NCBI RefSeq assembly: GCF_014645315.1
Contig: NZ_BMLQ01000001.1
Span: 553,665 to 617,664 of the forward strand
DNA length: 64,000 bases
DNA from: Citricoccus zhacaiensis
GTDB lineage: Bacteria; Actinomycetota; Actinomycetes; Actinomycetales; Micrococcaceae
Direction: 5' to 3'
Of this stretch, positions 1 through 64,000 are shown piece by piece. Position numbers and translations under genes: made by a program. The notes beneath the pieces were generated by a model. That model saw only the letters and a program-made list of their open reading frames with translations, ran no database searches and was not told the DNA's origin. Position 1 is the stretch's first letter; each line of letters starts with the position of its first letter.

Positions 1-1
1 G

Positions 2-802
2 CGCAAGCCCAGCACCATGGTGTTCCTGCCGCTGCTGGGGCTGTTCGTCCTCATCGCGGCCCTCGGTCCGCTCCTGGTGGGCGATCCCTCCGCGACCGGG
101 AACGCCGAACTGCTCGCGCCCAGCGCCGCCCACCCGCTGGGCACCGACCACCTGGGACGGGACTACCTGGCCCGGGTGGTCAACGGCGGCCAGATATCCC
201 TCCTGGTGGGCTTCACGGTGGCGGTGCTCTGCATGACCATCGGCCTGGTCGTCGGCGGACTCGCCGGTTACCACGGCGGCTGGATGGACACCCTGATGGT
301 CAAGCTGGCGGAGTTCTTCCAGGTGCTGCCAGGGATCGTGCTGGCCCTGGTGGCGGCGGCCCTGTTGGGGGCCAACGTCTTCATCATCGTGGCCATCCTC
401 TCCATCACCATGTGGCCGGCGGTGGCCAGGATCGTGCGGGCCGAGGCCATGCGCATCTCCCAACTGGGCTATGTGGAGTCCGCCCGCGCCGCCGGATTCC
501 GGTCCGGGCGCATCATCTGGTCCGATGTGCTGCCCAACGCCCTGCCGCCCGTGCTGGTGGCCACGTCCATGACGGTGGGCCGGGCCATCCTCATCGAGTC
601 GGGCCTGGCCTACCTGGGCATCGGCGACCCGTCCCACCCCTCGTGGGGTGCCCTGCTGAACTCCGCCCAGGCCTATATGCGGGACGGCTGGTGGCTGGCC
701 GTGGCACCGGGCCTGTGCATCTTCCTGGTGGTGCTCGCCGTCAACATGCTCGGCGACGCCCTCAACGACGCCTACAACCCCACGGTCGGGAGGGTGAAAT
801 GA
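2..802 (+). CDS. Peptide/nickel-type ABC transporter permease (DppC/OppC family), 5' end outside the window
   Basis: Inner-membrane permease of a dipeptide/oligopeptide-type importer. The frame is open back to base 2, so the true start probably lies upstream; the first ATG in view is at 17. Counting from that ATG, a first membrane segment spans residues 1-22, followed by the family's conserved extracytoplasmic LGTDHLGRDYLARV stretch (41-54), further hydrophobic segments, and the cytoplasmic EAA loop (ESARAAGFRSG, 154-164) that contacts the ATPases. The stop overlaps the start of the next gene (ATGA, 799-802), which implies translational coupling with the two ATPase genes. Substrate cannot be read from sequence; peptides or nickel are the family's usual cargo. 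Confidence 0.9.
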   Translation, partial: RKPSTMVFLPLLGLFVLIAALGPLLVGDPSATGNAELLAPSAAHPLGTDHLGRDYLARVVNGGQISLLVGFTVAVLCMTIGLVVGGLAGYHGGWMDTLMVKLAEFFQVLPGIVLALVAAALLGANVFIIVAILSITMWPAVARIVRAEAMRISQLGYVESARAAGFRSGRIIWSDVLPNALPPVLVATSMTVGRAILIESGLAYLGIGDPSHPSWGALLNSAQAYMRDGWWLAVAPGLCIFLVVLAVNMLGDALNDAYNPTVGRVK

Positions 803-1716
803 CCATCGCAGAGAACCAACCGGCCGCGGGCGCCCCGCTGATCGAGCTCACCGGCCTGAACGTGGTGCTGCCGACCGGGGAACGCAGCGAGGTGGAGGCG
901 GTGAAGTCGGTGGACCTGGTGGTCCACGACGGCGAACGCGTCGGCCTGGTCGGCGAGTCCGGCTCCGGCAAGTCCGTCACCGGCCGGTCCATCGCAGGCC
1001 TGCTGCCCACCTCCCCCCGGGTGCGCGTGAGCGGCTCCATCCGCATCCGTGGCCAGGAGATGGTCGGCGCCCCGGCCCGGACCTGGGATGACGTCCGGCG
1101 CAAGACCGTGGGCATGATCTTCCAGGACCCACTGACGTTCCTGAACCCGACAATGCGGGTGGGGCGGCAGGTGGCCGAGTCGATTCCCGACCGGCGGCCA
1201 GTGCGCTCCGGGGCGGGCGGCGACCGCACGGCGAGGGACCGGGCCGTGTTCCGATTCCTGCGGCAGGCCGGGTTGCCGGACGCCGAGCAGGTCGCCGCGT
1301 CCTTCCCCCACGAGCTCTCCGGCGGCATGCGCCAGCGGGTGCTGATTGCCATCGCCATCGCCAAGGAGCCGTCCCTGGTCCTGGCCGATGAGCCGACCAC
1401 GGCCCTGGACGCCACCGTGCAGCAACACGTGCTGCGCACCCTGGACGAGACCGTGACCGAGCTGGGGACCTCCCTCATGCTCATCTCCCACGATCTCGCG
1501 GTGGTGGCGGGGATGACCGACCGGGTCTACGTCATGTACGCGGGTCGGATCGTGGAGGAAGGTCCCACCGCCCGGGTGCTCGCCGAGCCCCGCCACGAGT
1601 ACACCCAGGCCCTGCTGCGCAGTGTCCGCAGCCTCACCGACCGGGACACCGACCTGTATTCCATTCCCCTGGCCCTGCGCCAGCGGTTCGCGGAGGAGCC
1701 GACCCATGTTGCTTGA
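799..1716 (+). CDS. Peptide ABC transporter ATP-binding protein (DppD/OppD family)
   Basis: Cytoplasmic ATPase subunit, 305 aa. Walker A (GESGSGKS) is at about residues 52-59, the ABC signature LSGGMRQR at 173-180, Walker B (LVLADEP) at 193-199 and the switch His at 231. The start is the ATG overlapping the permease stop by 4 bases. The C-terminal extension after the core (EPRHEYTQALL and about 40 more residues) is the usual OppD/F tail. It partners with the next ATPase gene, whose ATG lies inside the 3' end of this one (11-base overlap). An insertion rich in Arg and Gly near residues 131-147 is longer than in classical DppD. Substrate remains an inference from the family. Confidence 0.92.
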   Translation: MTIAENQPAAGAPLIELTGLNVVLPTGERSEVEAVKSVDLVVHDGERVGLVGESGSGKSVTGRSIAGLLPTSPRVRVSGSIRIRGQEMVGAPARTWDDVRRKTVGMIFQDPLTFLNPTMRVGRQVAESIPDRRPVRSGAGGDRTARDRAVFRFLRQAGLPDAEQVAASFPHELSGGMRQRVLIAIAIAKEPSLVLADEPTTALDATVQQHVLRTLDETVTELGTSLMLISHDLAVVAGMTDRVYVMYAGRIVEEGPTARVLAEPRHEYTQALLRSVRSLTDRDTDLYSIPLALRQRFAEEPTHVA

Positions 1717-2482
1717 GGCCATCGACGTCTCCAAGACGTTCCGTTCCCGGCGCTCATCGGCGCCGGTCCATGCGGTGCAGAACGCCACCCTGCAGGCCAG
1801 GCCGGGCGAGTTCGTGGCGATCGTGGGTGAGTCCGGCTCCGGCAAGTCCACCCTGGCCCGTCTCCTGCTGGACCTGCTCGATCCCACCGAGGGCTCGATC
1901 CGGCTGGACGGACGCGAGGTCGGCTCCATGGACCGCACCGAGCGCCGGGCGTACCGCCGCAGCGTCCAGGCGGTGCTGCAGGACCCCGCCGGGTCCCTGA
2001 ACCCCCGCAAGCGGGTGGTGCAGGCGATCGGCGAGGTCATCCGGCTCCACGGGATGGCCCGGGGGCCTGCCGAGATCCGTCAACGGGTCACCGAGGTCCT
2101 CGAGCTCGTGGGCATGGAGCCGGCGGCGGCCTTCATGGACCGCTTCCCCCACGAGCTCTCGGGCGGTCAGCGGCAACGCGTGCTGATCGCGCGCGCCATC
2201 GCCTTGGATCCCCGCATCATCGTGGCCGACGAGGCCGTGTCCGCCCTCGACGCCTCCGTGAAGGCCGGCGTGCTGGCCGTGATGGCGGACCTCAAGGACC
2301 GGCTCGGGGTCGGCTACGTGTTCATCACCCACGACCTGCCGGTGGTGCAGAAGGTCGCCGACCACGTGTACGTCATGCGCCACGGCCGCATCCTGGAGCA
2401 CGGCCCGAAGGACGCGATCTTCGCGGACCCCTCCCACCCCTACACCCGCGAACTGCTCGCGGCGGCTCCGGCCCTGCCCTGA
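1706..2482 (+). CDS. Peptide ABC transporter ATP-binding protein (DppF/OppF family)
   Basis: Second cytoplasmic ATPase of the importer, 258 aa. Walker A GESGSGKST at residues 41-49, signature LSGGQRQR at 151-158, Walker B IIVADE followed by AVSALD, and the switch motif FITHDL are all visible. I start at the ATG at 1706, inside the end of the preceding ATPase gene, because the protein then begins directly with the first beta strand (MLLEAIDVSKTF). It is shorter than typical OppF (about 320 aa), with a C-terminal tail that stops soon after the YTRELL motif. The gene for the binding protein follows 78 bases later. Confidence 0.92.
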   Translation: MLLEAIDVSKTFRSRRSSAPVHAVQNATLQARPGEFVAIVGESGSGKSTLARLLLDLLDPTEGSIRLDGREVGSMDRTERRAYRRSVQAVLQDPAGSLNPRKRVVQAIGEVIRLHGMARGPAEIRQRVTEVLELVGMEPAAAFMDRFPHELSGGQRQRVLIARAIALDPRIIVADEAVSALDASVKAGVLAVMADLKDRLGVGYVFITHDLPVVQKVADHVYVMRHGRILEHGPKDAIFADPSHPYTRELLAAAPALP

Positions 2483-2560
2483 GGCTCGGCCTCCATCGAA
2501 CCTGCACCTGTACCCGTACCTGCACCCAACCCTGTACATCACCGTTGAAAGGCACCACAC

Positions 2561-4162
2561 ATGCGCACACCACAGAAGCGAACCACCGGCCTGCTGGCCG
2601 TGCTCGCCGCCGGGGCCCTGGCCCTGACCGCCTGCACCGGAGGCACCGCCGGCGGCGGCAACGGGGCCGAGGGCGGGGAACGCGTCTACGTCCAGGCCAT
2701 CGCCGACGATCCGATGGGCCTGAACGCCCAGCTGATCAGCGGTGCCACCCCCTCCATGTTCAGCGCCCAGATCCTGGACCCGCTGATCTTCCTCTCCCAG
2801 GACTACGAGATGACGCCCGGACTGGCCGAGTCCTGGGAGCTCAGCGACGACGGCCTCGACCTGACCCTGGTCCTGCGCGAGGGCGTCACCTGGCATGACG
2901 GCGAGCCCTTCACCGCAGAGGACGTGGCCTTCAACTTCGAGGAGATCGTGCCCCTGCAGTCCTTCGGCGCCCAGATCGGCGAGCGGCTGGACTCGGCGGA
3001 GGTGGTGGACGAGCACACCGTGGTCCTGCACCTGACCGAGCCGTTCGGTCCCCTCCTGGAGACCGTGGCCTCCCAGTTCATGGTCCCGAAGCACATCTAC
3101 GAGGGCACGGACTACGTGACGAACCAGGCGAACATGGAGCCGATCGGCACCGGGCCCATGGTGTTCGACTCCTACAGTTCTGGGGAACAGGTGACCCTGG
3201 CCGCCAACCCGGACTACTGGGGCGGCGAGGTCCAGGTGGACCGGGCCGTCTACCCGATCATGACGGACCCGAATGCCCGGGCCGAGGCCCTGTTCGCCGG
3301 TGAGGTGGACCAGGCCTCTGTGGACGTCTCCCAGCAGGACCGAGTGTCTGATGACCCCAACACGCTGCTGTTGGAGGAGAGCAACTTCCCGCAGCTCGTG
3401 ACCGTCATGTTCAACGCGCAGAGCGAGTACCTGGAGGATCCGGCAGTGCGGGCCGCCGTCTTCGCCGCGCTGGACCGGGAGGCGATCGTGGACACCGCCC
3501 TGAGCGGCATCGGCACGCCGGCCAACGGCTTCTTCCCTGAAGCCCTGGAGTGGGCCGTGAGCCCGAACGTCGATTTCTCGCAGGACTTCCCCCGGGACGT
3601 GGACGCCATCAACGAGGCCCTGGACGAGGCCGGCTTCGAGCGCGGGGCGGATGGGATGCGGTTCACCCTGAACGTCCGGTACATCAACGAACTCTCGGAC
3701 GTGGCCGCCACCGTGGAGATGGCCCAGTCCATGCTGGAGGAGGTCGGCATCGGCATCGAGATGCAGGGCACCTCGGGTGCGGTGTTCACCGAGAAGGTCT
3801 ACACGGAGAGTGAGTTCGACCTGGCGTTCCTGCGCTCGACCGTCGGGGCGGACCCCAGCATCGGGATCGTGCGCTGGTACGAGTGCAACGACCAGAAGGC
3901 GGCCGCCGCCAACCCCTCCGGCCTGTGTGATCCCGAGATCGACGCCGCCGCCGCCGAGGCCCTGGCGACCTCCGTCCAGGCCGACCGAGGTGTGGCGTTG
4001 ACGGCCCTGCAGGACCGCGCCGCCGAGATGATGTACTACGCTCCGCTGGCCTGGTTCAACGGCGCTTTCCCCACCATCAACACCACGCGCTGGCAGGGTC
4101 AGGACGAACCCACGCCGATGACCAACCGGATGCCGTGGACCACCATGACGATGGAGGGGTAG
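2561..4162 (+). CDS. Substrate-binding lipoprotein of peptide ABC transporter (SBP family 5)
   Basis: Extracytoplasmic solute-binding protein of the importer, 533 aa. A lipoprotein signal peptide is clear: basic N-terminus, hydrophobic core and lipobox LTAC with Cys25 as the lipidation site, followed by a Gly-rich linker. The mature part shows SBP_bac_5 features (LAESWELSDDGLDLTLVLRE, GVTWHDGEPFTAEDVAF). GAAAGG lies about 8 bases before the ATG. In the operon it comes last, after permease and ATPases, whereas the binding protein is often first. The 78-base gap before it holds a repetitive C/T/A/G tract with repeated cctgtac/cctgcac units but no recognisable terminator. It converges on the next gene with only 4 bases between stops. 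Confidence 0.92.
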   Translation: MRTPQKRTTGLLAVLAAGALALTACTGGTAGGGNGAEGGERVYVQAIADDPMGLNAQLISGATPSMFSAQILDPLIFLSQDYEMTPGLAESWELSDDGLDLTLVLREGVTWHDGEPFTAEDVAFNFEEIVPLQSFGAQIGERLDSAEVVDEHTVVLHLTEPFGPLLETVASQFMVPKHIYEGTDYVTNQANMEPIGTGPMVFDSYSSGEQVTLAANPDYWGGEVQVDRAVYPIMTDPNARAEALFAGEVDQASVDVSQQDRVSDDPNTLLLEESNFPQLVTVMFNAQSEYLEDPAVRAAVFAALDREAIVDTALSGIGTPANGFFPEALEWAVSPNVDFSQDFPRDVDAINEALDEAGFERGADGMRFTLNVRYINELSDVAATVEMAQSMLEEVGIGIEMQGTSGAVFTEKVYTESEFDLAFLRSTVGADPSIGIVRWYECNDQKAAAANPSGLCDPEIDAAAAEALATSVQADRGVALTALQDRAAEMMYYAPLAWFNGAFPTINTTRWQGQDEPTPMTNRMPWTTMTMEG

Positions 4163-4166
4163 GCGC

Positions 4167-6038
4167 CTAGCCCTCGGCGACCTCGCCGGCCTCGAGCCAG
4201 GCCATCTCGGCCTCGTCCTTGCGCTCGTGCAGGTCCTGCAGCTGGGCATTGGCCTCGGCCAGGGCGCCGAAGTCGCCGGCCGCGGACAGGGCCGCCATCC
4301 GCTCGTGCAGAGCGGCCTCCTCCTGGGTCATCCTGGCCAGCTGCTTCTCCAGCTTGGCGGCCTCCTTGCGAGCGGCCCGCTTCTCGGCCTCGCTGACGCC
4401 ACCCTGCCCGGCGGTTCCTTCCCCGGCCACCCCGGACTTCCCGACGCCGGCCCCGCCAGCGCCTGTACCGCCCGTGCCCGTGCCGGTCCCACCGAAACCG
4501 GTCCCGCCGGCCTCCTGGGCCGCGCGTAGCTGCAGGTACTGGTCGACGCCCCCGGGCAGGTCACGGATCCGCCCGTCGCCGAGCAGGGCCAGTTGGTGGT
4601 CGGTGACGCGTTCGAGCAGATAGCGGTCGTGGGACACCACCACCAGGGTGCCGGGCCAGCCGTCCAGCATGTCCTCCACCGCGGCCAGGGTGTCCGTGTC
4701 CAGGTCGTTGGTCGGCTCGTCCAGCATGAGCACGTTCGGGGAGCCGACCATCAGGCGCAGCAGCTGCAGCCGGCGGCGCTCGCCGCCGGAGAGATCGGCC
4801 ACCGGCGTCCACTGGCGGGAGGTGCCGAAGCCGAGCTGCTCCAGCAGCTGCCCCGGGGACAGGTCCTTGCCGCCCACCTGGAAGGAGTTGCCCTCCTGGG
4901 CCATGACCTCGGCCACCCGGAGGTGCCGCACCTCGTCGAGTTCCGTGACGTCCTGGGTGAGGATGGCCGTCTGCACGGTCTTGCCGCGGCGGATCCGGCC
5001 GGAGTCCGGGGTGAGCTGGCCGTCGAGCAGGCGCATGAGGGTGGACTTGCCGGCGCCGTTGACGCCCACGATCCCCACCCGCTCGCCGGGGGCCAGCCGC
5101 AGCGTGACGTCGTCGAACAGCGTGCGGCTCCCGCCGCCGTCGGGCACCGGGACGGAGTAGGTGACGTCCTCCAGATCCAACACGTCCTTGCCCAACCGGG
5201 CGGTGGCCATCTTGGAGAGGGAGACGGAGTCCCGGGGTTCGGGGACGTCCGCGATGACGGCGTTGGCCGCCTCGATGCGGAACTTGGGCTTGGAGGTCCG
5301 GGCCGGGGCACCGCGGCGCAGCCAGGCCAGCTCCTTCTTGACCAGCTGCTGGCGCTTGTTCTCGATCACGGCGGCGGCGCGGTCCCGCTCGGCGCGGGCG
5401 AGCATCCAGGCCGCGTAGCCGCCGTCGAAGGGCTCCACCGTGGCGTCATGGACCTCCCACGTGCGCGTGCAGACCTCGTCGAGGAACCAGCGGTCGTGGG
5501 TGACCACGAGCAGGCCGCCGTCCGTGGCGCGCCAGCGGGTCTTGAGGTGTTCGGCCAGCCAGGCCACGCCCTCCACGTCCAGGTGGTTGGTGGGCTCGTC
5601 CAGGAAGATCAGGTCGTCGCTGCCGGCCAGCAGCCGGGCCAGGGCGGTACGGCGGCGCTGGCCGCCGGAGAGCGTGCCGACGGTGCGGCCCCAGTCCAGT
5701 CCGCCGAGCAGGCCGCCCATGACGTCGCGGATCTTGGGGTCCGAGGCCCATTCATGGTCCTCCGCGTCCCCGACCACGGCCCGCTGGACGGTGTCCTCGG
5801 GGTCCAGGTCGTCCCGCTGGTCCAGCACGCCCAGGGTGGTGCCGCCGCGGCGGGTGACGCGGCCGTCGTCGGGCGTCTGCTGTCCCGCCAGGATCCGCAT
5901 CAGGGTGGACTTGCCGTCACCGTTGCGGCCGACGAGGCCGATCCGGTCCCCCTCGTCCACACCGATCGAGACGGAGTCGAGGACGGTACGCGTGCCAAAG
6001 GAGATGCCGATGTTCTCGGCGCCGAGCAGATGAGCCAT
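4167..6038 (-). CDS. ABC-F family ATPase (Uup/EttA-like, duplicated ABC domains)
   Basis: Soluble twin-ABC protein of the ABC-F group, 623 aa, acting at the ribosome or in antibiotic protection rather than transport (family knowledge). Two ATPase cassettes are visible: Walker A at 37-44 and 325-332, LSGGQ/LSGGE signatures at 123-127 and 416-420, LDEPTN motifs at 146-151 and 439-444. The inter-domain linker at about 205-285 carries the charged P-site-tRNA-interaction-motif region. A Gly/Thr-rich linker (511-548) leads to a charged coiled coil (549-623) like the Uup C-terminal domain. It lies one base after ispE and is probably co-transcribed with ispE and ksgA. No membrane segment is present, which argues against an exporter. 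Confidence 0.93.
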   Translation of the reverse strand: MAHLLGAENIGISFGTRTVLDSVSIGVDEGDRIGLVGRNGDGKSTLMRILAGQQTPDDGRVTRRGGTTLGVLDQRDDLDPEDTVQRAVVGDAEDHEWASDPKIRDVMGGLLGGLDWGRTVGTLSGGQRRRTALARLLAGSDDLIFLDEPTNHLDVEGVAWLAEHLKTRWRATDGGLLVVTHDRWFLDEVCTRTWEVHDATVEPFDGGYAAWMLARAERDRAAAVIENKRQQLVKKELAWLRRGAPARTSKPKFRIEAANAVIADVPEPRDSVSLSKMATARLGKDVLDLEDVTYSVPVPDGGGSRTLFDDVTLRLAPGERVGIVGVNGAGKSTLMRLLDGQLTPDSGRIRRGKTVQTAILTQDVTELDEVRHLRVAEVMAQEGNSFQVGGKDLSPGQLLEQLGFGTSRQWTPVADLSGGERRRLQLLRLMVGSPNVLMLDEPTNDLDTDTLAAVEDMLDGWPGTLVVVSHDRYLLERVTDHQLALLGDGRIRDLPGGVDQYLQLRAAQEAGGTGFGGTGTGTGGTGAGGAGVGKSGVAGEGTAGQGGVSEAEKRAARKEAAKLEKQLARMTQEEAALHERMAALSAAGDFGALAEANAQLQDLHERKDEAEMAWLEAGEVAEG

Positions 6039-7007
6039 TTACAGCACTCTAGCCCCGTGGACCGGCCCGTGGACGGCCACGGCAGCCACCCCGGTGCGGT
6101 CTTCGATGCGGGCGGCCAGCTGGAAGCTCTCCTCGGCGCTGCGGGCCAGGAACATCACGGTCGGCCCCGAGCCGGAGACCTGGCCGGCCAGGGCCCCCTC
6201 CTCGAGGCCGACGTCCAGCATCTCGGAGAGCTCGGGCACCAGGGTGGCGGCGGGGACCTGCAGGTCGTTGGCCAGCAGCAGGGCCAGTTCCTCGGCGTCA
6301 CCGGAGGTCAGCGCCTGGACGAGCTCAGGGTCCACCTCGGGCTCCGCCTCCGGCATCGGCAGGCCGCCCTCCTCGCGCAGCTGATCCAGCAGTCCGTAGA
6401 CCTGCGGGGTGGAGAGTCCGGTGGTGGCGGGCACCAGGACCAGGTACACCGGGTGGCGGGCCAGCAGGGGCGTGAGCTCGTCGCCCACCCCGAGCCCGAC
6501 GGCGGCCCCGCCCATCACGGCGAAGGGCACGTCCGCGCCCAACGGCGCGGCGATCTCGGCCAGGACCTGCCGGGACAGGCCGGCATCCCACAGGGCGGCG
6601 CAGGCCAGCAGGGCGGCGGCGGCGTCCGCGGATCCACCGCCCATGCCCCCGGCCACCGGGACCTGCTTGGTGATCTCCAGGTGCACGCCGTGGGTCTGCG
6701 GATCCCGGCCCAGGTGCTCCCGCAGGCGCAGCGCGGCCCGGGCGACCAGGTTCGTGGAGTCCACGGGGATGGCATCCGGGTCCACGAAGGCACTGGACTG
6801 CTCGGAGAGGGTCACCGTGATCTCGCCGTCCTGGCGCGGGGTGGCCGTCACCTCCTCCAGCATCGAGACCGCGAGGTAGACGCTCGCCACCGGGTGGTAG
6901 CCGTCCGCGCGGGGGGTGCCCACGCGCAGGGAGAGGTTGACCTTGCCGGGGGCCTGCGCCGTCGCGTGGCTGAAGAGCCGGGTGGTCGAGGGGGCAGGAA
7001 GGCTCAC
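6039..7007 (-). CDS. ispE: 4-diphosphocytidyl-2-C-methyl-D-erythritol kinase
   Basis: GHMP-family kinase of the non-mevalonate isoprenoid pathway; phosphorylates CDP-methylerythritol. The 322-aa protein shows the N-terminal [11 protein letters not shown] motif (Lys22) and the GHMP ATP-binding loop [16 protein letters not shown] at about 117-132, with Asp128 the likely catalytic acid. Length and motif order fit IspE. The start (ATG at 7007) overlaps the ksgA stop by four bases (ATGA, 7004-7007), and the stop abuts the ABC-F start, so ksgA-ispE-ABC-F form one tight operon. This order is conserved in actinobacteria. Nothing is missing or unusual. Confidence 0.95.
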
Positions 7008-7933
7008 AGGCCGGCTCCTTCAGTGGGGGTCTCGGCGGCGCCGTCCACCCGGTGGGCGGCGATGCGGGCGAAGTCCTCGATGCCGAGCACCTCACCGCGG
7101 GCCCGGGGGTCGACTTCCGCGGCCCGCAGGGTGGCCTCGGCCGCGGTGGGCGAACCTGCCCAGCCGGACAGGGCAGCCCGCAGGGTCTTGCGGCGCTGGG
7201 CGAAGGCGGCGTCCACCACGGCGAAGACCTCCTGGCGGCTGGCCGTGGTCTCGGGCGGCTGGCGCCGGGTGAAGGCCACGAGCCCGGACTGGATCTTGGG
7301 GGCCGGCCAGAACACGTTCTTCCCGATGGTGCCGGCCTTGCGGACAGAGGCATACCAGGCGGCCTTGGCGGACGGCACCCCGTACGTCTTGGACCCCGGT
7401 CCGGCGGCGAGCCGGTCCGCGACCTCCTCCTGGACCATGACCAGTCCGTGCTCCAGCGAGGGCAACTCGGCCAACAGATGCAGCAGCACGGGCACGGCCA
7501 CGTTGTACGGCAGGTTGGCGACCAGGGCGGTGGGCGAGCCGGAGGCCGCGGCGGGGCGGGCTGCCTCGAGCTCCGCGGCGGAGACGTGCATGGCGTCGGC
7601 CAGCACCACGGCCAGGCGTTGACCGGCCCCGGGCCGGAATTCCTCGGCGGTGCGGGCCAGCCGGCCGGCGGGTACCGGGTCGATCTCCACGGCGGTGACG
7701 GCCTCGGCGGCGTCCAGCAGCCCGAGGGTCAGCGATCCCAGGCCGGGGCCGACCTCGAGGGCATGCTCGCCGGCGCCCGTGCCGGAGACGGCCGTGATCC
7801 GCCGGATGGTGTTGGGGTCGATCACGAAGTTCTGCCCCAGGGTCTTGGTGGGCCGCAAGTCCAGTTCCGAGGCCAGGCGCCGGATGTCGGCGGCGGAAAG
7901 CAGGGGGGCGTCGGGTGCGGTCACGCATTCCAT
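7004..7933 (-). CDS. rsmA: 16S rRNA (adenine(1518)-N(6)/adenine(1519)-N(6))-dimethyltransferase
   Basis: KsgA/RsmA dimethylates two adjacent adenines in the 3' helix of 16S rRNA during small-subunit assembly. The 309-aa sequence has KTLGQNF (30-36), the SAM-binding VGPGLGSLT (61-69) and the catalytic NLPYN motif (140-144). I start at ATG 7933; a GTG 12 bases later would also fit. In relatives this gene normally follows rpf; here a composite transposon of about 7.5 kb sits between them. A perfect 9-bp stem-loop lies 20 bases upstream, leaving little room for a promoter of its own, so the insertion may have altered its transcription. Confidence 0.95.
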
Positions 7934-7952
7934 CCTACGTGGGGAAGAGATG

Positions 7953-7980
7953 CCAAGGGCCCGCCAAGGCAGGCCCTTGG
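7953..7980 (-). terminator. Stem-loop between the former rpf-ksgA pair
   Basis: A perfect 9-bp inverted repeat (CCAAGGGCC / GGCCCTTGG) encloses a 10-base loop. On the minus strand it lies downstream of where rpf ended before the transposon inserted and 20 bases before the ksgA start. No U-run follows, so it may be an intrinsic terminator of the actinobacterial U-poor type or an attenuator for ksgA. Confidence 0.45.
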
Positions 7981-8052
7981 GGATAAGCGCTGCGGTTCCG
8001 TCCTGCGTGCCGGCGGCGTGCTCCCGGCGTCAAGCCTGGGGGCGGGGCCTAG

Positions 8053-9129
8053 GTGTACCCGGCCATGAGGTTGGTGACAGTTCGGGGTTGACGTGAGGAG
8101 AGCCTCCCGGTGAGGTGTGGCTTGTCGAAGGCTGCACCAACACACAGGAGGCTCCCGTGTCCCACCGCAATACCCGGCTGACCGTTCATGGCCGCCGATT
8201 GATCGTCTAGCGCCACCAGGACAGGATGAGACCCCCGCATATCGCCGCGGCGATGGGAGTCTCCCGCCAGTGTGTCTACAAGTGGATCGGCCGATACGCC
8301 GCCGAGGGCGAGACCGGGCTGGCCGACCGGTCATCGCGCCCGCACACGATGCCGACCAAGACCACCGCCTGGGCCGAAGAACGGGTCGTGGCCGCTCGCA
8401 GACAGCACCGAGCCGGCCCAGCCGTGCTGGCCCCGCTGACCGGGGTACCAGCCCGGACGATCTCCCGGATCCTCACCCGCCACCAGATCCCGCCCCTGGA
8501 CCGGTGCGACCCGCTGACCGGAGACGTGATCCGCTCCTCGAAGGTCACCGCCGTGCGCTATGAACGGGCCCGCCCCGGGGAACTGGTGCACGTCGACGTC
8601 AAGAAGCTCGGCAAGATCCCGGACGGAGGGGGCTGGCGGGCCCACAGGCGAAGCGAACAAGTCCGGGGCCGAGGCATCGGCTACGACTACGTCCACTCGA
8701 TGGTCGACGACCACTCACGGCTGGCCTATTCGGAGGTCCTGCCCAACGAGCAAGGTAGCACCTGCGCCGGGTTTCTCATCCGGGCCGCGGCCTACTTCGC
8801 GGACCAGGGCATCACCCGCATCGAGCGAGTGATCACCGACAACGCGTTCGCCTACCGGAAATCAACGGCGTTCCACCAGGCCTGCGTGAAACTCGGCGCA
8901 GTGCAGAAGTTCATCAAGCCACACTGCCCCTGGCAGAACGGCAAGGTCGAGCGCTTCAACCGCACCCTGGCCACCGAATGGGCCTACCGCCAGGTCTTCA
9001 CCAACAACAACGAACGCCAAGCCGCCCTTGCCCCCTGGCTCAAGTACTACAACACTGAACGCAGCCACAGCGCACTCGGCGGACACCCACCGACCAACCG
9101 ACTGTCACCAACGAAATGGCTGAGTACAC
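8053..9129 (+). mobile_element. IS481-family element, copy 1 (decayed)
   Basis: 1,077-bp element with 28-bp terminal inverted repeats (8053-8080 and 9102-9129, 23 of 28 matching, both starting GTGTAC) and CTAG on each side, matching the CTAG preference known for IS481. It has the same length as copy 2 but carries two inactivating changes in its transposase gene: an internal TAG and loss of the normal stop codon. Confidence 0.88.
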
Positions 9130-9173
9130 CTAGCCCTAGCCCTGGGCCTCGCCGAGGCGCGCTTCGGGCGTGA
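8157..9173 (+). pseudogene. IS481-family transposase, inactivated (copy 1)
   Basis: The expected GTG start at 8157 has a good AGGAGG site (8146-8151). Seventeen codons in, CAG of copy 2 is TAG here (8208-8210), so only a product restarting at ATG 8226 could be made, lacking the beginning of the helix-turn-helix. At the 3' end the TAA of copy 2 is AAA, so the frame runs 16 codons further, out of the element and into the cargo flank, ending at 9173. The DDE core remains readable: HVDVKK, VITDNAFAY and NGKVERFNRTL. A shortened protein might still be expressed, but loss of the N-terminal DNA-binding region makes activity doubtful. Confidence 0.82.
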
Positions 9174-10266
9174 GCTCGGCGCGGAGACCGCCGCCGGTCG
9201 CAGCCCGGGCAAGAGCGCGACCCAGCGCAGGTGCCTGCTTGAACAAATTGTGACCGGCCACAAAAAAGACAGAGTCTGCCTCCCACACGGCCACGCCGTC
9301 CTCACTCCACGGGAGGTCGGTCACCCAGCAGTGAAGGAAGTCGCGCGGCTCTGGGTGGAGACCGGGCAGCGCCCGTGTCACGTATTCGCGTGCGCGTTCG
9401 TCCAGCGATCGAATCGCTGCCGGGTCGATGAAAGTTCCGTCCTCGCGGACGCCGACGGTGTCGCTGAGTCCGACCGAATAGCTGCTGTTGCCCGGTAGCG
9501 GCGTCGCGTAGACGCCGACTTCGCCGAAGACGCCGCTGCTGTCCTGCAAGCACGCAACTCGTGCCGGGGCGGCGGCTTTCACGTCGAAGGTCAGCCGGAC
9601 GTGTGCGGCAAGGCGAACCGGCAGCGACAGGCCGACGCTGCGTGCCAGGCGGGCGGTTTCGCGGCCGGCGCACACCACCACCTTGGAGTAGACAGCCCGG
9701 TCGGTGACGCTGCGCACCTCGACCGTCCCGTCGGCGCGGGGATCGATGGAGATGACCTCACCGGTGGTGACCGCATCTGCGAGGGCACCCGTGAGTGCCG
9801 TGATCGCGGCGCGAGTGCGGATCGCGCCGCCCGACTCGTCGAGCACCGCTGGCCCCGAGTACCCAGCGAGCAGCGGCATCCGTTGGGCGACCTCGGCCGC
9901 GTCGATCTCGCGCGCTTCCACGCCGCCGACCTGGTCGAGCACCCGCAGCCGCGCCAGGGCGCTGTCTCCGATCGCCAGGACACCGTCTGATGAGACCAGC
10001 TCGACGTCGAAGTGTTCGGCCCACTCATCCCATACGCCCCGGCTTTCGCGCGCAAAAGCGACGAGTCGCGGGTCGTCGTGGGCATGCCGGAAGATCCGCG
10101 CCTCGCCTGCGGACTGACCCGTCCCGGGCAGACCAGCCTCGTACAAGCGCACCGGCACGCCCTGCTCCCGCAGCGCGTACGCTGTCGACAGACCGACGAT
10201 CCCGCCCCCGATCACTGCTACCTCGGGTGAACGCGTCGTGGCAACGCCGTCGTCAGTACCTGTCAT
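9136..10266 (-). CDS. FAD-dependent amine oxidase, monomeric sarcosine oxidase-like (DAO family)
   Basis: Flavoprotein oxidase of the DAO/MSOX group, 376 aa; family members oxidise N-methyl amino acids or related amines, releasing H2O2 and, for sarcosine, formaldehyde. Seen here: the FAD-binding GGGIVG (20-25), the MSOX-like GEARIFRHAH segment (54-63), and near the C-terminus LHCWVTDLP with Cys313, which by context matches the cysteine that binds FAD covalently in sarcosine oxidase, followed by FVAGHNLFK with Lys343. I start at ATG 10266 (GAGG about 9 bases upstream); an open frame extends far upstream but overlaps the ABM gene. It is last in a four-gene cassette beside a formaldehyde dehydrogenase. 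Substrate is inferred. Confidence 0.78.
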   Translation of the reverse strand: MTGTDDGVATTRSPEVAVIGGGIVGLSTAYALREQGVPVRLYEAGLPGTGQSAGEARIFRHAHDDPRLVAFARESRGVWDEWAEHFDVELVSSDGVLAIGDSALARLRVLDQVGGVEAREIDAAEVAQRMPLLAGYSGPAVLDESGGAIRTRAAITALTGALADAVTTGEVISIDPRADGTVEVRSVTDRAVYSKVVVCAGRETARLARSVGLSLPVRLAAHVRLTFDVKAAAPARVACLQDSSGVFGEVGVYATPLPGNSSYSVGLSDTVGVREDGTFIDPAAIRSLDERAREYVTRALPGLHPEPRDFLHCWVTDLPWSEDGVAVWEADSVFFVAGHNLFKQAPALGRALARAATGGGLRAELTPEARLGEAQG

Positions 10267-10408
10267 CGCGGTTCCTCGATCTGTTGGTGATGAGCGATAG
10301 GCCGCAAGAGAAGGGGCCGCTGCCACGACGTCAGCGGGCTGTGTAAGCCCGAAGTCACCGCGCGCAGCGACCCCCTCCTCTCTGGGCCAGGACTCCCGGT
10401 CTGTGGTG

Positions 10409-10711
10409 TCAGGCGGGGAGTTTGGAGCCCAGTACGTCGAGCTTCTCGATCGTCGGTTCGGAGAACAACGCGCCGGTCTGCTCGCCGAGAGCCACCGCAA
10501 CAGGGCCGGACAGGTGGGCGTCACGTCCGGCGTCATCGGGGAACACGTCGAAGATCCCGAACGAGGTCGGCCCGAGGCGGATCGCGAACCACGCGGTGGT
10601 CGCCTGCTCGTCCTCAACAAGCGCACGGCCGCTGTCAAGGAACTCCTTCACGTCGTCCTCCTTGCCGGGCAACGCGTCAAACCTGACCAGCAATCCCTTG
10701 GTCACACTCAT
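10409..10711 (-). CDS. Antibiotic biosynthesis monooxygenase (ABM) domain protein
   Basis: A 100-aa single-domain ferredoxin-fold protein (MSVTKGLLVRFDALPGKED at the start). Such YgiN-like proteins act as small cofactor-independent oxygenases or quinone/aldehyde-related stress proteins; the exact substrate cannot be told. Motifs visible: N-terminal beta strand with R-x-D-x-x-P-G-K, the central TTAWFAIRLGPTSFGIFDVF pair of strands, and the GPVAVALGEQ helix. The ATG overlaps the stop of the upstream DJ-1 gene (ATGA, 10708-10711), so both are translationally coupled. A 142-base gap separates it from the flavoprotein gene downstream; no gene or clear signal was seen there. Confidence 0.8.
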   Translation of the reverse strand: MSVTKGLLVRFDALPGKEDDVKEFLDSGRALVEDEQATTAWFAIRLGPTSFGIFDVFPDDAGRDAHLSGPVAVALGEQTGALFSEPTIEKLDVLGSKLPA

Positions 10712-11277
10712 GACTTCTCCTCTTCTTTTGTCGGGGTGCCCGCGAGTTGGGACACTATCGCCTCGGAGAACGCCGGCAGGTCCTCCGGCGACCGGCTGGT
10801 GATGAGATTCTTGTCGACCACCACGTCCTGGTCGACGACGTCGGCGCCGGCGTTGCGCAGGTCGGTGCGAATGCTCGGGAACGACGTCAGGGTGCGACCG
10901 GCGGCCACGCCAGCCTCGATCAACGTCCACGGCCCGTGACAGATCGCCGCCACTGGCTTGCCGCTCTCGACGAAGTCGCGGACGAAGGAAACGGCGTCCT
11001 TGTCGACCCGGAGCTGGTCGGGGTTCACCGTGCCGCCGGGGAGCAGCAGGGCGTCGTAGTCGCCCACCGAGGCGTCGGCGACCAGCCCGTCGACGGTGAA
11101 CGTGCCCGCTTCATCCAGGTCGTTCTTACGGGCCTTGATCTCGCCGTCGTGGATCGAGAGGACCTCGGTCTGAGCGCCCGCGCGGTCCAGTGCTTCGCGG
11201 GGTTGCTCGAGCTCAACGCGTTCGACTCCGTCGGCGGCGAGGATTGCGACCCTCTTGCCCTGAAGATCTGCTGCCAT
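10708..11277 (-). CDS. DJ-1/PfpI family protein (YhbO-like)
   Basis: 189-aa class I glutamine-amidotransferase-like protein of the PfpI/YhbO type, a group linked to protease, glyoxalase or deglycase activity and to electrophile stress. The nucleophile elbow AAICHGPWTL places Cys113 followed by His114; an acidic residue near 19-24 (GVERVELEQP) fits the conserved Glu that polarises the Cys. It begins one base after the formaldehyde dehydrogenase stop and overlaps the ABM gene by four bases. The placement supports a role in handling reactive aldehydes, but that is an inference from neighbours. Confidence 0.85.
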   Translation of the reverse strand: MAADLQGKRVAILAADGVERVELEQPREALDRAGAQTEVLSIHDGEIKARKNDLDEAGTFTVDGLVADASVGDYDALLLPGGTVNPDQLRVDKDAVSFVRDFVESGKPVAAICHGPWTLIEAGVAAGRTLTSFPSIRTDLRNAGADVVDQDVVVDKNLITSRSPEDLPAFSEAIVSQLAGTPTKEEEKS

Positions 11278-11278
11278 C

Positions 11279-12445
11279 TCAGCTTGCCGCCTTTCCTTCG
11301 GACATGCCGGGCTTGATGAGAACCTTCGTCCAACCCTCGGACCTGGAGTCGAAGTTCCTGTAGGCGTCGGCAGCCTGATCCAGCGAGATCTCGTGGGAGA
11401 CGATCCAGGACGGCTTCGCCTTGTCAGCCGCGATGAGGTCTCGCAGCCGACGGTTGTACCGCTTGACCGGGGCCTGACCGTTACCCATGGTCTGTCCCTT
11501 GAACCAGTGGGTGCCGTAGTCGATGGCCACCTTGCCCTGCTTGGCCAATTCGTCCTTGGCCCCCGGGTCCTGGGGCACGAACACGCCGACGGTGCCGATC
11601 CCGCCGGTGAACCGGACCGAGTTGATGAGCATGTTCAAGGTGGCAGCCGGATCTTCGTTGCCCTCAGGATCGTGGGCCTGGTATCCGACGCACTCGCAGC
11701 CGCGGTCGGCTCCGAGCCCCATCGTCTCGTCCAGCACAGCCTGCACGGGGTCGACCTTGGAGTCGTCGATGGCGATCGCTCCGATCTGCTCGGCCAGTGC
11801 GAGCCGGTCGGGATGACGATCGACCACCATCACCTTTGCGGCGCCCTTGATCGTCGCGGACAGGGCGGCCATCAGTCCCACGGGGCCGGCCCCGGCGATC
11901 ACGACGCTGTCGCCCGGGATCACGCCGGCCATCTCGGTGGCGTGGTAGCCGGTGGGGAAGATGTCGGAGAGCATGACGTAGTCGTTCTCCTTGTCCTGCG
12001 CATCTTCACCCAGGCGCAGCGCGTTGTGGTCGCCGAACGGCACCCGGAGCAGTTCTGCCTGCCCGCCGCCGTACGGGCCCATTTCGGCGAAGCCGTAGGC
12101 CGCACCGGCGGCCGACGGGTCAGGTTGCGTCGTCAGGCAGTAGTTCGTGAGCCCGCGCTCGCAGTTCTTGCAGAACCCGCACGAGATGTTGAAGGGCATC
12201 ACGACCCGGTCGCCCACCTTGACCTTCTCTACTCCCTTGCCGATCTCCACCACCTCACCCATGTTTTCGTGACCGAACGTCCGGCCCTTCTCGAAGGAGG
12301 TCCGCCCCTCGTACATGTGCAGGTCCGAGCCGCAGATGTTGGTCGTCGTGATCCTGACCAGCACATCGGTGGGCCGCTCAATCTTCGCGTCCGGAACATC
12401 CGTGACTGCGACATCGCGCGGTCCCTGATAGACCACAGCCTTCAT
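11279..12445 (-). CDS. Zinc-dependent, glutathione-independent formaldehyde dehydrogenase-like protein
   Basis: MDR-family alcohol/aldehyde dehydrogenase, 388 aa, closest in motif pattern to Pseudomonas glutathione-independent formaldehyde dehydrogenase. Catalytic zinc ligands appear as Cys38 (TTNICGSDLHM), His59-Glu60 (FGHEN) and Asp161 (MLSDIFPTGYH), each eight residues before the known enzyme's Cys46, His67 and Asp169. The structural-zinc cluster is Cys89, 92, 95 and 103, and the Rossmann loop GAGPVG is at 185-190. A GGAG site precedes the ATG. It heads the cassette FDH, DJ-1, ABM, flavoprotein. The 5' flank (12446-12548) ends at an IS1380 terminal repeat, so its promoter lies in that short stretch or in the IS. 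Confidence 0.85.
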   Translation of the reverse strand: MKAVVYQGPRDVAVTDVPDAKIERPTDVLVRITTTNICGSDLHMYEGRTSFEKGRTFGHENMGEVVEIGKGVEKVKVGDRVVMPFNISCGFCKNCERGLTNYCLTTQPDPSAAGAAYGFAEMGPYGGGQAELLRVPFGDHNALRLGEDAQDKENDYVMLSDIFPTGYHATEMAGVIPGDSVVIAGAGPVGLMAALSATIKGAAKVMVVDRHPDRLALAEQIGAIAIDDSKVDPVQAVLDETMGLGADRGCECVGYQAHDPEGNEDPAATLNMLINSVRFTGGIGTVGVFVPQDPGAKDELAKQGKVAIDYGTHWFKGQTMGNGQAPVKRYNRRLRDLIAADKAKPSWIVSHEISLDQAADAYRNFDSRSEGWTKVLIKPGMSEGKAAS

Positions 12446-12548
12446 GGTGAAACTCCAATCGTTGTGTGGTGATCTGACTTTCCAGACCCTACACCGCCAC
12501 CAACAACGAGGGGAGGGGGTCGTAGGTAAGGCAGGCCGAACCCGGGGG

Positions 12549-14149
12549 CTAACCCGGATCGTTCACGACGCCGCGGAGTGATCGGCGCGTAGAGGCACGG
12601 AAGCGCCTGCACAGCAGGGGAAACTTGTGATTGCGATGTCCCAAGTTCTCCGAGTTGGAATGCACTCCGTAGGTGAAGCGTACTTCGTGGTCGACGGGTC
12701 TGTCCGTGACGGTCAACGGTGTCGGCGTGGTGGCTCACACGGGCAGCATCATGACCAGGCTCCTGGCCGGCCGGACCGGCCTGGCCGACGAGCTGTCCAA
12801 GGCGATGACCCGCCGCAACTTCGTCCCTGCTGCGCCACCAGGCCGGTGTCCTGGGCCCGGTCGCATCGGCCCCGACGGTGTGGCGCACGCTGAAGTCGAT
12901 GACGCCTGGTCGACGGAATAAGATCGCGGCCGCCCGTGCTCGGGTCCGGCGCCACGTGTGGGCCCAACTGCCCGGCGGCATCCCGGCGTCCAAGGTCGCC
13001 GGAACCGACCTCGCCGACGTCATCGTGCTAGACATCGACGCCACGATCGTGATCGCGCACAGCGAGAAGGAGAACGCGGCCGCCACGTTCAAGCGGTCCT
13101 TCGGCTACCGCCCGATCGGGGTTTGGTGCGACAACACCAGTGAGTTCCTCGCCGCCAAGCTGCGGGCAGGCAACGCCGGCTCGAACACCACTGTCGACCA
13201 CATCGAAGTGCTGACCGAGGCGATCGCCCAGGTCCCCGGCACCCACCGCAAGAAGCTGCTCATCCGCTCCGACGGCGCCGGTTCGTCCCACGGGCTACTG
13301 GACTGGCTCACCGAACAGGGCACGGTCCGCGGCCGCAGCGTCGAGTACAGCGTGGGATTCGCGATCACCGGGAAGCTCCGCGATGTCATCGATCTGGTCC
13401 CGAAGAAGATCTGGACCCCAGCACTCGATGCCGACGGCGGCGTTCGTGAGGGCGGCGACGTCGCCGAGCTGACCGGCCTCATCGACCCGAAGGTTCTCGC
13501 CAAGTGGCCAGCCGGGATGCGGGTGATCGTGCGCCGTGAATGCCCCCACCCCGGCGCGCAACTGTCTCTGTTCGAGGAACGCGACGGCTGGCGCTACGAA
13601 GCCTTCGTCACCAACACCACGGCCGGCCAGCTCGCCTTTCTCGAGGCCCGGCACCGGGCCCATGCACGGGTCGAGGACCGCATCCGCCACGCCAAGGACA
13701 GCGGCCTGGGACGGTTTCCGTCGCGGGAGTTCAATATCAACCAGACCTGGCTGATGATCACCCAGATCGCGGCCGACCTGACCGCGTGGACCCGCCTGCT
13801 CGGCTGCATCGGCGACGCCGCCACGTTGGCAACCTGCGAGCCGAAGGCGCTGCGCTACCGATTCCTCCACGTGCCCGCCCGACTCGCTCACAGCGCACGC
13901 CGACGTCGCCTCAAGATCCCGGAGTCGTGGCCCTGGGCAGCCGCGATCGTCGCGGTCTTCGGGAACATCGCCGCCATCCCGCAACCGGCCTGACCTGGCC
14001 CGTCCGCCCCCGACATCACCACCCGGAGAACCGCAGCCCGGCAGCGCCAGCCGGCCCGTCGTCGTACCCGCAGTCACTCCGCACACGGGCGCACTCGACC
14101 ACACGGCTCCGACACGATCCCGACAGCCGTCATGAAAGACCGGGGCTAA
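12549..14149 (+). mobile_element. IS1380-family element, inactivated
   Basis: Imperfect terminal inverted repeats at 12549-12570 and 14128-14149 match at 16 of 22 positions and share the inner TTCAnGACG. The interior encodes an IS1380-type transposase with an internal deletion and frameshift. At about 1.6 kb it is slightly short for the family, as expected from the deletion. No direct target repeat is recognisable at the edges. It separates the dehydrogenase cassette from a truncated nuclease gene, so it may have removed the nuclease's 5' part. Confidence 0.7.
12673..13993 (+). pseudogene. IS1380-family transposase with internal deletion and frameshift
   Basis: The N-terminal part, in one frame from about 12673, reads VNGVGVVAHTGSIMTRLLAG and on to the TRRNFVP segment near 12830. 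The family sequence between FVP and the LRHQAGVLGPVAS block, roughly 25 residues, is missing, and reading resumes in another frame, which then stays open through WRTL to the C-terminus at 13993. The long downstream part keeps IS1380 DDE features (VIVLDIDATIVIAHSEK, LIRSDGAG, FEERDGWRYEAFVTNT, HARVEDRIRHAKD). A product starting at 12878 would lack the N-terminal region, so I treat the gene as broken. Confidence 0.8.
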
Positions 14150-14150
14150 C

Positions 14151-14501
14151 GGCATCCGCGTGGTCGCCCCGCCAGGGTCAGACGGAGGAGTTACCCGGCT
14201 CCCAGCCATTGCCGAGATCGCCCTTGAACTCGGATTCCACGTCCGAGTGATCGTCGACAATGACAAGCCAGGACACGAAGATCCAGCAGTCGGAGTCCTT
14301 GCAGGAATGGTCGAACAACTCGTCGTGCTTCCCACTCGCACCGCCGTGGAGGCCGCGCTCATCCGCGGCGTACCCGGACATCAGCTCCGAGAGACGGTCG
14401 AGACCCTGGAAGACTTCGGCATGCACACCCTGCCACCCGATCTCAGCGACGACGACATCGCGGACTACCTCATCACGACGAAAGTGATCAAGAAGCAGGG
14501 G
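14151..14501 (+). pseudogene. 3' fragment of a probable OLD-family/TOPRIM ATP-dependent nuclease gene
   Basis: An open frame of about 115 codons starts directly at the IS1380 right end without a proper start codon and runs into the second IS481 copy, where it would stop at 14549. The readable part has a hydrophobic strand followed by VIVDNDKPG (TOPRIM-like D-x-D), then VVLPTRTAVEAALIRGVPG and LRETVETLEDFG, a pattern I associate with the C-terminal half of OLD-family nucleases. Both ends are bounded by IS DNA, so this is a remnant. OLD proteins occur in defence systems such as Gabija, but nothing here shows which kind the parent gene was. Family assignment is tentative. Confidence 0.45.
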
Positions 14502-14505
14502 CTAG

Positions 14506-15582
14506 GTGTACCCGGCCATGAGGTTGGTGACAGTTCGGGGTTGACGTGAGGGGAGCCTCCCGGTGAGGTGTGGCTTGTCGAAGGCTGCACCAACACACAG
14601 GAGGCTCCCGTGTCCCACCGTAATGCCCGGCTGACCGTTCATGGCCGCCGATTGATCGTCCAGCGCCACCAGGACAGGATGAGACCCCCGCATATCGCCG
14701 CGGCGATGGGAGTCTCCCGCCAGTGTGTCTACAAGTGGATCGGCCGATACGCCGCCGAGGGCGAGACCGGGCTGGCCGACCGGTCATCGCGCCCGCACAC
14801 GATGCCGACCAAGACCACCGCCTGGGCCGAAGAACGGGTCGTGGCCGCTCGCAGACAGCACCGAGCCGGCCCAGCCGTGCTGGCCCCGCTGACCGGGGTA
14901 CCAGCCCGGACGATCTCCCGGATCCTCACCCGCCACCAGATCCCGCCCCTGGACCGGTGCGACCCGCTGACCGGAGACGTGATCCGCTCCTCGAAGGTCA
15001 CCGCCGTGCGCTATGAACGGGCCCGCCCCGGGGAACTGGTGCACGTGGACGTCAAGAAGCTCGGCAAGATTCCGGACGGAGGGGGCTGGCGGGCCCACGG
15101 GCGAAGCGAACAAGTCCGGGGCCGGGGCATCGGCTACGACTACGTCCACTCGATGGTCGACGACCACTCACGGCTGGCCTATTCGGAGGTCCTGCCCGAC
15201 GAGCAAGGTGGCACCTGCGCCGGGTTTCTCATCCGGGCCGCGGCCTACTTCGCGGACCAGGGCATCACCCGGATCGAGCGAGTGATCACCGACAACGCGT
15301 TCGCCTACCGAAAATCAACGGCGTTCCACCAGGCCTGCGTGAAACTCGGCGCAGTGCAGAAGTTCATCAAGGCACACTGCCCCTGGCAGAACGGCAAGGT
15401 CGAGCGCTTCAACCGCACCCTGGCCACCGAATGGGCCTACCGCCAGGTCTACACCTCCAACGACGAACGCCAAGCCGCCCTTGCCCCCTGGCTCAAGTAC
15501 TACAACACTGAACGCAGCCACAGCGCACTCGGCGGACACCCACCGACCAACCGACTGTCACCAACGTAATGGCTGAGTACAC
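14506..15582 (+). mobile_element. IS481-family element, copy 2 (intact)
   Basis: 1,077-bp element with the same 28-bp terminal repeats as copy 1 and CTAG on both flanks (14502-14505 and 15583-15586). About 20 scattered differences separate it from copy 1. Its transposase gene is uninterrupted, so this copy could mobilise itself and possibly the whole composite. Its right edge lies at the stop codon of rpf. Confidence 0.9.
14610..15569 (+). CDS. IS481-family transposase (intact)
   Basis: DDE transposase of about 319 aa. I start at GTG 14610, five bases after an AGGAGG site (14599-14604); a GTG at 14568 has no comparable site. The N-terminal half carries a helix-turn-helix (PHIAAAMGVSRQCVYKWIGRY) typical of IS481/IS3-like proteins, then a linker with ADRSSRPHTMP. 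The integrase core shows the acidic triad in HVDVKK, VITDNAFAY and QNGKVERFNRTL. The stop TAA lies inside the right terminal repeat. The enzyme presumably recognises the 28-bp ends and CTAG targets. Confidence 0.92.
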   Translation: MSHRNARLTVHGRRLIVQRHQDRMRPPHIAAAMGVSRQCVYKWIGRYAAEGETGLADRSSRPHTMPTKTTAWAEERVVAARRQHRAGPAVLAPLTGVPARTISRILTRHQIPPLDRCDPLTGDVIRSSKVTAVRYERARPGELVHVDVKKLGKIPDGGGWRAHGRSEQVRGRGIGYDYVHSMVDDHSRLAYSEVLPDEQGGTCAGFLIRAAAYFADQGITRIERVITDNAFAYRKSTAFHQACVKLGAVQKFIKAHCPWQNGKVERFNRTLATEWAYRQVYTSNDERQAALAPWLKYYNTERSHSALGGHPPTNRLSPT

Positions 15583-16572
15583 CTAGCGCAGGCCGAGTTG
15601 CGCGGAGCAGGCGGGCCAGTGGCCCCAGCCGCCGTTGGCGCGCAGCACCTCGGCGGTGGCGATCTGCTCGGCCGGGGTGGCCTGGTGCGGCAGCGGCGCG
15701 TATTGGGTGCCGCCGGCGCCGGCCCAGGAGGAGGCCGAGAACTGCAGGCCGCCGTAGTAGCCGTTGCCGGTGTTGATGGACCAGTTCCCGCCGGACTCGC
15801 ACTGCGCCAGGGCCTGCCACGCGCCGGAGGTGGGGGCGGTCGCCTGGGATGCGGGGGAGGCCGACGCAGAGGAGGAGGACTCCGAGCTGGACTCGGTGGT
15901 GCTGCGGCTCGGCGCGGGCGCCGGGGCCGGCTCGGGCTCCTGGGTGCCCACGGCGAGGCGGCGCTGCACCGGCTCGCGTACGGTCTCGGTGGCGGTGGCC
16001 TCGCGATCGGTCTCCTCGCCGTCCACGGTGGTGACGGTCCAGGTGGTGACCTGCTCGCCGGCCCGGCCCTCGGCCAGGACGGTGGTCCTGCCCTCGGCCA
16101 GGTCCTCGTCCTCCACCTCGACGGTCTCGAACGGCAGGGACTCCGTGGTGGTCTCGGTGGTGGTGTCCACGCGCTGGACGGTCACGTCCACGTCCTCGGT
16201 GATCGGGGTGTCGCGGGCCGGGGTGATCGTGTCGTCGTCGTCGAACTGCACCCCGCCCTCGCGCAGCGCCTGCTCGATGTTCACGGCCTGGGTGGCGAAG
16301 GACCGGGTGTACGGACCGGAGGTCACGGTGACGACCTTCGGCAGGTCCACGGTCACCCGGGAGGCCCGCTCCAGCTGGAGGACGGAGCTCTCGAGGTCGG
16401 AGCCCGGACCGGCGGTCTCGCCGGTGGCGACGTCGCCGGCTCGCTGTGCGGAGGCGGTGGCCTCGGCCCCGCGCTGGGTGACCACGAAGGCCACCAGCCC
16501 GCCGAGGACGAGGGCCAGCGCCAGGACCTGGGCGATCCCCCGGGCCAGACGGTTCTTCTTCACTCGTGCCAT
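15583..16572 (-). CDS. Resuscitation-promoting factor (G5 + Rpf domains)
   Basis: Secreted or membrane-anchored peptidoglycan-cleaving enzyme that promotes exit from dormancy, 329 aa from ATG 16572. A basic N-terminus and membrane segment (about residues 8-31) precede a DUF348-like stretch, a G5 domain (repeated Glu/Thr/Val strands), a Ser/Pro-rich linker, and a C-terminal Rpf domain (about 252-329) with the catalytic Glu259 in CESGGNW. This is an RpfB-like layout with fewer DUF348 units. A GTG ten codons upstream (16602) lacks a ribosome site. The TAG stop at 15583-15585 overlaps the CTAG target of the IS481 element, yet the reading frame is intact. Confidence 0.9.
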   Translation of the reverse strand: MARVKKNRLARGIAQVLALALVLGGLVAFVVTQRGAEATASAQRAGDVATGETAGPGSDLESSVLQLERASRVTVDLPKVVTVTSGPYTRSFATQAVNIEQALREGGVQFDDDDTITPARDTPITEDVDVTVQRVDTTTETTTESLPFETVEVEDEDLAEGRTTVLAEGRAGEQVTTWTVTTVDGEETDREATATETVREPVQRRLAVGTQEPEPAPAPAPSRSTTESSSESSSSASASPASQATAPTSGAWQALAQCESGGNWSINTGNGYYGGLQFSASSWAGAGGTQYAPLPHQATPAEQIATAEVLRANGGWGHWPACSAQLGLR

Positions 16573-16650
16573 GGTGTTCCAGACGTCGTCATCTCCGGGC
16601 ACGGGGGTTCAGGGCCGATGGCACAGGCGCACTGAGTGGCCCGATCCGGC

Positions 16651-16693
16651 CAGTTGAGGGTCAACTGTAACGGCTGGATAACGAAGATCTCAA
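16651..16693 (-). promoter_or_regulatory. Probable rpf promoter with overlapping palindromic operator
   Basis: On the minus strand a -35-like TTGAGA (16688-16693) and a -10-like TACAGT (16664-16669) are 18 bases apart. A perfect inverted repeat, CAGTTGA-3-TCAACTG (16651-16667), overlaps the -10 box and the likely transcription start, as expected for a repressor site. About 90 bases of leader precede the rpf ATG. Regulator unknown. Confidence 0.45.
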
Positions 16694-16758
16694 ATTGATC
16701 ACGGTTCGGCGCGTCGGATTCCCGCAACCAGACTTTCCCTCCGGAGAGAACGCGCTGG

Positions 16759-17775
16759 TCAGAAGTCGCCGTAGACCCGGCGCGTGTTGTTCGCCACAGC
16801 GGCGGCAAGGGCGTCGGCCTCCACCCTGCGGGTCTCGGCCATGCCGCGCAGGGTCAGCGGCACCAGGTAGGGGGCGTTGGGCCGGCCGCGCCAGGGATGC
16901 GGGGTGAGGAACGGGGCGTCGGTCTCCACCAGGAGCAGCTCCTCGCGGGCCTCCGCCAGTGCGCCGCGCAGCGCCTCGTTCGCCTTGAACGTCACGGGGC
17001 CGGCGAAGGACATGTACCAGCCGTGCTCGTTACAGATCCGGGCCAGGGCGGCGTCCCCGGAGAAGCAGTGGAAGACCACGCGGTCCGGCAGGCCCGGGGT
17101 GTCGAGCAGGATGCGCACCACGTCCTCGTGGGCGTCGCGGTCATGGATCTGCACGGCCTTGCCGAGCCGGTGGGCCAGCTGGAGGTGCCAGCGGAAGGCC
17201 TCCTGCTGGTCGTCCACCCCCTCGGGCCCGGTCCGGTAGTAGTCCAGGCCCGTCTCGCCCACGGCGCGCACGCGCGGATGCGCGGCCAGGGTCTCGATCT
17301 CGGCCAGCGCGGCATCCAGGTGTCCGCGCTCGGCCAGCCGGGCGGCGTCGTTGGGGTGGATGGCCACGGCGCCCAGCAGCCGGGGCTCGGCCTCGATCGC
17401 CTCGATGGTGAACCGGGCCGACTCCACGTCGCAGCCCACCTGGATGGCGCCGGCCACGCCCACCGCAGCGGCGGCGTCCATGGCCTGGTGCACATTGACC
17501 GCCACCAGTCCGTCCCGGAAGTCCAGGTGCGTGTGGTTGTCCACCACGGGCACGCCCAGCGGCTCGGGGGCCGGCGGGTACTCCAGGCGCCGCTTGCGCT
17601 GGGACTTCTCCTCCGTCGGTTCCCGACGACGGGCACCCCCCGGGCCGTCCGGCCCGCCCGCAGCGGTGGCCGGGTCGGCGGGCTGCTCGACGGCGGGCAC
17701 CGGCCGGTAGGCCTCGGGGACGACAGGCTCGGGAGCGGCGGTCGATGCGGATGCTTCAGAGGCCATGTCCCCCAT
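16759..17775 (-). CDS. TatD-family metal-dependent hydrolase
   Basis: Metal-dependent deoxyribonuclease-like hydrolase of the TatD family, 338 aa from ATG 17775. Metal ligands are seen in VVDNHTHLDF (His81, His83), AVGETGLDYY (Glu), the later IHDRDAH and FHCFSG histidines, and VETDAPFLTPH (Asp). The first 75 residues are a Pro/Ala/Glu-rich extension not found in typical 260-aa TatD proteins. An upstream open frame reaches 17943 but has poor start context. In actinobacteria tatD commonly precedes rpf, as here; the usual metG upstream neighbour is replaced by a TetR gene, which suggests local rearrangement. Confidence 0.9.
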   Translation of the reverse strand: MGDMASEASASTAAPEPVVPEAYRPVPAVEQPADPATAAGGPDGPGGARRREPTEEKSQRKRRLEYPPAPEPLGVPVVDNHTHLDFRDGLVAVNVHQAMDAAAAVGVAGAIQVGCDVESARFTIEAIEAEPRLLGAVAIHPNDAARLAERGHLDAALAEIETLAAHPRVRAVGETGLDYYRTGPEGVDDQQEAFRWHLQLAHRLGKAVQIHDRDAHEDVVRILLDTPGLPDRVVFHCFSGDAALARICNEHGWYMSFAGPVTFKANEALRGALAEAREELLLVETDAPFLTPHPWRGRPNAPYLVPLTLRGMAETRRVEADALAAAVANNTRRVYGDF

Positions 17776-17816
17776 GCTGGCACATCCGACGCGGCCGATA
17801 CCCCGCGGGGTGCCGG

Positions 17817-18479
17817 TCACCGGCCGAGCTCGTCGAACGGGTCCGATATCCGCATCGCCGAGCGGACGGATACTGCGGACTCGACGAAGTCGAGCAAGGT
17901 CGCTGACGCTGATGCAAGATCGAGCGCCTCGTCGGACGCCCATCGGTCAAGGACCCCATTCTTGGCGGCACCGATCAAGTGGGCGACTTCGTCTGCATCG
18001 AATGCCCGGAACTGGCCCAGAGCCTGCCCCTGTCTCAGCAGCTCCGCAAGCGCCACGGCTTCCACACCGGCGACATCATCGAACGCCCGGGTGAAGCTGG
18101 CGTCGCGGTGGTTGGCCATGACTTCAGCCATTGCACGGAACTCGAGGCGGCCCGAAGAGAAGAAGTCCAGCTCCGCGCTGATGCCTGCGCGTAGACGTGC
18201 GGCAGGACCTGCCGCAGCAGAGGTCTGGGCGACGATGTGGTCCGCGCATTCCCGGAAAAGCCGTAGTGCGACCCGACGCAGAATCTCATCCTTACTCCTG
18301 AAGTGATAGGTGATGACCCCTTTGCTGACCCCAGCCTGTAGCGCGATGCGAGCGACGGACGCGGCCGCGTAGCCGACATCAGCCAGTACCTCGGCAGCGG
18401 CACGCTCAATCTGCTCACGCCGGGCACGACCACCGACGGTGCCTCGCCTCTCGCCTGCCGCCTCACCATTCGTCCGCAT
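17817..18479 (-). CDS. TetR/AcrR-family transcriptional regulator
   Basis: 220-aa repressor-type protein. The N-terminal helix-turn-helix (REQIERAAAEVLADVGYAAAS to VSKGVITYHFRSKDEIL, about 21-68) is typical of TetR, with the YHF motif ending the recognition helix. The C-terminal ligand domain resembles the BetI/TetR_C_6 type (DFFSSGRLEFRAMAEVMANH). The ATG lies immediately beside a 16-bp palindrome (18480-18495), suggesting autoregulation and control of the divergent CPBP protease gene. That gene has been truncated, so the regulator may have lost its main target. Ligand unknown. Confidence 0.9.
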   Translation of the reverse strand: MRTNGEAAGERRGTVGGRARREQIERAAAEVLADVGYAAASVARIALQAGVSKGVITYHFRSKDEILRRVALRLFRECADHIVAQTSAAAGPAARLRAGISAELDFFSSGRLEFRAMAEVMANHRDASFTRAFDDVAGVEAVALAELLRQGQALGQFRAFDADEVAHLIGAAKNGVLDRWASDEALDLASASATLLDFVESAVSVRSAMRISDPFDELGR

Positions 18480-18495
18480 GTATCGATTTCAGTAC
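18480..18495. promoter_or_regulatory. Candidate TetR operator
   Basis: GTATCGATTTCAGTAC has two-fold symmetry at 10 of 16 positions (GTA..GA..TC..TAC) and starts at the base next to the TetR start codon, in the 55-bp space shared with a divergent gene. Position and symmetry fit an autoregulatory TetR site; no binding data are available. Confidence 0.4.
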
Positions 18496-18534
18496 GATCG
18501 GACTAGATGATGCGGTGCGCGTCGGGAGGACGAC

Positions 18535-19108
18535 GTGGGCGGAACCCGGGATGTCGACCGCCGGGGTATGCGAGCCGTGAAGCTGAGCGCGTTCTCGGTG
18601 GCCATGGTGTTCACCACCGGACTGCTGTGGTTGGTCGCGGACACGCCCCTGTTTCAGCTCAGTCCATTCGAAAGCCCCGTGGTGAACGGTGTGCTGAACT
18701 ACCAGCTCAGTGCCGTGCTCGTGGCCGGTCTGGCCTTGTCGCTGACGTTCGGGTTCGCCGGGAGGTTTCGGCTCAGTTACCTCAATCTGAAGCGCAGGGG
18801 TGCGCTTCGCCCCTACTTCGCACAGCCCGGGGGCGGGAGGTGGGAGTCCGACGGGTGGTATCTGGGTCTCATCATGGTCATGGTCGTCGGGATGGTGACC
18901 TTCTTCCAGTTCTTTTCGGGTGGGTTCACCTTCCACTGGGCCTACATCGCGCTGGTCATCCCCTTCGCGGCGATGAACGCGTTCACGGAGGAGGTGATCT
19001 TCCGGCTTCCCTACGTCACGATGGGTGACAACGACACGGACTCCCGGGTGTATGGGTTGGTCATGGGATCTGTGGTGTTCGGCGCTGTCATGGGGGGTGT
19101 CAAGTTTT
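18535..19108 (+). pseudogene. CPBP (CAAX-type) intramembrane protease, 3' end lost to IS insertion
   Basis: The first 191 codons of a CPBP-family membrane metalloprotease. Four or five hydrophobic segments are present, and the first catalytic motif is complete: EEVIFRLPYV (Glu-Glu-x3-Arg). The second and third motifs (F-x3-H and H-x3-N/D regions) are missing because an IS256-like element begins at 19109; three foreign residues are added before a stop at 19116. No continuation is found beyond the element at 20479, so the 3' part was deleted. A GTG at 18535 is the likely start; an ATG at 18568 is possible. Such proteins serve in bacteriocin immunity or membrane-protein processing. Confidence 0.75.
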
Positions 19109-20478
19109 CTGTGTAAGGATCCGGTCGGTTATCCGCTCTGCCGGGTGGTCAGAGCGGGAGTCGGTTGGGGAATTGCACGGCGAACGCGTTCAGGGCTTGG
19201 TGCCATCCCTGGGTGCCGGTACCGAGCTCACCACCGCGGTGGTCTCGATGTTCCGGATGCCCAAGTAGACCAGCTTGATCGCCGCCTCATCCGAGGGAAA
19301 TGAGCCCCGGGTCTTGGTGATCTTCCGGAGCTGGTAGTTGATCGATTCGATCTGATTCGTCGTGTAGATGACCTTGCGGATCTCCGGGGTGAACGCCAGG
19401 AACGGGGTGAAGTCCTCCCATGCATTCCGCCACGCCAACACCGCCCCCGGGGCCTTCGCGTTCCAGGTCTCGGAGAAGGCCTCCATCGCCAGCTCAGCGG
19501 CCTGCACGGTGGCCGCCGTGTAGATCGGACGCATGTCCTTGGCCATCGTCTTGCGGTCGCTGTAGGAGGCGTACTTCATCGCTGATCGCAGCAGGTGCAC
19601 CACGCAGGTCTGCACCACGGTCTCGGGGTAGATGCTGTTGACCGCGGCCGGCAGCCCGGTCAGTCCGTCGCAACACAGGATCAAGATGTCCCGCACGCCA
19701 CGGTTGCGGATCTCGGTCAGCACGTTGGCCCAGAACTTAGCACCCTCCGTGGCTCCCAGCCACAGGCCCAGCACCTGCTTGCGGCCCTCCAGGTCCACGC
19801 CGACGGCCACGTGGCAGGCCTTGTTGGCCACGACCCCGCCGTCCCTGATCTTGAGCCAGATCGCGTCGATGTAGACGATCGGATACACCGATTCCAGGGG
19901 CCGGGACTGCCATTGGGCGACCTCATCGGCCACCACGTCCGTGACCCGCGAGATCGTCGCCGCCGAGACCTTGGACCCGTAGATTTCCTGAAGGTGGGAG
20001 CCGATGTCCCTGGTGGTCATCCCTCGGGCGTAGAGCGAGAGGATCATGTCCTCGACCTTGCCCAGCCGGCGGGCGCGTTTCGGGACGATGACCGGCTCGA
20101 AGGAGCCGTTCCGATCCCGAGGGACGGTGATCTGGACGGGACCCTGCAGGGTCTGGACGGATTTGGTGGTCTTGCCGTTGCGGGAGTTGCCGGTCCCGTG
20201 GCCGGCGGGGTCTCCGGCCTCGTATCCGAGGTGGTCACTGAGCTCGGTCTCCATGGCCCGCTCCAGTACGGCCTTGGTCATCTGCGAGAGCAGCTCCTCG
20301 ACCCTGTGGCGGCCCTGTCCGAGGTCTTCGGCGGCGGTCACCAGCGCGTCGATCTGGTCGGCGCTCAGCACCGCGGCCAAGGGGTTCTGGGCATCAGCTA
20401 TTTCGGTCATACGATCGGTCCTTCCAAGAGGTGAAACCCGCAGGTCACACCTCGGTTCGAGACCGGACCCTTACACAG
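19109..20478 (-). mobile_element. IS256-family element
   Basis: 1,370-bp element with 18-bp terminal inverted repeats (19109-19126 and 20461-20478) matching at 17 of 18 positions, beginning CTGTGTAAGG. The transposase reads on the minus strand. The 8 bases on either side (CAAGTTTT and CTAATGAA) do not match, so the usual target duplication is absent. Together with the truncated CPBP gene on the left, this points to a deletion adjacent to the insertion. Confidence 0.88.
19149..20410 (-). pseudogene. IS256-family mutator-type transposase with C-terminal frameshift
   Basis: The open frame (ATG 20410 to stop 19190, 406 aa) has the mutator-type core: YIDAIWLKIRDGG, ILCCDGLTGLP and TTNQIESINYQLRK. 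After NIETT the frame gives an unrelated tail. In the neighbouring frame the family's expected end is intact, RGGELGTGTQGWHQALNAF and then VQFPNRLPL, with a TGA at 19149-19151. Loss of a single C near 19240 explains it. The catalytic domain is complete, so activity may be reduced rather than abolished. A sequencing error is possible. Confidence 0.75.
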
Positions 20479-20695
20479 CTAATGAAACACCCTCCTGTCA
20501 TGCTCTTCATTCTCAACCAGACGCCCTGACCGAACTCCCCGCCGCAGCGGTATCACCATCGGCTGATGAGATGGACCTCGGGCTTCAGACCGCCGGACAG
20601 CTGCGCGCGAGCGGTCGCTACCCGATTCACTACCATGGACAGTCGGAGCCCGACCCTCCACGGCGCCCCTCCCCCTGCGAAAGGCCCTCCTCAGA

Positions 20696-21313
20696 ATGAC
20701 CGACCAGCAAGCCACGGTGCTCTTCGTGTGCACGGGCAACATCTGCCGCTCCGCCTACGGGCATCACCTGCTCGCCCAGCGCCTGGAGCAGGAGGCCCCG
20801 GGCCGCTTCCGGGTCGTCTCCGCGGGCACCCAGGTCAATCCACACCTCACGGTCCCGCAGCAGATCCACGGGCTTCCGGGCGCCGCCGGCCTGCAGACGC
20901 TGGGCACCCACTCTCCCACAGCGCTCAATCCGCGCACGGTGCAGCAGGCGGACCTCATCCTCGCGGCCACCGAGGACCACATCGCCCGGGTCCTGCGGGA
21001 CACTCCGGGCGCGCTGAACCGGACCTTCACCATGACCGAGTTCGGTGCGGCCGCCGAGGCCCTGCAGAACGGGACTCTGCCGGCCTGGGGCGGGCCGTCG
21101 TCGAGCACTGGATCTTTCGAATCCCTGCCCGAGCGGGTCCGCTCCCTGGCGCGCCACCTGGCCCGGCACCGCCCGGTGGTCCGCGGCTCGCTGGACTCGA
21201 TCGACCTGCCGGATCCCTATGGCCGTGAGGATGCCGCCTACCCGGCCATGGCCGAGGTGCTGGAGCCGGCGGTCGGGCACATGGCTCAATTGCTGGCGGA
21301 CCTCGCCCGCTGA
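20696..21313 (+). CDS. Low-molecular-weight protein tyrosine phosphatase-like protein
   Basis: Cytoplasmic phosphatase or arsenate-reductase-fold protein, 205 aa. The P-loop FVCTGNICRS gives the C-x5-R-S motif (Cys12, Arg18, Ser19) at the extreme N-terminus; near the C-terminus DLPDPYGRED supplies the general-acid Asp region. It is longer than classical LMW-PTP (about 155 aa) because of an insertion near residues 110-160. The context, beside pth and an IS element, gives no hint of substrate. The 217 bases upstream, between the IS256 end and this gene, contain no recognisable gene. Confidence 0.85.
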   Translation: MTDQQATVLFVCTGNICRSAYGHHLLAQRLEQEAPGRFRVVSAGTQVNPHLTVPQQIHGLPGAAGLQTLGTHSPTALNPRTVQQADLILAATEDHIARVLRDTPGALNRTFTMTEFGAAAEALQNGTLPAWGGPSSSTGSFESLPERVRSLARHLARHRPVVRGSLDSIDLPDPYGREDAAYPAMAEVLEPAVGHMAQLLADLAR

Positions 21314-21326
21314 CGGTCGAGCCGGC

Positions 21327-21971
21327 TCAGCGCGTCGGCGCGGGGTGGAACTTCTGCTGGGCCTGCTCCAGGGACGCGGTGGCCAGTTCGACCACGGCGT
21401 CGGCGGCGCGGTCCAGGTGGAGGGGCAGCAGCTCGCGTTCGGCGGCGCTGAAGGGCCGCAGGACGAAGTCGGCGGCGGGCTGGCGTCCCGGCGGTCGGCC
21501 GACGCCGACGCGGACGCGGAGGTAGTCCTTGGTGCCGAGCACCTGGGAGATAGACTTCAGCCCGTTGTGGCCGCCCTCGCTGCCGCCGATCTTCAGCTTC
21601 AGCGCGTCGAAGGGGATGTCGAGCTCGTCATGCACCACGATGATGTTCGCCGGGGCCACGGAGTAGAACCGCGCCAGGGCGCCCACGGGGCGCCCTGACA
21701 CGTTCATGTAGCTGGCCGGTTTGGCCAGCAGCAGCTTGGGTCCGCCGGGACGGACATGGGCGGTCCCGACGGCGGCGCCCGCCTTGTGTGCGGTCAGGCG
21801 CGTCCCGAAGCGGTCGGCCAGTTCGTCGATGACCATCTGGCCGACGTTGTGCCGGGTACGGGCGTAGTCGGGCCCGGGGTTGCCGAGCCCGACCACCAGC
21901 CAGGTGGAGGCACCTGAGGCTGACGGGGAGGCCGGAGCACCGGCCCCCCGCGCCGTATCCTGCGTTGTCAC
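21327..21971 (-). CDS. pth: Peptidyl-tRNA hydrolase
   Basis: Releases tRNA from prematurely dropped peptidyl-tRNA. The 214-aa sequence shows the family start [20 protein letters not shown] with catalytic His41, then [16 protein letters not shown], the HDELDIPF motif with its Asp, and [14 protein letters not shown] 20-residue Ala/Ser-rich N-terminal extension precedes the core. It lies 8 bases after rplY, the usual actinobacterial rplY-pth order, and converges on the phosphatase gene with 13 bases between. Confidence 0.95.
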
Positions 21972-21979
21972 GAGAGGAA

Positions 21980-22585
21980 TCAGCCCTCGGTGGACTCGGC
22001 GGCCGCGGTCTCTTCGCCTTCACCCTCGGTCTCGCCCAGGTCCTGGACGGTGAGCTCGGAGATGGTGGCGATGACGTAGTCGTCGGCCAGCTCCAGTGTG
22101 GTGCCGGCGGGCAGCTGGACGTCGGCACCGAAGACGTGCTCGCCCGCGGTGCGGCCCTCGATGTTGATGGTGACGCTCTCCGGCAGCTGCGTGGCATCGG
22201 CCAGCACCGGCACGGAGGCCTCTTCGAGGTTGAAGGTGGTGCCCGGAGCGGCTTCACCCTCGACGTGCACCCACACGTCCACGACGACCTTCTCGCCGCG
22301 CTGGACGACGATGAGGTCCAGGTGATCGATGGTCTGCTTGATGAAGTTGCGCTGGATGGCCTTCGGCAGCACCAGGTGCTCCTCGCCGTCGCGGACCACG
22401 GTCAGCAGGGCGTTGGGGTTACGGACGGCCAGGGAGGTCTGCTGGGCCGGCATCAGCAGGTGCACGGGGTCGCCGCCGTGGCCGTAGACCACGGCGGGGA
22501 TCAGCCCGTCGCGGCGGGCCTGGCGGGATGCGCCCTTGCCGAAGTCCTCGCGCAGGGTGACCTGGATCTTGGTGTTGTCGCTCAT
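21980..22585 (-). CDS. rplY: 50S ribosomal protein L25/general stress protein Ctc
   Basis: Ribosomal protein bL25 of the long Ctc type, 201 aa. It binds 5S rRNA through the N-terminal domain (residues 1-95; [17 protein letters not shown] is diagnostic) and has the C-terminal TL5-like beta domain (about 100-180) followed by a Glu-rich tail. AGGAGG precedes the ATG at 22585 by 6 bases; a frame extending to 22942 is ignored because it lacks a start signal and overlaps the divergent gene. It is followed by pth. Confidence 0.95.
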
Positions 22586-22719
22586 GGTGTTCCTCCTGTA
22601 CTTCTTCATCCGCGGCCACGGTGGTGGCGGCGGGCCTTCCAGGCAGGAAAACAGCCGTGCAGTACGGCAGCCTCGTCGATCACGGAGCGGAAAGCTCCCT
22701 CGCCTGGGCAACGCCGACC

Positions 22720-22735
22720 ATCCTACCAGTAGGCT
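22720..22735. promoter_or_regulatory. Back-to-back -10 boxes for rplY and the MoxR operon
   Basis: ATCCTA (22720-22725) reads as TAGGAT towards rplY, and TAGGCT (22730-22735) reads towards the MoxR gene, with 4 bases between. The two promoters would share upstream DNA and could compete. The rplY transcript would carry a leader of roughly 130 bases; no known leader element was recognised in it. Confidence 0.4.
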
Positions 22736-22772
22736 GGGTTCCCGAGGGACCCGCACCAGCGCAGGAGGATCC

Positions 22773-23831
22773 GTGGACGTGTCAACCGCCAGGCAGGAGC
22801 ACGAGGACGGAGCCGGCCAACGGCACGAGGACGGTCCCGGAAGCGGCTCGCGGCAGGGCGACTCGTGGGCGGCAGGCGGTGAGCGGCTGACGGCCGCCAC
22901 GGCGGCGATGCTGCACGCCATGGACTCCGTGGTGGACGGCAAGCATCAGGCGGTCCGCACCGCCCTGCTGGTCCTGCTGGCCGGTGGCCACCTGCTCGTA
23001 GAGGACGTCCCGGGCGTGGGCAAGACCCTGCTGGCCCGGGCCCTGGCCCGGACCGTGGGCGGGAAGGTCAATCGCATCCAGTTCACCCCGGACCTGCTGC
23101 CCGGGGACGTCACCGGCGTCTCGGTGTTCAACCAGGACCGCCACACCTTCGAGTTCCGCCCGGGAGCGGTGTTCGCCAACATCGTCATCGGGGACGAGAT
23201 CAACCGCGCCTCGGCCAAGACCCAGTCCGCCCTGCTCGAGTGCATGGAGGAGCACCAGGTCACCGTGGACGGGACCACCCACCGGCTCGAGGAACCGTTC
23301 ATGGTGGTGGCCACCCAGAATCCGGTGGAGTCCGAGGGGACCTATCCCCTGCCAGAGGCTCAGCGGGACCGGTTCATGGCCCGCATCACCATGGGCTATC
23401 CGGACCCAGAGGCCGAGCTGCAGATGCTCCGCACGCACCAGGAACCGCTGCCCTCCTCCGCCCCCGTGAACCGCTTGGCCCCCGTGACCACCACGCAGGA
23501 GGTCCTGCAGATGATCGAGGCGGTGTCCCGCGTGCACGTCTCCGAGGCCGTCGCCCGGTACGTGATCGATCTGGGCCGTGCCAGCCGTGAGCACCCGGAT
23601 GTCCTCGTCGGCGCGAGCCCCCGGTCTTTGCTGCAGCTGCTCCGGGCGGCCAAGGCCGAGGCCGCGATCAGCGGCCGGTCCTTCACCACGCCCCAGGACG
23701 TGGCCGGCGTCGTGCCCGTGGTGTTCCCGCACCGGCTGATGCTCCGGCGTCGCTCCACGCAGGAGGCCGCACAGGCCGACGCGACCACGCAGCGGATCCT
23801 GCACTCGGTCCCGGTGCCGGCCGGCCCGTGA
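22773..23831 (+). CDS. MoxR-family AAA+ ATPase
   Basis: Chaperone-like AAA+ ATPase, 352 aa, which works with DUF58/VWA partners. Walker A is EDVPGVGKT (about 77-85), Walker B is IVIGDEINRASAKTQSALLE with MEEHQVTVDG sensor region following, and NPVESEGTYPLPEAQRDRF is the family hallmark. The first 35 residues are hydrophilic and probably disordered. GTG 22773 lies 4 bases after AGGAGG; GTG 22779 is an equally plausible start. It heads an operon with the DUF58 and transglutaminase genes, a conserved trio of uncertain function, likely envelope-linked. Confidence 0.92.
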   Translation: MDVSTARQEHEDGAGQRHEDGPGSGSRQGDSWAAGGERLTAATAAMLHAMDSVVDGKHQAVRTALLVLLAGGHLLVEDVPGVGKTLLARALARTVGGKVNRIQFTPDLLPGDVTGVSVFNQDRHTFEFRPGAVFANIVIGDEINRASAKTQSALLECMEEHQVTVDGTTHRLEEPFMVVATQNPVESEGTYPLPEAQRDRFMARITMGYPDPEAELQMLRTHQEPLPSSAPVNRLAPVTTTQEVLQMIEAVSRVHVSEAVARYVIDLGRASREHPDVLVGASPRSLLQLLRAAKAEAAISGRSFTTPQDVAGVVPVVFPHRLMLRRRSTQEAAQADATTQRILHSVPVPAGP

Positions 23832-23865
23832 TGTCCTGAGCCGCTCCGAGACGATCCCCTCCGCC

Positions 23866-25032
23866 ATGGCCTCCGCTCCCCCCTCCCGGCGCACCTCCGC
23901 CCGTACCACCCGTCGATCCGCCGCGGGCGCCTCCTCCCCGACCGCACCCCGGCCGACGCCACGCGGGCTGGCCCTGACCGTGGCGGCGGCCCTGCTCGTG
24001 GTGGTGGGGCTCGCCCTGGGCCGGCGTGAGGCCGTCGCGCTGGGACTCTTCCTGGCCGTCGTCGTCGCGGTGTCCTGTGCGGTGCTGGCCGTGCGGACCG
24101 TGCTGGCCCGGCGCATCCGGCTGACGCGGTCCGTGGTACCCGGCGCGCTGACAGTGGGCGGCAGCACGCAGATCACCTTCGACGGCACGGTGCCCGGCCT
24201 GGCGGATGCGCTCCCCGGCGGCCGGCCGGTTCCCGTCCCGCAGGGCGGCTACCGGTGGCGGGCCCGCGAGCGCGGGGTGTACGACGTCGGCCCGGCCCTG
24301 GCCCGCCTGTCCGGCCCCTTCGGCCTGTGGTCGGCCCGAGCCCAGGTCGCCGGGACCAGCAGGGTCCAGGTGGAGCCCCTGCCACTGGAGGACGACGAGC
24401 TCGACCGGGTCCTGCGGGCCGGCGTCGGTGAGCACGACGCCGCCGACCTGCTGGGCAGCCAGGCCGCCCCGGACGACCTGCTGGTGCGCGAGCACCGGGA
24501 CGGAGACGCGCTGACCCGCGTCCACTGGGGCGCGACCGCCCGGACCGGCCGGCTCATGGTGCGTCAGGAGGAGTGGGCTCACGACCCCTGGGCGGTGGTG
24601 GTCCTGGACTGCCGCGCGGTCTCCTTCGCCGCCGAGCGGTTCGATGTGGACGGCGGTGCCGGCCGCCACTGGCAGAGTTCCCCCGGGTTCGAGCGGGCCC
24701 TGCAGGCAGCGGCAGCCCTCATCCTGCGGCTGCAGGACGCCGGCCACCAGGTGCTGCTGATGGACCAGGACGGCCACGCCCTGGACCCGTCCCTGGCACC
24801 GGCCGTCCTCGAACCGTCCTTCCGGGAGGCCACGTGGCCGGCCGCACTGCCGGGCGAGGCAGCCGCCGTCGTCGCCCTGCTCGGGACCGCTGTGGGGCAG
24901 GACCTCCCCGTGCTGGCCACCGTGCCGCACCACCTGCAGCGGGTGGCCGTGCTGTTCGGGACGGAGGGCCGCCGGGATGCCGCCGAGCGGTTGGAGGCCG
25001 GCGGCTGGCTCGTGGCGGAGGGCGGCTCATGA
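23866..25032 (+). CDS. DUF58 domain membrane protein
   Basis: 388-aa protein with two adjacent N-terminal membrane segments (about residues 34-75) and a cytoplasmic DUF58 region. The DUF58 hallmark is visible as DLLVREHRDGDALTRVHWGATARTG, followed by a VWA-like fold (WAVVVLDCRAVSF). Partner of the MoxR ATPase encoded 34 bases upstream. Its stop overlaps the next gene's ATG (25029-25032), so the DUF58 and transglutaminase proteins are translationally coupled. Biochemical role unknown. Confidence 0.88.
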   Translation: MASAPPSRRTSARTTRRSAAGASSPTAPRPTPRGLALTVAAALLVVVGLALGRREAVALGLFLAVVVAVSCAVLAVRTVLARRIRLTRSVVPGALTVGGSTQITFDGTVPGLADALPGGRPVPVPQGGYRWRARERGVYDVGPALARLSGPFGLWSARAQVAGTSRVQVEPLPLEDDELDRVLRAGVGEHDAADLLGSQAAPDDLLVREHRDGDALTRVHWGATARTGRLMVRQEEWAHDPWAVVVLDCRAVSFAAERFDVDGGAGRHWQSSPGFERALQAAAALILRLQDAGHQVLLMDQDGHALDPSLAPAVLEPSFREATWPAALPGEAAAVVALLGTAVGQDLPVLATVPHHLQRVAVLFGTEGRRDAAERLEAGGWLVAEGGS

Positions 25033-27671
25033 CCGCGGCTCGTCAGTTGCTCAGGACCGTGTGGCTGCCGGCGGTGCTGGTCGCGGTGCTGGTGTTGTCC
25101 GCCGCAGTGGCCGTGGATGCCGCCTTCCGGGCACCGGTGGCCGCGTGGCTGGGGCCGGCCGCCGGACCTGCCGTGGTGGGGCTGGGCGCGGCGGCCGTGG
25201 TGCGCAGCCTGGGCCCTCGGATGCTGCGCCCGCTGCTGGCGGGGCTGCTGGCCGCCGGGTGGTTCTGGTCCCGGCAGTGGTGGCCCGAGACCCTGATGGT
25301 CGGGCTGGTGCCACAACCGGAGACCCTCGCCTCGATCGCCACCTCCACCGCCGAGCTGCGGGAGACTATCTGGACGGGCACCATCCCGGTGGAGACCAGC
25401 GCGCCGCTGCTGGCCGGCGTCGGCGCCGTCCTGGCCCTGACAGCCCTCGTGACCGATGCCATCGCCGTGGGCCTGCGCTGCCCCGCCATCGCCGGCCTAC
25501 CCCCGTTGGCCCTGATCGCCGGGGCGGCCGCGATCACGGCGGGGTCCACCCCGTGGCCGGCCCTGGCGCTCGCCGCCGCGGCCTGGCTGGGGCTTCTGGC
25601 GGCGGATACCGGTTCGCGTGCGAGCAGTCCGTCGGCCGGCGCGGTCGGGGTTGAGTCGGCGAGCACTGGAGGGACGGCGGACGCGGAAGGGCGTCGGACG
25701 GCGGGAGGCCGTCGCGCGGCGGGTTGGGGCTGGACGGCGGGAGGGCGCTGGGCGGCGGGCTGGGGCACGGTGGCCGCGGCCGGCGTCGCGGTGGGGGCGC
25801 TGATCGTGGCGCAGCTGACGCTGCCCTTCCTGTCCGCTGGGCTGGCACCCGAAGGTCAGCGCTTCATCCTCGGGCAGGGCACCGGACCGGTGAACCCGGC
25901 GGCGGACCTGAGCCAGGAGCTGCGCAGCGGTCAGGGGTACGCGGGTATCACCTATGAGACGGACGACGGTCTGGGCGTCTATCTGCGCACCGCCGTGGTG
26001 GACGACGTGATGGCCTCCCCCTGGGATGCGAACCCACCGCAGTACGCCGGCGATCCGACCAACACCTCGTTCTACCCGGCCGCGGCCCACCTCGCTGAGA
26101 TCGAGGGCGGCGACGGTGGCGATGCAAGCGATGTCAACGATGTCAGCGATGTCAGCGATGTCAGCGATGGTGTCAATGCCGGCGACGCTGCCGGCACCGA
26201 CGGCACCGAAGGCACCGCGGACACCGGGGAGGGCAGTGCCCCGCCGAGCTGGGACCTGGTGTCCCTGACCCTCGACGGGTGGGCCGGGAACTGGGCCCCG
26301 CTGCCGGACCAGACCGTGGCGATCGAGCCGACCGTCGGCGAGTGGGGCTGGCAGGTCGACCCCACCACCTTCAGCGCCTACCGCCAGGAGGCGAGCCCGG
26401 TGGACATCTCCTATCAGACGGCCGTGCTGCCCCTGGACCTGACGTTCGAGGAGCTGGCCGACCGGGCCGGCGCGATCGCTCCGCAGGGCGTGTACAACCG
26501 GTGGGGTGCGGACCCGGCACTGGAGGGCTCCGCCGTCCAGGAACTCGCCGAGGACCTCACCGCGGGCACGGACAATCCGGTGGAACAGGCCGTGGCACTC
26601 CAGGACCATCTGCTCTCCGACGAGTTCACCTATTCGGAGACGGCTCCGGTGGAGCAGGGCTATGACGGGTCTGGCCTCGAGTTGACGGAGCAGTTCCTGG
26701 AGGCCGGCGCCGGATACTGCATCCACTTCGCCTCGGCCATGGTGATGATGGCTCAGTCCGTGGACATCCCGGCCCGGGTGGTGGTGGGGTACGCCCCGGT
26801 CGGCGCGGTGGACGGGCGCCACCGGGTGACAGCGGACCGTGCCCACGCCTGGCCGGAGCTCTATATCGACCAGGTCGGCTGGGTGCCCTTCGAACCCACC
26901 CAGAGCGTCGGCCGCGTGCCGTCCTACGCCCAGTCCGAGGACACCGCGGAGCCCACCGCCTCGCCCGATCCCTCAGTGGAGGGTCAGGGAGCCTCCCCGT
27001 CCCCGTCCGCCTCCGAGGAGCCGGAGTCCCCCGGTGACGACGCCGGCCCGGACGCCGCGGACGGGCCCGGTACCCCCGGTGCCCCCGGAGTTTCGGTCGG
27101 GGTGCTGCTCGCCCTGGCCGGGACAATTTTCGCGGTAACGCTGCTGCTGGTCCTCCCCCGCGGGCTGCGGCAGCGTCGGCGGCAGACACGACTGTCCGCC
27201 GGATCGGCGCCCCAGGCCTGGGCGGAGGTGGAGGACACCGCCGTGGACCTCGACCTGGGCCGGAAGCCGCATGAGTCCGAGCAGGCGTTCATCGCGAGAG
27301 TGACAGCGGTGGCTGAGCTGAGCGGTGCGTCCGCGGTGGCTGTGATGGCTGGGATGGCTGGGATGGCCGGAGTGGCCGGGGATCCACCGGACCTCGAAGC
27401 CGCCGGGGTGGCCGAGGGTCCGCCGGACCTCGATGCCGCCGGGGTGGCCGAGGGTCCGCCGTGTCTTGAGGCCGCCGCAGACACCCTGGTCGAGGCGATC
27501 ACCTGGCACCGCTACGCCCCGGAGGGAACGCCGCCCCCGGCAGGGGCCGAGGACGTGGCTGCCGCCGCCCGGATGATCATCGCGGGACTGGAGCACGCCG
27601 CGGATCCGGCCGGCCGGCGTCGTGCCCGGTGGTTCCCGCGGTCGCTGGTGCCAGAGTCCCTCCGCCGCTGA
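25029..27671 (+). CDS. TgpA-type transmembrane transglutaminase-like protein
   Basis: 880-aa protein with an N-terminal multi-helix membrane region (DUF3488 type), an extracytoplasmic transglutaminase core, a single membrane helix near 690-710 and a cytoplasmic DUF4129-like tail. The core shows Cys564 in AGYCIHFASAM and His606 in DRAHAWPELY; sixteen residues after the His, where Asp is usual, is Glu622 in VPFEPT. Low-complexity insertions occur in the membrane region (Gly/Arg/Trp repeats near 220-240), before the core (Asp-Val-Ser repeats near 365-380) and in the tail (three 12-residue PPDLxAAGVAEG-type units). TgpA in Pseudomonas is essential, but the substrate is unknown. Confidence 0.88.
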   Translation: MTAARQLLRTVWLPAVLVAVLVLSAAVAVDAAFRAPVAAWLGPAAGPAVVGLGAAAVVRSLGPRMLRPLLAGLLAAGWFWSRQWWPETLMVGLVPQPETLASIATSTAELRETIWTGTIPVETSAPLLAGVGAVLALTALVTDAIAVGLRCPAIAGLPPLALIAGAAAITAGSTPWPALALAAAAWLGLLAADTGSRASSPSAGAVGVESASTGGTADAEGRRTAGGRRAAGWGWTAGGRWAAGWGTVAAAGVAVGALIVAQLTLPFLSAGLAPEGQRFILGQGTGPVNPAADLSQELRSGQGYAGITYETDDGLGVYLRTAVVDDVMASPWDANPPQYAGDPTNTSFYPAAAHLAEIEGGDGGDASDVNDVSDVSDVSDGVNAGDAAGTDGTEGTADTGEGSAPPSWDLVSLTLDGWAGNWAPLPDQTVAIEPTVGEWGWQVDPTTFSAYRQEASPVDISYQTAVLPLDLTFEELADRAGAIAPQGVYNRWGADPALEGSAVQELAEDLTAGTDNPVEQAVALQDHLLSDEFTYSETAPVEQGYDGSGLELTEQFLEAGAGYCIHFASAMVMMAQSVDIPARVVVGYAPVGAVDGRHRVTADRAHAWPELYIDQVGWVPFEPTQSVGRVPSYAQSEDTAEPTASPDPSVEGQGASPSPSASEEPESPGDDAGPDAADGPGTPGAPGVSVGVLLALAGTIFAVTLLLVLPRGLRQRRRQTRLSAGSAPQAWAEVEDTAVDLDLGRKPHESEQAFIARVTAVAELSGASAVAVMAGMAGMAGVAGDPPDLEAAGVAEGPPDLDAAGVAEGPPCLEAAADTLVEAITWHRYAPEGTPPPAGAEDVAAAARMIIAGLEHAADPAGRRRARWFPRSLVPESLRR
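26121..26165 (+). repeat. In-frame 9-bp tandem repeat inside the transglutaminase gene
   Basis: Five 9-base units based on GATGTCAGC, the first two slightly varied, encode Asp-Val-Ser/Asn triplets just before the transglutaminase core. In-frame units allow length change without frameshift. Confidence 0.85.
27384..27479 (+). repeat. In-frame 36-bp tandem repeat in the cytoplasmic tail of the transglutaminase protein
   Basis: Two full units and a partial third (starts at 27384, 27420, 27456) encode PPDLEAAGVAEG-type 12-mers. A shorter repeat of GGGATGGCT units (Ala-Gly-Met) lies immediately before it at about 27345-27375. Confidence 0.82.
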
Positions 27672-27707
27672 TCCAACGCGACCGGTGACGGACTACCAGG
27701 TCACAAA

Positions 27708-27766
27708 ACCCACCGATCGTGACGATTCCCGGTGATAATCACGGGGAATCGTCACGATCAGTGGGT
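27708..27766. terminator. 59-bp palindrome between convergent genes
   Basis: An almost perfect inverted repeat centred at 27737, starting ACCCACCGATCGTGACG and ending with its complement, with a one-base loop and two imperfect positions. It lies between the transglutaminase gene (+) and succinate-semialdehyde dehydrogenase gene (-), so it probably terminates both transcripts. No U-run follows on either strand. Confidence 0.6.
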
Positions 27767-27817
27767 CAAAGGTGGGTCACGAGCGCGAGGCTGTGACCGG
27801 ATGGGCTACGTCAGGGA

Positions 27818-29311
27818 CTACCTCTTGGCCGCGTACGGGTCGGCCATGCCGATGTACTGCACCGTCGTGTACTCCTCGATGCCCTCGGCGCCGCCCTCGC
27901 GCCCCAGGCCGGACTGCTTCACGCCGCCGAACGGGGCGGAGGCGTTGGAGATGACACCGGCGTTGAAGCCGACCAGGCCGAACTCGATCTGCTCCGAGAC
28001 CCGGAACATCGTGTTGACATCCTTCGTGTAGATGTACGAGGCCAACCCGTACTGCGAGGCGTTCGCCAGCTCGATGGCCTCCTCCTCGGTGGCGAAGGTG
28101 GTCACGGGGGCCACTGGGCCGAAGATCTCCTCGGAGAGGATCGGGTTGTCATTGCCCACGGAGAGCAGGGTCGGGAGGTAGAAGTAACCGTCGCCGTCCT
28201 TCGGCTGTCCGCCGGTGACGACCTCGCCGCCGGCAGCCACGGAGTCCGTGACCAGCTGGTGGATGTCATCGCGGGCGCCGCCGTCGATGATCGGGCCCAC
28301 GGTGGATTCCGGCTCGGTGCCACGGGCCGGGTTCAGGGCCTTGAGCGCGGCGGCGAACTTCGCCTTGAACTCCACGGCCACGTCCTCGTGGACCAGGAAG
28401 CGGTTGGCCGCGGTGCAGGCCTCGCCCATGTTGCGCATCTTGGCGGCCATGGCACCTTCGACGGCGGCATCCAGGTCCGCGTCCGCGAACACCAGGAACG
28501 GGGCGTTGCCGCCGAGTTCCATGGAGGTGCGCAGCACGTTGTTGGCGGCGTCCTGCATCAGCTTCACGCCCACCGGGGTGGAGCCGGTGAAGGAGACCTT
28601 GCGCAGGCGCGAGTCCTTCATCAGCGGGCCGGAGATGGCGGAGGCCGAGGAGCCGGCCACCACGTTCAGCACGCCCTTCGGCAGTCCGGCCTCCTGCATG
28701 ACCTCTGCGAACAGCATGGAGGTCAGCGGGGTGAGCTTGGCGGGCTTGAGCACCATGGTGCAACCGGCGGCCACGGCGGGAGCCACCTTGCGGGTGGCCA
28801 TCGCCAGCGGGAAGTTCCACGGGGTGATCAGCAGGGACGGACCCACCGGCTTGTGGGTCACGATCATCTTGTTCTTACCCTCGGGCGAGGTGAAGTAACG
28901 GCCGTAGTGGCGCACCGTCTCCTCGGAGAACCAGCGCAGGAACTCGGCGCCGTAGGCGACCTCACCGCGGGCCTCGGCCAGCGGCTTGCCCATCTCCAGG
29001 GTCATCAGCAGGGCGAAGTCCTCGGCCCGCTCGGTGACGAGGTCGAAGGCGCGGCGCAGGATCTCGGCGCGCTCGCGCGGGGCGGTCAGTGCCCAGTCGT
29101 GCTGGGCGGCCGCAGCAGCGTCCAGGGCGGCCAGGGCGTCATCGGAGTTGCCGTCCTGGATGGACAGCAGGACCTTGCCCGTGGCCGGGTCATGGACATC
29201 CAGGGTCTTGCCGGAGCTGGCGTCACGCCACGCCCCGTCGATCAGCACGCCGGTGGGGACGGACTGCAGCAGTTCCTGCTCGCGTTCGGCAGTGACAGTG
29301 GTGACAGTCAT
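27818..29311 (-). CDS. gabD: NAD(P)-dependent succinate-semialdehyde dehydrogenase
   Basis: Aldehyde dehydrogenase superfamily, 497 aa, best fitting GabD, which oxidises succinate semialdehyde in GABA breakdown. Catalytic residues are Glu265 in SMELGGNAP and Cys299 in GEACTAANR; the cofactor region includes ITPWNFPLAM and FTGSTPVG. The C-terminus carries the GabD-typical PFGGVKQSGLGREGG and IEEYTTVQYIG. An AAGAGG site precedes the ATG. No gabT or GABA permease is nearby, so the pathway link rests on family resemblance. It is convergent with the transglutaminase gene. Confidence 0.88.
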   Translation of the reverse strand: MTVTTVTAEREQELLQSVPTGVLIDGAWRDASSGKTLDVHDPATGKVLLSIQDGNSDDALAALDAAAAAQHDWALTAPRERAEILRRAFDLVTERAEDFALLMTLEMGKPLAEARGEVAYGAEFLRWFSEETVRHYGRYFTSPEGKNKMIVTHKPVGPSLLITPWNFPLAMATRKVAPAVAAGCTMVLKPAKLTPLTSMLFAEVMQEAGLPKGVLNVVAGSSASAISGPLMKDSRLRKVSFTGSTPVGVKLMQDAANNVLRTSMELGGNAPFLVFADADLDAAVEGAMAAKMRNMGEACTAANRFLVHEDVAVEFKAKFAAALKALNPARGTEPESTVGPIIDGGARDDIHQLVTDSVAAGGEVVTGGQPKDGDGYFYLPTLLSVGNDNPILSEEIFGPVAPVTTFATEEEAIELANASQYGLASYIYTKDVNTMFRVSEQIEFGLVGFNAGVISNASAPFGGVKQSGLGREGGAEGIEEYTTVQYIGMADPYAAKR

Positions 29312-29506
29312 GGGGAACCTCTTTTCCGGTCAGTCGGCTCGGTCGGACCAGCGCCGGTGAGACCGCGCAGCTGGGTACCTTCGATCCCACCCTACTGGGC
29401 GATGAAGCCCCGTGACGCGAGCAGGTCACTTTACGACTGCGCCGGTGCGGCCGCGGATGCTGCCCGGGATATCACTGCCGTGTCAGCCGCCGTGTCAGCC
29501 GTGGTG

Positions 29507-29908
29507 TCAACCGCCCATGGGGAGCCGGGCCGACTCCTCGGCTCGGCACAGACAGAACGGGTGCCCCGCCGGGTCGAGGAAGACGCGGAAGCTCTCGCCC
29601 GGCTGGTGTTCCGTCTTGGTGGCCCCCAGCTCGAGGACGGCTTTCTCCCCGGCGTCGAGGTCCTCCACCATCACGTCGAGGTGCATCTGCTGTGGGGAGT
29701 CCTGCCCCGGCCAGTCCGGTGCGCGGTAGTCCTGGGCCCGCTGGAAGGAGATGCAGTTGCTGCCGTCGGCGGGACGGAGGTCGAGCCAGTGGTCGTCACC
29801 GTCGGCCTGGTCCTGGACCTCCCAGCCGAGCAGGGTGCCATAGAACCCGGCCAGGGCCGCTGGATCCGGACAGTCGATCACGAACGTGGGAAAGCGTGCA
29901 ATAGCCAT
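29507..29908 (-). CDS. VOC-family (glyoxalase/bleomycin-resistance-like) protein
   Basis: 133-aa vicinal-oxygen-chelate protein. The pattern is the common actinobacterial form: MAIARFPTFVIDCPDPAALAG at the start, FYGTLLGWEV, a central HLDVMVEDLDAGEKAVLELGA and a C-terminal RVFLDPAGHPFCLC. The metal-ligand His in MHLDV and Glu-like position in the last strand are partly kept. I start at ATG 29908, since this begins right at the first beta strand. It lies 40 bases after rsmI on the same strand. Substrate unknown. Confidence 0.82.
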   Translation of the reverse strand: MAIARFPTFVIDCPDPAALAGFYGTLLGWEVQDQADGDDHWLDLRPADGSNCISFQRAQDYRAPDWPGQDSPQQMHLDVMVEDLDAGEKAVLELGATKTEHQPGESFRVFLDPAGHPFCLCRAEESARLPMGG

Positions 29909-29948
29909 GGGCGCCACCGTACTCCGCCGGAATCGGCAGGCCGAGGCC

Positions 29949-30824
29949 TCAGGCGCGGGCGGCCAGCACTGCCTCGTAGAGGTCCCGCTTCGGGACGCCG
30001 CGGGCGGCGGCAACGGTGTTCACCGCCTCCTTCAACCGTGTTCCGGAGGCCACCAGGACCTCGACGTCGGCCACCTGGCCGGCCGTGTCCGTGTCCGGTT
30101 CTGCCTCGGTCCCGCCGGTGACGATGACGATCTCACCGCGGATCTCCTTGGAGTTCGCCCACTGCACGAGGTGGTCCAGCGATCCCCGGGCCACCTCCTC
30201 ATGGAGCTTGCTCAGCTCCCGGGCCACGCAGGCGGGCCGGTCGGCGCCGAAGGCGTCCCGCAGTGAGGCCAGGGAGGCGGCCAGCCGATGCGGTGACTCG
30301 AAGAACACCAGGGTGCGGGCGTCCCTCGCCAGTTCGGTCAGCAGGCGGGCCCGCTCCCCCTCCTTGCGAGGCAGAAACCCTTCGAAGGCGAAGCGGTCCG
30401 TCGGCAGCCCGGACAGCGCGAGCGCCGTGGTGACGGCGCTGGGCCCCGGAGCACAGGTGACGTCCACGCCCTCGGCCGCGGCGGTGGACACCAGCCGGTA
30501 ACCGGGATCGGACACCAACGGCATCCCCGCATCGGTGACGACGGCGACGACGGCACCTCCCCGGGCGGCCGCCAACAGTTCCGGGGTGGATTCCCGTTCG
30601 TTGTGCTCGTGGTGGCTGACCACCTTCCCGGTGATCCGCACGCCCAGCCCCTGGGCCAGGTGATGGGCCCGGCGGGTGTCCTCGGCAGCCACGATGTCCG
30701 CGGTCGCCAGCAGATCCTTGAGCCGCTGGGATGCGTCAGCCAGGTTCCCGATCGGCGTGGCTGCCAGCACGATCTGACCGGTGGTGTCGCCGAGCCGGTC
30801 CTCGGGGGTCTGTGTAGGCGCCAT
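29949..30824 (-). CDS. rsmI: 16S rRNA (cytidine(1402)-2'-O)-methyltransferase
   Basis: Tetrapyrrole-methylase-fold RNA methyltransferase, 291 aa, acting on C1402 in the decoding centre. Diagnostic motifs: LAATPIGNLADASQR at the start, AEDTRRAHHL, VTDAGMPLVSDPGYRL, and the central GFLPRKEGER and FFESPHRL. The C-terminal RsmI HTH-like segment ends GVPKRDLYEAVLAARA. In actinobacteria rsmI commonly lies divergent from the protein mannosyltransferase gene; here about 4.5 kb with the zinc unit and CNNM genes separates them. Confidence 0.94.
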   Translation of the reverse strand: MAPTQTPEDRLGDTTGQIVLAATPIGNLADASQRLKDLLATADIVAAEDTRRAHHLAQGLGVRITGKVVSHHEHNERESTPELLAAARGGAVVAVVTDAGMPLVSDPGYRLVSTAAAEGVDVTCAPGPSAVTTALALSGLPTDRFAFEGFLPRKEGERARLLTELARDARTLVFFESPHRLAASLASLRDAFGADRPACVARELSKLHEEVARGSLDHLVQWANSKEIRGEIVIVTGGTEAEPDTDTAGQVADVEVLVASGTRLKEAVNTVAAARGVPKRDLYEAVLAARA

Positions 30825-30859
30825 CCCCTCATGCTAGAGGTCTGCCCGAGGACTGAGTC

Positions 30860-30893
30860 CCCGTCAGGGCTGACTCGCCTCAGCCCTGACGGG
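30860..30893 (-). terminator. Terminator of the CobW-bL36 unit
   Basis: A perfect 14-bp stem (CCCGTCAGGGCTGA and its complement) with a 6-base loop spans the bL36 stop codon and separates it from rsmI. No U-run follows. The stem strength and position suggest that the zinc-response transcript ends here. Confidence 0.65.
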
Positions 30894-31002
30894 CCTTCAT
30901 CCGAGGGTTCTTCTTGTTGATGACGAACGTGCGCCCGCGCCGGCGGACCACCTGTGCGCCGGGGACCTTCTTCAGTGCCCGCAGTGAATTCCGTACTTTC
31001 AT
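30880..31002 (-). CDS. rpmJ: 50S ribosomal protein L36, zinc-free paralogue
   Basis: A 40-aa bL36 too short for most gene callers: [20 protein letters not shown], then [20 protein letters not shown]. The four zinc-binding Cys/His positions of the standard form are absent, which marks the C-minus paralogue made in zinc shortage to free zinc from ribosomes. GGAGG precedes the ATG by 6 bases. The ATG overlaps the stop of the CobW-like gene (ATGA, 30999-31002), so both belong to one unit under the Zur-like box at 32175. Confidence 0.93.
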
Positions 31003-32159
31003 GATGTCCTCCGGGAATCGATGTCATGGGTGGTGTCCAGGCCGAACGGGTCGGCCAATGCGGTGAAACCGCCCTTCATCTCGGCCTCTGTCAGCTGACA
31101 GTCGGTGAGAAGTCGGATGATCTCGGCAGCGTCGAGGCCTTCCCCGGTTGCGGAGATCACGGTGCTGGGGTGGCCTGCCTCCGCCCCGGCGCGGACGGTG
31201 GTGACCGGGTCTTCAAGGCCTGATGGATCCTGCGGGTGACCGTGCAGATAGGCGGGCCAGGGGCCCGCATTCTCCAGCCATACGCGGGGACCGGCTCCCC
31301 GCAGCAGGATCCGGCACTCCGGTGCCGGCGCCATCCAGAGTTGGCCATGCAGACGGCAGCATCCCTGGGCGAGAGATCGCAGTGCGTGATGGAAGCGCTC
31401 TGGGTGCAACGGGCGGTGGAACCGGTGGACGACGGTGGTGAACGGAGAATCCGTCGCGATCCCGGCGCAGGATGGCGGCCCACTCACATCGGTGCTCCGT
31501 TCCGACGCAGTCACTCCTGGGTGGACAGGACCGCCTGAGTGGGCAGGACTGATGTCGGTTGCCCGTTCGGTGATCCGCGCATGCGGGGCCAGCTCCCGGA
31601 GCAGCTGCAGGCCGCGAGCACTGGCAGGCGGGTCGGCCGGGACCACGTCGGGGTCCGCCAGCAGCACAGAGTCAACAGAGGCCAGTTCCGCCATGAGGAA
31701 CTCACCGGGGGTTCTCTCATCGTCAGGCAGGGCGAGGTAGCCGGACTCGAAGAGCGTATGGCGGTCCCAGATCTGGTCCTCGACCGCACCCGGCGAGCAG
31801 GCCAGCACCACGGCGTTGAGCACCAGTGACCGGCGCACGCCGCTGTTCAGTGCCCGCACCACGGCGGCCGCCGGCAGCGCGGGAGGCAGACCGAGAATGA
31901 GGTGCTCCACGCCGGCTACCTTCGAGCGCCGCACGGAGGGCTCGATGTCCAACCGGATGGCGCAGCTGGGGCAGGGATGTTCCAGTCGAGTCTCTCCCCG
32001 CTGTGGGGGCGCCCCGGGCCGGATGGTTCGGCGCACCAGGAGGCCGTCCTCCAAGAGGTCATGCAGCATCAGCACGGCTTCGGGATAGGCAGCGGCCAAC
32101 ATGTCGCAGGCCTGTTGACGGCATAGGGCATCGAGGGAGCTGACGACGGTGAGGTGCAT
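30999..32159 (-). CDS. CobW/COG0523-like putative zinc metallochaperone with degenerate P-loop
   Basis: 386-aa relative of CobW-family G3E GTPases. The order of elements is familiar: N-terminal beta strand ([12 protein letters not shown]), a cysteine motif [11 protein letters not shown] in place of the usual Cys-x-x-Cys metal site, a CobW C-terminal domain with [20 protein letters not shown]. Where a Walker A (GxxGxGKT) is expected, the sequence reads [15 protein letters not shown], with no Gly or Lys, so ordinary GTP binding is doubtful. It lies 15 bases downstream of a Zur-like palindrome and overlaps zinc-free bL36, so a role in zinc supply is inferred. I prefer ATG 32159 to the TTG at 32165. 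Confidence 0.75.
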
Positions 32160-32174
32160 GACCAACAGGCTACA

Positions 32175-32189
32175 TGAGAATCATTCTCA
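32175..32189 (-). promoter_or_regulatory. Zur-like box upstream of the CobW-bL36 unit
   Basis: TGAGAATCATTCTCA is a perfect 15-bp palindrome of the Fur/Zur type, close to the actinobacterial Zur consensus (TGAnAATnATTnTCA), 15 bases before the CobW-like ATG. Repression by zinc-loaded Zur would switch on both genes in zinc shortage. Zur rather than Fur is inferred from the zinc-free bL36. Confidence 0.75.
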
Positions 32190-32244
32190 ACATCAGTGCG
32201 GGTTCATCTTCCTCTTCCAGTCCTGCACTCACCGCCCTCGGTAC

Positions 32245-32640
32245 TCAGTCGAACACCATCAGCAGAAGGGACAGCGCGAACCCGCACACACCCAGCACCA
32301 CGAAGGTGGAGCCCAGGGCCAGGCACACGCTGGTCGACGCTGTGCGGCGCTCGAACCGCATCGCGGAGGGGTCACGGCGGCCCACATAGCCCCGGCACAC
32401 GTCCTGGCCGGCCAGGCGCGCGCGTTCTGCGCCGCTCAGGGGACGCTCATGGAACTCGCCGGCGGAGAACCAGCGCGCCCACCGCGTTCCGCCGTCCGCC
32501 ACGAGGACGACCTCGGTGGGGACCAGGCCCTTCTCACCCGCGCGCAGCAGCATTCCCACGAGCAGGACGGGCAGTCCGAGGATCAGCCCGATCCAGGAGA
32601 TCAGGTCCCCCGCCACCCCGGCTCCTTCGAGACCGTTCAC
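32245..32640 (-). CDS. Small membrane protein of unknown function
   Basis: 131-aa protein with two hydrophobic segments, one near residues 11-34 (LISWIGLILGLPVLLVGMLL) and one near 105-128, separated by a charged cytoplasmic or external loop rich in Arg and Glu. No family recognised. The start is a GTG at 32640. It lies between the Zur-like box and the CNNM genes on the same strand; a stem-loop at 32737-32760 separates it from the latter. Confidence 0.6.
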   Translation of the reverse strand: MNGLEGAGVAGDLISWIGLILGLPVLLVGMLLRAGEKGLVPTEVVLVADGGTRWARWFSAGEFHERPLSGAERARLAGQDVCRGYVGRRDPSAMRFERRTASTSVCLALGSTFVVLGVCGFALSLLLMVFD

Positions 32641-32736
32641 GGAGCGGTTCCTGCCCGCCCGCGCGGACCACTCTGGAAGGAGCGGTCCGCACGGGTCGTG
32701 GCACAGCGCAACCAGGAGTCCGCGCCGACGGGTCTG

Positions 32737-32760
32737 GCCACCCGGGATCTACCGGGTGGC
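32737..32760 (-). terminator. Stem-loop at the end of the CNNM pair
   Basis: A perfect 9-bp inverted repeat (GCCACCCGG / CCGGGTGGC, 6-base loop) spans the stop codon of the downstream CNNM gene. A second weaker stem (GCGGACC/GGTCCGC) is at 32663-32690. Together they probably end the CNNM transcript. Confidence 0.5.
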
Positions 32761-33786
32761 ACGGCTGTCATCACGGATCTGACCGACGAGTTCCTCCAGC
32801 ATGTCCTCGAGGGTCACGACGCCGTAAGGGTGCCCGGACTCGTCCACGGCCAGGGCGAGGTGCGCCCCGTCGCGCTGCATGCGGCGCAGGGACGATTGCA
32901 GGTGGTCCTCCACGTGCAGACGCGGCAGCTGCCGCACCAGACGGTCCGGCACCGGCACGGTACGCGCCGCCGGGTCCAGTCCCAGCAGGTCCTTGACGTG
33001 GATGTACCCGTTCAGGCTCCCGTCCTCCGCCTGGACGGGGAACCGTGAGTAGCCGTTCGCCGCGACCTTCTCGATCTGCTCCGGCGTGCACCCGGCTGGC
33101 AGGGTGACGACCTCGTGCAACGGAATCACGATGCTCTGAACCGAGCGTTCCTCGAAGGTGAGGGCACCGAGCAGCAGCCGCTCGTCCTGGTGGTCCAGCA
33201 GCCCGCCCTCGCGGGACTCGCCCACCAACCCGGCCACCTCGTCCCGGGTGAAGGTGCTCGCGACCTCGTTCTTGGGCTCCACCTTGAACAGGCGCAGGAT
33301 GCCGTTGCCCATCGCGTTCATGGTCCACAGCAGCGGCTGCAGAGCACGCACGACGACGACCAGCGCCGGGCCCAGGATGAAGGCCATGCGCTCGGGCCCG
33401 GCCAGGGCGATGTTCTTGGGCACCATCTCGCCGAGCACCACGTGGAGGTAGGTCACCAGGGCGTACGCGATGATGTACGCGATGGTGTCGATCATCGTCG
33501 CCGGTATCCCCCAGGCCTCAAAGGGCCCCTGCAGGGCGTAGACGATCATGGGCTTGGTGACGTAGCCCAGGGCCAGGGAGCACACCGTGATCCCCAACTG
33601 TGCCCCGGCCATCATCAGCGAGACGTTCTCGATGGCCCACAGGGTCATCTTGGCTCCGCGTCCGCCCTCCTCGGCCTTCGGCTCCACGATGCTGCGGCGC
33701 GCCGCGATGAGGGAGAACTCGGCACCCACGAAGAAGAAGTTCGCGGCGAGCAGCACGACGGTCAGGGCAATTCCGACGGTATCCAC
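32749..33786 (-). CDS. CNNM/CorB-type membrane protein (DUF21 + CBS pair)
   Basis: 345-aa protein with an N-terminal DUF21/CNNM membrane domain (three to four helices to about residue 140, including the conserved GAQLGITVCSLALG and HVVLGEMVPKNIAL) and two CBS domains (about 205-335). This group is linked to magnesium or cobalt efflux and to hemolysin-like annotation; transport direction cannot be told. The CorC_HlyC domain of longer members is missing here. A GTG start overlaps the stop of the paralogous gene upstream by one base, so both are translated together and may form a heteromer. Confidence 0.88.
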   Translation of the reverse strand: MDTVGIALTVVLLAANFFFVGAEFSLIAARRSIVEPKAEEGGRGAKMTLWAIENVSLMMAGAQLGITVCSLALGYVTKPMIVYALQGPFEAWGIPATMIDTIAYIIAYALVTYLHVVLGEMVPKNIALAGPERMAFILGPALVVVVRALQPLLWTMNAMGNGILRLFKVEPKNEVASTFTRDEVAGLVGESREGGLLDHQDERLLLGALTFEERSVQSIVIPLHEVVTLPAGCTPEQIEKVAANGYSRFPVQAEDGSLNGYIHVKDLLGLDPAARTVPVPDRLVRQLPRLHVEDHLQSSLRRMQRDGAHLALAVDESGHPYGVVTLEDMLEELVGQIRDDSRATR

Positions 33787-35132
33787 TAGCGATCATCCTC
33801 CTGGGACTCGAGGGGCGTTGCGGTGGCCTGGATGCGGGCGATGCGCGCCCCGTCCATGGCCTCCACCGAGAAGGTCACCCGGGCGGCCGGATAGCCGTGG
33901 GCGGACTCGGTTTCCAGCTCGACGCTGTCTCCCACGGTGGCGATGCGGCCGAGGTGCAGGGTGAGCAGGCCGGCGATGGTGTCATACTCGGCGTCCTCTG
34001 CGATGAGGTGTCCCAGCAGTTCGCTGACCTCGTCCGGGCGCAGTGCGCCGTCGAGCGCCCAGGCACCATGTGGCAGCCGCACACTGGTGAGGTCGTCAGG
34101 ATCGTGTTCATCGACCACCTCCCCCACGAGTTCCTCCACGAGGTCCTCGAGGGTGATCAGGCCGGCCACGTCCCCGGTCTCGTCCATCAGGACGGCCATC
34201 TGCAGGCCACCGGCACGCAGGGTGTCCATCAGGTTGTCCAGCTCGATCGTGTCCGGCATCAGGGTGGGCGTCTCCATCACGTCCGAGACCGGCGTGGAGG
34301 CCCGGTCCGCGAAGGGAACAGCCAGACCACGGCGAATGTGGACCAGGCCCTCGACGGCCGATGAGCCCGGCTCCATCACGGGGAACCGCGAGTGGCCGGT
34401 CGTGGCAGCCACCTGCAGCAGGTCCTGGACACTGCTGCCCGGTGCCAGGGTGGTCATCCGGGTGCTCGGGGTCATCGAGTCGTGGGCGCGGCGGGTGCCG
34501 AAGGCGAAGGACCGCTGGATGAGCTCGGCGGTGTCCGCCGGAAGTACGCCCTGCCGGGCCGAGTGCCGCACCAGCACCGTGAGTTCCTCCGGAGAACGGG
34601 CCGAGGCGAGTTCCTCCTGGGGCTCGATGCCGAGCAGTCGCACGATCCGGTTGGCTGTGCCGTTGAAGAACGTCAGCAGGGGCTTGGTGACGGTACTGAA
34701 ACCCCGCTGGAAGCCGACGACGGCCCGTGCGGTCGCCAGCGGACGGGCGATGGCCAGGTTCTTGGGCACCAGCTCGCCGAACACCATGGTCAGGACGGTG
34801 GCCAGGACCAGGGCGAGGGCCACGGAGACCGAGCGTGCCAGTGGTTCGGCCAGGCCGGCGTCCGTCAGGGGGCCGACCACCAGGGCGGCGATGGCCGGTT
34901 CGGCCAGGAACCCGATGCCCAGGTTGGTCAGGGTGATGCCCAACTGAGCTCCGGAGAGCTGCGTGGACAGGGTGTTCATGCCCTTCAGCACACCCGCGGC
35001 CTTCTGATCCCCTCGGGCGACGGCTTCACGGACGTCGTTCTTGTTGACCGTGATCAGGGCGAACTCCGCAGCCACGAAGAGGCCGCAGGCGATGATCAGC
35101 ACGAGGCCGATCAGGATCGAGACTATTTCCAA
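33786..35132 (-). CDS. CNNM/CorB-type membrane protein (DUF21 + CBS + CorC/HlyC domain)
   Basis: 448-aa paralogue of the following gene. DUF21 membrane region (about 1-185; SGAQLGITLTNLGIGFLAEP, FGELVPKNLAIARP), two CBS domains (about 205-335) and a C-terminal CorC_HlyC transporter-associated domain (about 355-440; LDGALRPDEVSELLG, DTIAGLLTLHLGRI). Actinobacteria often carry such a long/short pair. The upstream intergenic region (35133-35406) divides it from the divergent mannosyltransferase gene and holds a 14-bp palindrome. Confidence 0.9.
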   Translation of the reverse strand: MEIVSILIGLVLIIACGLFVAAEFALITVNKNDVREAVARGDQKAAGVLKGMNTLSTQLSGAQLGITLTNLGIGFLAEPAIAALVVGPLTDAGLAEPLARSVSVALALVLATVLTMVFGELVPKNLAIARPLATARAVVGFQRGFSTVTKPLLTFFNGTANRIVRLLGIEPQEELASARSPEELTVLVRHSARQGVLPADTAELIQRSFAFGTRRAHDSMTPSTRMTTLAPGSSVQDLLQVAATTGHSRFPVMEPGSSAVEGLVHIRRGLAVPFADRASTPVSDVMETPTLMPDTIELDNLMDTLRAGGLQMAVLMDETGDVAGLITLEDLVEELVGEVVDEHDPDDLTSVRLPHGAWALDGALRPDEVSELLGHLIAEDAEYDTIAGLLTLHLGRIATVGDSVELETESAHGYPAARVTFSVEAMDGARIARIQATATPLESQEDDR

Positions 35133-35158
35133 TGACTACACCCCCCACCGCACGTTGT

Positions 35159-35172
35159 GAGCGCATGCGCTC
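35159..35172. promoter_or_regulatory. 14-bp palindrome in the CNNM / mannosyltransferase intergenic region
   Basis: GAGCGCATGCGCTC is a perfect palindrome 27 bases upstream of the CNNM start, where an operator would be expected. The rest of this 286-base region shows an A-rich stretch (35231-35282) but no gene that I can support; an ATG at 35284 in the mannosyltransferase frame is disregarded. Confidence 0.3.
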
Positions 35173-35406
35173 GTGTCAGCGGGAGGCAAGGACTGTGCCC
35201 CGGACTGTCACCGGGAGTAGACATCAGTTTCCTCTCAAGAAGTCAGAAAAATCCACGGCCGTCGGCCGCGGAATGACAAAATCATGTCAGCGTGGCGGTT
35301 CCAGCGCAAATGGACGAGGCGGCGGACAGGAGCGGCCCATAAGAGCGACCTTCAGGGGCCGGCGGATCGGACCCCGAAGGCCCCCGACACCGCCCCCGCC
35401 TGCACG

Positions 35407-35412
35407 TACGAT
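35407..35412 (+). promoter_or_regulatory. -10 box for leaderless mannosyltransferase transcript
   Basis: TACGAT lies 6 bases before the GTG at 35419, the spacing seen at several other genes in this window, which suggests transcription starting at or near the start codon. It decides the start against a longer frame from 35284. Confidence 0.5.
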
Positions 35413-35418
35413 GGCAGG

Positions 35419-37074
35419 GTGCTTCAGTCCACCCCCACAGCGCAGTCGGTGCAGCCGGCGCCTCCAGCGCCTGCCACGTCCTCACCCCGATGGTTGAGCA
35501 CCCCCGCGGACGCCTACACGGACGCCGCCCTGCGGCTTCGGCTGCTCGGCGAGCGCTTCCACCCGGGCCACTGGGGCTGGATCGTCCCGCTGGCCGTCAC
35601 CGTCCTGGCCGGCGTCCTGCGCCTGATCCGCTTGGACCATCCCCACCAGCTGATCTTCGACGAGACCTACTACGTCAAGGACGCCTTCACCCTGCTGCAG
35701 TCCGGCGTGGAGATGAACTGGCCGGAGGACCACAACGAGCAGTTCGCAGCCGGAAACCCGCAACCGGAGAACACTCCCGAGTACGTGGTGCACCCCCCGC
35801 TGGGCAAGTGGCTGATCGCCCTCGGCATGGCCGTGTTCGGTGCGGACAACGGCACCGGCTGGCGCTTCTCCGCGGCGGTGGCCGGCACCCTGTCCGTGCT
35901 GCTGACCGCCCTGATCGCCCAACGGCTCTTCCGTTCGGTCTTCCTCGGCGGCATCGCCGGCCTGCTGCTGGCCGTGGAGGGACACCACCTCGTGATGTCC
36001 CGCACCGGGCTGCTGGACATCTTCCTCTCCTTCTTCGTCCTGGCCGCCTTCGGCGCGCTGCTGCTGGACCGCGCGGACGGCAGGCGCCGTCTGGCCGAGC
36101 GGCTCGCGGCCGCGGCTGCACGCCAGGGTGGGGCGCCGCCGTCGTCCCTGTTGAAGTACGGGCCGTGGCTGGGATGGCGCCCGTGGCGCCTGGTGGCCGG
36201 GGTCCTCCTGGGTGCGGCCTGCGGGGTGAAGCTCTCCGGCCTGGCCTTCATGGCCGTCTTCGGGCTGATGACCGTGCTGTGGGACATGAACGCCCGGCGC
36301 GTGGCGGGCATCCGCCACTGGGTCCGCGCCGGCGTCACGCATGACGGGCTCTACGCCTTCGTCGCCGTCGTCGGCGTGGGCGCGGCGACCTATCTGGCCA
36401 CCTGGACCGGCTGGCTCGTGACCGGCAACGGCTACAACCGGCAATGGCACACCACCCATCCCCCGCAGTCCTGGTGGGAGCATCTCGTCCCCGGCCCGCT
36501 GCGCTCGCTGGGCGACTACCACCGGCAGTCCACCCAGTTCCACGGGGGCCTGTCCTCCGGACATGACTACGCCTCTAACCCTTGGACGTGGCCGTTCATG
36601 GGCCGTCCCACCTCCTTCTACTACGAGGGCTACGACGACGGCGCGAACGGCTGCCCGGTGGACACCTGTTCCGCTGCCATCACCGATCTGGCGAACCCCG
36701 TCATCTGGTGGGCGGGAACCCTGGCCGTGCTGGCCCTGGTGTTCCTGTGGCTGGGCCGCCGCGACTGGCGGGCCGGAGCCTTCCTCGGGGTCTACGCGGC
36801 CGGCCAGCTCGTCTGGTTCCTCTGGCCGGAGAGGACCATGTTCTTCTTCTACACGATCGCCTACACGCCCTTCCTCATCCTCGCGCTCACCCTGTGCCTC
36901 GGGGCCCTGATGCGCTTCGGCGGCCACGCCAACCGCCGCCGGAACACGGTGCTGGTCCTGGCGTTCGTGGCGGTGGCCGTGGCCGCCAGCGCATTCTTCA
37001 TGCCGGTCTGGACCGGCGAGATGATCCCCTATGAGCAGTGGCGGCTGCGGATGTGGATGAGCAGCTGGATCTGA
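35419..37074 (+). CDS. pmt: Dolichyl/polyprenyl-phosphate-mannose--protein mannosyltransferase
   Basis: Integral membrane GT39 enzyme, 551 aa, that transfers mannose from polyprenyl phosphate mannose to secreted proteins. After a short hydrophilic N-terminus the first helix precedes the loop with the catalytic acidic pair FDETYYVKDAF (Asp81-Glu82). Further conserved features are HPPLGKWLIALGMAVFG, SRTGLLDIFLSFF, and C-terminal FFFYTIAYTPFL with about ten or eleven predicted helices. I take GTG 35419 as start because of the TACGAT box. Protein O-mannosylation is common in actinobacteria; ManA at 56813 feeds the mannose-phosphate pool. Confidence 0.9.
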   Translation: MLQSTPTAQSVQPAPPAPATSSPRWLSTPADAYTDAALRLRLLGERFHPGHWGWIVPLAVTVLAGVLRLIRLDHPHQLIFDETYYVKDAFTLLQSGVEMNWPEDHNEQFAAGNPQPENTPEYVVHPPLGKWLIALGMAVFGADNGTGWRFSAAVAGTLSVLLTALIAQRLFRSVFLGGIAGLLLAVEGHHLVMSRTGLLDIFLSFFVLAAFGALLLDRADGRRRLAERLAAAAARQGGAPPSSLLKYGPWLGWRPWRLVAGVLLGAACGVKLSGLAFMAVFGLMTVLWDMNARRVAGIRHWVRAGVTHDGLYAFVAVVGVGAATYLATWTGWLVTGNGYNRQWHTTHPPQSWWEHLVPGPLRSLGDYHRQSTQFHGGLSSGHDYASNPWTWPFMGRPTSFYYEGYDDGANGCPVDTCSAAITDLANPVIWWAGTLAVLALVFLWLGRRDWRAGAFLGVYAAGQLVWFLWPERTMFFFYTIAYTPFLILALTLCLGALMRFGGHANRRRNTVLVLAFVAVAVAASAFFMPVWTGEMIPYEQWRLRMWMSSWI

Positions 37075-37090
37075 GTCCGACCTCAACGGA

Positions 37091-37096
37091 TAGGCT
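37091..37096 (+). promoter_or_regulatory. -10 box for leaderless acyl-CoA synthetase transcript
   Basis: TAGGCT, 7 bases before the ATG at 37104, matches the same box in front of ahcY and manA. It leaves no room for a ribosome site, so the mRNA probably begins at the start codon. Confidence 0.5.
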
Positions 37097-37103
37097 GAGT
37101 CCC

Positions 37104-38921
37104 ATGATGCAGGAAGCCCAGACGGACCAGGTCGCCGACCTCCCCGCCGAGACCAACGTGACGGACCGGTTCCTGGCCGTGGCGGCCGAACGACCCCACG
37201 CCCCGGCCTACGCCGTGCGCAATGGGGCCGGCGGATGGCTGGACGTCTCATACGCCTCCTTCCTCGACCAGGTGAGGGCTGCCGCCAAGGGCCTCATCGC
37301 CCTCGGCGTGGAGCCGAAATCCATGGTGGGCATCATGGCGCCCACCTCCTATGAGTGGGCCGTGATCGACCAGGCGATCTGGTTCGCCGGTGCCGTGTCC
37401 GTCCCCGTCTACGAGACGTCCTCACCGATGCAGGTGCAGCACATTCTCGCCGACTCCGGGGCCCGGCTGGTCTTCACCGCCGCCGCCCGGCACCGCACCG
37501 CCGTGGAGCGCGCCGCGGCACAGGGCGGCTTCGAGGTCTCCGTGGTCCCACTCGACGCCGCCGGGCTGGCCGAGCTGGGCCGCGCGGGCCGGGACGTGAC
37601 GGACGAGGCGCTCGAGGCGGCCCGGTCCGCGAACTGCCTGGCCGACATCGCCTCCCTCGTCTACACCTCCGGCACCACCGGCAAGCCCAAGGGCGCCCGG
37701 ATCACGCACGCGAACTTCGCTGTGGGGGCCGCCAACATCCTCCCCTTCGCCCAGGGGATCGTGGGCGGCGGCGAGCAGCGCACCCTGATGTTCCTGCCGC
37801 TGGCGCACGTGCTGGCCCATGCCGTGCAGTACATCTGCCTGGTCGGCGGGATCCAGATCGCCCACGCCTCGGACCTGAAGACCCTGACCACGGACCTCTC
37901 CTCCTTCCACCCCACGTGGCTGCTGGCCGTGCCGCGCGTGTTCGAGAAGCTCGACGCCGGCGCTGCCGCCGCCGCACACGAGGGCGGCACCGCGAAGATC
38001 TTCGCGGCCGCCCGCGCCACCGCGATCCAGTACTCGGAGGCCCAGGACGCCGAGGCCCGGGGTGAGGGCAACGGGCCCGGTGCCCTGCTGAGGGCCCGGC
38101 ACGCACTGTTCGACAAGCTCGTCTACCCGAAGATCCGCCGGATCCTCGGCGGCTCGACGAAGTACACCGTTTCCGGGGCGAGCGCCCTGAACCCCGAGCT
38201 GGCCCACTTCTTCCGCGGCGCCGGACTGGGGATGCAGGAAGGGTACGGCCTGACCGAGACCACCGCCCCCGCCACCCTCAACATCCCCGGCCACACGCGC
38301 ATCGGCTCCGTGGGACTGCCGGTGCCGGGGACCACCGTCCGCATCGCCGAGGACCAGGAGATCCTCATCCGGGGCACCATCGTCTTCGACGGCTATCACG
38401 GTCAGCCCGAAGCGTCCGCCGCGGCGCTGGATGAGGACGGCTTCTTCCGGACCGGGGACATCGGCCGCCTGGACGCGGACGGCTACCTCTATGTCACCGG
38501 CCGCAAGAAGGAGATCATCGTCACCGCCGGCGGCAAGAACGTCTACCCGACTCCTCTCGAGGAGACCATCCGCTCTGCCGGTGTGGTCTCCCAGGTGGTC
38601 GTGGTGGGCGACGGCCGTCCCTTCGTGGGCGCCCTCGTCACCCTGGACGCGGACGGGCTGGCCCAGTGGGCCAAGGCCCAAGGCCTTTCACCCCTCTCCC
38701 TGGCCGAGGCCAGCGCCCACGAGGGGCTGCGGGCCGAGGTGCAGAAGGCCGTGGACTTGGCCAACGAATCGGTCTCCCAGGCCGAGTCCATCCGGAAGTT
38801 CACCATCCTGGACACCGAGCTGACCGAGGAGTCCGGCCACCTCACCCCGTCCCTGAAGTTGCAGCGCAACGTGGTCATCACCGACTACGCGGGCGCCATC
38901 GAGGAGCTGTACCGCAAGTAA
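37104..38921 (+). CDS. Long-chain fatty-acid--CoA ligase (AMP-dependent synthetase)
   Basis: Adenylate-forming enzyme, 605 aa, activating fatty acids with ATP and CoA. The AMP-binding P-loop YTSGTTGKPKG is at about 187-197; later motifs are the A4-A5 region GYGLTETTAP, DGFFRTGDIG and the hinge VTGRKKEIIV. The C-terminal lysine region (LTPSLKLQRN) is present. This is the FadD15-like actinobacterial type with long internal helices. It starts 29 bases after the mannosyltransferase stop but has its own box. It converges on a DUF1461 gene across a long palindrome. Confidence 0.9.
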   Translation: MMQEAQTDQVADLPAETNVTDRFLAVAAERPHAPAYAVRNGAGGWLDVSYASFLDQVRAAAKGLIALGVEPKSMVGIMAPTSYEWAVIDQAIWFAGAVSVPVYETSSPMQVQHILADSGARLVFTAAARHRTAVERAAAQGGFEVSVVPLDAAGLAELGRAGRDVTDEALEAARSANCLADIASLVYTSGTTGKPKGARITHANFAVGAANILPFAQGIVGGGEQRTLMFLPLAHVLAHAVQYICLVGGIQIAHASDLKTLTTDLSSFHPTWLLAVPRVFEKLDAGAAAAAHEGGTAKIFAAARATAIQYSEAQDAEARGEGNGPGALLRARHALFDKLVYPKIRRILGGSTKYTVSGASALNPELAHFFRGAGLGMQEGYGLTETTAPATLNIPGHTRIGSVGLPVPGTTVRIAEDQEILIRGTIVFDGYHGQPEASAAALDEDGFFRTGDIGRLDADGYLYVTGRKKEIIVTAGGKNVYPTPLEETIRSAGVVSQVVVVGDGRPFVGALVTLDADGLAQWAKAQGLSPLSLAEASAHEGLRAEVQKAVDLANESVSQAESIRKFTILDTELTEESGHLTPSLKLQRNVVITDYAGAIEELYRK

Positions 38922-38944
38922 CCCCTCGCCTTCATCCCCTCCAT

Positions 38945-39001
38945 CACGAGAGCGGTAACTGTCGAGACTCCCCGGTGGAGTCGACAGTTACCGCTCTCGT
39001 G
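38945..39001. terminator. Long palindrome between convergent genes
   Basis: A 57-base inverted repeat: a 21-bp perfect outer stem starting CACGAGAGCGGTAACTG, a two-base bulge, a 4-bp inner stem and a short loop. It lies between the acyl-CoA synthetase (+) and the DUF1461 gene (-) and probably stops transcripts from both sides. No U-run. Confidence 0.62.
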
Positions 39002-39010
39002 TTCTCGGGG

Positions 39011-40441
39011 TCAGGCCTCCTGGGCGTCGTACCAGTCGTTGCGGCGCTGGATCAGGTCCATCTGCGCCAGGCGGGACTCGTGCCGGCGGCGGCGGGTGGG
39101 CCACGTGCAGATCAGGGTCACGATGAGGGTGACCAACACCAGAGCGGCGATGCCGATCCCGGCGTCCATCCAGAACTGGTTCGGATAGAGCCGGATCAGG
39201 GCGTCCGTGGCCTGGAAGGTCCAGGTGCCATCCGCGAAGAACAGGCTGTGGAAGGTCGCGAAGAACTGCTCCCAGCCAAGCACTGCCAGCACGGCCAGGG
39301 CGATCAGCACCACGAGCATCCAGACGGATCCGGCGAACAGCGAGCGGCGGATGCCCCCCTTGGCGGTGCGGGCCAGAACGATCATGAAGACGATGCACAG
39401 CAGTCCCAGGACGGCGCCGACAGCCATGCTGATGAGCATGACGAGCTTGACGTCCGCCATGTGGGAGACCTCGGTGTCCGTGAACAGCTGGTTGCCTTGA
39501 TGTGTCAGATCGCCCAGGTACCGGGGCGGTGCGGCGTTGAAGAGGAAGTCCATGCCGGCGGAACCGTAGGTCAACCGGTCCTCGGTGGTGAAGCCCAACT
39601 CGTCGGCCGGGAAGCCGGGACGGTGGTACTCGATCCACAGGAAGAGTGGGGAGGCCACGGCGCGGACGGCGGCGATCAGCACGACGATCGGGAAGAAGAT
39701 CGCCAACAGCACCTGCAGCACCTTGGGTGCGGTCGAGGGGCCTTCCAGCGCCTCGTCCCGGGCCGCGGCACGCGCCTCGGCACCACGCAGGTCCCGACGC
39801 CGGTCCTCGGCGTCCGCTGCGTGTGCTCCGCTGGCGAAGCCCCGGTAGTCGTCTTGGGCGGACTGGGCCGCCGTGACGGGCGTCCCCGCGGCCGCTCCCG
39901 TGCGAGCGGCGGACGAGCCGGCGGCGGGCGAGCCGGCCACGGCGCCATCGTCCCACAGGGTGCCCGTTCCGGCCCGGCCGGAGCCGGCTTCGGGCTCCGG
40001 CGTGGCGGTGGCGGTCACGGACTCCGGCGGGAGTCCGCCCCTCTCACCACGGGCTCGGGCGGCCGGGCGGTCCCGCGCCGCGGTGTCACCGGCGGCCCAG
40101 GCATCCAGCTCGGCCCGGTCGATCGACTGTGTCGACTGGGTTCCCGGATCCGCACGGTGTTCGGCGCGGTCGATGGCCTCGGTCGCCTGGGCGCCCGGAT
40201 ACGCACGGTGCGAGCCGCCGTCTCCGGAGTCCAGGGCGTCCGAGGTCACCGGTGCGGTCTCAGGACTCACCTCGGCGGTTGGATCAGAGGTGTCCACGTC
40301 GTCGTCCTCCATGAACGCCGCGTAGTCCAGACCGCTCTCGAACTCATGGCTATCCGCGTGTTCCGCTGCACGCCCGTCCCGGTCCCCGTTCATGCCGGAG
40401 GAGGCGTTCGTGCCGTCCTGTGACCTGTCCTTGCCAGCCAT
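39011..40441 (-). CDS. DUF1461/TIGR01906-type integral membrane protein with long disordered N-terminus
   Basis: 476 aa. The first 235 residues are acidic, Ala/Gly/Pro-rich and probably disordered, with imperfect repeats of SIDRAE-type units near 85-115. The C-terminal half is a DUF1461 membrane domain: a first helix (LQVLLAIFFPIVVLIAAVRA), an external loop with FLFNAAPPRYLGDLTHQGNQ, then three more helices. Function unknown; family members occur next to phosphatases or cell-wall genes. ATG at 40441. It is followed by the convergent palindrome and preceded by the SpoIIM gene on the same strand. Confidence 0.8.
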   Translation of the reverse strand: MAGKDRSQDGTNASSGMNGDRDGRAAEHADSHEFESGLDYAAFMEDDDVDTSDPTAEVSPETAPVTSDALDSGDGGSHRAYPGAQATEAIDRAEHRADPGTQSTQSIDRAELDAWAAGDTAARDRPAARARGERGGLPPESVTATATPEPEAGSGRAGTGTLWDDGAVAGSPAAGSSAARTGAAAGTPVTAAQSAQDDYRGFASGAHAADAEDRRRDLRGAEARAAARDEALEGPSTAPKVLQVLLAIFFPIVVLIAAVRAVASPLFLWIEYHRPGFPADELGFTTEDRLTYGSAGMDFLFNAAPPRYLGDLTHQGNQLFTDTEVSHMADVKLVMLISMAVGAVLGLLCIVFMIVLARTAKGGIRRSLFAGSVWMLVVLIALAVLAVLGWEQFFATFHSLFFADGTWTFQATDALIRLYPNQFWMDAGIGIAALVLVTLIVTLICTWPTRRRRHESRLAQMDLIQRRNDWYDAQEA

Positions 40442-40552
40442 CGTCCTGCCTTCTGTTCGCGCGTGATGAGACGTTTCCTTCAGAGACTAGTGCCGCTGCG
40501 GCCCGTGACGGTTTCGGCCACGCCCGCGCGCCCTCGGCGCACTCAGGCGGGC

Positions 40553-41545
40553 TCACGCAGTCAGTTGGCGGGCGCCGGCGTCGTGCGCCTCGAGGTCCCC
40601 GGTGGCGCCGGCGGCGACGGCCCGGCGGCCGAGGATCAGCGTGTAGGCCCAGTAGCCGGCCAGTACGAGCAGGCCGATGCCCAGGCGCAGCCAATGCGGC
40701 AGCCCGGACGGGGTGACGAAGCCCTCCACCACACCGGACACGGCCAGCACGAGGACCAGCCCGGCGGCCACCGTGAACAGCGAGCGGCCCTCCGAGGCCA
40801 GCGAATCGAGCCGGGTCCGCTGCCCCGGAGCCACCCAGGCCCAGAAGATCCGCAGCCCTGCGGCACCCGCGATGAAGATCGCCGTGAGCTCCATGAACCC
40901 GTGCGGGAGGATGTACAGGAAGAACGTGTCCAGCTCGCCGTGGGCGGCCATGACCCCGCCGGAGATCCCGACGCCCTGCGCATTGACGAAGAGCACGTAG
41001 GGCACGAAGTAGCCGGTGATGCCGAAGGCCACCTCCTGCGCGGCGATCCAGGCGTTGTTGGTCCACACCTGCCCGGCGAAGGACGCGGCCGGGTTCTCGG
41101 AGTAGTAGCCGGTGAACTGCTCCTCGGCGTACTCGCGCATCTGCTCCTCGGTGCCCAGGGAGGCGAGCACCTCGGGTTCGCCGTTCACCCAGAATCCGAA
41201 CCAGACCGCTACGAGGCAGAAGGCCGCCCCCAGGAGCACCGTGAGCCAGCGGATCCGGTAGAACGCGGCGGGCAGCTGTTCGAGGAAGAAGCGGGAGAAG
41301 CCGGCGGAGGCGTTGGAGGGCGCCCCCGTGATCCGGTTGCGGGCCCGGGCCAGCACCATGGACAGCCCGGCGGCCTGCGGTCCGTCCGGGTCATGGGCCT
41401 GCACCACGGACAGGTGGGTGGAGGCCCGGCCGTAGAGCTCGAGCAGCTCGTCGGCCTGCCCGGCGTCGAGGCGGCGGGTGCGCGCCAACGAGTCCAACCG
41501 CTCCCACGTGGGGCGATGTACCGAGGTGTAGGCGTCCAGATCCAC
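40553..41545 (-). CDS. SpoIIM/stage II sporulation protein M-like membrane protein
   Basis: 330-aa DUF95/SpoIIM family protein with about six membrane segments. The N-terminal 110 residues are soluble and helical (TWERLDSLARTRRLDAGQAD), followed by helices at about 125-140, 185-205 and further; FVNAQGVGISGGVMAAHGEL and LPHGFMELTAIFIAGAAGLR are the hallmark. In non-sporulating actinobacteria these proteins lie beside RDD and MoxR-DUF58 genes; here the divergent RDD gene is next door, but the MoxR cluster is 18 kb away. Confidence 0.88.
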   Translation of the reverse strand: MDLDAYTSVHRPTWERLDSLARTRRLDAGQADELLELYGRASTHLSVVQAHDPDGPQAAGLSMVLARARNRITGAPSNASAGFSRFFLEQLPAAFYRIRWLTVLLGAAFCLVAVWFGFWVNGEPEVLASLGTEEQMREYAEEQFTGYYSENPAASFAGQVWTNNAWIAAQEVAFGITGYFVPYVLFVNAQGVGISGGVMAAHGELDTFFLYILPHGFMELTAIFIAGAAGLRIFWAWVAPGQRTRLDSLASEGRSLFTVAAGLVLVLAVSGVVEGFVTPSGLPHWLRLGIGLLVLAGYWAYTLILGRRAVAAGATGDLEAHDAGARQLTA

Positions 41546-41639
41546 GACTTCAGGCTACCGGCCGCTACGCTGGGCGGGGCACACGACGGGCCGCATGACC
41601 CGTTCGGCACAGTTGCGGGACCGGATCAGGGGGTTGTTC

Positions 41640-42443
41640 ATGAGCACGACGGTGGTCACCGGCGAGGCGGTGGTGCTGCAATTGCGGCCCGCGTCCTTCG
41701 TGGTCCGCGCCGCCGGCGCCCTCATCGACGCCATCGCCCTCGTGCTGGTCTTCCTCGGGGTGGTCTGGGTCCTGGCCCAGACGATCCTCGAGGAACTGGA
41801 CCCGGCCGCGGCCCAGGCCACGGTGCTGGCCCTCGTCGTCGGCATGCTCGTGGGCGTCCCGCTGGCCGTCGAGGCCCTCAGCCGGGGCCGTTCACTGGGC
41901 AAGCTCGTCTTCGGCACCCGCGTGGTACGGGACGACGGCGGCGCCATCCGTCTGCGGCACAGTCTGGTCCGCGTCCTGGTCGGGATCATGGAGTTGTGGA
42001 TGACGTTCGGTTCCGTGGCGCTCATCGCGTCCATGCTGAACGAACGCGGCAAGCGCCTGGCGGACATGGTCGCCGGTAGCCAGGTCGTCGTCGAGCGCCA
42101 GCGCGCCGTCCCTCCGCCGTTGCCCGGCGTTCCCGAATCGATGCGGCCGTGGGCCGAGGTGGCCGACGTCGGCCGCCTCCCGGACGCCCTGGTCGCCTCC
42201 GTGACGCAGTTCCTGCGCAATGCCCGCTCCGTCCCGCCGGCGGTCCGTCACCAGACCGCAGGCCGCCTGGCGGCCCAGGTGGCCCCTTTCGTGGCCCCCG
42301 GTCCGCCAGCCGGCGTGCTCATGGAGGACTTCCTGCTGGCCGTGGTGGCCGAGCGGCGCAACCGCGACTTCCGGATGCTGAGCCGCCAGCAGGAGAGGGC
42401 GGACGCCGCCGCCGAGCGCCTGCACTCCCTGCCGTTCTCCTGA
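41640..42443 (+). CDS. RDD-family membrane protein
   Basis: 267-aa protein with an RDD domain: FVVRAAGALIDAIALV at the N-terminus contains the Arg-Asp signature, followed by two more helices and a cytoplasmic tail of about 130 residues rich in Ala and Arg. SLGKLVFGTRVV and GKRLADMVAGSQVVV are typical. Transporter or lipid-related roles are suggested for the family but unproven. I start at ATG 41640 at the beginning of the domain; an upstream ATG at 41595 adds 15 basic residues. Divergent from the SpoIIM-like gene. Confidence 0.85.
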   Translation: MSTTVVTGEAVVLQLRPASFVVRAAGALIDAIALVLVFLGVVWVLAQTILEELDPAAAQATVLALVVGMLVGVPLAVEALSRGRSLGKLVFGTRVVRDDGGAIRLRHSLVRVLVGIMELWMTFGSVALIASMLNERGKRLADMVAGSQVVVERQRAVPPPLPGVPESMRPWAEVADVGRLPDALVASVTQFLRNARSVPPAVRHQTAGRLAAQVAPFVAPGPPAGVLMEDFLLAVVAERRNRDFRMLSRQQERADAAAERLHSLPFS

Positions 42444-42446
42444 CCG

Positions 42447-44000
42447 TCAGTAGCGGTAGTGGTCCGCCTTGTACGGGCCGGCCACGTCCACCCCGAGGTA
42501 CTCGGCCTGGCTCTTGGACAGCTCGGTCAGGTGGGCGCCGAGGGCGTCCAGGTGGAGGCGGGCGACCTTCTCGTCCAGGACCTTCGGCAGCACGTACACC
42601 TGCTTCTCGTACTCCACGCCGGTGATGGACCCGTGGCGGGCGAAGAGCTCCATCTGGGCCATCACCTGGTTGGTGAAGGAGGCACTCATCACGAAGGACG
42701 GATGGCCGGTGGCGTTCCCCAGGTTCAGCAGGCGCCCCTCGGACAGCACGATGATCGAGCGCTCGTCCGCGGTGCCGGAGTCGAACGTCCACTCGTGGAC
42801 CTGCGGCTTGATCTCGGTCTTGGTGATGCCGGGGGTCTTGGCCAGGCCGGCCATGTCCAGTTCGTTGTCGAAGTGGCCGACGTTGCCGACGATCGCCTTG
42901 TCCTTCATCCGGGCCATGTCCTCGGCCATGATGATGTCCTTGCCGCCCGTGGTCGTGATGAAGATGTCCCCGGAGGAGACCACCTCGTCCAGGCGGACCA
43001 CCTGGAACCCGTCCATGGCGGCCTGCAGGGCGTTGATCGGGTCCACCTCGGTGACGACCACGCGGGCCCCCTGGCCGCGGAATGCCTCGGCGGCGCCCTT
43101 GCCGACGTCACCGTAGCCGCAGACGACCGCCGTCTTGCCGCCGATCAGCACGTCCGTGCCGCGCATGATGCCGTCCGGCAGGGAGTGGCGGATGCCGTAC
43201 TTGTTGTCGAACTTCGACTTGGTGACCGAGTCGTTCACGTTGATGGCCGGGAACATCAGCTGACCCGTCTCGGCCAGCTGGTAGAGGCGGAGCACCCCGG
43301 TGGTGGTCTCCTCGGTGACACCGCGGATGCCCTGGGCGATCCGCGTGAAGCGCTGGCCGTCCGTGGCGAGCGACGCCCTCAGGGTCTCGAGGATGACCTG
43401 GTACTCCTCGGGATCGTCCGCCGTGGGACTCGGCACGGCGCCAGCGGCCTCGAACTCGACGCCCTTGTGGAGCAACAGGGTGGCATCCCCGCCGTCGTCG
43501 AGGATCATGTTCGGGCCCAGCTCCGGATCCTGGTCCGCTCCGGGCCAGAGGAGGATCTGGGAGGCGGTCCACCAGTAGTCGGTGAGGGTCTCGTTCTTCC
43601 AGGCGAAGACCGGGACGCCCTGGGGCTTCTCCGGGGTGCCAGTGCCGACCACGATCGCGGCGGCCGCCTCGTCCTGGGTGGAGAAGATATTGCAGGACGC
43701 CCAACGAACCTGAGCGCCGAGGGCCACCAGCGTCTCGATCAGAACGGCGGTCTGCACCGTCATGTGGAGGGAGCCGGCGATCCGGGCACCCTTGAGCGGC
43801 TGGGCCTCACCGAACTCCCGGCGCAGGGACATCAGGCCGGGCATCTCGTGCTCGGCCAGGCGGATCTGGTGGCGGCCGGCCTCGGCCAGGGAGAGATCCC
43901 GGACGGCGAAGTCGAAGGTGGCCCCGGGAACGGTGACGCGATTGGCGTAACCCGGGTCGGTGGCAGGGCTTGGAGCGCTGTCGGCAGGGTTCTCAGTCAT
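42447..44000 (-). CDS. ahcY: Adenosylhomocysteinase
   Basis: NAD-dependent enzyme of the methyl cycle that splits S-adenosylhomocysteine into adenosine and homocysteine; 517 aa, typical for the long actinobacterial form. Seen: [59 protein letters not shown], the NAD loop CGYGDVGKG, and the C-terminal KADHYRY with its Lys-Tyr that closes the active site. I start at ATG 44000 because of a TAGGCT box 7 bases upstream; an open frame extends to 44141. The stop is 3 bases from the convergent RDD stop. Confidence 0.95.
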
Positions 44001-44007
44001 GGACCCC

Positions 44008-44013
44008 AGCCTA
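44008..44013 (-). promoter_or_regulatory. -10 box for leaderless ahcY transcript
   Basis: TAGGCT (minus strand) lies exactly 7 bases before the ahcY ATG, the same arrangement as in front of the acyl-CoA synthetase. No ribosome site is present. Confidence 0.5.
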
Positions 44014-44085
44014 AGGCAGACCACGTCCCCACCAGCACGGAGGTTTCCCCGGATGGCGCTGTTCCCGGGCTCGCCGGAAGGGAAA

Positions 44086-44517
44086 TCAGGAATCGCGCAG
44101 CAGGCGCAACGTGGGCCGGCCCGGGCGGGCGGGGGCGTCACCGTTGACGGAACCGGTCATCTCCGGGCGGGGGCCGGCGTCGGGAGTGGTGCCGCGGCGT
44201 CCCACCGAGGGCGCCGAGGACGACGCCGGACGGGCCGGCTCGCTGCGGACGGCCGGCTCACGGACCGCGTGGGCCAGGGCCAACAGGTCGTCCGGCTCCT
44301 CCGGAGCCGGGCGTTCGGAACCCTCGGGCGGCTGGATGCGCAGCAGCTCCCAGCCCTTCGGCGCGGTCATGCTGCGGGCGTGCTTCTCGCACAGGTCATA
44401 GGTGTGGGGTTCGGCCAACCGGGACATGGGGCCCAGGACCACGGTGGAATCGGCATAGTTGTACGTCAGCGTTGCCAGAGCCGCAGATTGGCAGCTGGTC
44501 TTGGAGCACTGTCGCAT
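44086..44517 (-). CDS. DUF3499 family protein
   Basis: 143-aa protein of the actinobacterial DUF3499 family (Rv3258c type). The conserved N-terminal 60 residues hold four cysteines or histidines in zinc-ribbon-like spacing: [23 protein letters not shown] and the [20 protein letters not shown] segment. The remainder is Pro/Ala/Arg-rich and probably disordered. I start at ATG 44517, where homology begins. It lies divergent from the Rv3259-like gene, the conserved arrangement near whiB2. Function unknown. Confidence 0.85.
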
Positions 44518-44658
44518 CGATCCCACGGCAGACCACCCTACCGCGCTGGGCCCCGGAAGCCGTGCACTGCACGGCCGGGACGCGTGTCCGGCGGCGTCCC
44601 GGCTCGCCCACGGCCTAAGGCCTGCCTCTGTCCGGTACCGGCCCACCCCTGCGGGGTC

Positions 44659-44664
44659 TAGCAT
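44659..44664 (+). promoter_or_regulatory. -10 box for leaderless transcript of the Rv3259-like gene
   Basis: TAGCAT lies 6 bases before the ATG at 44671, with no Shine-Dalgarno sequence between them. Confidence 0.4.
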
Positions 44665-44670
44665 CGAGTC

Positions 44671-45225
44671 ATGACTTCCTTCGAACCCGTTGCCGTGGAA
44701 CACGGCGTGGCACGGGGCATGGGGCAGGATTCGGGCGAAGCCCGCACACCCCGCTCGTCAGGATCCACGTCAGGAACCACGTCAGGAACCGTCTCCCGGT
44801 CGCCCCGCCGGGACCGCCGTGGACGGGGCCTGCGCGGACCGCTGTTGCCGCCGGGGCTGCCCGGCGCCCGCAGCCGCAACGAGGCCTTCTCCGACCATCT
44901 GGCTGCCGCGGTGTCCCGGCTGGCCGAGGTCTGCGGCCCCGCCGTGGAACAGGCCCGCTTCCGCATGACGATGGTCCCCGAGGACCTGGAGAACCGCCTG
45001 GAGTTGGTGCGGGTCTGGGGTGCAGAACTCGTGGACGATCCCACCGGCTCCACTCGCCGCGATGCCCAGGGCACGGCTGTCATCACCATCCACCGGCGCC
45101 CACTCGAGGCCCGCTGCCCGGCTCCGGCCCTGCTGCCCGACCTCGTCTACGGGGCGGTCGTGGAGCAGTGGGCCGAGCTGACCGGCCTGGCACCCGAGGC
45201 CGTGGACCCGGACTTCCACTGGTAG
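44671..45225 (+). CDS. Rv3259-like 'metallopeptidase family' protein
   Basis: 184-aa protein. The first 65 residues are Arg/Ser/Gly-rich and likely disordered; the rest follows the pattern of Rv3259-type proteins: FSDHLAAAVSRLAEVCGP, a central strand region, ITIHRRPLEARC, LLPDLVYGAVVEQWAELTGL and the ending PEAVDPDFHW. Although the family is often labelled metallopeptidase, no HExxH motif is present; GAVVEQWAEL stands where it would be. So peptidase activity is unlikely. Conserved neighbour of DUF3499 and whiB2; function unknown. Confidence 0.7.
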   Translation: MTSFEPVAVEHGVARGMGQDSGEARTPRSSGSTSGTTSGTVSRSPRRDRRGRGLRGPLLPPGLPGARSRNEAFSDHLAAAVSRLAEVCGPAVEQARFRMTMVPEDLENRLELVRVWGAELVDDPTGSTRRDAQGTAVITIHRRPLEARCPAPALLPDLVYGAVVEQWAELTGLAPEAVDPDFHW

Positions 45226-45247
45226 ACGGCCTCGATGGCCGGTACTC

Positions 45248-45273
45248 GGTGCGGGCCACTGCCGGCCCGTACC
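45248..45273. terminator. Stem-loop between convergent genes
   Basis: GGTGCGGGCC and GGCCCGTACC form a 10-bp stem with one mismatch and a 6-base loop in the 62-base space between the Rv3259-like gene (+) and the DUF5719 gene (-). Probably a shared terminator. Confidence 0.45.
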
Positions 45274-45287
45274 GTCCTGCGGCTGGC

Positions 45288-47108
45288 TCAGTAGCCCACG
45301 CGCACCGGGACGCCGGAGACCTGTTGCTGCTGCGGCACCACCGGGTACGCGGAGATCCCCTGCTCGCCGCGCACATCGACGGCGGCGTACACCTGCCCCT
45401 CCACGGTCTCCAGCAGAGCCCCACTGGGGACGGCGCCTTCTCCGCCGGCCAGGTCCGCGAAGGAGAGCGCGCGGGTGGATTCCGGGCCGAGTTCCTGCAC
45501 CCGGGACTCCCCCAGACTGCCGTCCTCCGAGACGGGGGTGATCTCCACGGCCCCGCCGTCGGCCGAATGCAGCACCAGGTTCGCGGTGGTGTTCTCGGGC
45601 CGGGCGACCAGCCGTTCCAGGCCCAGCGGGTCGACCGCGGACACGCTGGAGAAGTCGATCGGTTCGCCGGCCTGGCCGGACAGGCCCCGGGCGCTGGCCG
45701 CGACGGGAGCATCAGCACTCACGGTGACGGTGTAGACGCCATGGTCCAACCCGTCGAGGGGGAAGCGCACGGTGGAACCGGCGCCGATGTCCACCAGGCC
45801 GCCCTCCGGCAGTTCCACGGGGCCGTCCGGGCCGCTCACGGTGATCTCGGCGGTGGCCGCGCTGGTCGGCGCCGCGAGTGAGAGGGCCGGGCCGGCCTGC
45901 TCGTATCCGTCCTGGCCGGTGATCTCCTCGGTGACCGCCCTGTTCGGCACCACGAGCCCGGGCATGACCGCTCTCAGGGACGGGTTCGAGGTCGGCTGGA
46001 TAATCTCCACACCGCCCGGCGTGATGCCGAAGAGCCGGTGCTGCTGGGCCGTGGCACCGACCGCGCCGCCCTGAGCGCGGACGTGGACGGCCAGGTGCTC
46101 CTCGTCCGGGGCCATGCCGCCCAGCACGATGGACCGGGTCTGTCCTGGCGCCAGGACGATGCCGGCGGTGCCCGGTGCCTCGACCGGCCCGTCGGCCCCG
46201 TAGAGGGTCAGGTCCACGGTGCTGGCTGAGGCCGAGGGGTTCGAGAGCACCAGGATCGAGGTCGAGCCCACCGTGGTGGTCATGCCGGTGAGCCAGTGTT
46301 CGTGGGCCGGGGCGAGGCAGGAGCTGGCGTCCGTGCCGGCGAGGTCTCCATCCGTGGCGGAGTACAGGGACACGGCGTCCGAGGGCATCGCCTGCCCGCC
46401 GATCGGCTCGACCGTGACGGCCGTGGCCTCGCCCGCTTCGCCACCCGGGGACTGCACGTGGTCCACAGCGGACTCCCGGACCGGTACACCGTCCGCTCCG
46501 GCCGTGGCCGGGTCCCCCTGCTGGACCTCTTCAGGCTGGGACTCGGTCAGGTCCACCGGTTCGGCCCCCTCGCCGGAGTTGCCGTTCTCGGCCGACTGCA
46601 GGGTGCTGATCGAGCTGCCGGGGAAACGACCGGCCAGATCGGAGAGCAGCACCGAGGTGACCCGGGAGACGGCGGAGGTGGAGACGGGGCTGAACTGGGT
46701 GTCCGTCCCCTCCTCGGCGCCGGCGGGCAGTCGCGGCGGTCCGGCGCAGACGGACCGCACCGGCACGGCATTCAGCGCGGCGGGCGCGGCACGGCCGTCC
46801 ACCTCCGGCGTGGCGGGCGGGACGAGCGTCCCGGCGGTGACCGCGGCGGCCACCAGGACCACGACGCCGGCCCCCGCCAGGCCCGCGGTCATGGGCGCCC
46901 TGCGGACGACGCCCCGTTGGTGCGCCTCGAGGGCGGCCTGACGCTTGAGGTCACGGGCGGCTGCCGCCCGCTGTCCCTTGAGCTGCCCCCGCGAGGCGGG
47001 CGGGTCCTGCAGCGAGTCCTGGCCCGGCGTCCCGGGCGCTTCCGGGGTACTGGAGGCATCCGGGGTGCTGGAGGCGTCCGGCTGCTGGTCGTGGTCCTGG
47101 CCGCTCAT
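45288..47108 (-). CDS. DUF5719 family membrane-anchored extracellular protein
   Basis: 606-aa protein: hydrophilic N-terminus with tandem DASSTP-type repeats, one membrane helix near 77-97 (AGLAGAGVVVLVAAAVTAGT), and a large Ser/Thr/Val-rich extracellular part made of beta strands (LVLSNPSASASTVDLTLYGADG, repeated elsewhere). This fits DUF5719, usually encoded next to a large GT2 protein in actinobacteria, as here: its ATG overlaps the GT2 stop (ATGA, 47105-47108). Likely an envelope partner of that protein. The biochemical role is unknown. Confidence 0.75.
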   Translation of the reverse strand: MSGQDHDQQPDASSTPDASSTPEAPGTPGQDSLQDPPASRGQLKGQRAAAARDLKRQAALEAHQRGVVRRAPMTAGLAGAGVVVLVAAAVTAGTLVPPATPEVDGRAAPAALNAVPVRSVCAGPPRLPAGAEEGTDTQFSPVSTSAVSRVTSVLLSDLAGRFPGSSISTLQSAENGNSGEGAEPVDLTESQPEEVQQGDPATAGADGVPVRESAVDHVQSPGGEAGEATAVTVEPIGGQAMPSDAVSLYSATDGDLAGTDASSCLAPAHEHWLTGMTTTVGSTSILVLSNPSASASTVDLTLYGADGPVEAPGTAGIVLAPGQTRSIVLGGMAPDEEHLAVHVRAQGGAVGATAQQHRLFGITPGGVEIIQPTSNPSLRAVMPGLVVPNRAVTEEITGQDGYEQAGPALSLAAPTSAATAEITVSGPDGPVELPEGGLVDIGAGSTVRFPLDGLDHGVYTVTVSADAPVAASARGLSGQAGEPIDFSSVSAVDPLGLERLVARPENTTANLVLHSADGGAVEITPVSEDGSLGESRVQELGPESTRALSFADLAGGEGAVPSGALLETVEGQVYAAVDVRGEQGISAYPVVPQQQQVSGVPVRVGY

Positions 47109-50100
47109 CGTTGCTCCGTCCGCGCTTTGTCCTCACCGGCGTCGCCAGCCCGCGGCCGGCCGTCCGTGCGCCGGGTGGGCGAGGGGATGGCCAGCAGGGC
47201 GGCGAGCACGAGCAGGAGTCCGGGGATCCACCAGGCCCAGGCCGCAGCCGGGGATGAGTGCCAGACCCTGAGCTGACCACCGTCATCGGGAAGTTCGAAA
47301 GCCTGGGCCCAGCCGGTGCCGTCATCGGTGTGAGCCTCGAGCGGCTCGCCGTCGAGGGTGGCGTGCCAGCCGGCGTCGGCCCGTTCGGCCAGGACCAGCT
47401 GGCGGCTCTCGCCCTCCGCCTCGGCCTCGGCGGCCGGAATGGGGGTGTCCACGGTGGTGCCGGGCCGGGACACCAGGTGGGTGGTCTCGCCGGTGCCGTC
47501 GACGATCCGGGCGCGGGCCGTCGAGAAGCCCATCCGGTCCTCGAGGTCGTGGGTTCCGGCCACGGGGATGCCCCCGGACTCCTCGGGAAGCACGCGCCAG
47601 AGCCAGCCCGAATCGGTGAGGCCGACGGGGGCAAGACCCGGGACTGCGTCGATGGAGGCAGCGGTGCCGAGCTCTCCCCCGTTCGGATCCCGCAGCACCA
47701 CGAATCCGGCCCCAAAGTCCTCGAGGGCCGGCCGCGGGTCCGCGTTGGCCCCGGAGACCAGCTGGGCGCCCAGGCTGCGCAATTGTTCGTCGGCACGGTC
47801 GGGGGCGGCCGCCGTCGGGCTGGACAGGGGGCCGGTCAGGGAGCGTGCGGTCCATCCGGCGCTGAGCCGGTCCAGGGCGGGGCCCGCACCACTGGCGAGG
47901 CTGACCTGCAGCTCGTCGGCACGGCGTTCCAGGACCACGGTCCGGGTCGCCAGGGCACTGGCACCCTGGTCCGCCGCGGTGGCCGGGAGCAGCCGGACGG
48001 GGCTGGACTCAATGACGCTGCCGGTGCCCAACGTGGACAGCACAGCCTCGGCCTCGCCGTCCGCGGTGCGGGCGGCCAGGGCCTCGCCGGCAGCGGGGTC
48101 CAGGGTCGTACCGGGGACGGTGCGCGGGATCACCCAGAGGGTCGCGGTCAGGCCCACGGAACAGCTGGCCAGGACCGCCAGCACCACCACGGCGGTCCGC
48201 CGCGCGGGGCCGATGCCGGCGCGCAGCCCCAGGCGTGACACCCCGGGGACCCGGCGCGGGCCGAGGACCCCGTTGAACCCGGCGACGGCGGCGATCAGCA
48301 CGCCCAGCAGCGCGGTGGAGGTGAAGGGGCCGGTGAACACCGTGACCAGGTCACCGTTGGCGTCCACCGAGGTGGCGATCAGGGGCGCGACGGCGGCGCC
48401 GGCCAGTCCCAGCACCGTGGCCGCGAGGGCGATGCGGGCCTGCGTGCCGATCCGCCCGGTCATGAAGGCGCCCACGGCGGCGGCTGCCAGGACGGGGAGC
48501 CCGATGACGAGCGCCGCGACCAGGGCCCAGGGGTACCCGGCCCCACCCGGCACAGCCGTGTCCAGCCACGGCAGGGCCAGCAGGCCCGAGTCCGCGGCGA
48601 AGGCCTCCGGGAAGCCGAGGATCTGCTGCCACAGCGGAGCCGGATCGTAGGCCTGCGGCACCCCGGGATCGCCGAGGACCGCACGCAGGTCCGTCCAATG
48701 CGTCAGGACGGTGGGGAGGAACAGGGCCAGGCCGGGCAGGGGCGTCCACCACAGGGCGCGCCCGCGCTGGCCGATCAGCCCCGCGAGGAGCAGCACGCCC
48801 ACCACGAGGAACGGCAGCAGCAGGGGCGCGGCGGTCCCCAGGGCGGCGAGGAGCAGGGCGGTCCAGCCCGAGGCGGTCCAGGAGATCACCCCGCGGTGGC
48901 CCGGGCGTTGCAGGGCGCCCAGGGTGTCCTCGGTGACGCCTTCGGGGTCGGGCCGCCGCAACGCGGCCGAGCCGGTGGCGCGGATGACGGCCAGGGCCAG
49001 CCAGGGCAGGCCGAGGTGTACCAGGAGGGCTCCGGGACGGCCCTCGCCGGCGGCGGTCAGCAGCGCCGGGGACAGCCCCCAGATCAGGGCCGCCAGCAGG
49101 CGCACACCTCGGCTGCGGGCCACGGCGCCGGCCGCCATCCAGGCTCCGATGGACGCCAGGGGCATGGCCAGGATGGTCAGCCACACCAGCGCCAGCGATC
49201 CCTGGCCGGTGACGCCGAGGACCGTCAGCGCCAGCCCGAAGGGGCCGGGCTGGACGGGGGCACCGACTCCGGCGGGTGCCCAGCTGCCGGTGGCGTAGTG
49301 CCAGAGTTCGGCGGCCGAGGCGGACAGCGGCAACAGCGAACCACCGGTCAGGGCCGGGGCAGCCAGCAGGTCGCGCAGGCCCACCAGGGAGAGCCCGCCG
49401 AGCAGCAGCAGGGCCAGCACCAGGCCGGTGCCCACCCAGTTGCGTGCTGGGGTGGCCAGGGCCGCGAAGTCGTCGTGACCGCCGGTCGCCTCGCTGGAGA
49501 TCATCGTGGATCCGGTGCCGTCGCCGATGATCTCCTCCGGCGATTCGAGGTCCAGGACGCTGCGCCGGTAGGTGCGCACCTCGGCGCGGGAGGCCTTGAG
49601 CGGGCCCACGATCGACCGGGGCGCCCGCCGGGTCGTGCGGGCTCGGCGTCGGGCAGCGGCCAGGGGTCCGACCCGCACGAGGGTCCGCATGGTGCCGGCC
49701 AGGTGGGAGGCGCCGCGGCCGGGTTCCTTGGCCAGCAGCGAGGCGGCGAATCCGCCCAGCCCCGTGATCAGACCCCAGATCCACAGCAGGGGGACCGCCC
49801 ACGGCCGGGCGTGCTTGAGACGCAGCCAGAGGGAGGCCTCGCGGAGCGCCGAGGTACCGGCGTCCAGGCCCTCACCGCGGCCGTCGTGGCCGATGACAGC
49901 CTCGGGGACCACCACGACGCGATGCCCGGCCAGCCGGTTGCGCCAGCACAGATCCACGACGGCGGCCGTGGGCGGTCCGGAAGGGTCGAACCCGCCCAGC
50001 TCGGCCCAGACATCCTGGCGGATGAGCATGCCGGGGGCGGACACGGCGAAGGTGTCCGTACGGGCGTTGTACTGGCCCTGGTCCAGTTCGCCGGGCTCGA

Positions 50101-50551
50101 CGAGGCTGATGGGCTCGGCGGCGGCGGTCACGGTCAGACCCACGTCCAGCAGGTGGCGGGGGCGGCCGAGCTCGATCTGCTTGCAACCGGCGATGGTCAC
50201 GGAGGGGGAGGTCTCCACGACCGTCATCAACCGCTGAAGCGCATCCGGGGCGGGACGCGAATCGTCATGGATCCACCACAGCCAGCGCACGTCCCCCGTG
50301 CCGCCGGTGGCGTCTGGATCGGCGCCGCCCTCGAACGAGCTCAACGAGTCGAAGGAGCCGAAGGTGAGGCCGGCGTCGTCCACGAGGCCGGCGAGGTGCT
50401 GCCGGAGTTCCCCGGCTGTGCCGGTCCCGGTGTCCGCCGGGTTCTCGGCGGCCCCCGTGAAGACGGCGACGATGCGGTCCGGGCGCCGCTGCTGATCGAG
50501 CACTGCCTGGACGGCGTCAGCGGTCAGGTCGGGCCGCCGGTCGACGACCAC
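47105..50551 (-). CDS. Large GT2-family membrane glycosyltransferase
   Basis: 1,148 aa in the visible frame. Residues 1-250 form a GT2 domain: WLWWIHDDSRPAPDALQRL contains the DxD-like Asp pair, with PGMLIRQDVWAELGGFD and AVVDLCWRNRLAGH further on. About twelve membrane segments follow (roughly 250-800) and then a long extracytoplasmic Ala/Gly-rich part with a last helix near 1,105. Such proteins act in envelope polysaccharide assembly. The start is uncertain: the first strand (VTAVVVVDRRPDL) begins before GTG 50551, but no ATG, GTG or TTG lies between it and the whiB2 stop; CTG 50626 or ATT 50623 would extend it. Confidence 0.78.
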   Translation of the reverse strand: MVVDRRPDLTADAVQAVLDQQRRPDRIVAVFTGAAENPADTGTGTAGELRQHLAGLVDDAGLTFGSFDSLSSFEGGADPDATGGTGDVRWLWWIHDDSRPAPDALQRLMTVVETSPSVTIAGCKQIELGRPRHLLDVGLTVTAAAEPISLVEPGELDQGQYNARTDTFAVSAPGMLIRQDVWAELGGFDPSGPPTAAVVDLCWRNRLAGHRVVVVPEAVIGHDGRGEGLDAGTSALREASLWLRLKHARPWAVPLLWIWGLITGLGGFAASLLAKEPGRGASHLAGTMRTLVRVGPLAAARRRARTTRRAPRSIVGPLKASRAEVRTYRRSVLDLESPEEIIGDGTGSTMISSEATGGHDDFAALATPARNWVGTGLVLALLLLGGLSLVGLRDLLAAPALTGGSLLPLSASAAELWHYATGSWAPAGVGAPVQPGPFGLALTVLGVTGQGSLALVWLTILAMPLASIGAWMAAGAVARSRGVRLLAALIWGLSPALLTAAGEGRPGALLVHLGLPWLALAVIRATGSAALRRPDPEGVTEDTLGALQRPGHRGVISWTASGWTALLLAALGTAAPLLLPFLVVGVLLLAGLIGQRGRALWWTPLPGLALFLPTVLTHWTDLRAVLGDPGVPQAYDPAPLWQQILGFPEAFAADSGLLALPWLDTAVPGGAGYPWALVAALVIGLPVLAAAAVGAFMTGRIGTQARIALAATVLGLAGAAVAPLIATSVDANGDLVTVFTGPFTSTALLGVLIAAVAGFNGVLGPRRVPGVSRLGLRAGIGPARRTAVVVLAVLASCSVGLTATLWVIPRTVPGTTLDPAAGEALAARTADGEAEAVLSTLGTGSVIESSPVRLLPATAADQGASALATRTVVLERRADELQVSLASGAGPALDRLSAGWTARSLTGPLSSPTAAAPDRADEQLRSLGAQLVSGANADPRPALEDFGAGFVVLRDPNGGELGTAASIDAVPGLAPVGLTDSGWLWRVLPEESGGIPVAGTHDLEDRMGFSTARARIVDGTGETTHLVSRPGTTVDTPIPAAEAEAEGESRQLVLAERADAGWHATLDGEPLEAHTDDGTGWAQAFELPDDGGQLRVWHSSPAAAWAWWIPGLLLVLAALLAIPSPTRRTDGRPRAGDAGEDKARTEQR

Positions 50552-50622
50552 GACGGCGGTGACGTGCTGGGCCGTGGGATCGCCGGTGACGGCGGACGCA
50601 GGCAGGGTGGCCGGAGCTGAAA

Positions 50623-51255
50623 TCAGACTGACCGTTTCCGCAGGCGGCGCCGCTCACGCTCGGACAGGCCGCCCCAGATGCCGAAACGCTCGTCGTTGCC
50701 GAGGGCGTACTCGAGGCATTCACTGCGAACGGTGCAGGCGGAGCAGACCTTCTTGGCGTCGCGGGTGGACCCGCCCTTCTCGGGGAAGAAGGCCTCGGGG
50801 TCCGTCTGCGCGCACAGGGCGTCGACCTGCCAGGCGAGCTCCCCGTCCACGTCGAGGGGATCGGCCAAGCCGGGCAGTCCCAGCCACACGGAAGGCTGGG
50901 CGCTGGTGGTGGAGCCCGTGCCGGGCGCCTGGCCGGGGGTCTCCAACGGGGCAGCCGTGCCGGGGTGCAGGGCAGTGACGGTGGCGGTGACGTCGGTGCC
51001 GGAAGCGGCCGGGGAATCGGCTTCGGCGTCGTCTACGTCGTGATCCGCCAGGAAGGCGGTGGCCTGGTCCTCGAGTGATCCCAGGGAGGTGCCGGTCTCG
51101 AGGCGGCGGGCTGCGTCCGGGTCGGCCGGGTCGAGGAACCAGTCGGCGGGTACGCTACGGCCCGGGTAGGGGCCGTCGGTCAAGGGTCGGCCGGACAGTC
51201 CGGTCCGGTTGGCTTCGGACTCGTGGATCTCGTCGAGGCGCTGGGCGTTCTCCAT
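50623..51255 (-). CDS. whiB2: WhiB2-type iron-sulfur transcription factor
   Basis: 210 aa, with the WhiB domain at the C-terminus. Four cysteines bind a 4Fe-4S cluster: Cys148, Cys171, Cys174 and Cys180 (ALCAQTDPEAFFPEKGGST, KVCSACTVRSEC). The turn GIWGG (192-196) and basic tail SERERRRLRKRSV follow. This block is the WhiB2/WhmD pattern, a regulator of division and septation in relatives. The N-terminal extension of about 130 residues is unusually long and low-complexity. GGAGG precedes the ATG. Neighbours (DUF3499, Rv3259-like) support the assignment. Confidence 0.92.
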   Translation of the reverse strand: MENAQRLDEIHESEANRTGLSGRPLTDGPYPGRSVPADWFLDPADPDAARRLETGTSLGSLEDQATAFLADHDVDDAEADSPAASGTDVTATVTALHPGTAAPLETPGQAPGTGSTTSAQPSVWLGLPGLADPLDVDGELAWQVDALCAQTDPEAFFPEKGGSTRDAKKVCSACTVRSECLEYALGNDERFGIWGGLSERERRRLRKRSV

Positions 51256-51461
51256 GTGATTCCTCCCCGTTCTCACGCTGGTCATCCCGTCACCGGAGGT
51301 TCCGGTGTCTGCGGATCGGGCAGGGCTCCTGACACGCCTTCCGACCACGTCCCCCGCGGCGCCGGGCGCGCCCGGACCGATTCCGTCTGTACCGACGGCA
51401 GCGGGGAACCAGTGGTGGGCGGTGGGAAGCGCCGTGGTCACCATGACCGTTCCAGGGTGAA

Positions 51462-51475
51462 TTACACCGGTGTAA
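51462..51475. promoter_or_regulatory. Palindrome in the whiB2 / TIGR03089 intergenic region
   Basis: TTACACCGGTGTAA is a perfect 14-bp palindrome about 205 bases upstream of whiB2 and 120 bases upstream of the divergent TIGR03089 gene. The 340-base region contains no other gene that I can support. Position suggests an operator of the whiB2 promoter; the regulator is not known to me. Confidence 0.45.
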
Positions 51476-51595
51476 CTCTGCTTTAGTCAAGCGGAGGCGG
51501 CACAATGTGAGGAGGGGAACGGCCCCTGGCCTACCGACACGCCGCCGCACCGACGCGCGGATGTGGGCGTGTTGCCCCACGGCGAAAGGACATCC

Positions 51596-52447
51596 ATGGT
51601 CAAGCTCGGAACGAATCTACCCGGTGGAGCGGCAGGAGGCGGAAACGATCCGTCCGGCCGACGTCTGACCTGGTTCGAGGCCATCGCTGCCTCACCCCGG
51701 CCGGCCGTGGTGGATCACGCGGCCGACGGCGACCGCGTCGAGCTCTCCGGCCGGGTCCTGGCCAACTGGGCTGCCAAGACCGCCAACCTGTTGGACATCG
51801 AGGGCCACGGGCCTGGTTCCACGGTCCTGATGGACCTGCCCCTGGGATGGAAATCGCTGGCCCTGCTGCTGGGGGCCGCACGTGCCGGCGTGGAGGTGCG
51901 GTTCGCCTCCGTCTCCTCATCCGCCCCGGGCGGGGCCGGTTCGGTGGACCTGGTGGTGTCCGGGACGCCCGGGGCCTGGTCAGAACATCCCGCCGATCTC
52001 TGGTCGGTGTCCCAGGGGACCCTGAGGTCATCAGGGGCGTCTGAGGTCTCTGAGACCTCGGAGCCGTTGGAGGCGTTGCCGTCACCGGACGCGCAGGTGC
52101 CGTCCCACGCCCTGGACTATGCCGCCGAGGTGCAGATGCAGGCGGACCAGTGCCACCTCCCCCTGCCGGGGACCAGCCTGCCGTCGCTCGTCGAAGCCTG
52201 GGAGGATCTGGCTGCCACAGGCCCCGAGTACGACGCCGGCGCACCCCTGTCCCGGTGGTCTCACCGCGAGCGGGGGCTGGTGGTGGCGGCCGCGGGCGGG
52301 CGGCTGGACCGCGGGACCGCGCGCGCCGTCGTCGGGACCTGGGACCGGGGGCACCCGGTGGTGCTGGTGCCGGAACGGGACACGGACCTCGGCGGGGCCT
52401 CGGCCCGGCTCGTGGAGGCCGAGCGGCTGGGCAGCGCCTCCCGGTGA
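51596..52447 (+). CDS. TIGR03089 family protein
   Basis: 283-aa actinobacterial protein that resembles the N-terminal part of AMP-dependent synthetases without their ATP-binding motif: WFEAIAASPRPAVVDHAADG, LANWAAKTANLLDIEG, then MDLPLGWKSLALLLGAARAGV. The middle part is low-complexity with Ser-Glu repeats. No catalytic motif is seen. AAAGGA precedes the ATG at 51596 by 7 bases. Its position between whiB2 and the gtrA-purK-purE-LCP genes is conserved in actinobacteria. Function unknown. Confidence 0.8.
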   Translation: MVKLGTNLPGGAAGGGNDPSGRRLTWFEAIAASPRPAVVDHAADGDRVELSGRVLANWAAKTANLLDIEGHGPGSTVLMDLPLGWKSLALLLGAARAGVEVRFASVSSSAPGGAGSVDLVVSGTPGAWSEHPADLWSVSQGTLRSSGASEVSETSEPLEALPSPDAQVPSHALDYAAEVQMQADQCHLPLPGTSLPSLVEAWEDLAATGPEYDAGAPLSRWSHRERGLVVAAAGGRLDRGTARAVVGTWDRGHPVVLVPERDTDLGGASARLVEAERLGSASR

Positions 52448-52451
52448 GTGG

Positions 52452-53090
52452 TTACCGAGGCTCGGCGGGCGTGCGGGCTGACGGCGCGGACGGGCCCTGC
52501 AGCGCAGTGCGGGCCGGTGGCGCCACCGGGCCGGGAGCCGGCGAGGTGGAGCCCCTGCGGTGCCGGCGCGGGGTGTCGGCGGTGCGAATGACCGGCAGTT
52601 CGCCGGTGAGCCGTTCGCGGTCGTCCTTGAACTTGGGGTCCGCGTCCAGTTCCTCGGTGAACACCCAGAACCGGTAGGCGAAGAAGCGGAAGATGGTGCC
52701 CAGGACCAGCCCGACCACGCTTCCGGCGATGAAGATGCCGGCGGTCGAGGTGACGCCCAGCCAGTACTGCGCCACGAACACGCAACCGGCCTGGATGCCC
52801 ATGCCGATGACGTTCATCACCGCGAACAACACGAACTCGCGCATGAGGTTGTTCTGCCGGCGGTGGCGGAAGGTCCAGAGGCGGTTGGCCACATAGGAGA
52901 AGATCGTGGCGACCACGCTGGCCACGATCTTGGACTTGACGTTACTGCCCTCCATCGGGCCGTGCATGAGCCACAGGAAGATCGCCGAGTCCACCACGAA
53001 GGCTGCCGCCCCGACCGCCCCGAACTTGGCGACCTCGCGCCAGAGCATGGCGACCAGGGCCACGAGACGTTGCCACAGGTTGCTGAACAT
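52452..53090 (-). CDS. GtrA-family membrane protein
   Basis: 212-aa protein with four membrane helices in the first 145 residues: FGAVGAAAFVVDSAIFLWLM, KIVASVVATIFSYVANRLWTF, VLFAVMNVIGMGIQAGCVFV and FIAGSVVGLVLGTIFRFFAYRFWVF. This is the GtrA layout, linked to flipping or transfer of polyprenyl-phosphate sugars. The C-terminal 60 residues are Pro/Arg-rich and disordered. Its stop is 4 bases from that of TIGR03089. A 19-bp palindrome lies 54 bases upstream. Confidence 0.88.
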   Translation of the reverse strand: MFSNLWQRLVALVAMLWREVAKFGAVGAAAFVVDSAIFLWLMHGPMEGSNVKSKIVASVVATIFSYVANRLWTFRHRRQNNLMREFVLFAVMNVIGMGIQAGCVFVAQYWLGVTSTAGIFIAGSVVGLVLGTIFRFFAYRFWVFTEELDADPKFKDDRERLTGELPVIRTADTPRRHRRGSTSPAPGPVAPPARTALQGPSAPSARTPAEPR

Positions 53091-53144
53091 GGGGGTGGGT
53101 GGACTCCTTGTTGCGTGCAGAAGACGGGCCGAGAACCGGAAAAT

Positions 53145-53163
53145 GTCTAAGCATACCTTAGAC
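53145..53163. promoter_or_regulatory. 19-bp palindrome upstream of gtrA
   Basis: GTCTAAGCATACCTTAGAC has perfect 7-bp arms and a 5-bp centre; length and the TAAG/CTTA core recall DtxR/IdeR iron boxes, but the match to that consensus is partial. It lies between gtrA (-) and purK (+), nearer to gtrA. Regulator uncertain. Confidence 0.35.
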
Positions 53164-53235
53164 CGGGTTCCTCCCCGTTTCCTGACAACTGGAGGCCGCC
53201 GGGCGGTTCTGCCGGGCTGGGACTGATCCGCTGGT

Positions 53236-53241
53236 TACCCT
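53236..53241 (+). promoter_or_regulatory. -10 box for leaderless purK transcript
   Basis: TACCCT lies 6 bases before the GTG start of purK at 53248, the spacing seen at other leaderless genes in the window. Confidence 0.45.
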
Positions 53242-53247
53242 AGGTCC

Positions 53248-54477
53248 GTGAGTTTTCCTGTGATCGGAGTAGTGGGCGGCGGCCAATTGGCGCGCATGAT
53301 GGCCCCGGCAGCAACGGCCCTGGGCGTGCGGCTGAGAGTCCTGGCCGAGGGCCCGGACGTCTCGGCCACCACGGCGGCCCCCTCCACGGTGGGAGACTAC
53401 CGGGACCTCGAGGCGCTGAAGGCCTTCGTGGCCGGGGTGGACGTGGTGACGTTCGACCATGAGCACGTGCCTCCGGAGCACCTGCGGGCGCTGAAGGAGG
53501 CCGGCGTGAACCTGCAGCCCGGACCGGATGCCCTGCAGTACGCCCAGGACAAGCTGCTCATGCGCCAGGCCTGTGACCGCCTCGGACTGCCGAACCCGGC
53601 GTGGGCCGCCGTGACCTCCGTCGCTGACCTGCTCGACTTCGGCGACCGGACCGGTTGGCCCGTGGTCCTCAAGACCCCGCGCGGCGGCTACGACGGCAAG
53701 GGCGTGCGGGTCCTGCGCTCGCCCGAGGCCGCCGAATCCTGCGGCGACTGGTTCGAGTTGGGATTCGAGGCGCTGCTGGTTGAGGAGATGGTGGACTTCT
53801 CCCGGGAGCTCTCCTCTCAGGTGGCCCGCAATCCCTCGGGGGCGACCGCCTCCTACCCGGTGGCCGAATCTGTCCAGACGGACGGGGTGTGTGACGTGGT
53901 CACCGCCCCGGCGCCCGGCCTGGACCCCGGGACGGCGCGCGCGGCCGAGGAGGCCGCCGTGGCCCTGGCCGAGGGACTCGGCGTGACCGGCATGCTCGCC
54001 GTGGAACTGTTCGAGACCCCCGGCGTCGGCCCCGGCTTCATGGTCAACGAACTGGCCATGCGCCCTCACAACTCGGGCCACTGGTCCATGGACGGCGCCG
54101 TCACCGGCCAGTTCGAGCAGCACGTCCGCGCGGTGCTCGACCTGCCACTGGGTTCCACGGCCCCCCTCGGTGCCTACACCGTGATGAAGAACTACCTCGG
54201 CGGAGCCAACGAGGACCTCTACGCGGCCTTCCCCACGGCCATGACGGCCTTCCCCGAGGCCAAGATCCATGCCTACGGCAAGTCCGTGCGCCCCGGCCGC
54301 AAGATCGGGCACGTCAACGTCACCGCGGCCACCCCCGAGGACCTGGCCTCCGCCCGCGCGGCCGCCGAGGGAGCCGCCGCGATCATCAGCGAGGGACTGC
54401 ACGCCGGTCCCGACTCCGGTCCAGGTACCGACACACAGACCGGATCGCAGGACGCCGACCAGCAGGAGCAGTCATGA
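53248..54477 (+). CDS. purK: 5-(carboxyamino)imidazole ribonucleotide synthase
   Basis: ATP-grasp enzyme of purine biosynthesis, 409 aa, making N5-CAIR from AIR, bicarbonate and ATP. Seen: [20 protein letters not shown] at the start, [28 protein letters not shown] (ATP-grasp), [14 protein letters not shown] and the C-terminal [21 protein letters not shown] start with a TACCCT box, probably leaderless. Overlaps purE by four bases (ATGA). A disordered tail of about 30 residues ends the protein. Confidence 0.95.
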
Positions 54478-55061
54478 CCCCCAGCGAAGCACCCGCGACC
54501 ACTGGCTCCGCGACCACTGACCAGGCCGGCGCGGCCCCCGCCCGGGTGGCCGTGATCATGGGCTCCGACTCGGACTGGCCCGTGATGGAGGCCGCCGCAG
54601 CGGCCCTGGAGGAATTCGGGATTCCCTACGAGGCCGGGGTCGTGTCCGCCCACCGCATGCCGCACGAGATGGTGGCCTTCGGCACCGAGGCGCACGAACG
54701 CGGGATCCGGGTGATCATCGCCGGCGCCGGCGGTGCCGCGCACCTGCCGGGCATGATCGCCTCCACCACTCCCCTGCCGGTCATCGGCGTGCCCGTGCCG
54801 CTGAAGACCCTCGACGGCATGGACTCCCTGCTGTCCATCGTGCAGATGCCCGCCGGCGTCCCGGTGGCCACCGTGTCCATCGGCGGCGCCCGCAACGCCG
54901 GGCTGCTGGCCGTGCGGATCCTCGCCGCGGGAACCGACCCGGAGGCGTCGCAGCTGCGCGAGAAGATGGTCGAGTTCGCCGCCGAGCTGCGGAACACGGC
55001 CAGCGCCAAGGGTGAACGGTTGCAGGAGTCGCTGGCCGGACGGCCCGGATTCCGCCCGTGA
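54474..55061 (+). CDS. purE: N5-carboxyaminoimidazole ribonucleotide mutase
   Basis: Converts N5-CAIR to CAIR directly after PurK. The 195-aa protein has the class I PurE signature [17 protein letters not shown], the SAHRMPHEM motif with the catalytic His, [20 protein letters not shown] and [20 protein letters not shown]. An Ala/Thr-rich stretch of about 25 residues precedes the domain. Coupled to purK upstream and to the LCP gene downstream by four-base overlaps. Confidence 0.96.
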
Positions 55062-56695
55062 TGGCAGGCCAGGTTCCCCAGAGAGACCCGTCCCTCCTGC
55101 ACGGCCCCCAGGCCGCGGGCGCAGGAGGGCCTGACCCGGTCCGCGACCCGCAGAGCGCCGCGGCCCCCCAACGCACCAAGCGGGCCTGGATCCTGCTGCT
55201 GCTCACCCTCTTCGTCCCCGGCGGCGCCCAGGTGGTCGCCGGGAATCGTGCCCTCGGCCGCGCCGCACTGCGGGTGACCCTGACGGTCTGGCTCCTGGTC
55301 GCCGTCGCGCTCGTGCTGCTGGTGGTCAATCGCGACCTGCTGGTCCAGGCCTTCGCCAACACGTGGGTCCAGCTGGCGGCCGTCGTGGTCCTGGCAGCCC
55401 TGGCCATCGGGTGGGTGGTGCTCTGGATCGACACCTTCCGGCTGTTGCGGCTCAGGCTGGTGGCCCCCGGGATGAAGCCGCTGCTGGCCTTCTCCACGGT
55501 GCTGCTGCTGGTGGCCACGTCCGGCGTGCTCGGCTACGGCTCCTTCGCCGTGAACGCCGGGCGCAACGCCCTGAACGAGATCTTCGCGCCCGGCCCCGCC
55601 ATCGAGCCGGTGGCCGGCCGCTACAACTTCCTGCTCATGGGTGGCGACGCCGGTGAGGGCCGGATCGGGCTGCGGCCGGACTCCATCCATGTGGCCTCCG
55701 TGAACGCCGACACCGGCAGTACGATCCTGTTCTCGATCCCCCGCAACTTCCAGAACGCCCCGTTCTCCGAGGACTCCCCCCTGTGGGGCGCCTACCCGGA
55801 GGGCTTCAACTGCGGCGACGAGTGCATCATCAACGCCCTGTACGTGGACGTCATGGAGAACCACCAGGACCTCTATCCCGGTGCCGAGGATCCCGGCGCT
55901 GAGGCCATGATGGACGCTGCCGGCGGCATCCTCGGACTGGACATCCAGGCCTACGCGATGGTGGACATGGGCGGGTTCTCCCAGCTCATCGACTCCATGG
56001 GCGGAGTCACGGTCACGTCCGGCGGTTGGACGACCTACCGAGGACCCCGCCCGGACGGCGAATGGGGCAACGCGTGGTGGGGCCCGGGAACCTATGACTT
56101 CAGCGGCGAAGAGGCCCTGGCCTTCGCCCGCTCCCGCCACTTCTCCACGGACTACTCGCGCATCCGCCGCCAGCAGTGCATCCAGTCCGCCATGCTGGCC
56201 CAGTTCAATCCCCAGACCCTGGTGACCCGCTTCCAGGGCATCCTGGATGCCGGCGAGCAGATCGTGGAGACCGATCTGCCGGGGCAGCAGCTGGGCACGT
56301 TCGTCTCGCTGGCCGCGAAGGGGCAGTCCCAGGGCATGGGGCGGCTGACCATCGGTCCCCCGGACTTCGAGGGCGAGGACGGCCGGTTCACCACCTACCC
56401 GGACTTCGACGAGATCCGCACCCGGGTGGACGCCATGCTCGCCGAGGACGGCACCCCGAACGCCGCCGGCACGTCCGCGGCCCCGCTGCTCTTCGTGGAC
56501 GCCACCGCCTCCCTGATGGCTTCCGCCTCGCAGGAGGCCGGCACCAGCGACGATCCCGCTGACTGGCCGGCACCGCCGACCCAGCCGGACGGATCCGAGA
56601 TCACGCACGAGTATCTGCAGCACCTCGAGGACACTGGCCAGACCGGCCTGCTGGAGGACGCCGCATCCACCAACCACCTCTGCGCGGCGGGCTAG
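55058..56695 (+). CDS. LytR-CpsA-Psr (LCP) family protein
   Basis: 545-aa membrane protein that likely attaches glycopolymers to peptidoglycan. Three hydrophobic segments (about 45-145) precede the external LCP domain: [31 protein letters not shown] with the Arg/Phe motif, [32 protein letters not shown], and [20 protein letters not shown]. The C-terminal region is acidic and variable. Start GTG 55058 overlaps the purE stop; ATG 55061 is an alternative. The first segments differ from the single helix of classical LCP proteins. Confidence 0.9.
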
Positions 56696-56709
56696 TCAAC
56701 CGCTGGGCG

Positions 56710-56764
56710 GCCGACAAGGACGCAGGGACCGGTTCCCGGTCGGGTGACTCACGTCCTTGCCGGC
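56710..56764 (+). terminator. Stem-loop after the purK-purE-LCP operon
   Basis: GCCGACAAGGACG (56710-56722) pairs with CGTCCTTGCCGGC (56752-56764), 12 of 13 positions, and encloses a second small hairpin (GACCGG/CCGGTC). It lies 15 bases after the LCP stop and upstream of the manA box. Confidence 0.5.
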
Positions 56765-56800
56765 AGCGCCCCCTGTGTACGGTTGTCTCGGGCGGGTCGA

Positions 56801-56806
56801 TAGGCT
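56801..56806 (+). promoter_or_regulatory. -10 box for leaderless manA transcript
   Basis: TAGGCT lies 6 bases before the manA ATG (56813), the same box as for ahcY and the acyl-CoA synthetase gene. Confidence 0.45.
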
Positions 56807-56812
56807 GGGAGC

Positions 56813-58156
56813 ATGTACCTGCTGCACACCCCCATCCGTGACTATGCGTGGGGCTCCGCCACCCTGCTGGCCGAGCTACAGGACCGGACTCCCACCGGCC
56901 GGCCGGAGGCGGAGATGTGGATGGGCGCACACCCCAGCGCTCCCGCTGGAGCGGTCCCGGCGAGCGATCCCGGGTCGGCGCCGGTGCCCCTCGATGAGCT
57001 GCTGGCCTCTGATCCGGAGGCGTTGCTGGGCGAGGCCGTGCGCTACGGCCGCCTGCCCTTCCTCGTGAAACTGCTGGCCGCGGGGCGCCCGCTGTCGATC
57101 CAGGCCCATCCGACCCACGAGCAGGCCCGCACCGGGTTCGCCGCCGAGGAGGCCGCAGGCGTCCCGGACTCGGCGCCCCACCGCAACTACCGGGATGACA
57201 ACCACAAGCCGGAGATGCTCGTGGCCCTGACCCCATTCGCCGCCCTGTGCGGATTCCGCTCGGCCCGGGATGCCGGCACCTCGTTCTCCCGGCTGGCCCA
57301 GGTGCTGGCTGAGAACATGGAGGATCACGACGCCGGCCCGGCCGGTCTCGCCGACGCCGCACCCGCCGCGTTCGACGCGCCAACATCCGAAGCATCCGTG
57401 GCCCAGACAGCGGCCGGCTACGCCGACCTCCTCCTGCATGGCGCAGGAGAACCTGACGGCGATGGCGACGATGATGGCGGCGGCCCGGCGCTCGAGCGCG
57501 TCTTCGCGGACCTGCTCGACCCCGCCGGGGACTGGTCCTCGGGCTCCTGGGTGACGGCCGTCGTCGCCGCTCTGAAGAAGGCTCCTCGGGCCCTGGACGA
57601 GGATCTGAACCTGGCCACGGCGGTGGGGATCGCCGAGCACTATCCGGCCGATCCGGGTGTGCTGGTCTCGATCCTGCTCCACCGCGTGGACCTGGCCCCG
57701 GGCCAGGCGATCCACCTGCCGGCCGGCAATGTCCACGCCTACCTGCATGGACTGGGTGTGGAGGTCATGGCCGCCTCGGACAACGTGCTGCGCGGCGGGC
57801 TGACACCCAAGCATGTGGACGTCCCCGAGCTGCGCCGGGTCGTCGCCTTCGAGTCCGTGCCAGTGCCGTACTGCGCCCCCCTCTCGGAGGGGGAAGGCCA
57901 TCTGGTGTTCCGTCCCCCGTTCGAGGAGTTCCAGGTCGACCGGTTGGATCTACCCGCCGCCGACGGCACCACCCTGACCGCCCGAGGGCCGGTCCTGGCG
58001 GTGTGCACCGCCGGACGGGTCCGGGTCGAGGCCGGGGCCGAGGCTGCCGTGCTCGCCGCCGGGGAGTCGGTGTTCCTGACGGCGGCCGATGCCGCCGCGA
58101 TCGTTCACGGCGCCGGCGAGGATCCGGCCACCCTCTTCTCGGTCACCCTCCCCTGA
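56813..58156 (+). CDS. manA: Mannose-6-phosphate isomerase, class I
   Basis: Zinc enzyme that interconverts fructose-6-phosphate and mannose-6-phosphate, feeding GDP-mannose and polyprenyl-mannose. 447 aa. N-terminal NYxWG-type segment IRDYAWGSATLLAEL, zinc ligands in LSIQAHPTHEQA, NHKPEMLVALTPFAALCGFR, and GNVHAYLHGLGVEVMAASDNVLR are all typical. A Asp/Gly-rich loop near 218-225 lies within an extension to the helical insertion. It ends in a long palindrome shared with glpX. Confidence 0.94.
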   Translation: MYLLHTPIRDYAWGSATLLAELQDRTPTGRPEAEMWMGAHPSAPAGAVPASDPGSAPVPLDELLASDPEALLGEAVRYGRLPFLVKLLAAGRPLSIQAHPTHEQARTGFAAEEAAGVPDSAPHRNYRDDNHKPEMLVALTPFAALCGFRSARDAGTSFSRLAQVLAENMEDHDAGPAGLADAAPAAFDAPTSEASVAQTAAGYADLLLHGAGEPDGDGDDDGGGPALERVFADLLDPAGDWSSGSWVTAVVAALKKAPRALDEDLNLATAVGIAEHYPADPGVLVSILLHRVDLAPGQAIHLPAGNVHAYLHGLGVEVMAASDNVLRGGLTPKHVDVPELRRVVAFESVPVPYCAPLSEGEGHLVFRPPFEEFQVDRLDLPAADGTTLTARGPVLAVCTAGRVRVEAGAEAAVLAAGESVFLTAADAAAIVHGAGEDPATLFSVTLP

Positions 58157-58159
58157 CAA

Positions 58160-58241
58160 CTTCGAACTGGCGGTCGAACTCGCCCCATTCCGGCGGGTTA
58201 CCCGTCAGTAGATGGTGCGATCTCGACCGCCAGTTGCGAAG
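58160..58241. terminator. Long palindrome between manA and glpX
   Basis: Outer arms 58160-58177 and 58223-58241 form an 18-bp stem starting CTTCGAACTGGCGG with a single bulged base, and enclose a 45-base apical region with smaller stems. It lies between convergent genes and should terminate both. No U-run. Confidence 0.58.
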
Positions 58242-58254
58242 GTGTGGTGGCAGC

Positions 58255-59361
58255 TCAGCGCACCGGCAGGGCGTCCGGACCGATCCAGGGCTCCCACTTG
58301 CGGGCCTGGTGCTCGGCCTCGATGACGCGCACGGTGCCGGACTTGGAGCGCATGACCATGGACTGCGTGGTCACGCGGTCGTTGTAGTAGCGCACGCCGC
58401 GCAGCAGGTCACCGTCGGTGATGCCGGTGGCGGCGAAGTAGGCGTTGTCAGTCTTGACCAGGTCGTCGGTGGTGAGGACCGCGTCCAGGTCATGGCCGGC
58501 GTCGATGGCCCGCTGGCGTTCGGCGTCGTCGATCGGGGCCAGACGGCCCTGGATCACACCGCCGATCGCCTTGATGGCGCAGGCGGTGATGATGCCCTCG
58601 GGCGTGCCACCGATCCCGAGCAGCATGTCCACATCGGTGTCATGGCGGGCTGCGGCGATGCCCCCGGCCACGTCACCGTCCATGATGAACTTCACGCGGG
58701 CACCGGCGGCGCGGATCTCGGCGACCAGTTTCTCGTGGCGCGGACGGTCCAGCACGCAGACGTTCAGCTGGCTGATGGGCTTGCCCAGGGCCTTGGCGAC
58801 CAGGTGGATGTTCTGCTTGATGGGCAGGCGGAGATCGACGAAGTCAGCTGCCTCCGGTCCCACGACGAGCTTGTCCATGTAGAACACCGCCGAGGGGTCG
58901 AACATGGCACCGCGCTCGGCGACGGCGAACACGGACAGTGCGTTGGGGTAGCCCATGGCGGTCAGGCGGGTGCCGTCGATCGGATCCACGGCGACGTCCA
59001 CCTCGGGGCCGGTGCCGTCTCCGACGTTTTCGCCGTTGTAGAGCATGGGCGCCTCGTCCTTCTCGCCCTCGCCGATGACCACCACACCGTTCATCGCCAC
59101 GGTGTCCATGAAGGCGCGCATCGCGTCCACGGCGGCGCCATCGGCAGTGTTCTTGTCCCCGTAGCCCACCCAGTGACCTGCGGCGATGGCGGCGGCCTCG
59201 GTCACCCGGACCAGCTCCATGGCCAGGTTGCGGTCCGGCTTGGTCCCGGACACGGCCAGGCTCGGGCTGAGGATGCTGCGATCAGTGTGATGCGGCTCCG
59301 CGGTGCGCGACTGTGCCTTGTCGGTCCGAACGCCATTGTTCTCGGGCTGGTCAGTGGTCAC
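58255..59361 (-). CDS. glpX: Fructose-1,6-bisphosphatase, class II
   Basis: Gluconeogenic phosphatase, 368 aa from GTG 59361. The class II pattern is complete: [46 protein letters not shown], the metal site [16 protein letters not shown], then [14 protein letters not shown] and [19 protein letters not shown]. The first 40 residues are a disordered extension. A longer frame to 59499 is ignored. In actinobacteria glpX is divergent from the DUF4245 gene, as here. Confidence 0.94.
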
Positions 59362-59432
59362 CGAAATACTCCGTCTGTGGGGGAACGTCTCGGAATCCAT
59401 CCTAGTGTCCCGGCTGGTGGCAGAATGGACCG

Positions 59433-60059
59433 GTGACTTCCCCTCAGCCCGAGGCCGATCCGGCCGCCAGCTCGGCCACCACCCCGGCCCCCAAGCCACG
59501 ACTGACGCAGAAGCAGGCCAAGCGGGCCGGACAGTCCGCGCAGGCCATGGTCATCTCCGTGCTGGCGACCCTGGCCATCGCCCTGCTGGTGGTGCTGATG
59601 AATCCCAGCAGCACCGAGGAGACCTACGAGCGCACCGTGGACGTGACGGCCACCGCCGAACAGGCCTCGGCCACCGCCGGCTTCTCCGCCGTCGCCCCGC
59701 GCGTCCCGGCGGACTGGAACGCCAACTTCGCCCGGTGGAACGGCGCGGGCGTGGACCAGGTGGAGTTCTGGGAGGCCGGGTACGTCACCGCCGGGGACGA
59801 CTTCGCCGGGTTCAAGCAGACCGTCCAGGCCAATCCCACGTGGCTGTCCCAGCAGATGGACAACGCGCCCCAGACCGGGACGCGCTCCGTGGACGGGACC
59901 ACGTGGGACTTGTACGAGCCGGCCGACGGTGATCGGCATATGGTGACAGAACTGGACGGGACCACCCTCCTCATCAGTGGCTCCGGTGACCTGGCCGCGC
60001 TGGACACCCTGGCGGCCGCCATCCAGGACTCCATCCACGATTCCGCCGAGGACCACTGA
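59433..60059 (+). CDS. DUF4245 domain protein
   Basis: 208-aa protein with one membrane helix near residues 38-56 ([19 protein letters not shown]) and an extracytoplasmic domain with alternating strands ([49 protein letters not shown]). The DUF4245 family is restricted to actinobacteria and stays next to glpX. Function unknown. GTG start; CAGAAT lies 6 bases upstream, a poorer match to the leaderless box. Carbonic anhydrase follows 30 bases later. Confidence 0.82.
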
Positions 60060-60089
60060 CAGCAGTTCAACCACTAGGAAGCAGAGCCG

Positions 60090-60761
60090 ATGACCGACAG
60101 TGCCGACTTGAAGACCGCCACCTCTCCGTCCGCCGCCCCCCTGACGCCCTCTGCCGTGTGGGACTTGCTGCGAGCCGGCAACGAACGCTTCGTGGCTGAT
60201 ACCTCCAACCACCCCAACCAGGACGCCGCGCGCCGCGCCTCCCTGACACACGAGCAGCATCCGGTGGCCGTGATCTTCGGTTGCTCGGATTCCCGGCTCG
60301 CGGCAGAGATCATCTTCGACGTGGGGTTGGGCGACGTCTTCGTGGTCCGCACGGCCGGTCAGGTGATCGACGACGCCGTCCTCGGTTCCCTCGAGTACTC
60401 CGTGGATGTCCTCGACATCCCGCTGATCGTCGTCCTCGGCCATGACAGCTGCGGTGCGGTGACCGCCGCCGTGGACTCCTACGTCTCCGGGGAGATGCCT
60501 CCCGGATTCATCCGCTCCCTCGTGGAACGCATCATCCCCTCCGTGATCTCCGCCCGGCGTGCCGGGGTCAAGGACGTCAACGGCACGGTGGCGGAGAACG
60601 TGCGTCAGATCAGCTCCCGCCTGATGGAGTCCTCGATGTCCGTGTCCAAGGCCGTCAACGAGGGCCGCACGGCCATCATCGGCGTGACCTACTCCCTGGA
60701 CAACGGCACCGCCAAGCCGGTCAAGATCATCGGGGACCTGGATCCGGACGAGGTCGGCTGA
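60090..60761 (+). CDS. Beta-class carbonic anhydrase
   Basis: Zinc enzyme interconverting CO2 and bicarbonate, 223 aa. Zinc ligands are Cys65 (IFGCSDSR), His118 and Cys121 (LGHDSCGAV), with the Asp67-Arg69 dyad that controls ligand exchange. RTAGQVIDDAVLGSLEY is the family's central motif. Bicarbonate is used by PurK-dependent purine synthesis and fatty acid synthesis; regulation is not evident. AGGAAG-like sequence precedes the ATG. Confidence 0.93.
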   Translation: MTDSADLKTATSPSAAPLTPSAVWDLLRAGNERFVADTSNHPNQDAARRASLTHEQHPVAVIFGCSDSRLAAEIIFDVGLGDVFVVRTAGQVIDDAVLGSLEYSVDVLDIPLIVVLGHDSCGAVTAAVDSYVSGEMPPGFIRSLVERIIPSVISARRAGVKDVNGTVAENVRQISSRLMESSMSVSKAVNEGRTAIIGVTYSLDNGTAKPVKIIGDLDPDEVG

Positions 60762-60819
60762 CCGAGCCCTGGAACGAGACCGGCCGCGGCCGGAACAGCG
60801 TCCGGCAGAGCCTGGCGAA

Positions 60820-61515
60820 TCAACCGCGGATGAGGCGCCGGGCCCGGGCCGCCGTGACCGCCTCGGTGCGATTGCCCACCCCGAGCTTGCCGAAGATGTG
60901 GTTCAGGTGGGTCTTGACGGTGGCCTGGGAGATGAACAGCCCCGCCGCGATCTGCTGGTTGGTCCGGCCGAGCGCCAGCTGTTCGAGGATGTCGATCTCC
61001 CGCGGGCTCAGTGCCGGCTCCTGCCCGCCCCCGCTGCCCAGGGCACGACGGGCCAGGTCCGCGGGGAGGATCCAGGTCCCCGCGGCGGCCTTCACCACGG
61101 CGTCGCGCAGTTGATCGGGAGAGGCATCCTTCAGGAGGTAGCCCAGCGCCCCGGCGGCCAGCGCGGCCTGGACATCGGAGACCGCGCCGTAGGTGGAGAC
61201 GATCAGCACGGGAAGCTTCGGATGGCTGCGTCCCAGGCTCTCGGTGGCCTCGATCCCGGTGGACCCCTCTCCCAGCTCGATGTCCATCACCACCACATCC
61301 GGACCGTCGTCGTGGGAGTTCAACCGGTCCACGGCGGCCAGCGCCTCTGCGGCCGTGGACGCCTCCGCCATCACCTTCAGGTGGTCCGCCGATTCCAGCA
61401 CGGCGCGCAATCCGGCCCTCACCACCGGGTGGTCGTCCACGAGCAGGATGCGGATCGGTTCGTCCCGCTGCCTTCCGTGGCCTGTCATGCCCGTCTTGCC
61501 CGTCATGCCTGTCAC
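60820..61515 (-). CDS. NarL/LuxR-type response regulator
   Basis: 231-aa two-component regulator. Receiver domain: LLVDDHPVVRAGLRAVL with acidic pair Asp27-Asp28, phospho-acceptor Asp78 in VVVMDIELG, conserved Ser/Thr and Lys in VSTYG and LLKDAS. DNA-binding LuxR domain at about 160-225: LSPREIDILEQLALGRTNQQI and VKTHLNHIFGKLGVGNRTEA. The N-terminus has an odd MTGKTGMTG repeat; GTG 61515, overlapping the kinase stop (GTGA), or ATG 61506 or 61488 could be the start. Partner of the kinase upstream; the divergent ABC permease is the likely target. Confidence 0.92.
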   Translation of the reverse strand: MTGMTGKTGMTGHGRQRDEPIRILLVDDHPVVRAGLRAVLESADHLKVMAEASTAAEALAAVDRLNSHDDGPDVVVMDIELGEGSTGIEATESLGRSHPKLPVLIVSTYGAVSDVQAALAAGALGYLLKDASPDQLRDAVVKAAAGTWILPADLARRALGSGGGQEPALSPREIDILEQLALGRTNQQIAAGLFISQATVKTHLNHIFGKLGVGNRTEAVTAARARRLIRG

Positions 61516-62918
61516 GCCCTTCCGCCCCACCGCGGCACACTGAGGGCCACCACCGTTCCGGTGGCCCCGCCCCCGCTGCGGGGCTCGAAGGCGTCTTCGA
61601 CCGTCAAGGTGCCCGCGGCCGTGTTCGCTCGCTGCCGCATGGTGGTGATCCCGAAGCCCTCGGGCCGATCGCCGCGACCCGCGCCGTCGTCGAACACGTC
61701 CAGGGTCACCTCGTCCCGGTGCACCGCGAAGGTGACCACGCAGCGACTCGCCCGCGCATGCTGCAGCACATTGGCCAGCGCGGACTGGGTCACCCGCAGC
61801 ACGGCGGTCGCCGCCTCGGCACCCATGGGCGGATCGCCGGCCTCGCCGACCTCGCCGACCTCGCCGCCCCGGCCGGCGTCGGGCCCATGGAACTCGACCG
61901 CAAGATCCGAGCCGGCCGAACGCGCCGTGTCCTGGGTGGTCCGGCAGGCGGCCACCAGTTCGGCGGTCAGGCCCGCGCCGGGGCCGCGTTGCTCCACGAG
62001 GGCACGGGCCTGGGCCAGGTTGTCCACGGCGGAGCGTTCGATCTGCTGTAGTTGCCCGGCCAGGGGTTCGGCGGGATGCTGCTCCTGGGCGGCGCGGGAC
62101 AGCAGCACCACGGAGGCCAGGCCCTGCGCCAGGGTGTCATGCAGGTCTTGCGCCCACCGTTCCCGTTCCCGCAGGGCCCCGGCATGGCGTTCGGAACGGG
62201 CCAGGTGGTCGCGGGTGGCCTGCAGCTCGGCCGCGATGCGCCGCTGAGTGCGGGCCTCGGCATAGAACAGCGAGTAGGCCGCGGACATGGCCACCGCCAC
62301 CACGGCCCCGATGACGGGCCCCACCACCGCCCCGATGCCGAGCCTGCCCTCATGCCACCAGAACCCCAGGATCACCGTCACCGTCAGCAGGACCACCAAG
62401 GCGATCGCCATCGGTACGGACCTGGGCCCCACCACGTGCAGGTGCAGGAAGAACAGCGGGAACGCGAGCCAGGCGAAGTCCACGTGCACCGCCATCAGGC
62501 CCAGCCAGGTGAGGGTGACGGCGGTCAGCCAGGCCAGCTGGGCCCGCACGACGATCTGTCCCTCCGCCCGCAGTGCAGACTGTCCCCCGGCCTGCGCGCC
62601 GGCGCGTCCCCCGGCCGGATCACTGCGGTCTCCCAGAGGGCTGCGGTCACTGCGCCGCTTCTCCACCACGGTCCCGGCGAGGTAGATGAGCGCGAACACC
62701 GCGGCGAGGGAGACGATCTGCCACACCAGGTCGTGCTCACCCGCACGGACCGAGGGAATCAGTGAGCGGACCAGGCCGATGACCAGCAGTCCCGCCACGG
62801 TGACGTGCAGGATGACTCGCATGGCTCCGAGCAGGGCCGGGATGCGGGTCTCCTCCGAGGAGCCCGACAGGGGCCGGACACGTGTCCTGGCCGGTGGTGT
62901 CATGCGCTCGGAACCCAT
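61512..62918 (-). CDS. Sensor histidine kinase, HisKA_3/NarX-DesK type
   Basis: 468 aa from ATG 62918. Two helices near 30-55 and 68-84 and three or four near 128-215 make a membrane sensor without a recognisable ligand domain. The dimerisation motif ERWAQDLHDTLAQGLASVV gives phospho-acceptor His260. The ATPase part is recognisable in VLRVTQSALANVLQHARASR (N box) and DVFDDGAGRGDRPEGFGIT (G1) near the C-terminus. A TACCCT box 6 bases before the ATG supports this start over a longer frame. The stimulus is unknown; this type often senses membrane or envelope stress. Confidence 0.9.
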   Translation of the reverse strand: MGSERMTPPARTRVRPLSGSSEETRIPALLGAMRVILHVTVAGLLVIGLVRSLIPSVRAGEHDLVWQIVSLAAVFALIYLAGTVVEKRRSDRSPLGDRSDPAGGRAGAQAGGQSALRAEGQIVVRAQLAWLTAVTLTWLGLMAVHVDFAWLAFPLFFLHLHVVGPRSVPMAIALVVLLTVTVILGFWWHEGRLGIGAVVGPVIGAVVAVAMSAAYSLFYAEARTQRRIAAELQATRDHLARSERHAGALRERERWAQDLHDTLAQGLASVVLLSRAAQEQHPAEPLAGQLQQIERSAVDNLAQARALVEQRGPGAGLTAELVAACRTTQDTARSAGSDLAVEFHGPDAGRGGEVGEVGEAGDPPMGAEAATAVLRVTQSALANVLQHARASRCVVTFAVHRDEVTLDVFDDGAGRGDRPEGFGITTMRQRANTAAGTLTVEDAFEPRSGGGATGTVVALSVPRWGGRA

Positions 62919-62924
62919 GGGTGC

Positions 62925-62930
62925 AGGGTA
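62925..62930 (-). promoter_or_regulatory. -10 box for leaderless histidine kinase transcript
   Basis: TACCCT (minus strand) stands 6 bases before the kinase ATG, as in front of purK. Confidence 0.45.
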
Positions 62931-62962
62931 GCCCGGTCCCGGCGGCGGCGGATGCCCCCGAA

Positions 62963-62978
62963 TCAACCGAAGGGTTGA
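62963..62978. promoter_or_regulatory. Inverted repeat between kinase and ABC permease genes
   Basis: TCAACC-GAAG-GGTTGA is a perfect 6-bp inverted repeat with 4-bp centre, 46 bases upstream of the kinase ATG and about 107 bases before the divergent permease. It could be the response regulator's site; not tested. Confidence 0.35.
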
Positions 62979-63084
62979 CCCATCGGTGGCCGGGTGGTCG
63001 ATGTGCGCTGCGGCCCGGGACGGAAGGCTGGATATCAGCCACACCGGCCATCCATCCACCGTTCCACACCAAGGAGCCCCCGCC

Positions 63085-64000
63085 GTGTCCTCTCCAACGT
63101 TCCTGTCCCTGAGGGACGTCCGCTTCTCCGCCGGCCGCTTCACCCTGATGGGTGCCGTGGTGGGCCTGATCAGCCTGTTGCTGGTCTTCCTCACCGCGCT
63201 GACCAACGGGCTGGCCCACCAGAACATCTCCGCCGTCTCGGCGTGGGATGACGCCGCCACCGATTCCACCGAGGTCACGGTGGTCTTCGGTGCTGCCCAT
63301 GCCTCGGACAAGGACGATGTGGAGACGGACTTCACGGCCTCCTCCGTCACCACCGGTCAACTCGAGGGCTGGCGCCAGGACGCCCAGGTCGAGTGGGCCG
63401 AGCCGGTGGGCGTGGGCCAGGCCCGTGCCGATTCCGGCAGTGCCGTGACCGCCGTGACCCTGATGGGGCTGGAGCCCGGCTCCCGTCTGGTCCCGGGGTC
63501 CTCGGGCGCCGCAACCGGCACCGCCAGCCCGAACAGCACCGGCAACACCAGCGGTTCGCTGGAGGACGGCGCCCTCATCAGCAGGACCGCCGCCGAGCAG
63601 CTCGGCGTCTCCGCCGGGGACGAGGTGTCCATCAACGGACAGGCCGTGCTGATCGCCCAGACCATCGAGGACAGCTGGTACTCCCACACCCCGGTGCTCT
63701 ATCTGCCCCTGGAGACGTGGGCGGACCTGACGCATGCCCCCGAGGGGACCGCCTCGGTGCTGGTCGCCGGAACGGAGCCCGACGCCGGCCACCAGCCGGC
63801 CGCGGCCGCCGAGACCACCACCGTGGCCACGGACGTGGACGGCGCCCTGGGCGCCCTGCCGGCCTTCTCCTCGGAGAACGGTTCGCTCGTCATGATGCAG
63901 GCGTTCCTTTACGGCATCTCCGCCCTGGTGATCGCCGCCTTCATGGCCGTGTTCACCCTCCAGCGCACCCGGGACATCGCCGTGCTCAAGGCGTTGGGCG
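63085..64000 (+). CDS. FtsX-like ABC transporter permease, 3' end outside the window
   Basis: At least 305 codons in view, open to the window end. The start is GTG 63085, 8 bases after AAGGAG (63071-63076). A first membrane helix at about 16-38 (FTLMGAVVGLISLLLVFLTAL) is followed by an extracytoplasmic domain of about 230 residues (MacB periplasmic-like), and a second helix begins near residue 272 (FLYGISALVIAAFMAVFTLQ). Then TRDIAVLKALGA, the FtsX-family coupling segment, ends the view. Its divergent position to the two-component system suggests regulation by it; an ATPase gene probably follows. Confidence 0.85.
   Translation, partial: MSSPTFLSLRDVRFSAGRFTLMGAVVGLISLLLVFLTALTNGLAHQNISAVSAWDDAATDSTEVTVVFGAAHASDKDDVETDFTASSVTTGQLEGWRQDAQVEWAEPVGVGQARADSGSAVTAVTLMGLEPGSRLVPGSSGAATGTASPNSTGNTSGSLEDGALISRTAAEQLGVSAGDEVSINGQAVLIAQTIEDSWYSHTPVLYLPLETWADLTHAPEGTASVLVAGTEPDAGHQPAAAAETTTVATDVDGALGALPAFSSENGSLVMMQAFLYGISALVIAAFMAVFTLQRTRDIAVLKALG

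Follow-up and report, generated by a model that had tools for sequence, protein, structure and literature searches.

A putative Zur-type zinc-response unit encoding a P-loop-less CobW-like protein and a zinc-free bL36

Our analysis supports the presence, in the window (the whole 64-kb stretch of DNA that was analysed), of a compact Zur-type zinc-response unit that encodes zinc-free bL36 together with a CobW-like protein devoid of a P-loop, as indicated by sequence and conservation. As judged from its sequence, the CobW-like protein belongs with the P-loop-less COG0523-like proteins that include MRF/Rv0106, and on balance we consider the locus to be a Zur-repressed low-zinc unit in which an MRF-like ribosome factor is paired with zinc-free bL36. 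The sequence-only reading had seen in the protein an unusual metallochaperone that works independently of GTP. This is not the best reading, since loss of the P-loop is widespread and the studied relative, MRF/Rv0106, is a ribosome-hibernation recruiting factor. In the order of the minus strand, from the box to the closing hairpin, the following features were assigned:

32175–32189, minus strand: Zur-type operator, a 7-1-7 palindrome reading TGAGAATGATTCTCA on the coding strand (by motif, place and conservation)
32167–32172, minus strand: −10-like element TAGCCT, 7 nt before the ATG (TAnnnT conserved among upstream sequences)
30999–32159, minus strand: P-loop-less COG0523/MRF-like protein, 386 aa (CobW_C PF07683, NF047431, Foldseek match to YjiA)
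32115–32138, minus strand: position of the lost P-loop, residues 8–15 SLDALCRQ, with Arg14 at the Lys column (75-row alignment)
31962–31973, minus strand: CPSC, residues 63–66, counterpart of CxCC with the outer cysteines kept (alignment)
31008–31012, minus strand: GGAGG, likely ribosome-binding site of bL36, within the CobW-like gene (sequence)
30880–31002, minus strand: type-B (zinc-free) bL36, 40 aa, with ATGA overlap with the preceding gene (NF002021, PF00444)
30860–30893, minus strand: perfect 14-bp hairpin closing the unit, which is probably a terminator, although it lacks a U tract (pairing, folding)

The open reading frame of the CobW-like protein spans 30999–32165 with a TTG start, and relatives favour the ATG at 32159; the TTG at 32165 is the less likely start. 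The two genes are joined, as had been claimed, by an ATGA in which the stop codon of the CobW-like gene overlaps the start codon of bL36, and the GGAGG 5 nt before the bL36 ATG is probably bL36's own site. The bL36 protein contains neither Cys nor His, in agreement with its earlier designation as zinc-free, and matches NF002021 with 74.8 bits (cut-off 70) and PF00444 with 63.6 bits, which identifies it as type B. The 14-bp terminator stem described for the end of the unit stood as a stem, with 14/14 pairs between 30860–30873 and 30880–30893, a 6-nt loop and a folding z of −3.2. Its role as a terminator was not borne out to the same degree and is plausible only, because the hairpin has no U tract, is absent from the list produced by a terminator scan and has its 5′ arm inside the bL36 gene. 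Immediately beyond the unit, an rsmI-like gene (TP_methylase; RsmI_C under its cut-off) follows at window positions 29949–30824 in the same orientation; such a gene also adjoins the unit in the same-genus loci L104 and L106.

The perfect Zur-type palindrome reported upstream of the two genes was recovered as the 15-bp sequence TGAGAATCATTCTCA, the first base of which is located 30 nt upstream of the ATG at 32159. It resembles the Streptomyces coelicolor consensus TGAAAATGATTTTCA as given in the accessible part of PMC2823685. Within the 64-kb window it is the only match with at most two mismatches to TGANAATNATTNTCA (0.12 expected; a match in 11/100 shuffles). At no more than one mismatch, the 3.69-Mb genome holds two matches and none to a reversed control pattern, and the second match precedes a second copy of the CobW-like/bL36 unit. 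A box with up to two mismatches is found within 120 nt of the start in 31/31 Micrococcaceae-family loci, and in 29 of these the best box begins 27–30 nt before the ATG. Between box and gene, TAnnnT occurs 6–8 nt before the ATG in 34/34 distinct family upstream sequences, the two copies of this genome included (shuffled control: mean 2.8, largest 8). Due to this position and to the fact that box and −10 element abut, we suggest a leaderless transcript that Zur would block; leaderless Zur targets have been reported in C. glutamicum (accessible part of PMC2823685). In the wider class, boxes with at most two mismatches were seen at only 38/67 P-loop-less loci and also at 4/7 canonical ones, which weighs against our reading of the unit; in many of the box-less P-loop-less loci a bL31 gene of the same orientation precedes the gene.

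That the CobW-like protein lacks the GxxGxGKT loop could be confirmed. Relatives that possess a GTPase domain carry SGFLGAGKTT at this place; the window protein shows SLDALCRQ in the P-loop columns, and LGLPPALPA and ADPD stand at the columns of the Walker-B Glu and of NKxD; the G1, G3 and G4 motifs are all replaced in the alignment of the window protein. The PF02492 profile gave no match at this gene. The Cys-x2-Cys motif pointed out earlier is indeed kept, as CPSC at residues 63–66, which departs from the CxCC of COG0523. An intact P-loop upstream of the chosen start was considered and rejected, because just 7 in-frame codons precede the start and a P-loop regex found no match in the 37 best-matching loci (L003, L020–L055), one of which, L024, is a fragment without N-terminus; the promoter element in 34/34 upstream sequences argues against it as well. 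CxxC is kept in 36 of these 37 loci, the exception being the fragment. The regex match in L111 lies at residue 195 and was regarded as chance.

Alignment of actinobacterial homologues, proposed as a check by the sequence-only reading, revealed that the P-loop loss is common to many relatives. The alignment comprises 75 rows and leaves out the fragment L024, the duplicates L055 and L075, L030, and open reading frames below 70 bits. All of its 7 canonical rows carry GFLGAGKT and CICC (7/7), and L073b, a piece cut by the locus end, groups with them. The P-loop Lys is found in 0/67 non-canonical rows and Arg stands at the Lys column in 39/67, where it may serve as a new ligand or RNA contact. Both outer cysteines are kept in 66/67 of these rows, with L002 as the exception. 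Seven family proteins all share the His-Asp pair H33 and D34 as well as R14, which occupies the column of the P-loop Lys, and the His, which is Asn in canonical proteins, is kept in 61/67 of the wider rows; contacts of H33, D34 and R14 with zinc or RNA are possible.

Pfam recognizes in the window protein CobW_C (PF07683, 42.4 bits) alone. An AlphaFold2 model calculated from 6 sequences has a pLDDT of 61, with block means of 67–93 over residues 1–130. Foldseek returned three matches up to E 0.001, all of them YjiA (best E 2.3e-8), with TM values of just 0.29–0.38 on this pLDDT 61 model. The protein thus has a CobW_C domain and, by the YjiA match, a COG0523 fold. In the model the first helix starts at residue 11, within the former P-loop, and would presumably fill the phosphate site. 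The search for solved relatives by sequence gave none at E < 0.001, and the VIA-align matches to SRP GTPases (Z 10.6) and YjiA (Z 9.5) were not taken as kinship. With the COG0523/G3E GTPases YjiA, YciC, CobW and ZigA the window protein shares the fold, CobW_C and the outer cysteines of CxCC; it differs from them in the replaced P-loop, Walker-B Glu and NKxD and in Ser as third residue of CxCC. The COG0523 fold, the outer Cys pair in 66/67 rows, the His in place of canonical Asn in 61/67 and the Zur-type control would also suit a GTP-independent zinc carrier or scavenger that would supply essential enzymes during starvation with zinc drawn from free pools or from displaced zinc-binding bL36. 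We consider such a carrier unlikely, as G1, G3 and G4, the nucleotide-binding motifs of COG0523, are all replaced, the association in the genomes is with ribosomal genes, and the ribosome is the target of the only relative studied.

The kinship with MRF, on which our preferred reading of an MRF-like ribosome factor builds, was examined from both sides. Among the NCBIfam models, the window protein matches best the MRF equivalog NF047431, aligned over the full length (residues 3–379 on model positions 4–397 of 402) with 100.4 bits, well under the curated cut-off of 375 bits. NF047431 matches all 7 family proteins of alignment A4. Since seven fetched canonical P-loop proteins reach 121–146 bits on the same model and so outscore the window protein, the NF047431 score by itself is no proof that the window protein should be placed with MRF. 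The window-side profile A2 reverses this order and ranks P-loop-less rows above canonical GTPases, with 103 bits for the best non-own row, 45–77 bits for the 16 MRF rows and 27–42 bits for the three canonical rows among those listed. NCBIfam names MRF a GTPase; this name may mislead, because the P-loop Lys is present in none of the 16 rows over the NF047431 cut-off.

Among 296 genomes of the class, 96 match A2 and 101 match NF047431; canonical GTPases account for a few of the A2 matches and also occur among those to NF047431. The NF047431 cut-off is passed by 16 genomes, not including that of the window. For the genomes searched, the terms class and MRF group refer to kinship labels together with model scores. 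Six named relatives, 47–54% identical, are from Arthrobacter and Pseudarthrobacter, and the family of the window is therefore taken as Micrococcaceae. Profile A3 matches 70 of 295 genomes of this family, some matches crossing one stop, and the best 30 of the A3 family loci were examined. In a phylogenetic tree, the canonical rows and L073b form one side of a branch with 100/100 support; the window copies and Micrococcaceae rows form a second group and the MRF rows a third. A long branch (2.07) leads to the window clade, and with supports of 83/66 and 95/78 at the deep forks its position relative to MRF is tentative. Because L002 and the canonical rows fall within the remaining rows at weak forks, a single loss of the P-loop among the relatives can be called possible only.

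The MRF proteins themselves are described in the accessible parts of the literature. Rv0106 is Zur-repressed, is without both GTPase motifs and has CXSC (Haas 2009, PMC2770081), and MSMEG_6069 is MRF and belongs to the Zur and zinc regulons (PMC7174638). MRF recruits the hibernation protein Mpy in a zinc-gated manner, and its turnover is zinc- and Clp-dependent (review, PMC13418864). With MSMEG_6069 and Rv0106 the window protein shares homology over the full length, absence of the P-loop, CxxC at the place of CxCC, a Zur-type box and adjoining zinc-free ribosomal genes. In contrast to MRF, it scores only about 100 bits against the cut-off of 375 and belongs to a long-branch clade, and its unit has bL36 alone as neighbour, a gene overlap and a leaderless-type promoter.

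The ribosomal neighbourhood extends beyond the window. In the family, bL36 follows in 31/31 loci examined, the two copies of this genome included (29 by regex, L106 by eye and L114 frame-broken). Overlap or abutment of the gene with bL36 was counted automatically in 12/31 loci and seen by eye in L106. Neighbours in the wider sample were scored with ribosomal-gene motifs that we take to be diagnostic, one example of each of which Pfam confirmed for L33, L31, L28, S18, L32 and L36. This set of 67 P-loop-less loci includes L030 and omits L002 and thus differs from the 67 aligned rows. Around 63/67 of them a zinc-free-type ribosomal gene motif lies in the stretch examined, and it is absent from the stretches of L048, L074, L086 and L095; canonical loci have bL32 only, in 4/7. 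The neighbours vary by lineage and comprise bL31, bL33, bL28, bS18, bL32 and bL36. The ribosomal neighbours across the class sample and the overlap or abutment with bL36 could also be explained by an assembly or exchange factor without a role in hibernation, through which ribosomes already present would acquire zinc-free ribosomal proteins such as, here, bL36. This seems to us somewhat less probable again than the zinc carrier, because neighbours that differ by lineage leave no single client in common and the work on MRF, in the parts accessible, indicates Mpy recruitment.

Further genes of the genome fit an MRF-like factor. A second complete unit on contig C12 encodes a CobW-like protein 69% identical to that of the window and bL36, again with an overlap. 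The zinc-binding bL36 (CxxC, Cys, His) adjoins an infA-like gene, and both zinc-free bL36 copies occur in addition. For bL31, bL33 and bS18 there is one genome match each; these three, together with bS14 and bL28 beside bL33, are by reading without zinc ligands. Among the ribosomal proteins checked, bL36 alone was therefore seen both with and without zinc ligands, and this would account for the compactness of the unit. Systems listed in the accessible part of PMC2823685 likewise place a zinc-free bL36 under a Zur-type box and have a zinc-binding copy at another site; compared with those listed there, the window unit holds bL36 only. The genome further encodes one long HPF and a Fur-family protein, taken as Zur, whose gene adjoins znu-like genes. 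The loss of the GTPase motifs and the patchy presence (70/295 family genomes) might suggest a functionless, decaying GTPase carried along with bL36, which is hardly tenable in view of the Cys pair in 66/67 rows, matches running from model position 1 to at least 356 of 377 in all 31 loci scored, two divergent copies retained in the genome and a promoter element in 34/34 upstream sequences.

For the Zur-repressed unit with an MRF-like ribosome factor we propose the following mechanism. Zinc-loaded Zur would occupy the palindrome that abuts the −10 element and so keep the leaderless promoter closed. A fall in zinc would open it, and one message would give two proteins. Zinc-free bL36 could then replace zinc-binding bL36 in the ribosome. 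The MRF-like protein, presumably a COG0523 fold with decayed GTPase motifs and the outer two cysteines kept, is most likely a zinc-gated ribosome factor by analogy with mycobacterial MRF; zinc on its Cys pair might render it inactive or unstable, and in the zinc-free state it might help the long HPF to bind the remodelled ribosomes. The analysis itself shows how the unit is built, the kinship of the protein, its loss of motifs, the conservation of box and promoter element and the proximity to ribosomal genes of zinc-free type. We infer that Zur binds, where transcription starts, that CPSC binds zinc, that bL36 is exchanged and that HPF is recruited, and put HPF recruitment no higher because the NF047431 score (100 against 375) is below that of true P-loop GTPases. 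The unit is real and conserved and of a known kind, and we infer its function from one studied relative.

For mycobacteria, both the P-loop-less condition and the link to the low-zinc ribosome are known according to the accessible parts of the cited work. New here are the breadth of both in the class sample and the bL36-only, leaderless-type form in the family of the window, taken as Micrococcaceae. Our literature search found no experiment on this lineage, nor did it find a description of an MRF-like unit in Micrococcaceae, although such work may exist. We tentatively consider it possible, although somewhat short of probable, that P-loop-less COG0523-like proteins provide zinc-gated, GTP-independent control of hibernation across much of the Actinobacteria, and that here, with bL36 as last zinc switch, the system has shrunk to the MRF-like protein and bL36, kept in two copies. 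Should the wider group share the action of MRF, hibernation of ribosomes triggered by zinc would extend from mycobacteria to many other actinobacteria. The two-gene unit of Arthrobacter would, if true, offer a simple system for how a motif-less GTPase fold senses zinc and acts on ribosomes.

Three CobW_C proteins are encoded in the genome, none with a P-loop by reading. The third (contig C9, L002 832–1887) has neither P-loop nor CxxC, lies on a long branch and is without a nearby Zur-type box (best 5 mismatches); its neighbours by eye are the apparent end of a TctA-like permease gene and an alcohol-dehydrogenase-like gene. A genome search with PF02492 for a canonical CobW GTPase gave 32 weak or partial matches (best E 0.0017), with 3 frames passing the cut-off once pieces are summed. 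The znuA-like gene has a weak box with 2 mismatches 28 nt upstream, which is not beyond chance (matches in 32/200 shuffles of the same stretch, 16%) and likewise weighs against our reading of the unit. Upstream of the unit, at window positions 32749–35132, lies a gene pair for CBS/CNNM-like membrane proteins, named by eye, and elsewhere in this genome a paralogous pair, 41–42% identical, precedes the znuA-like gene (L129 2423–4893).
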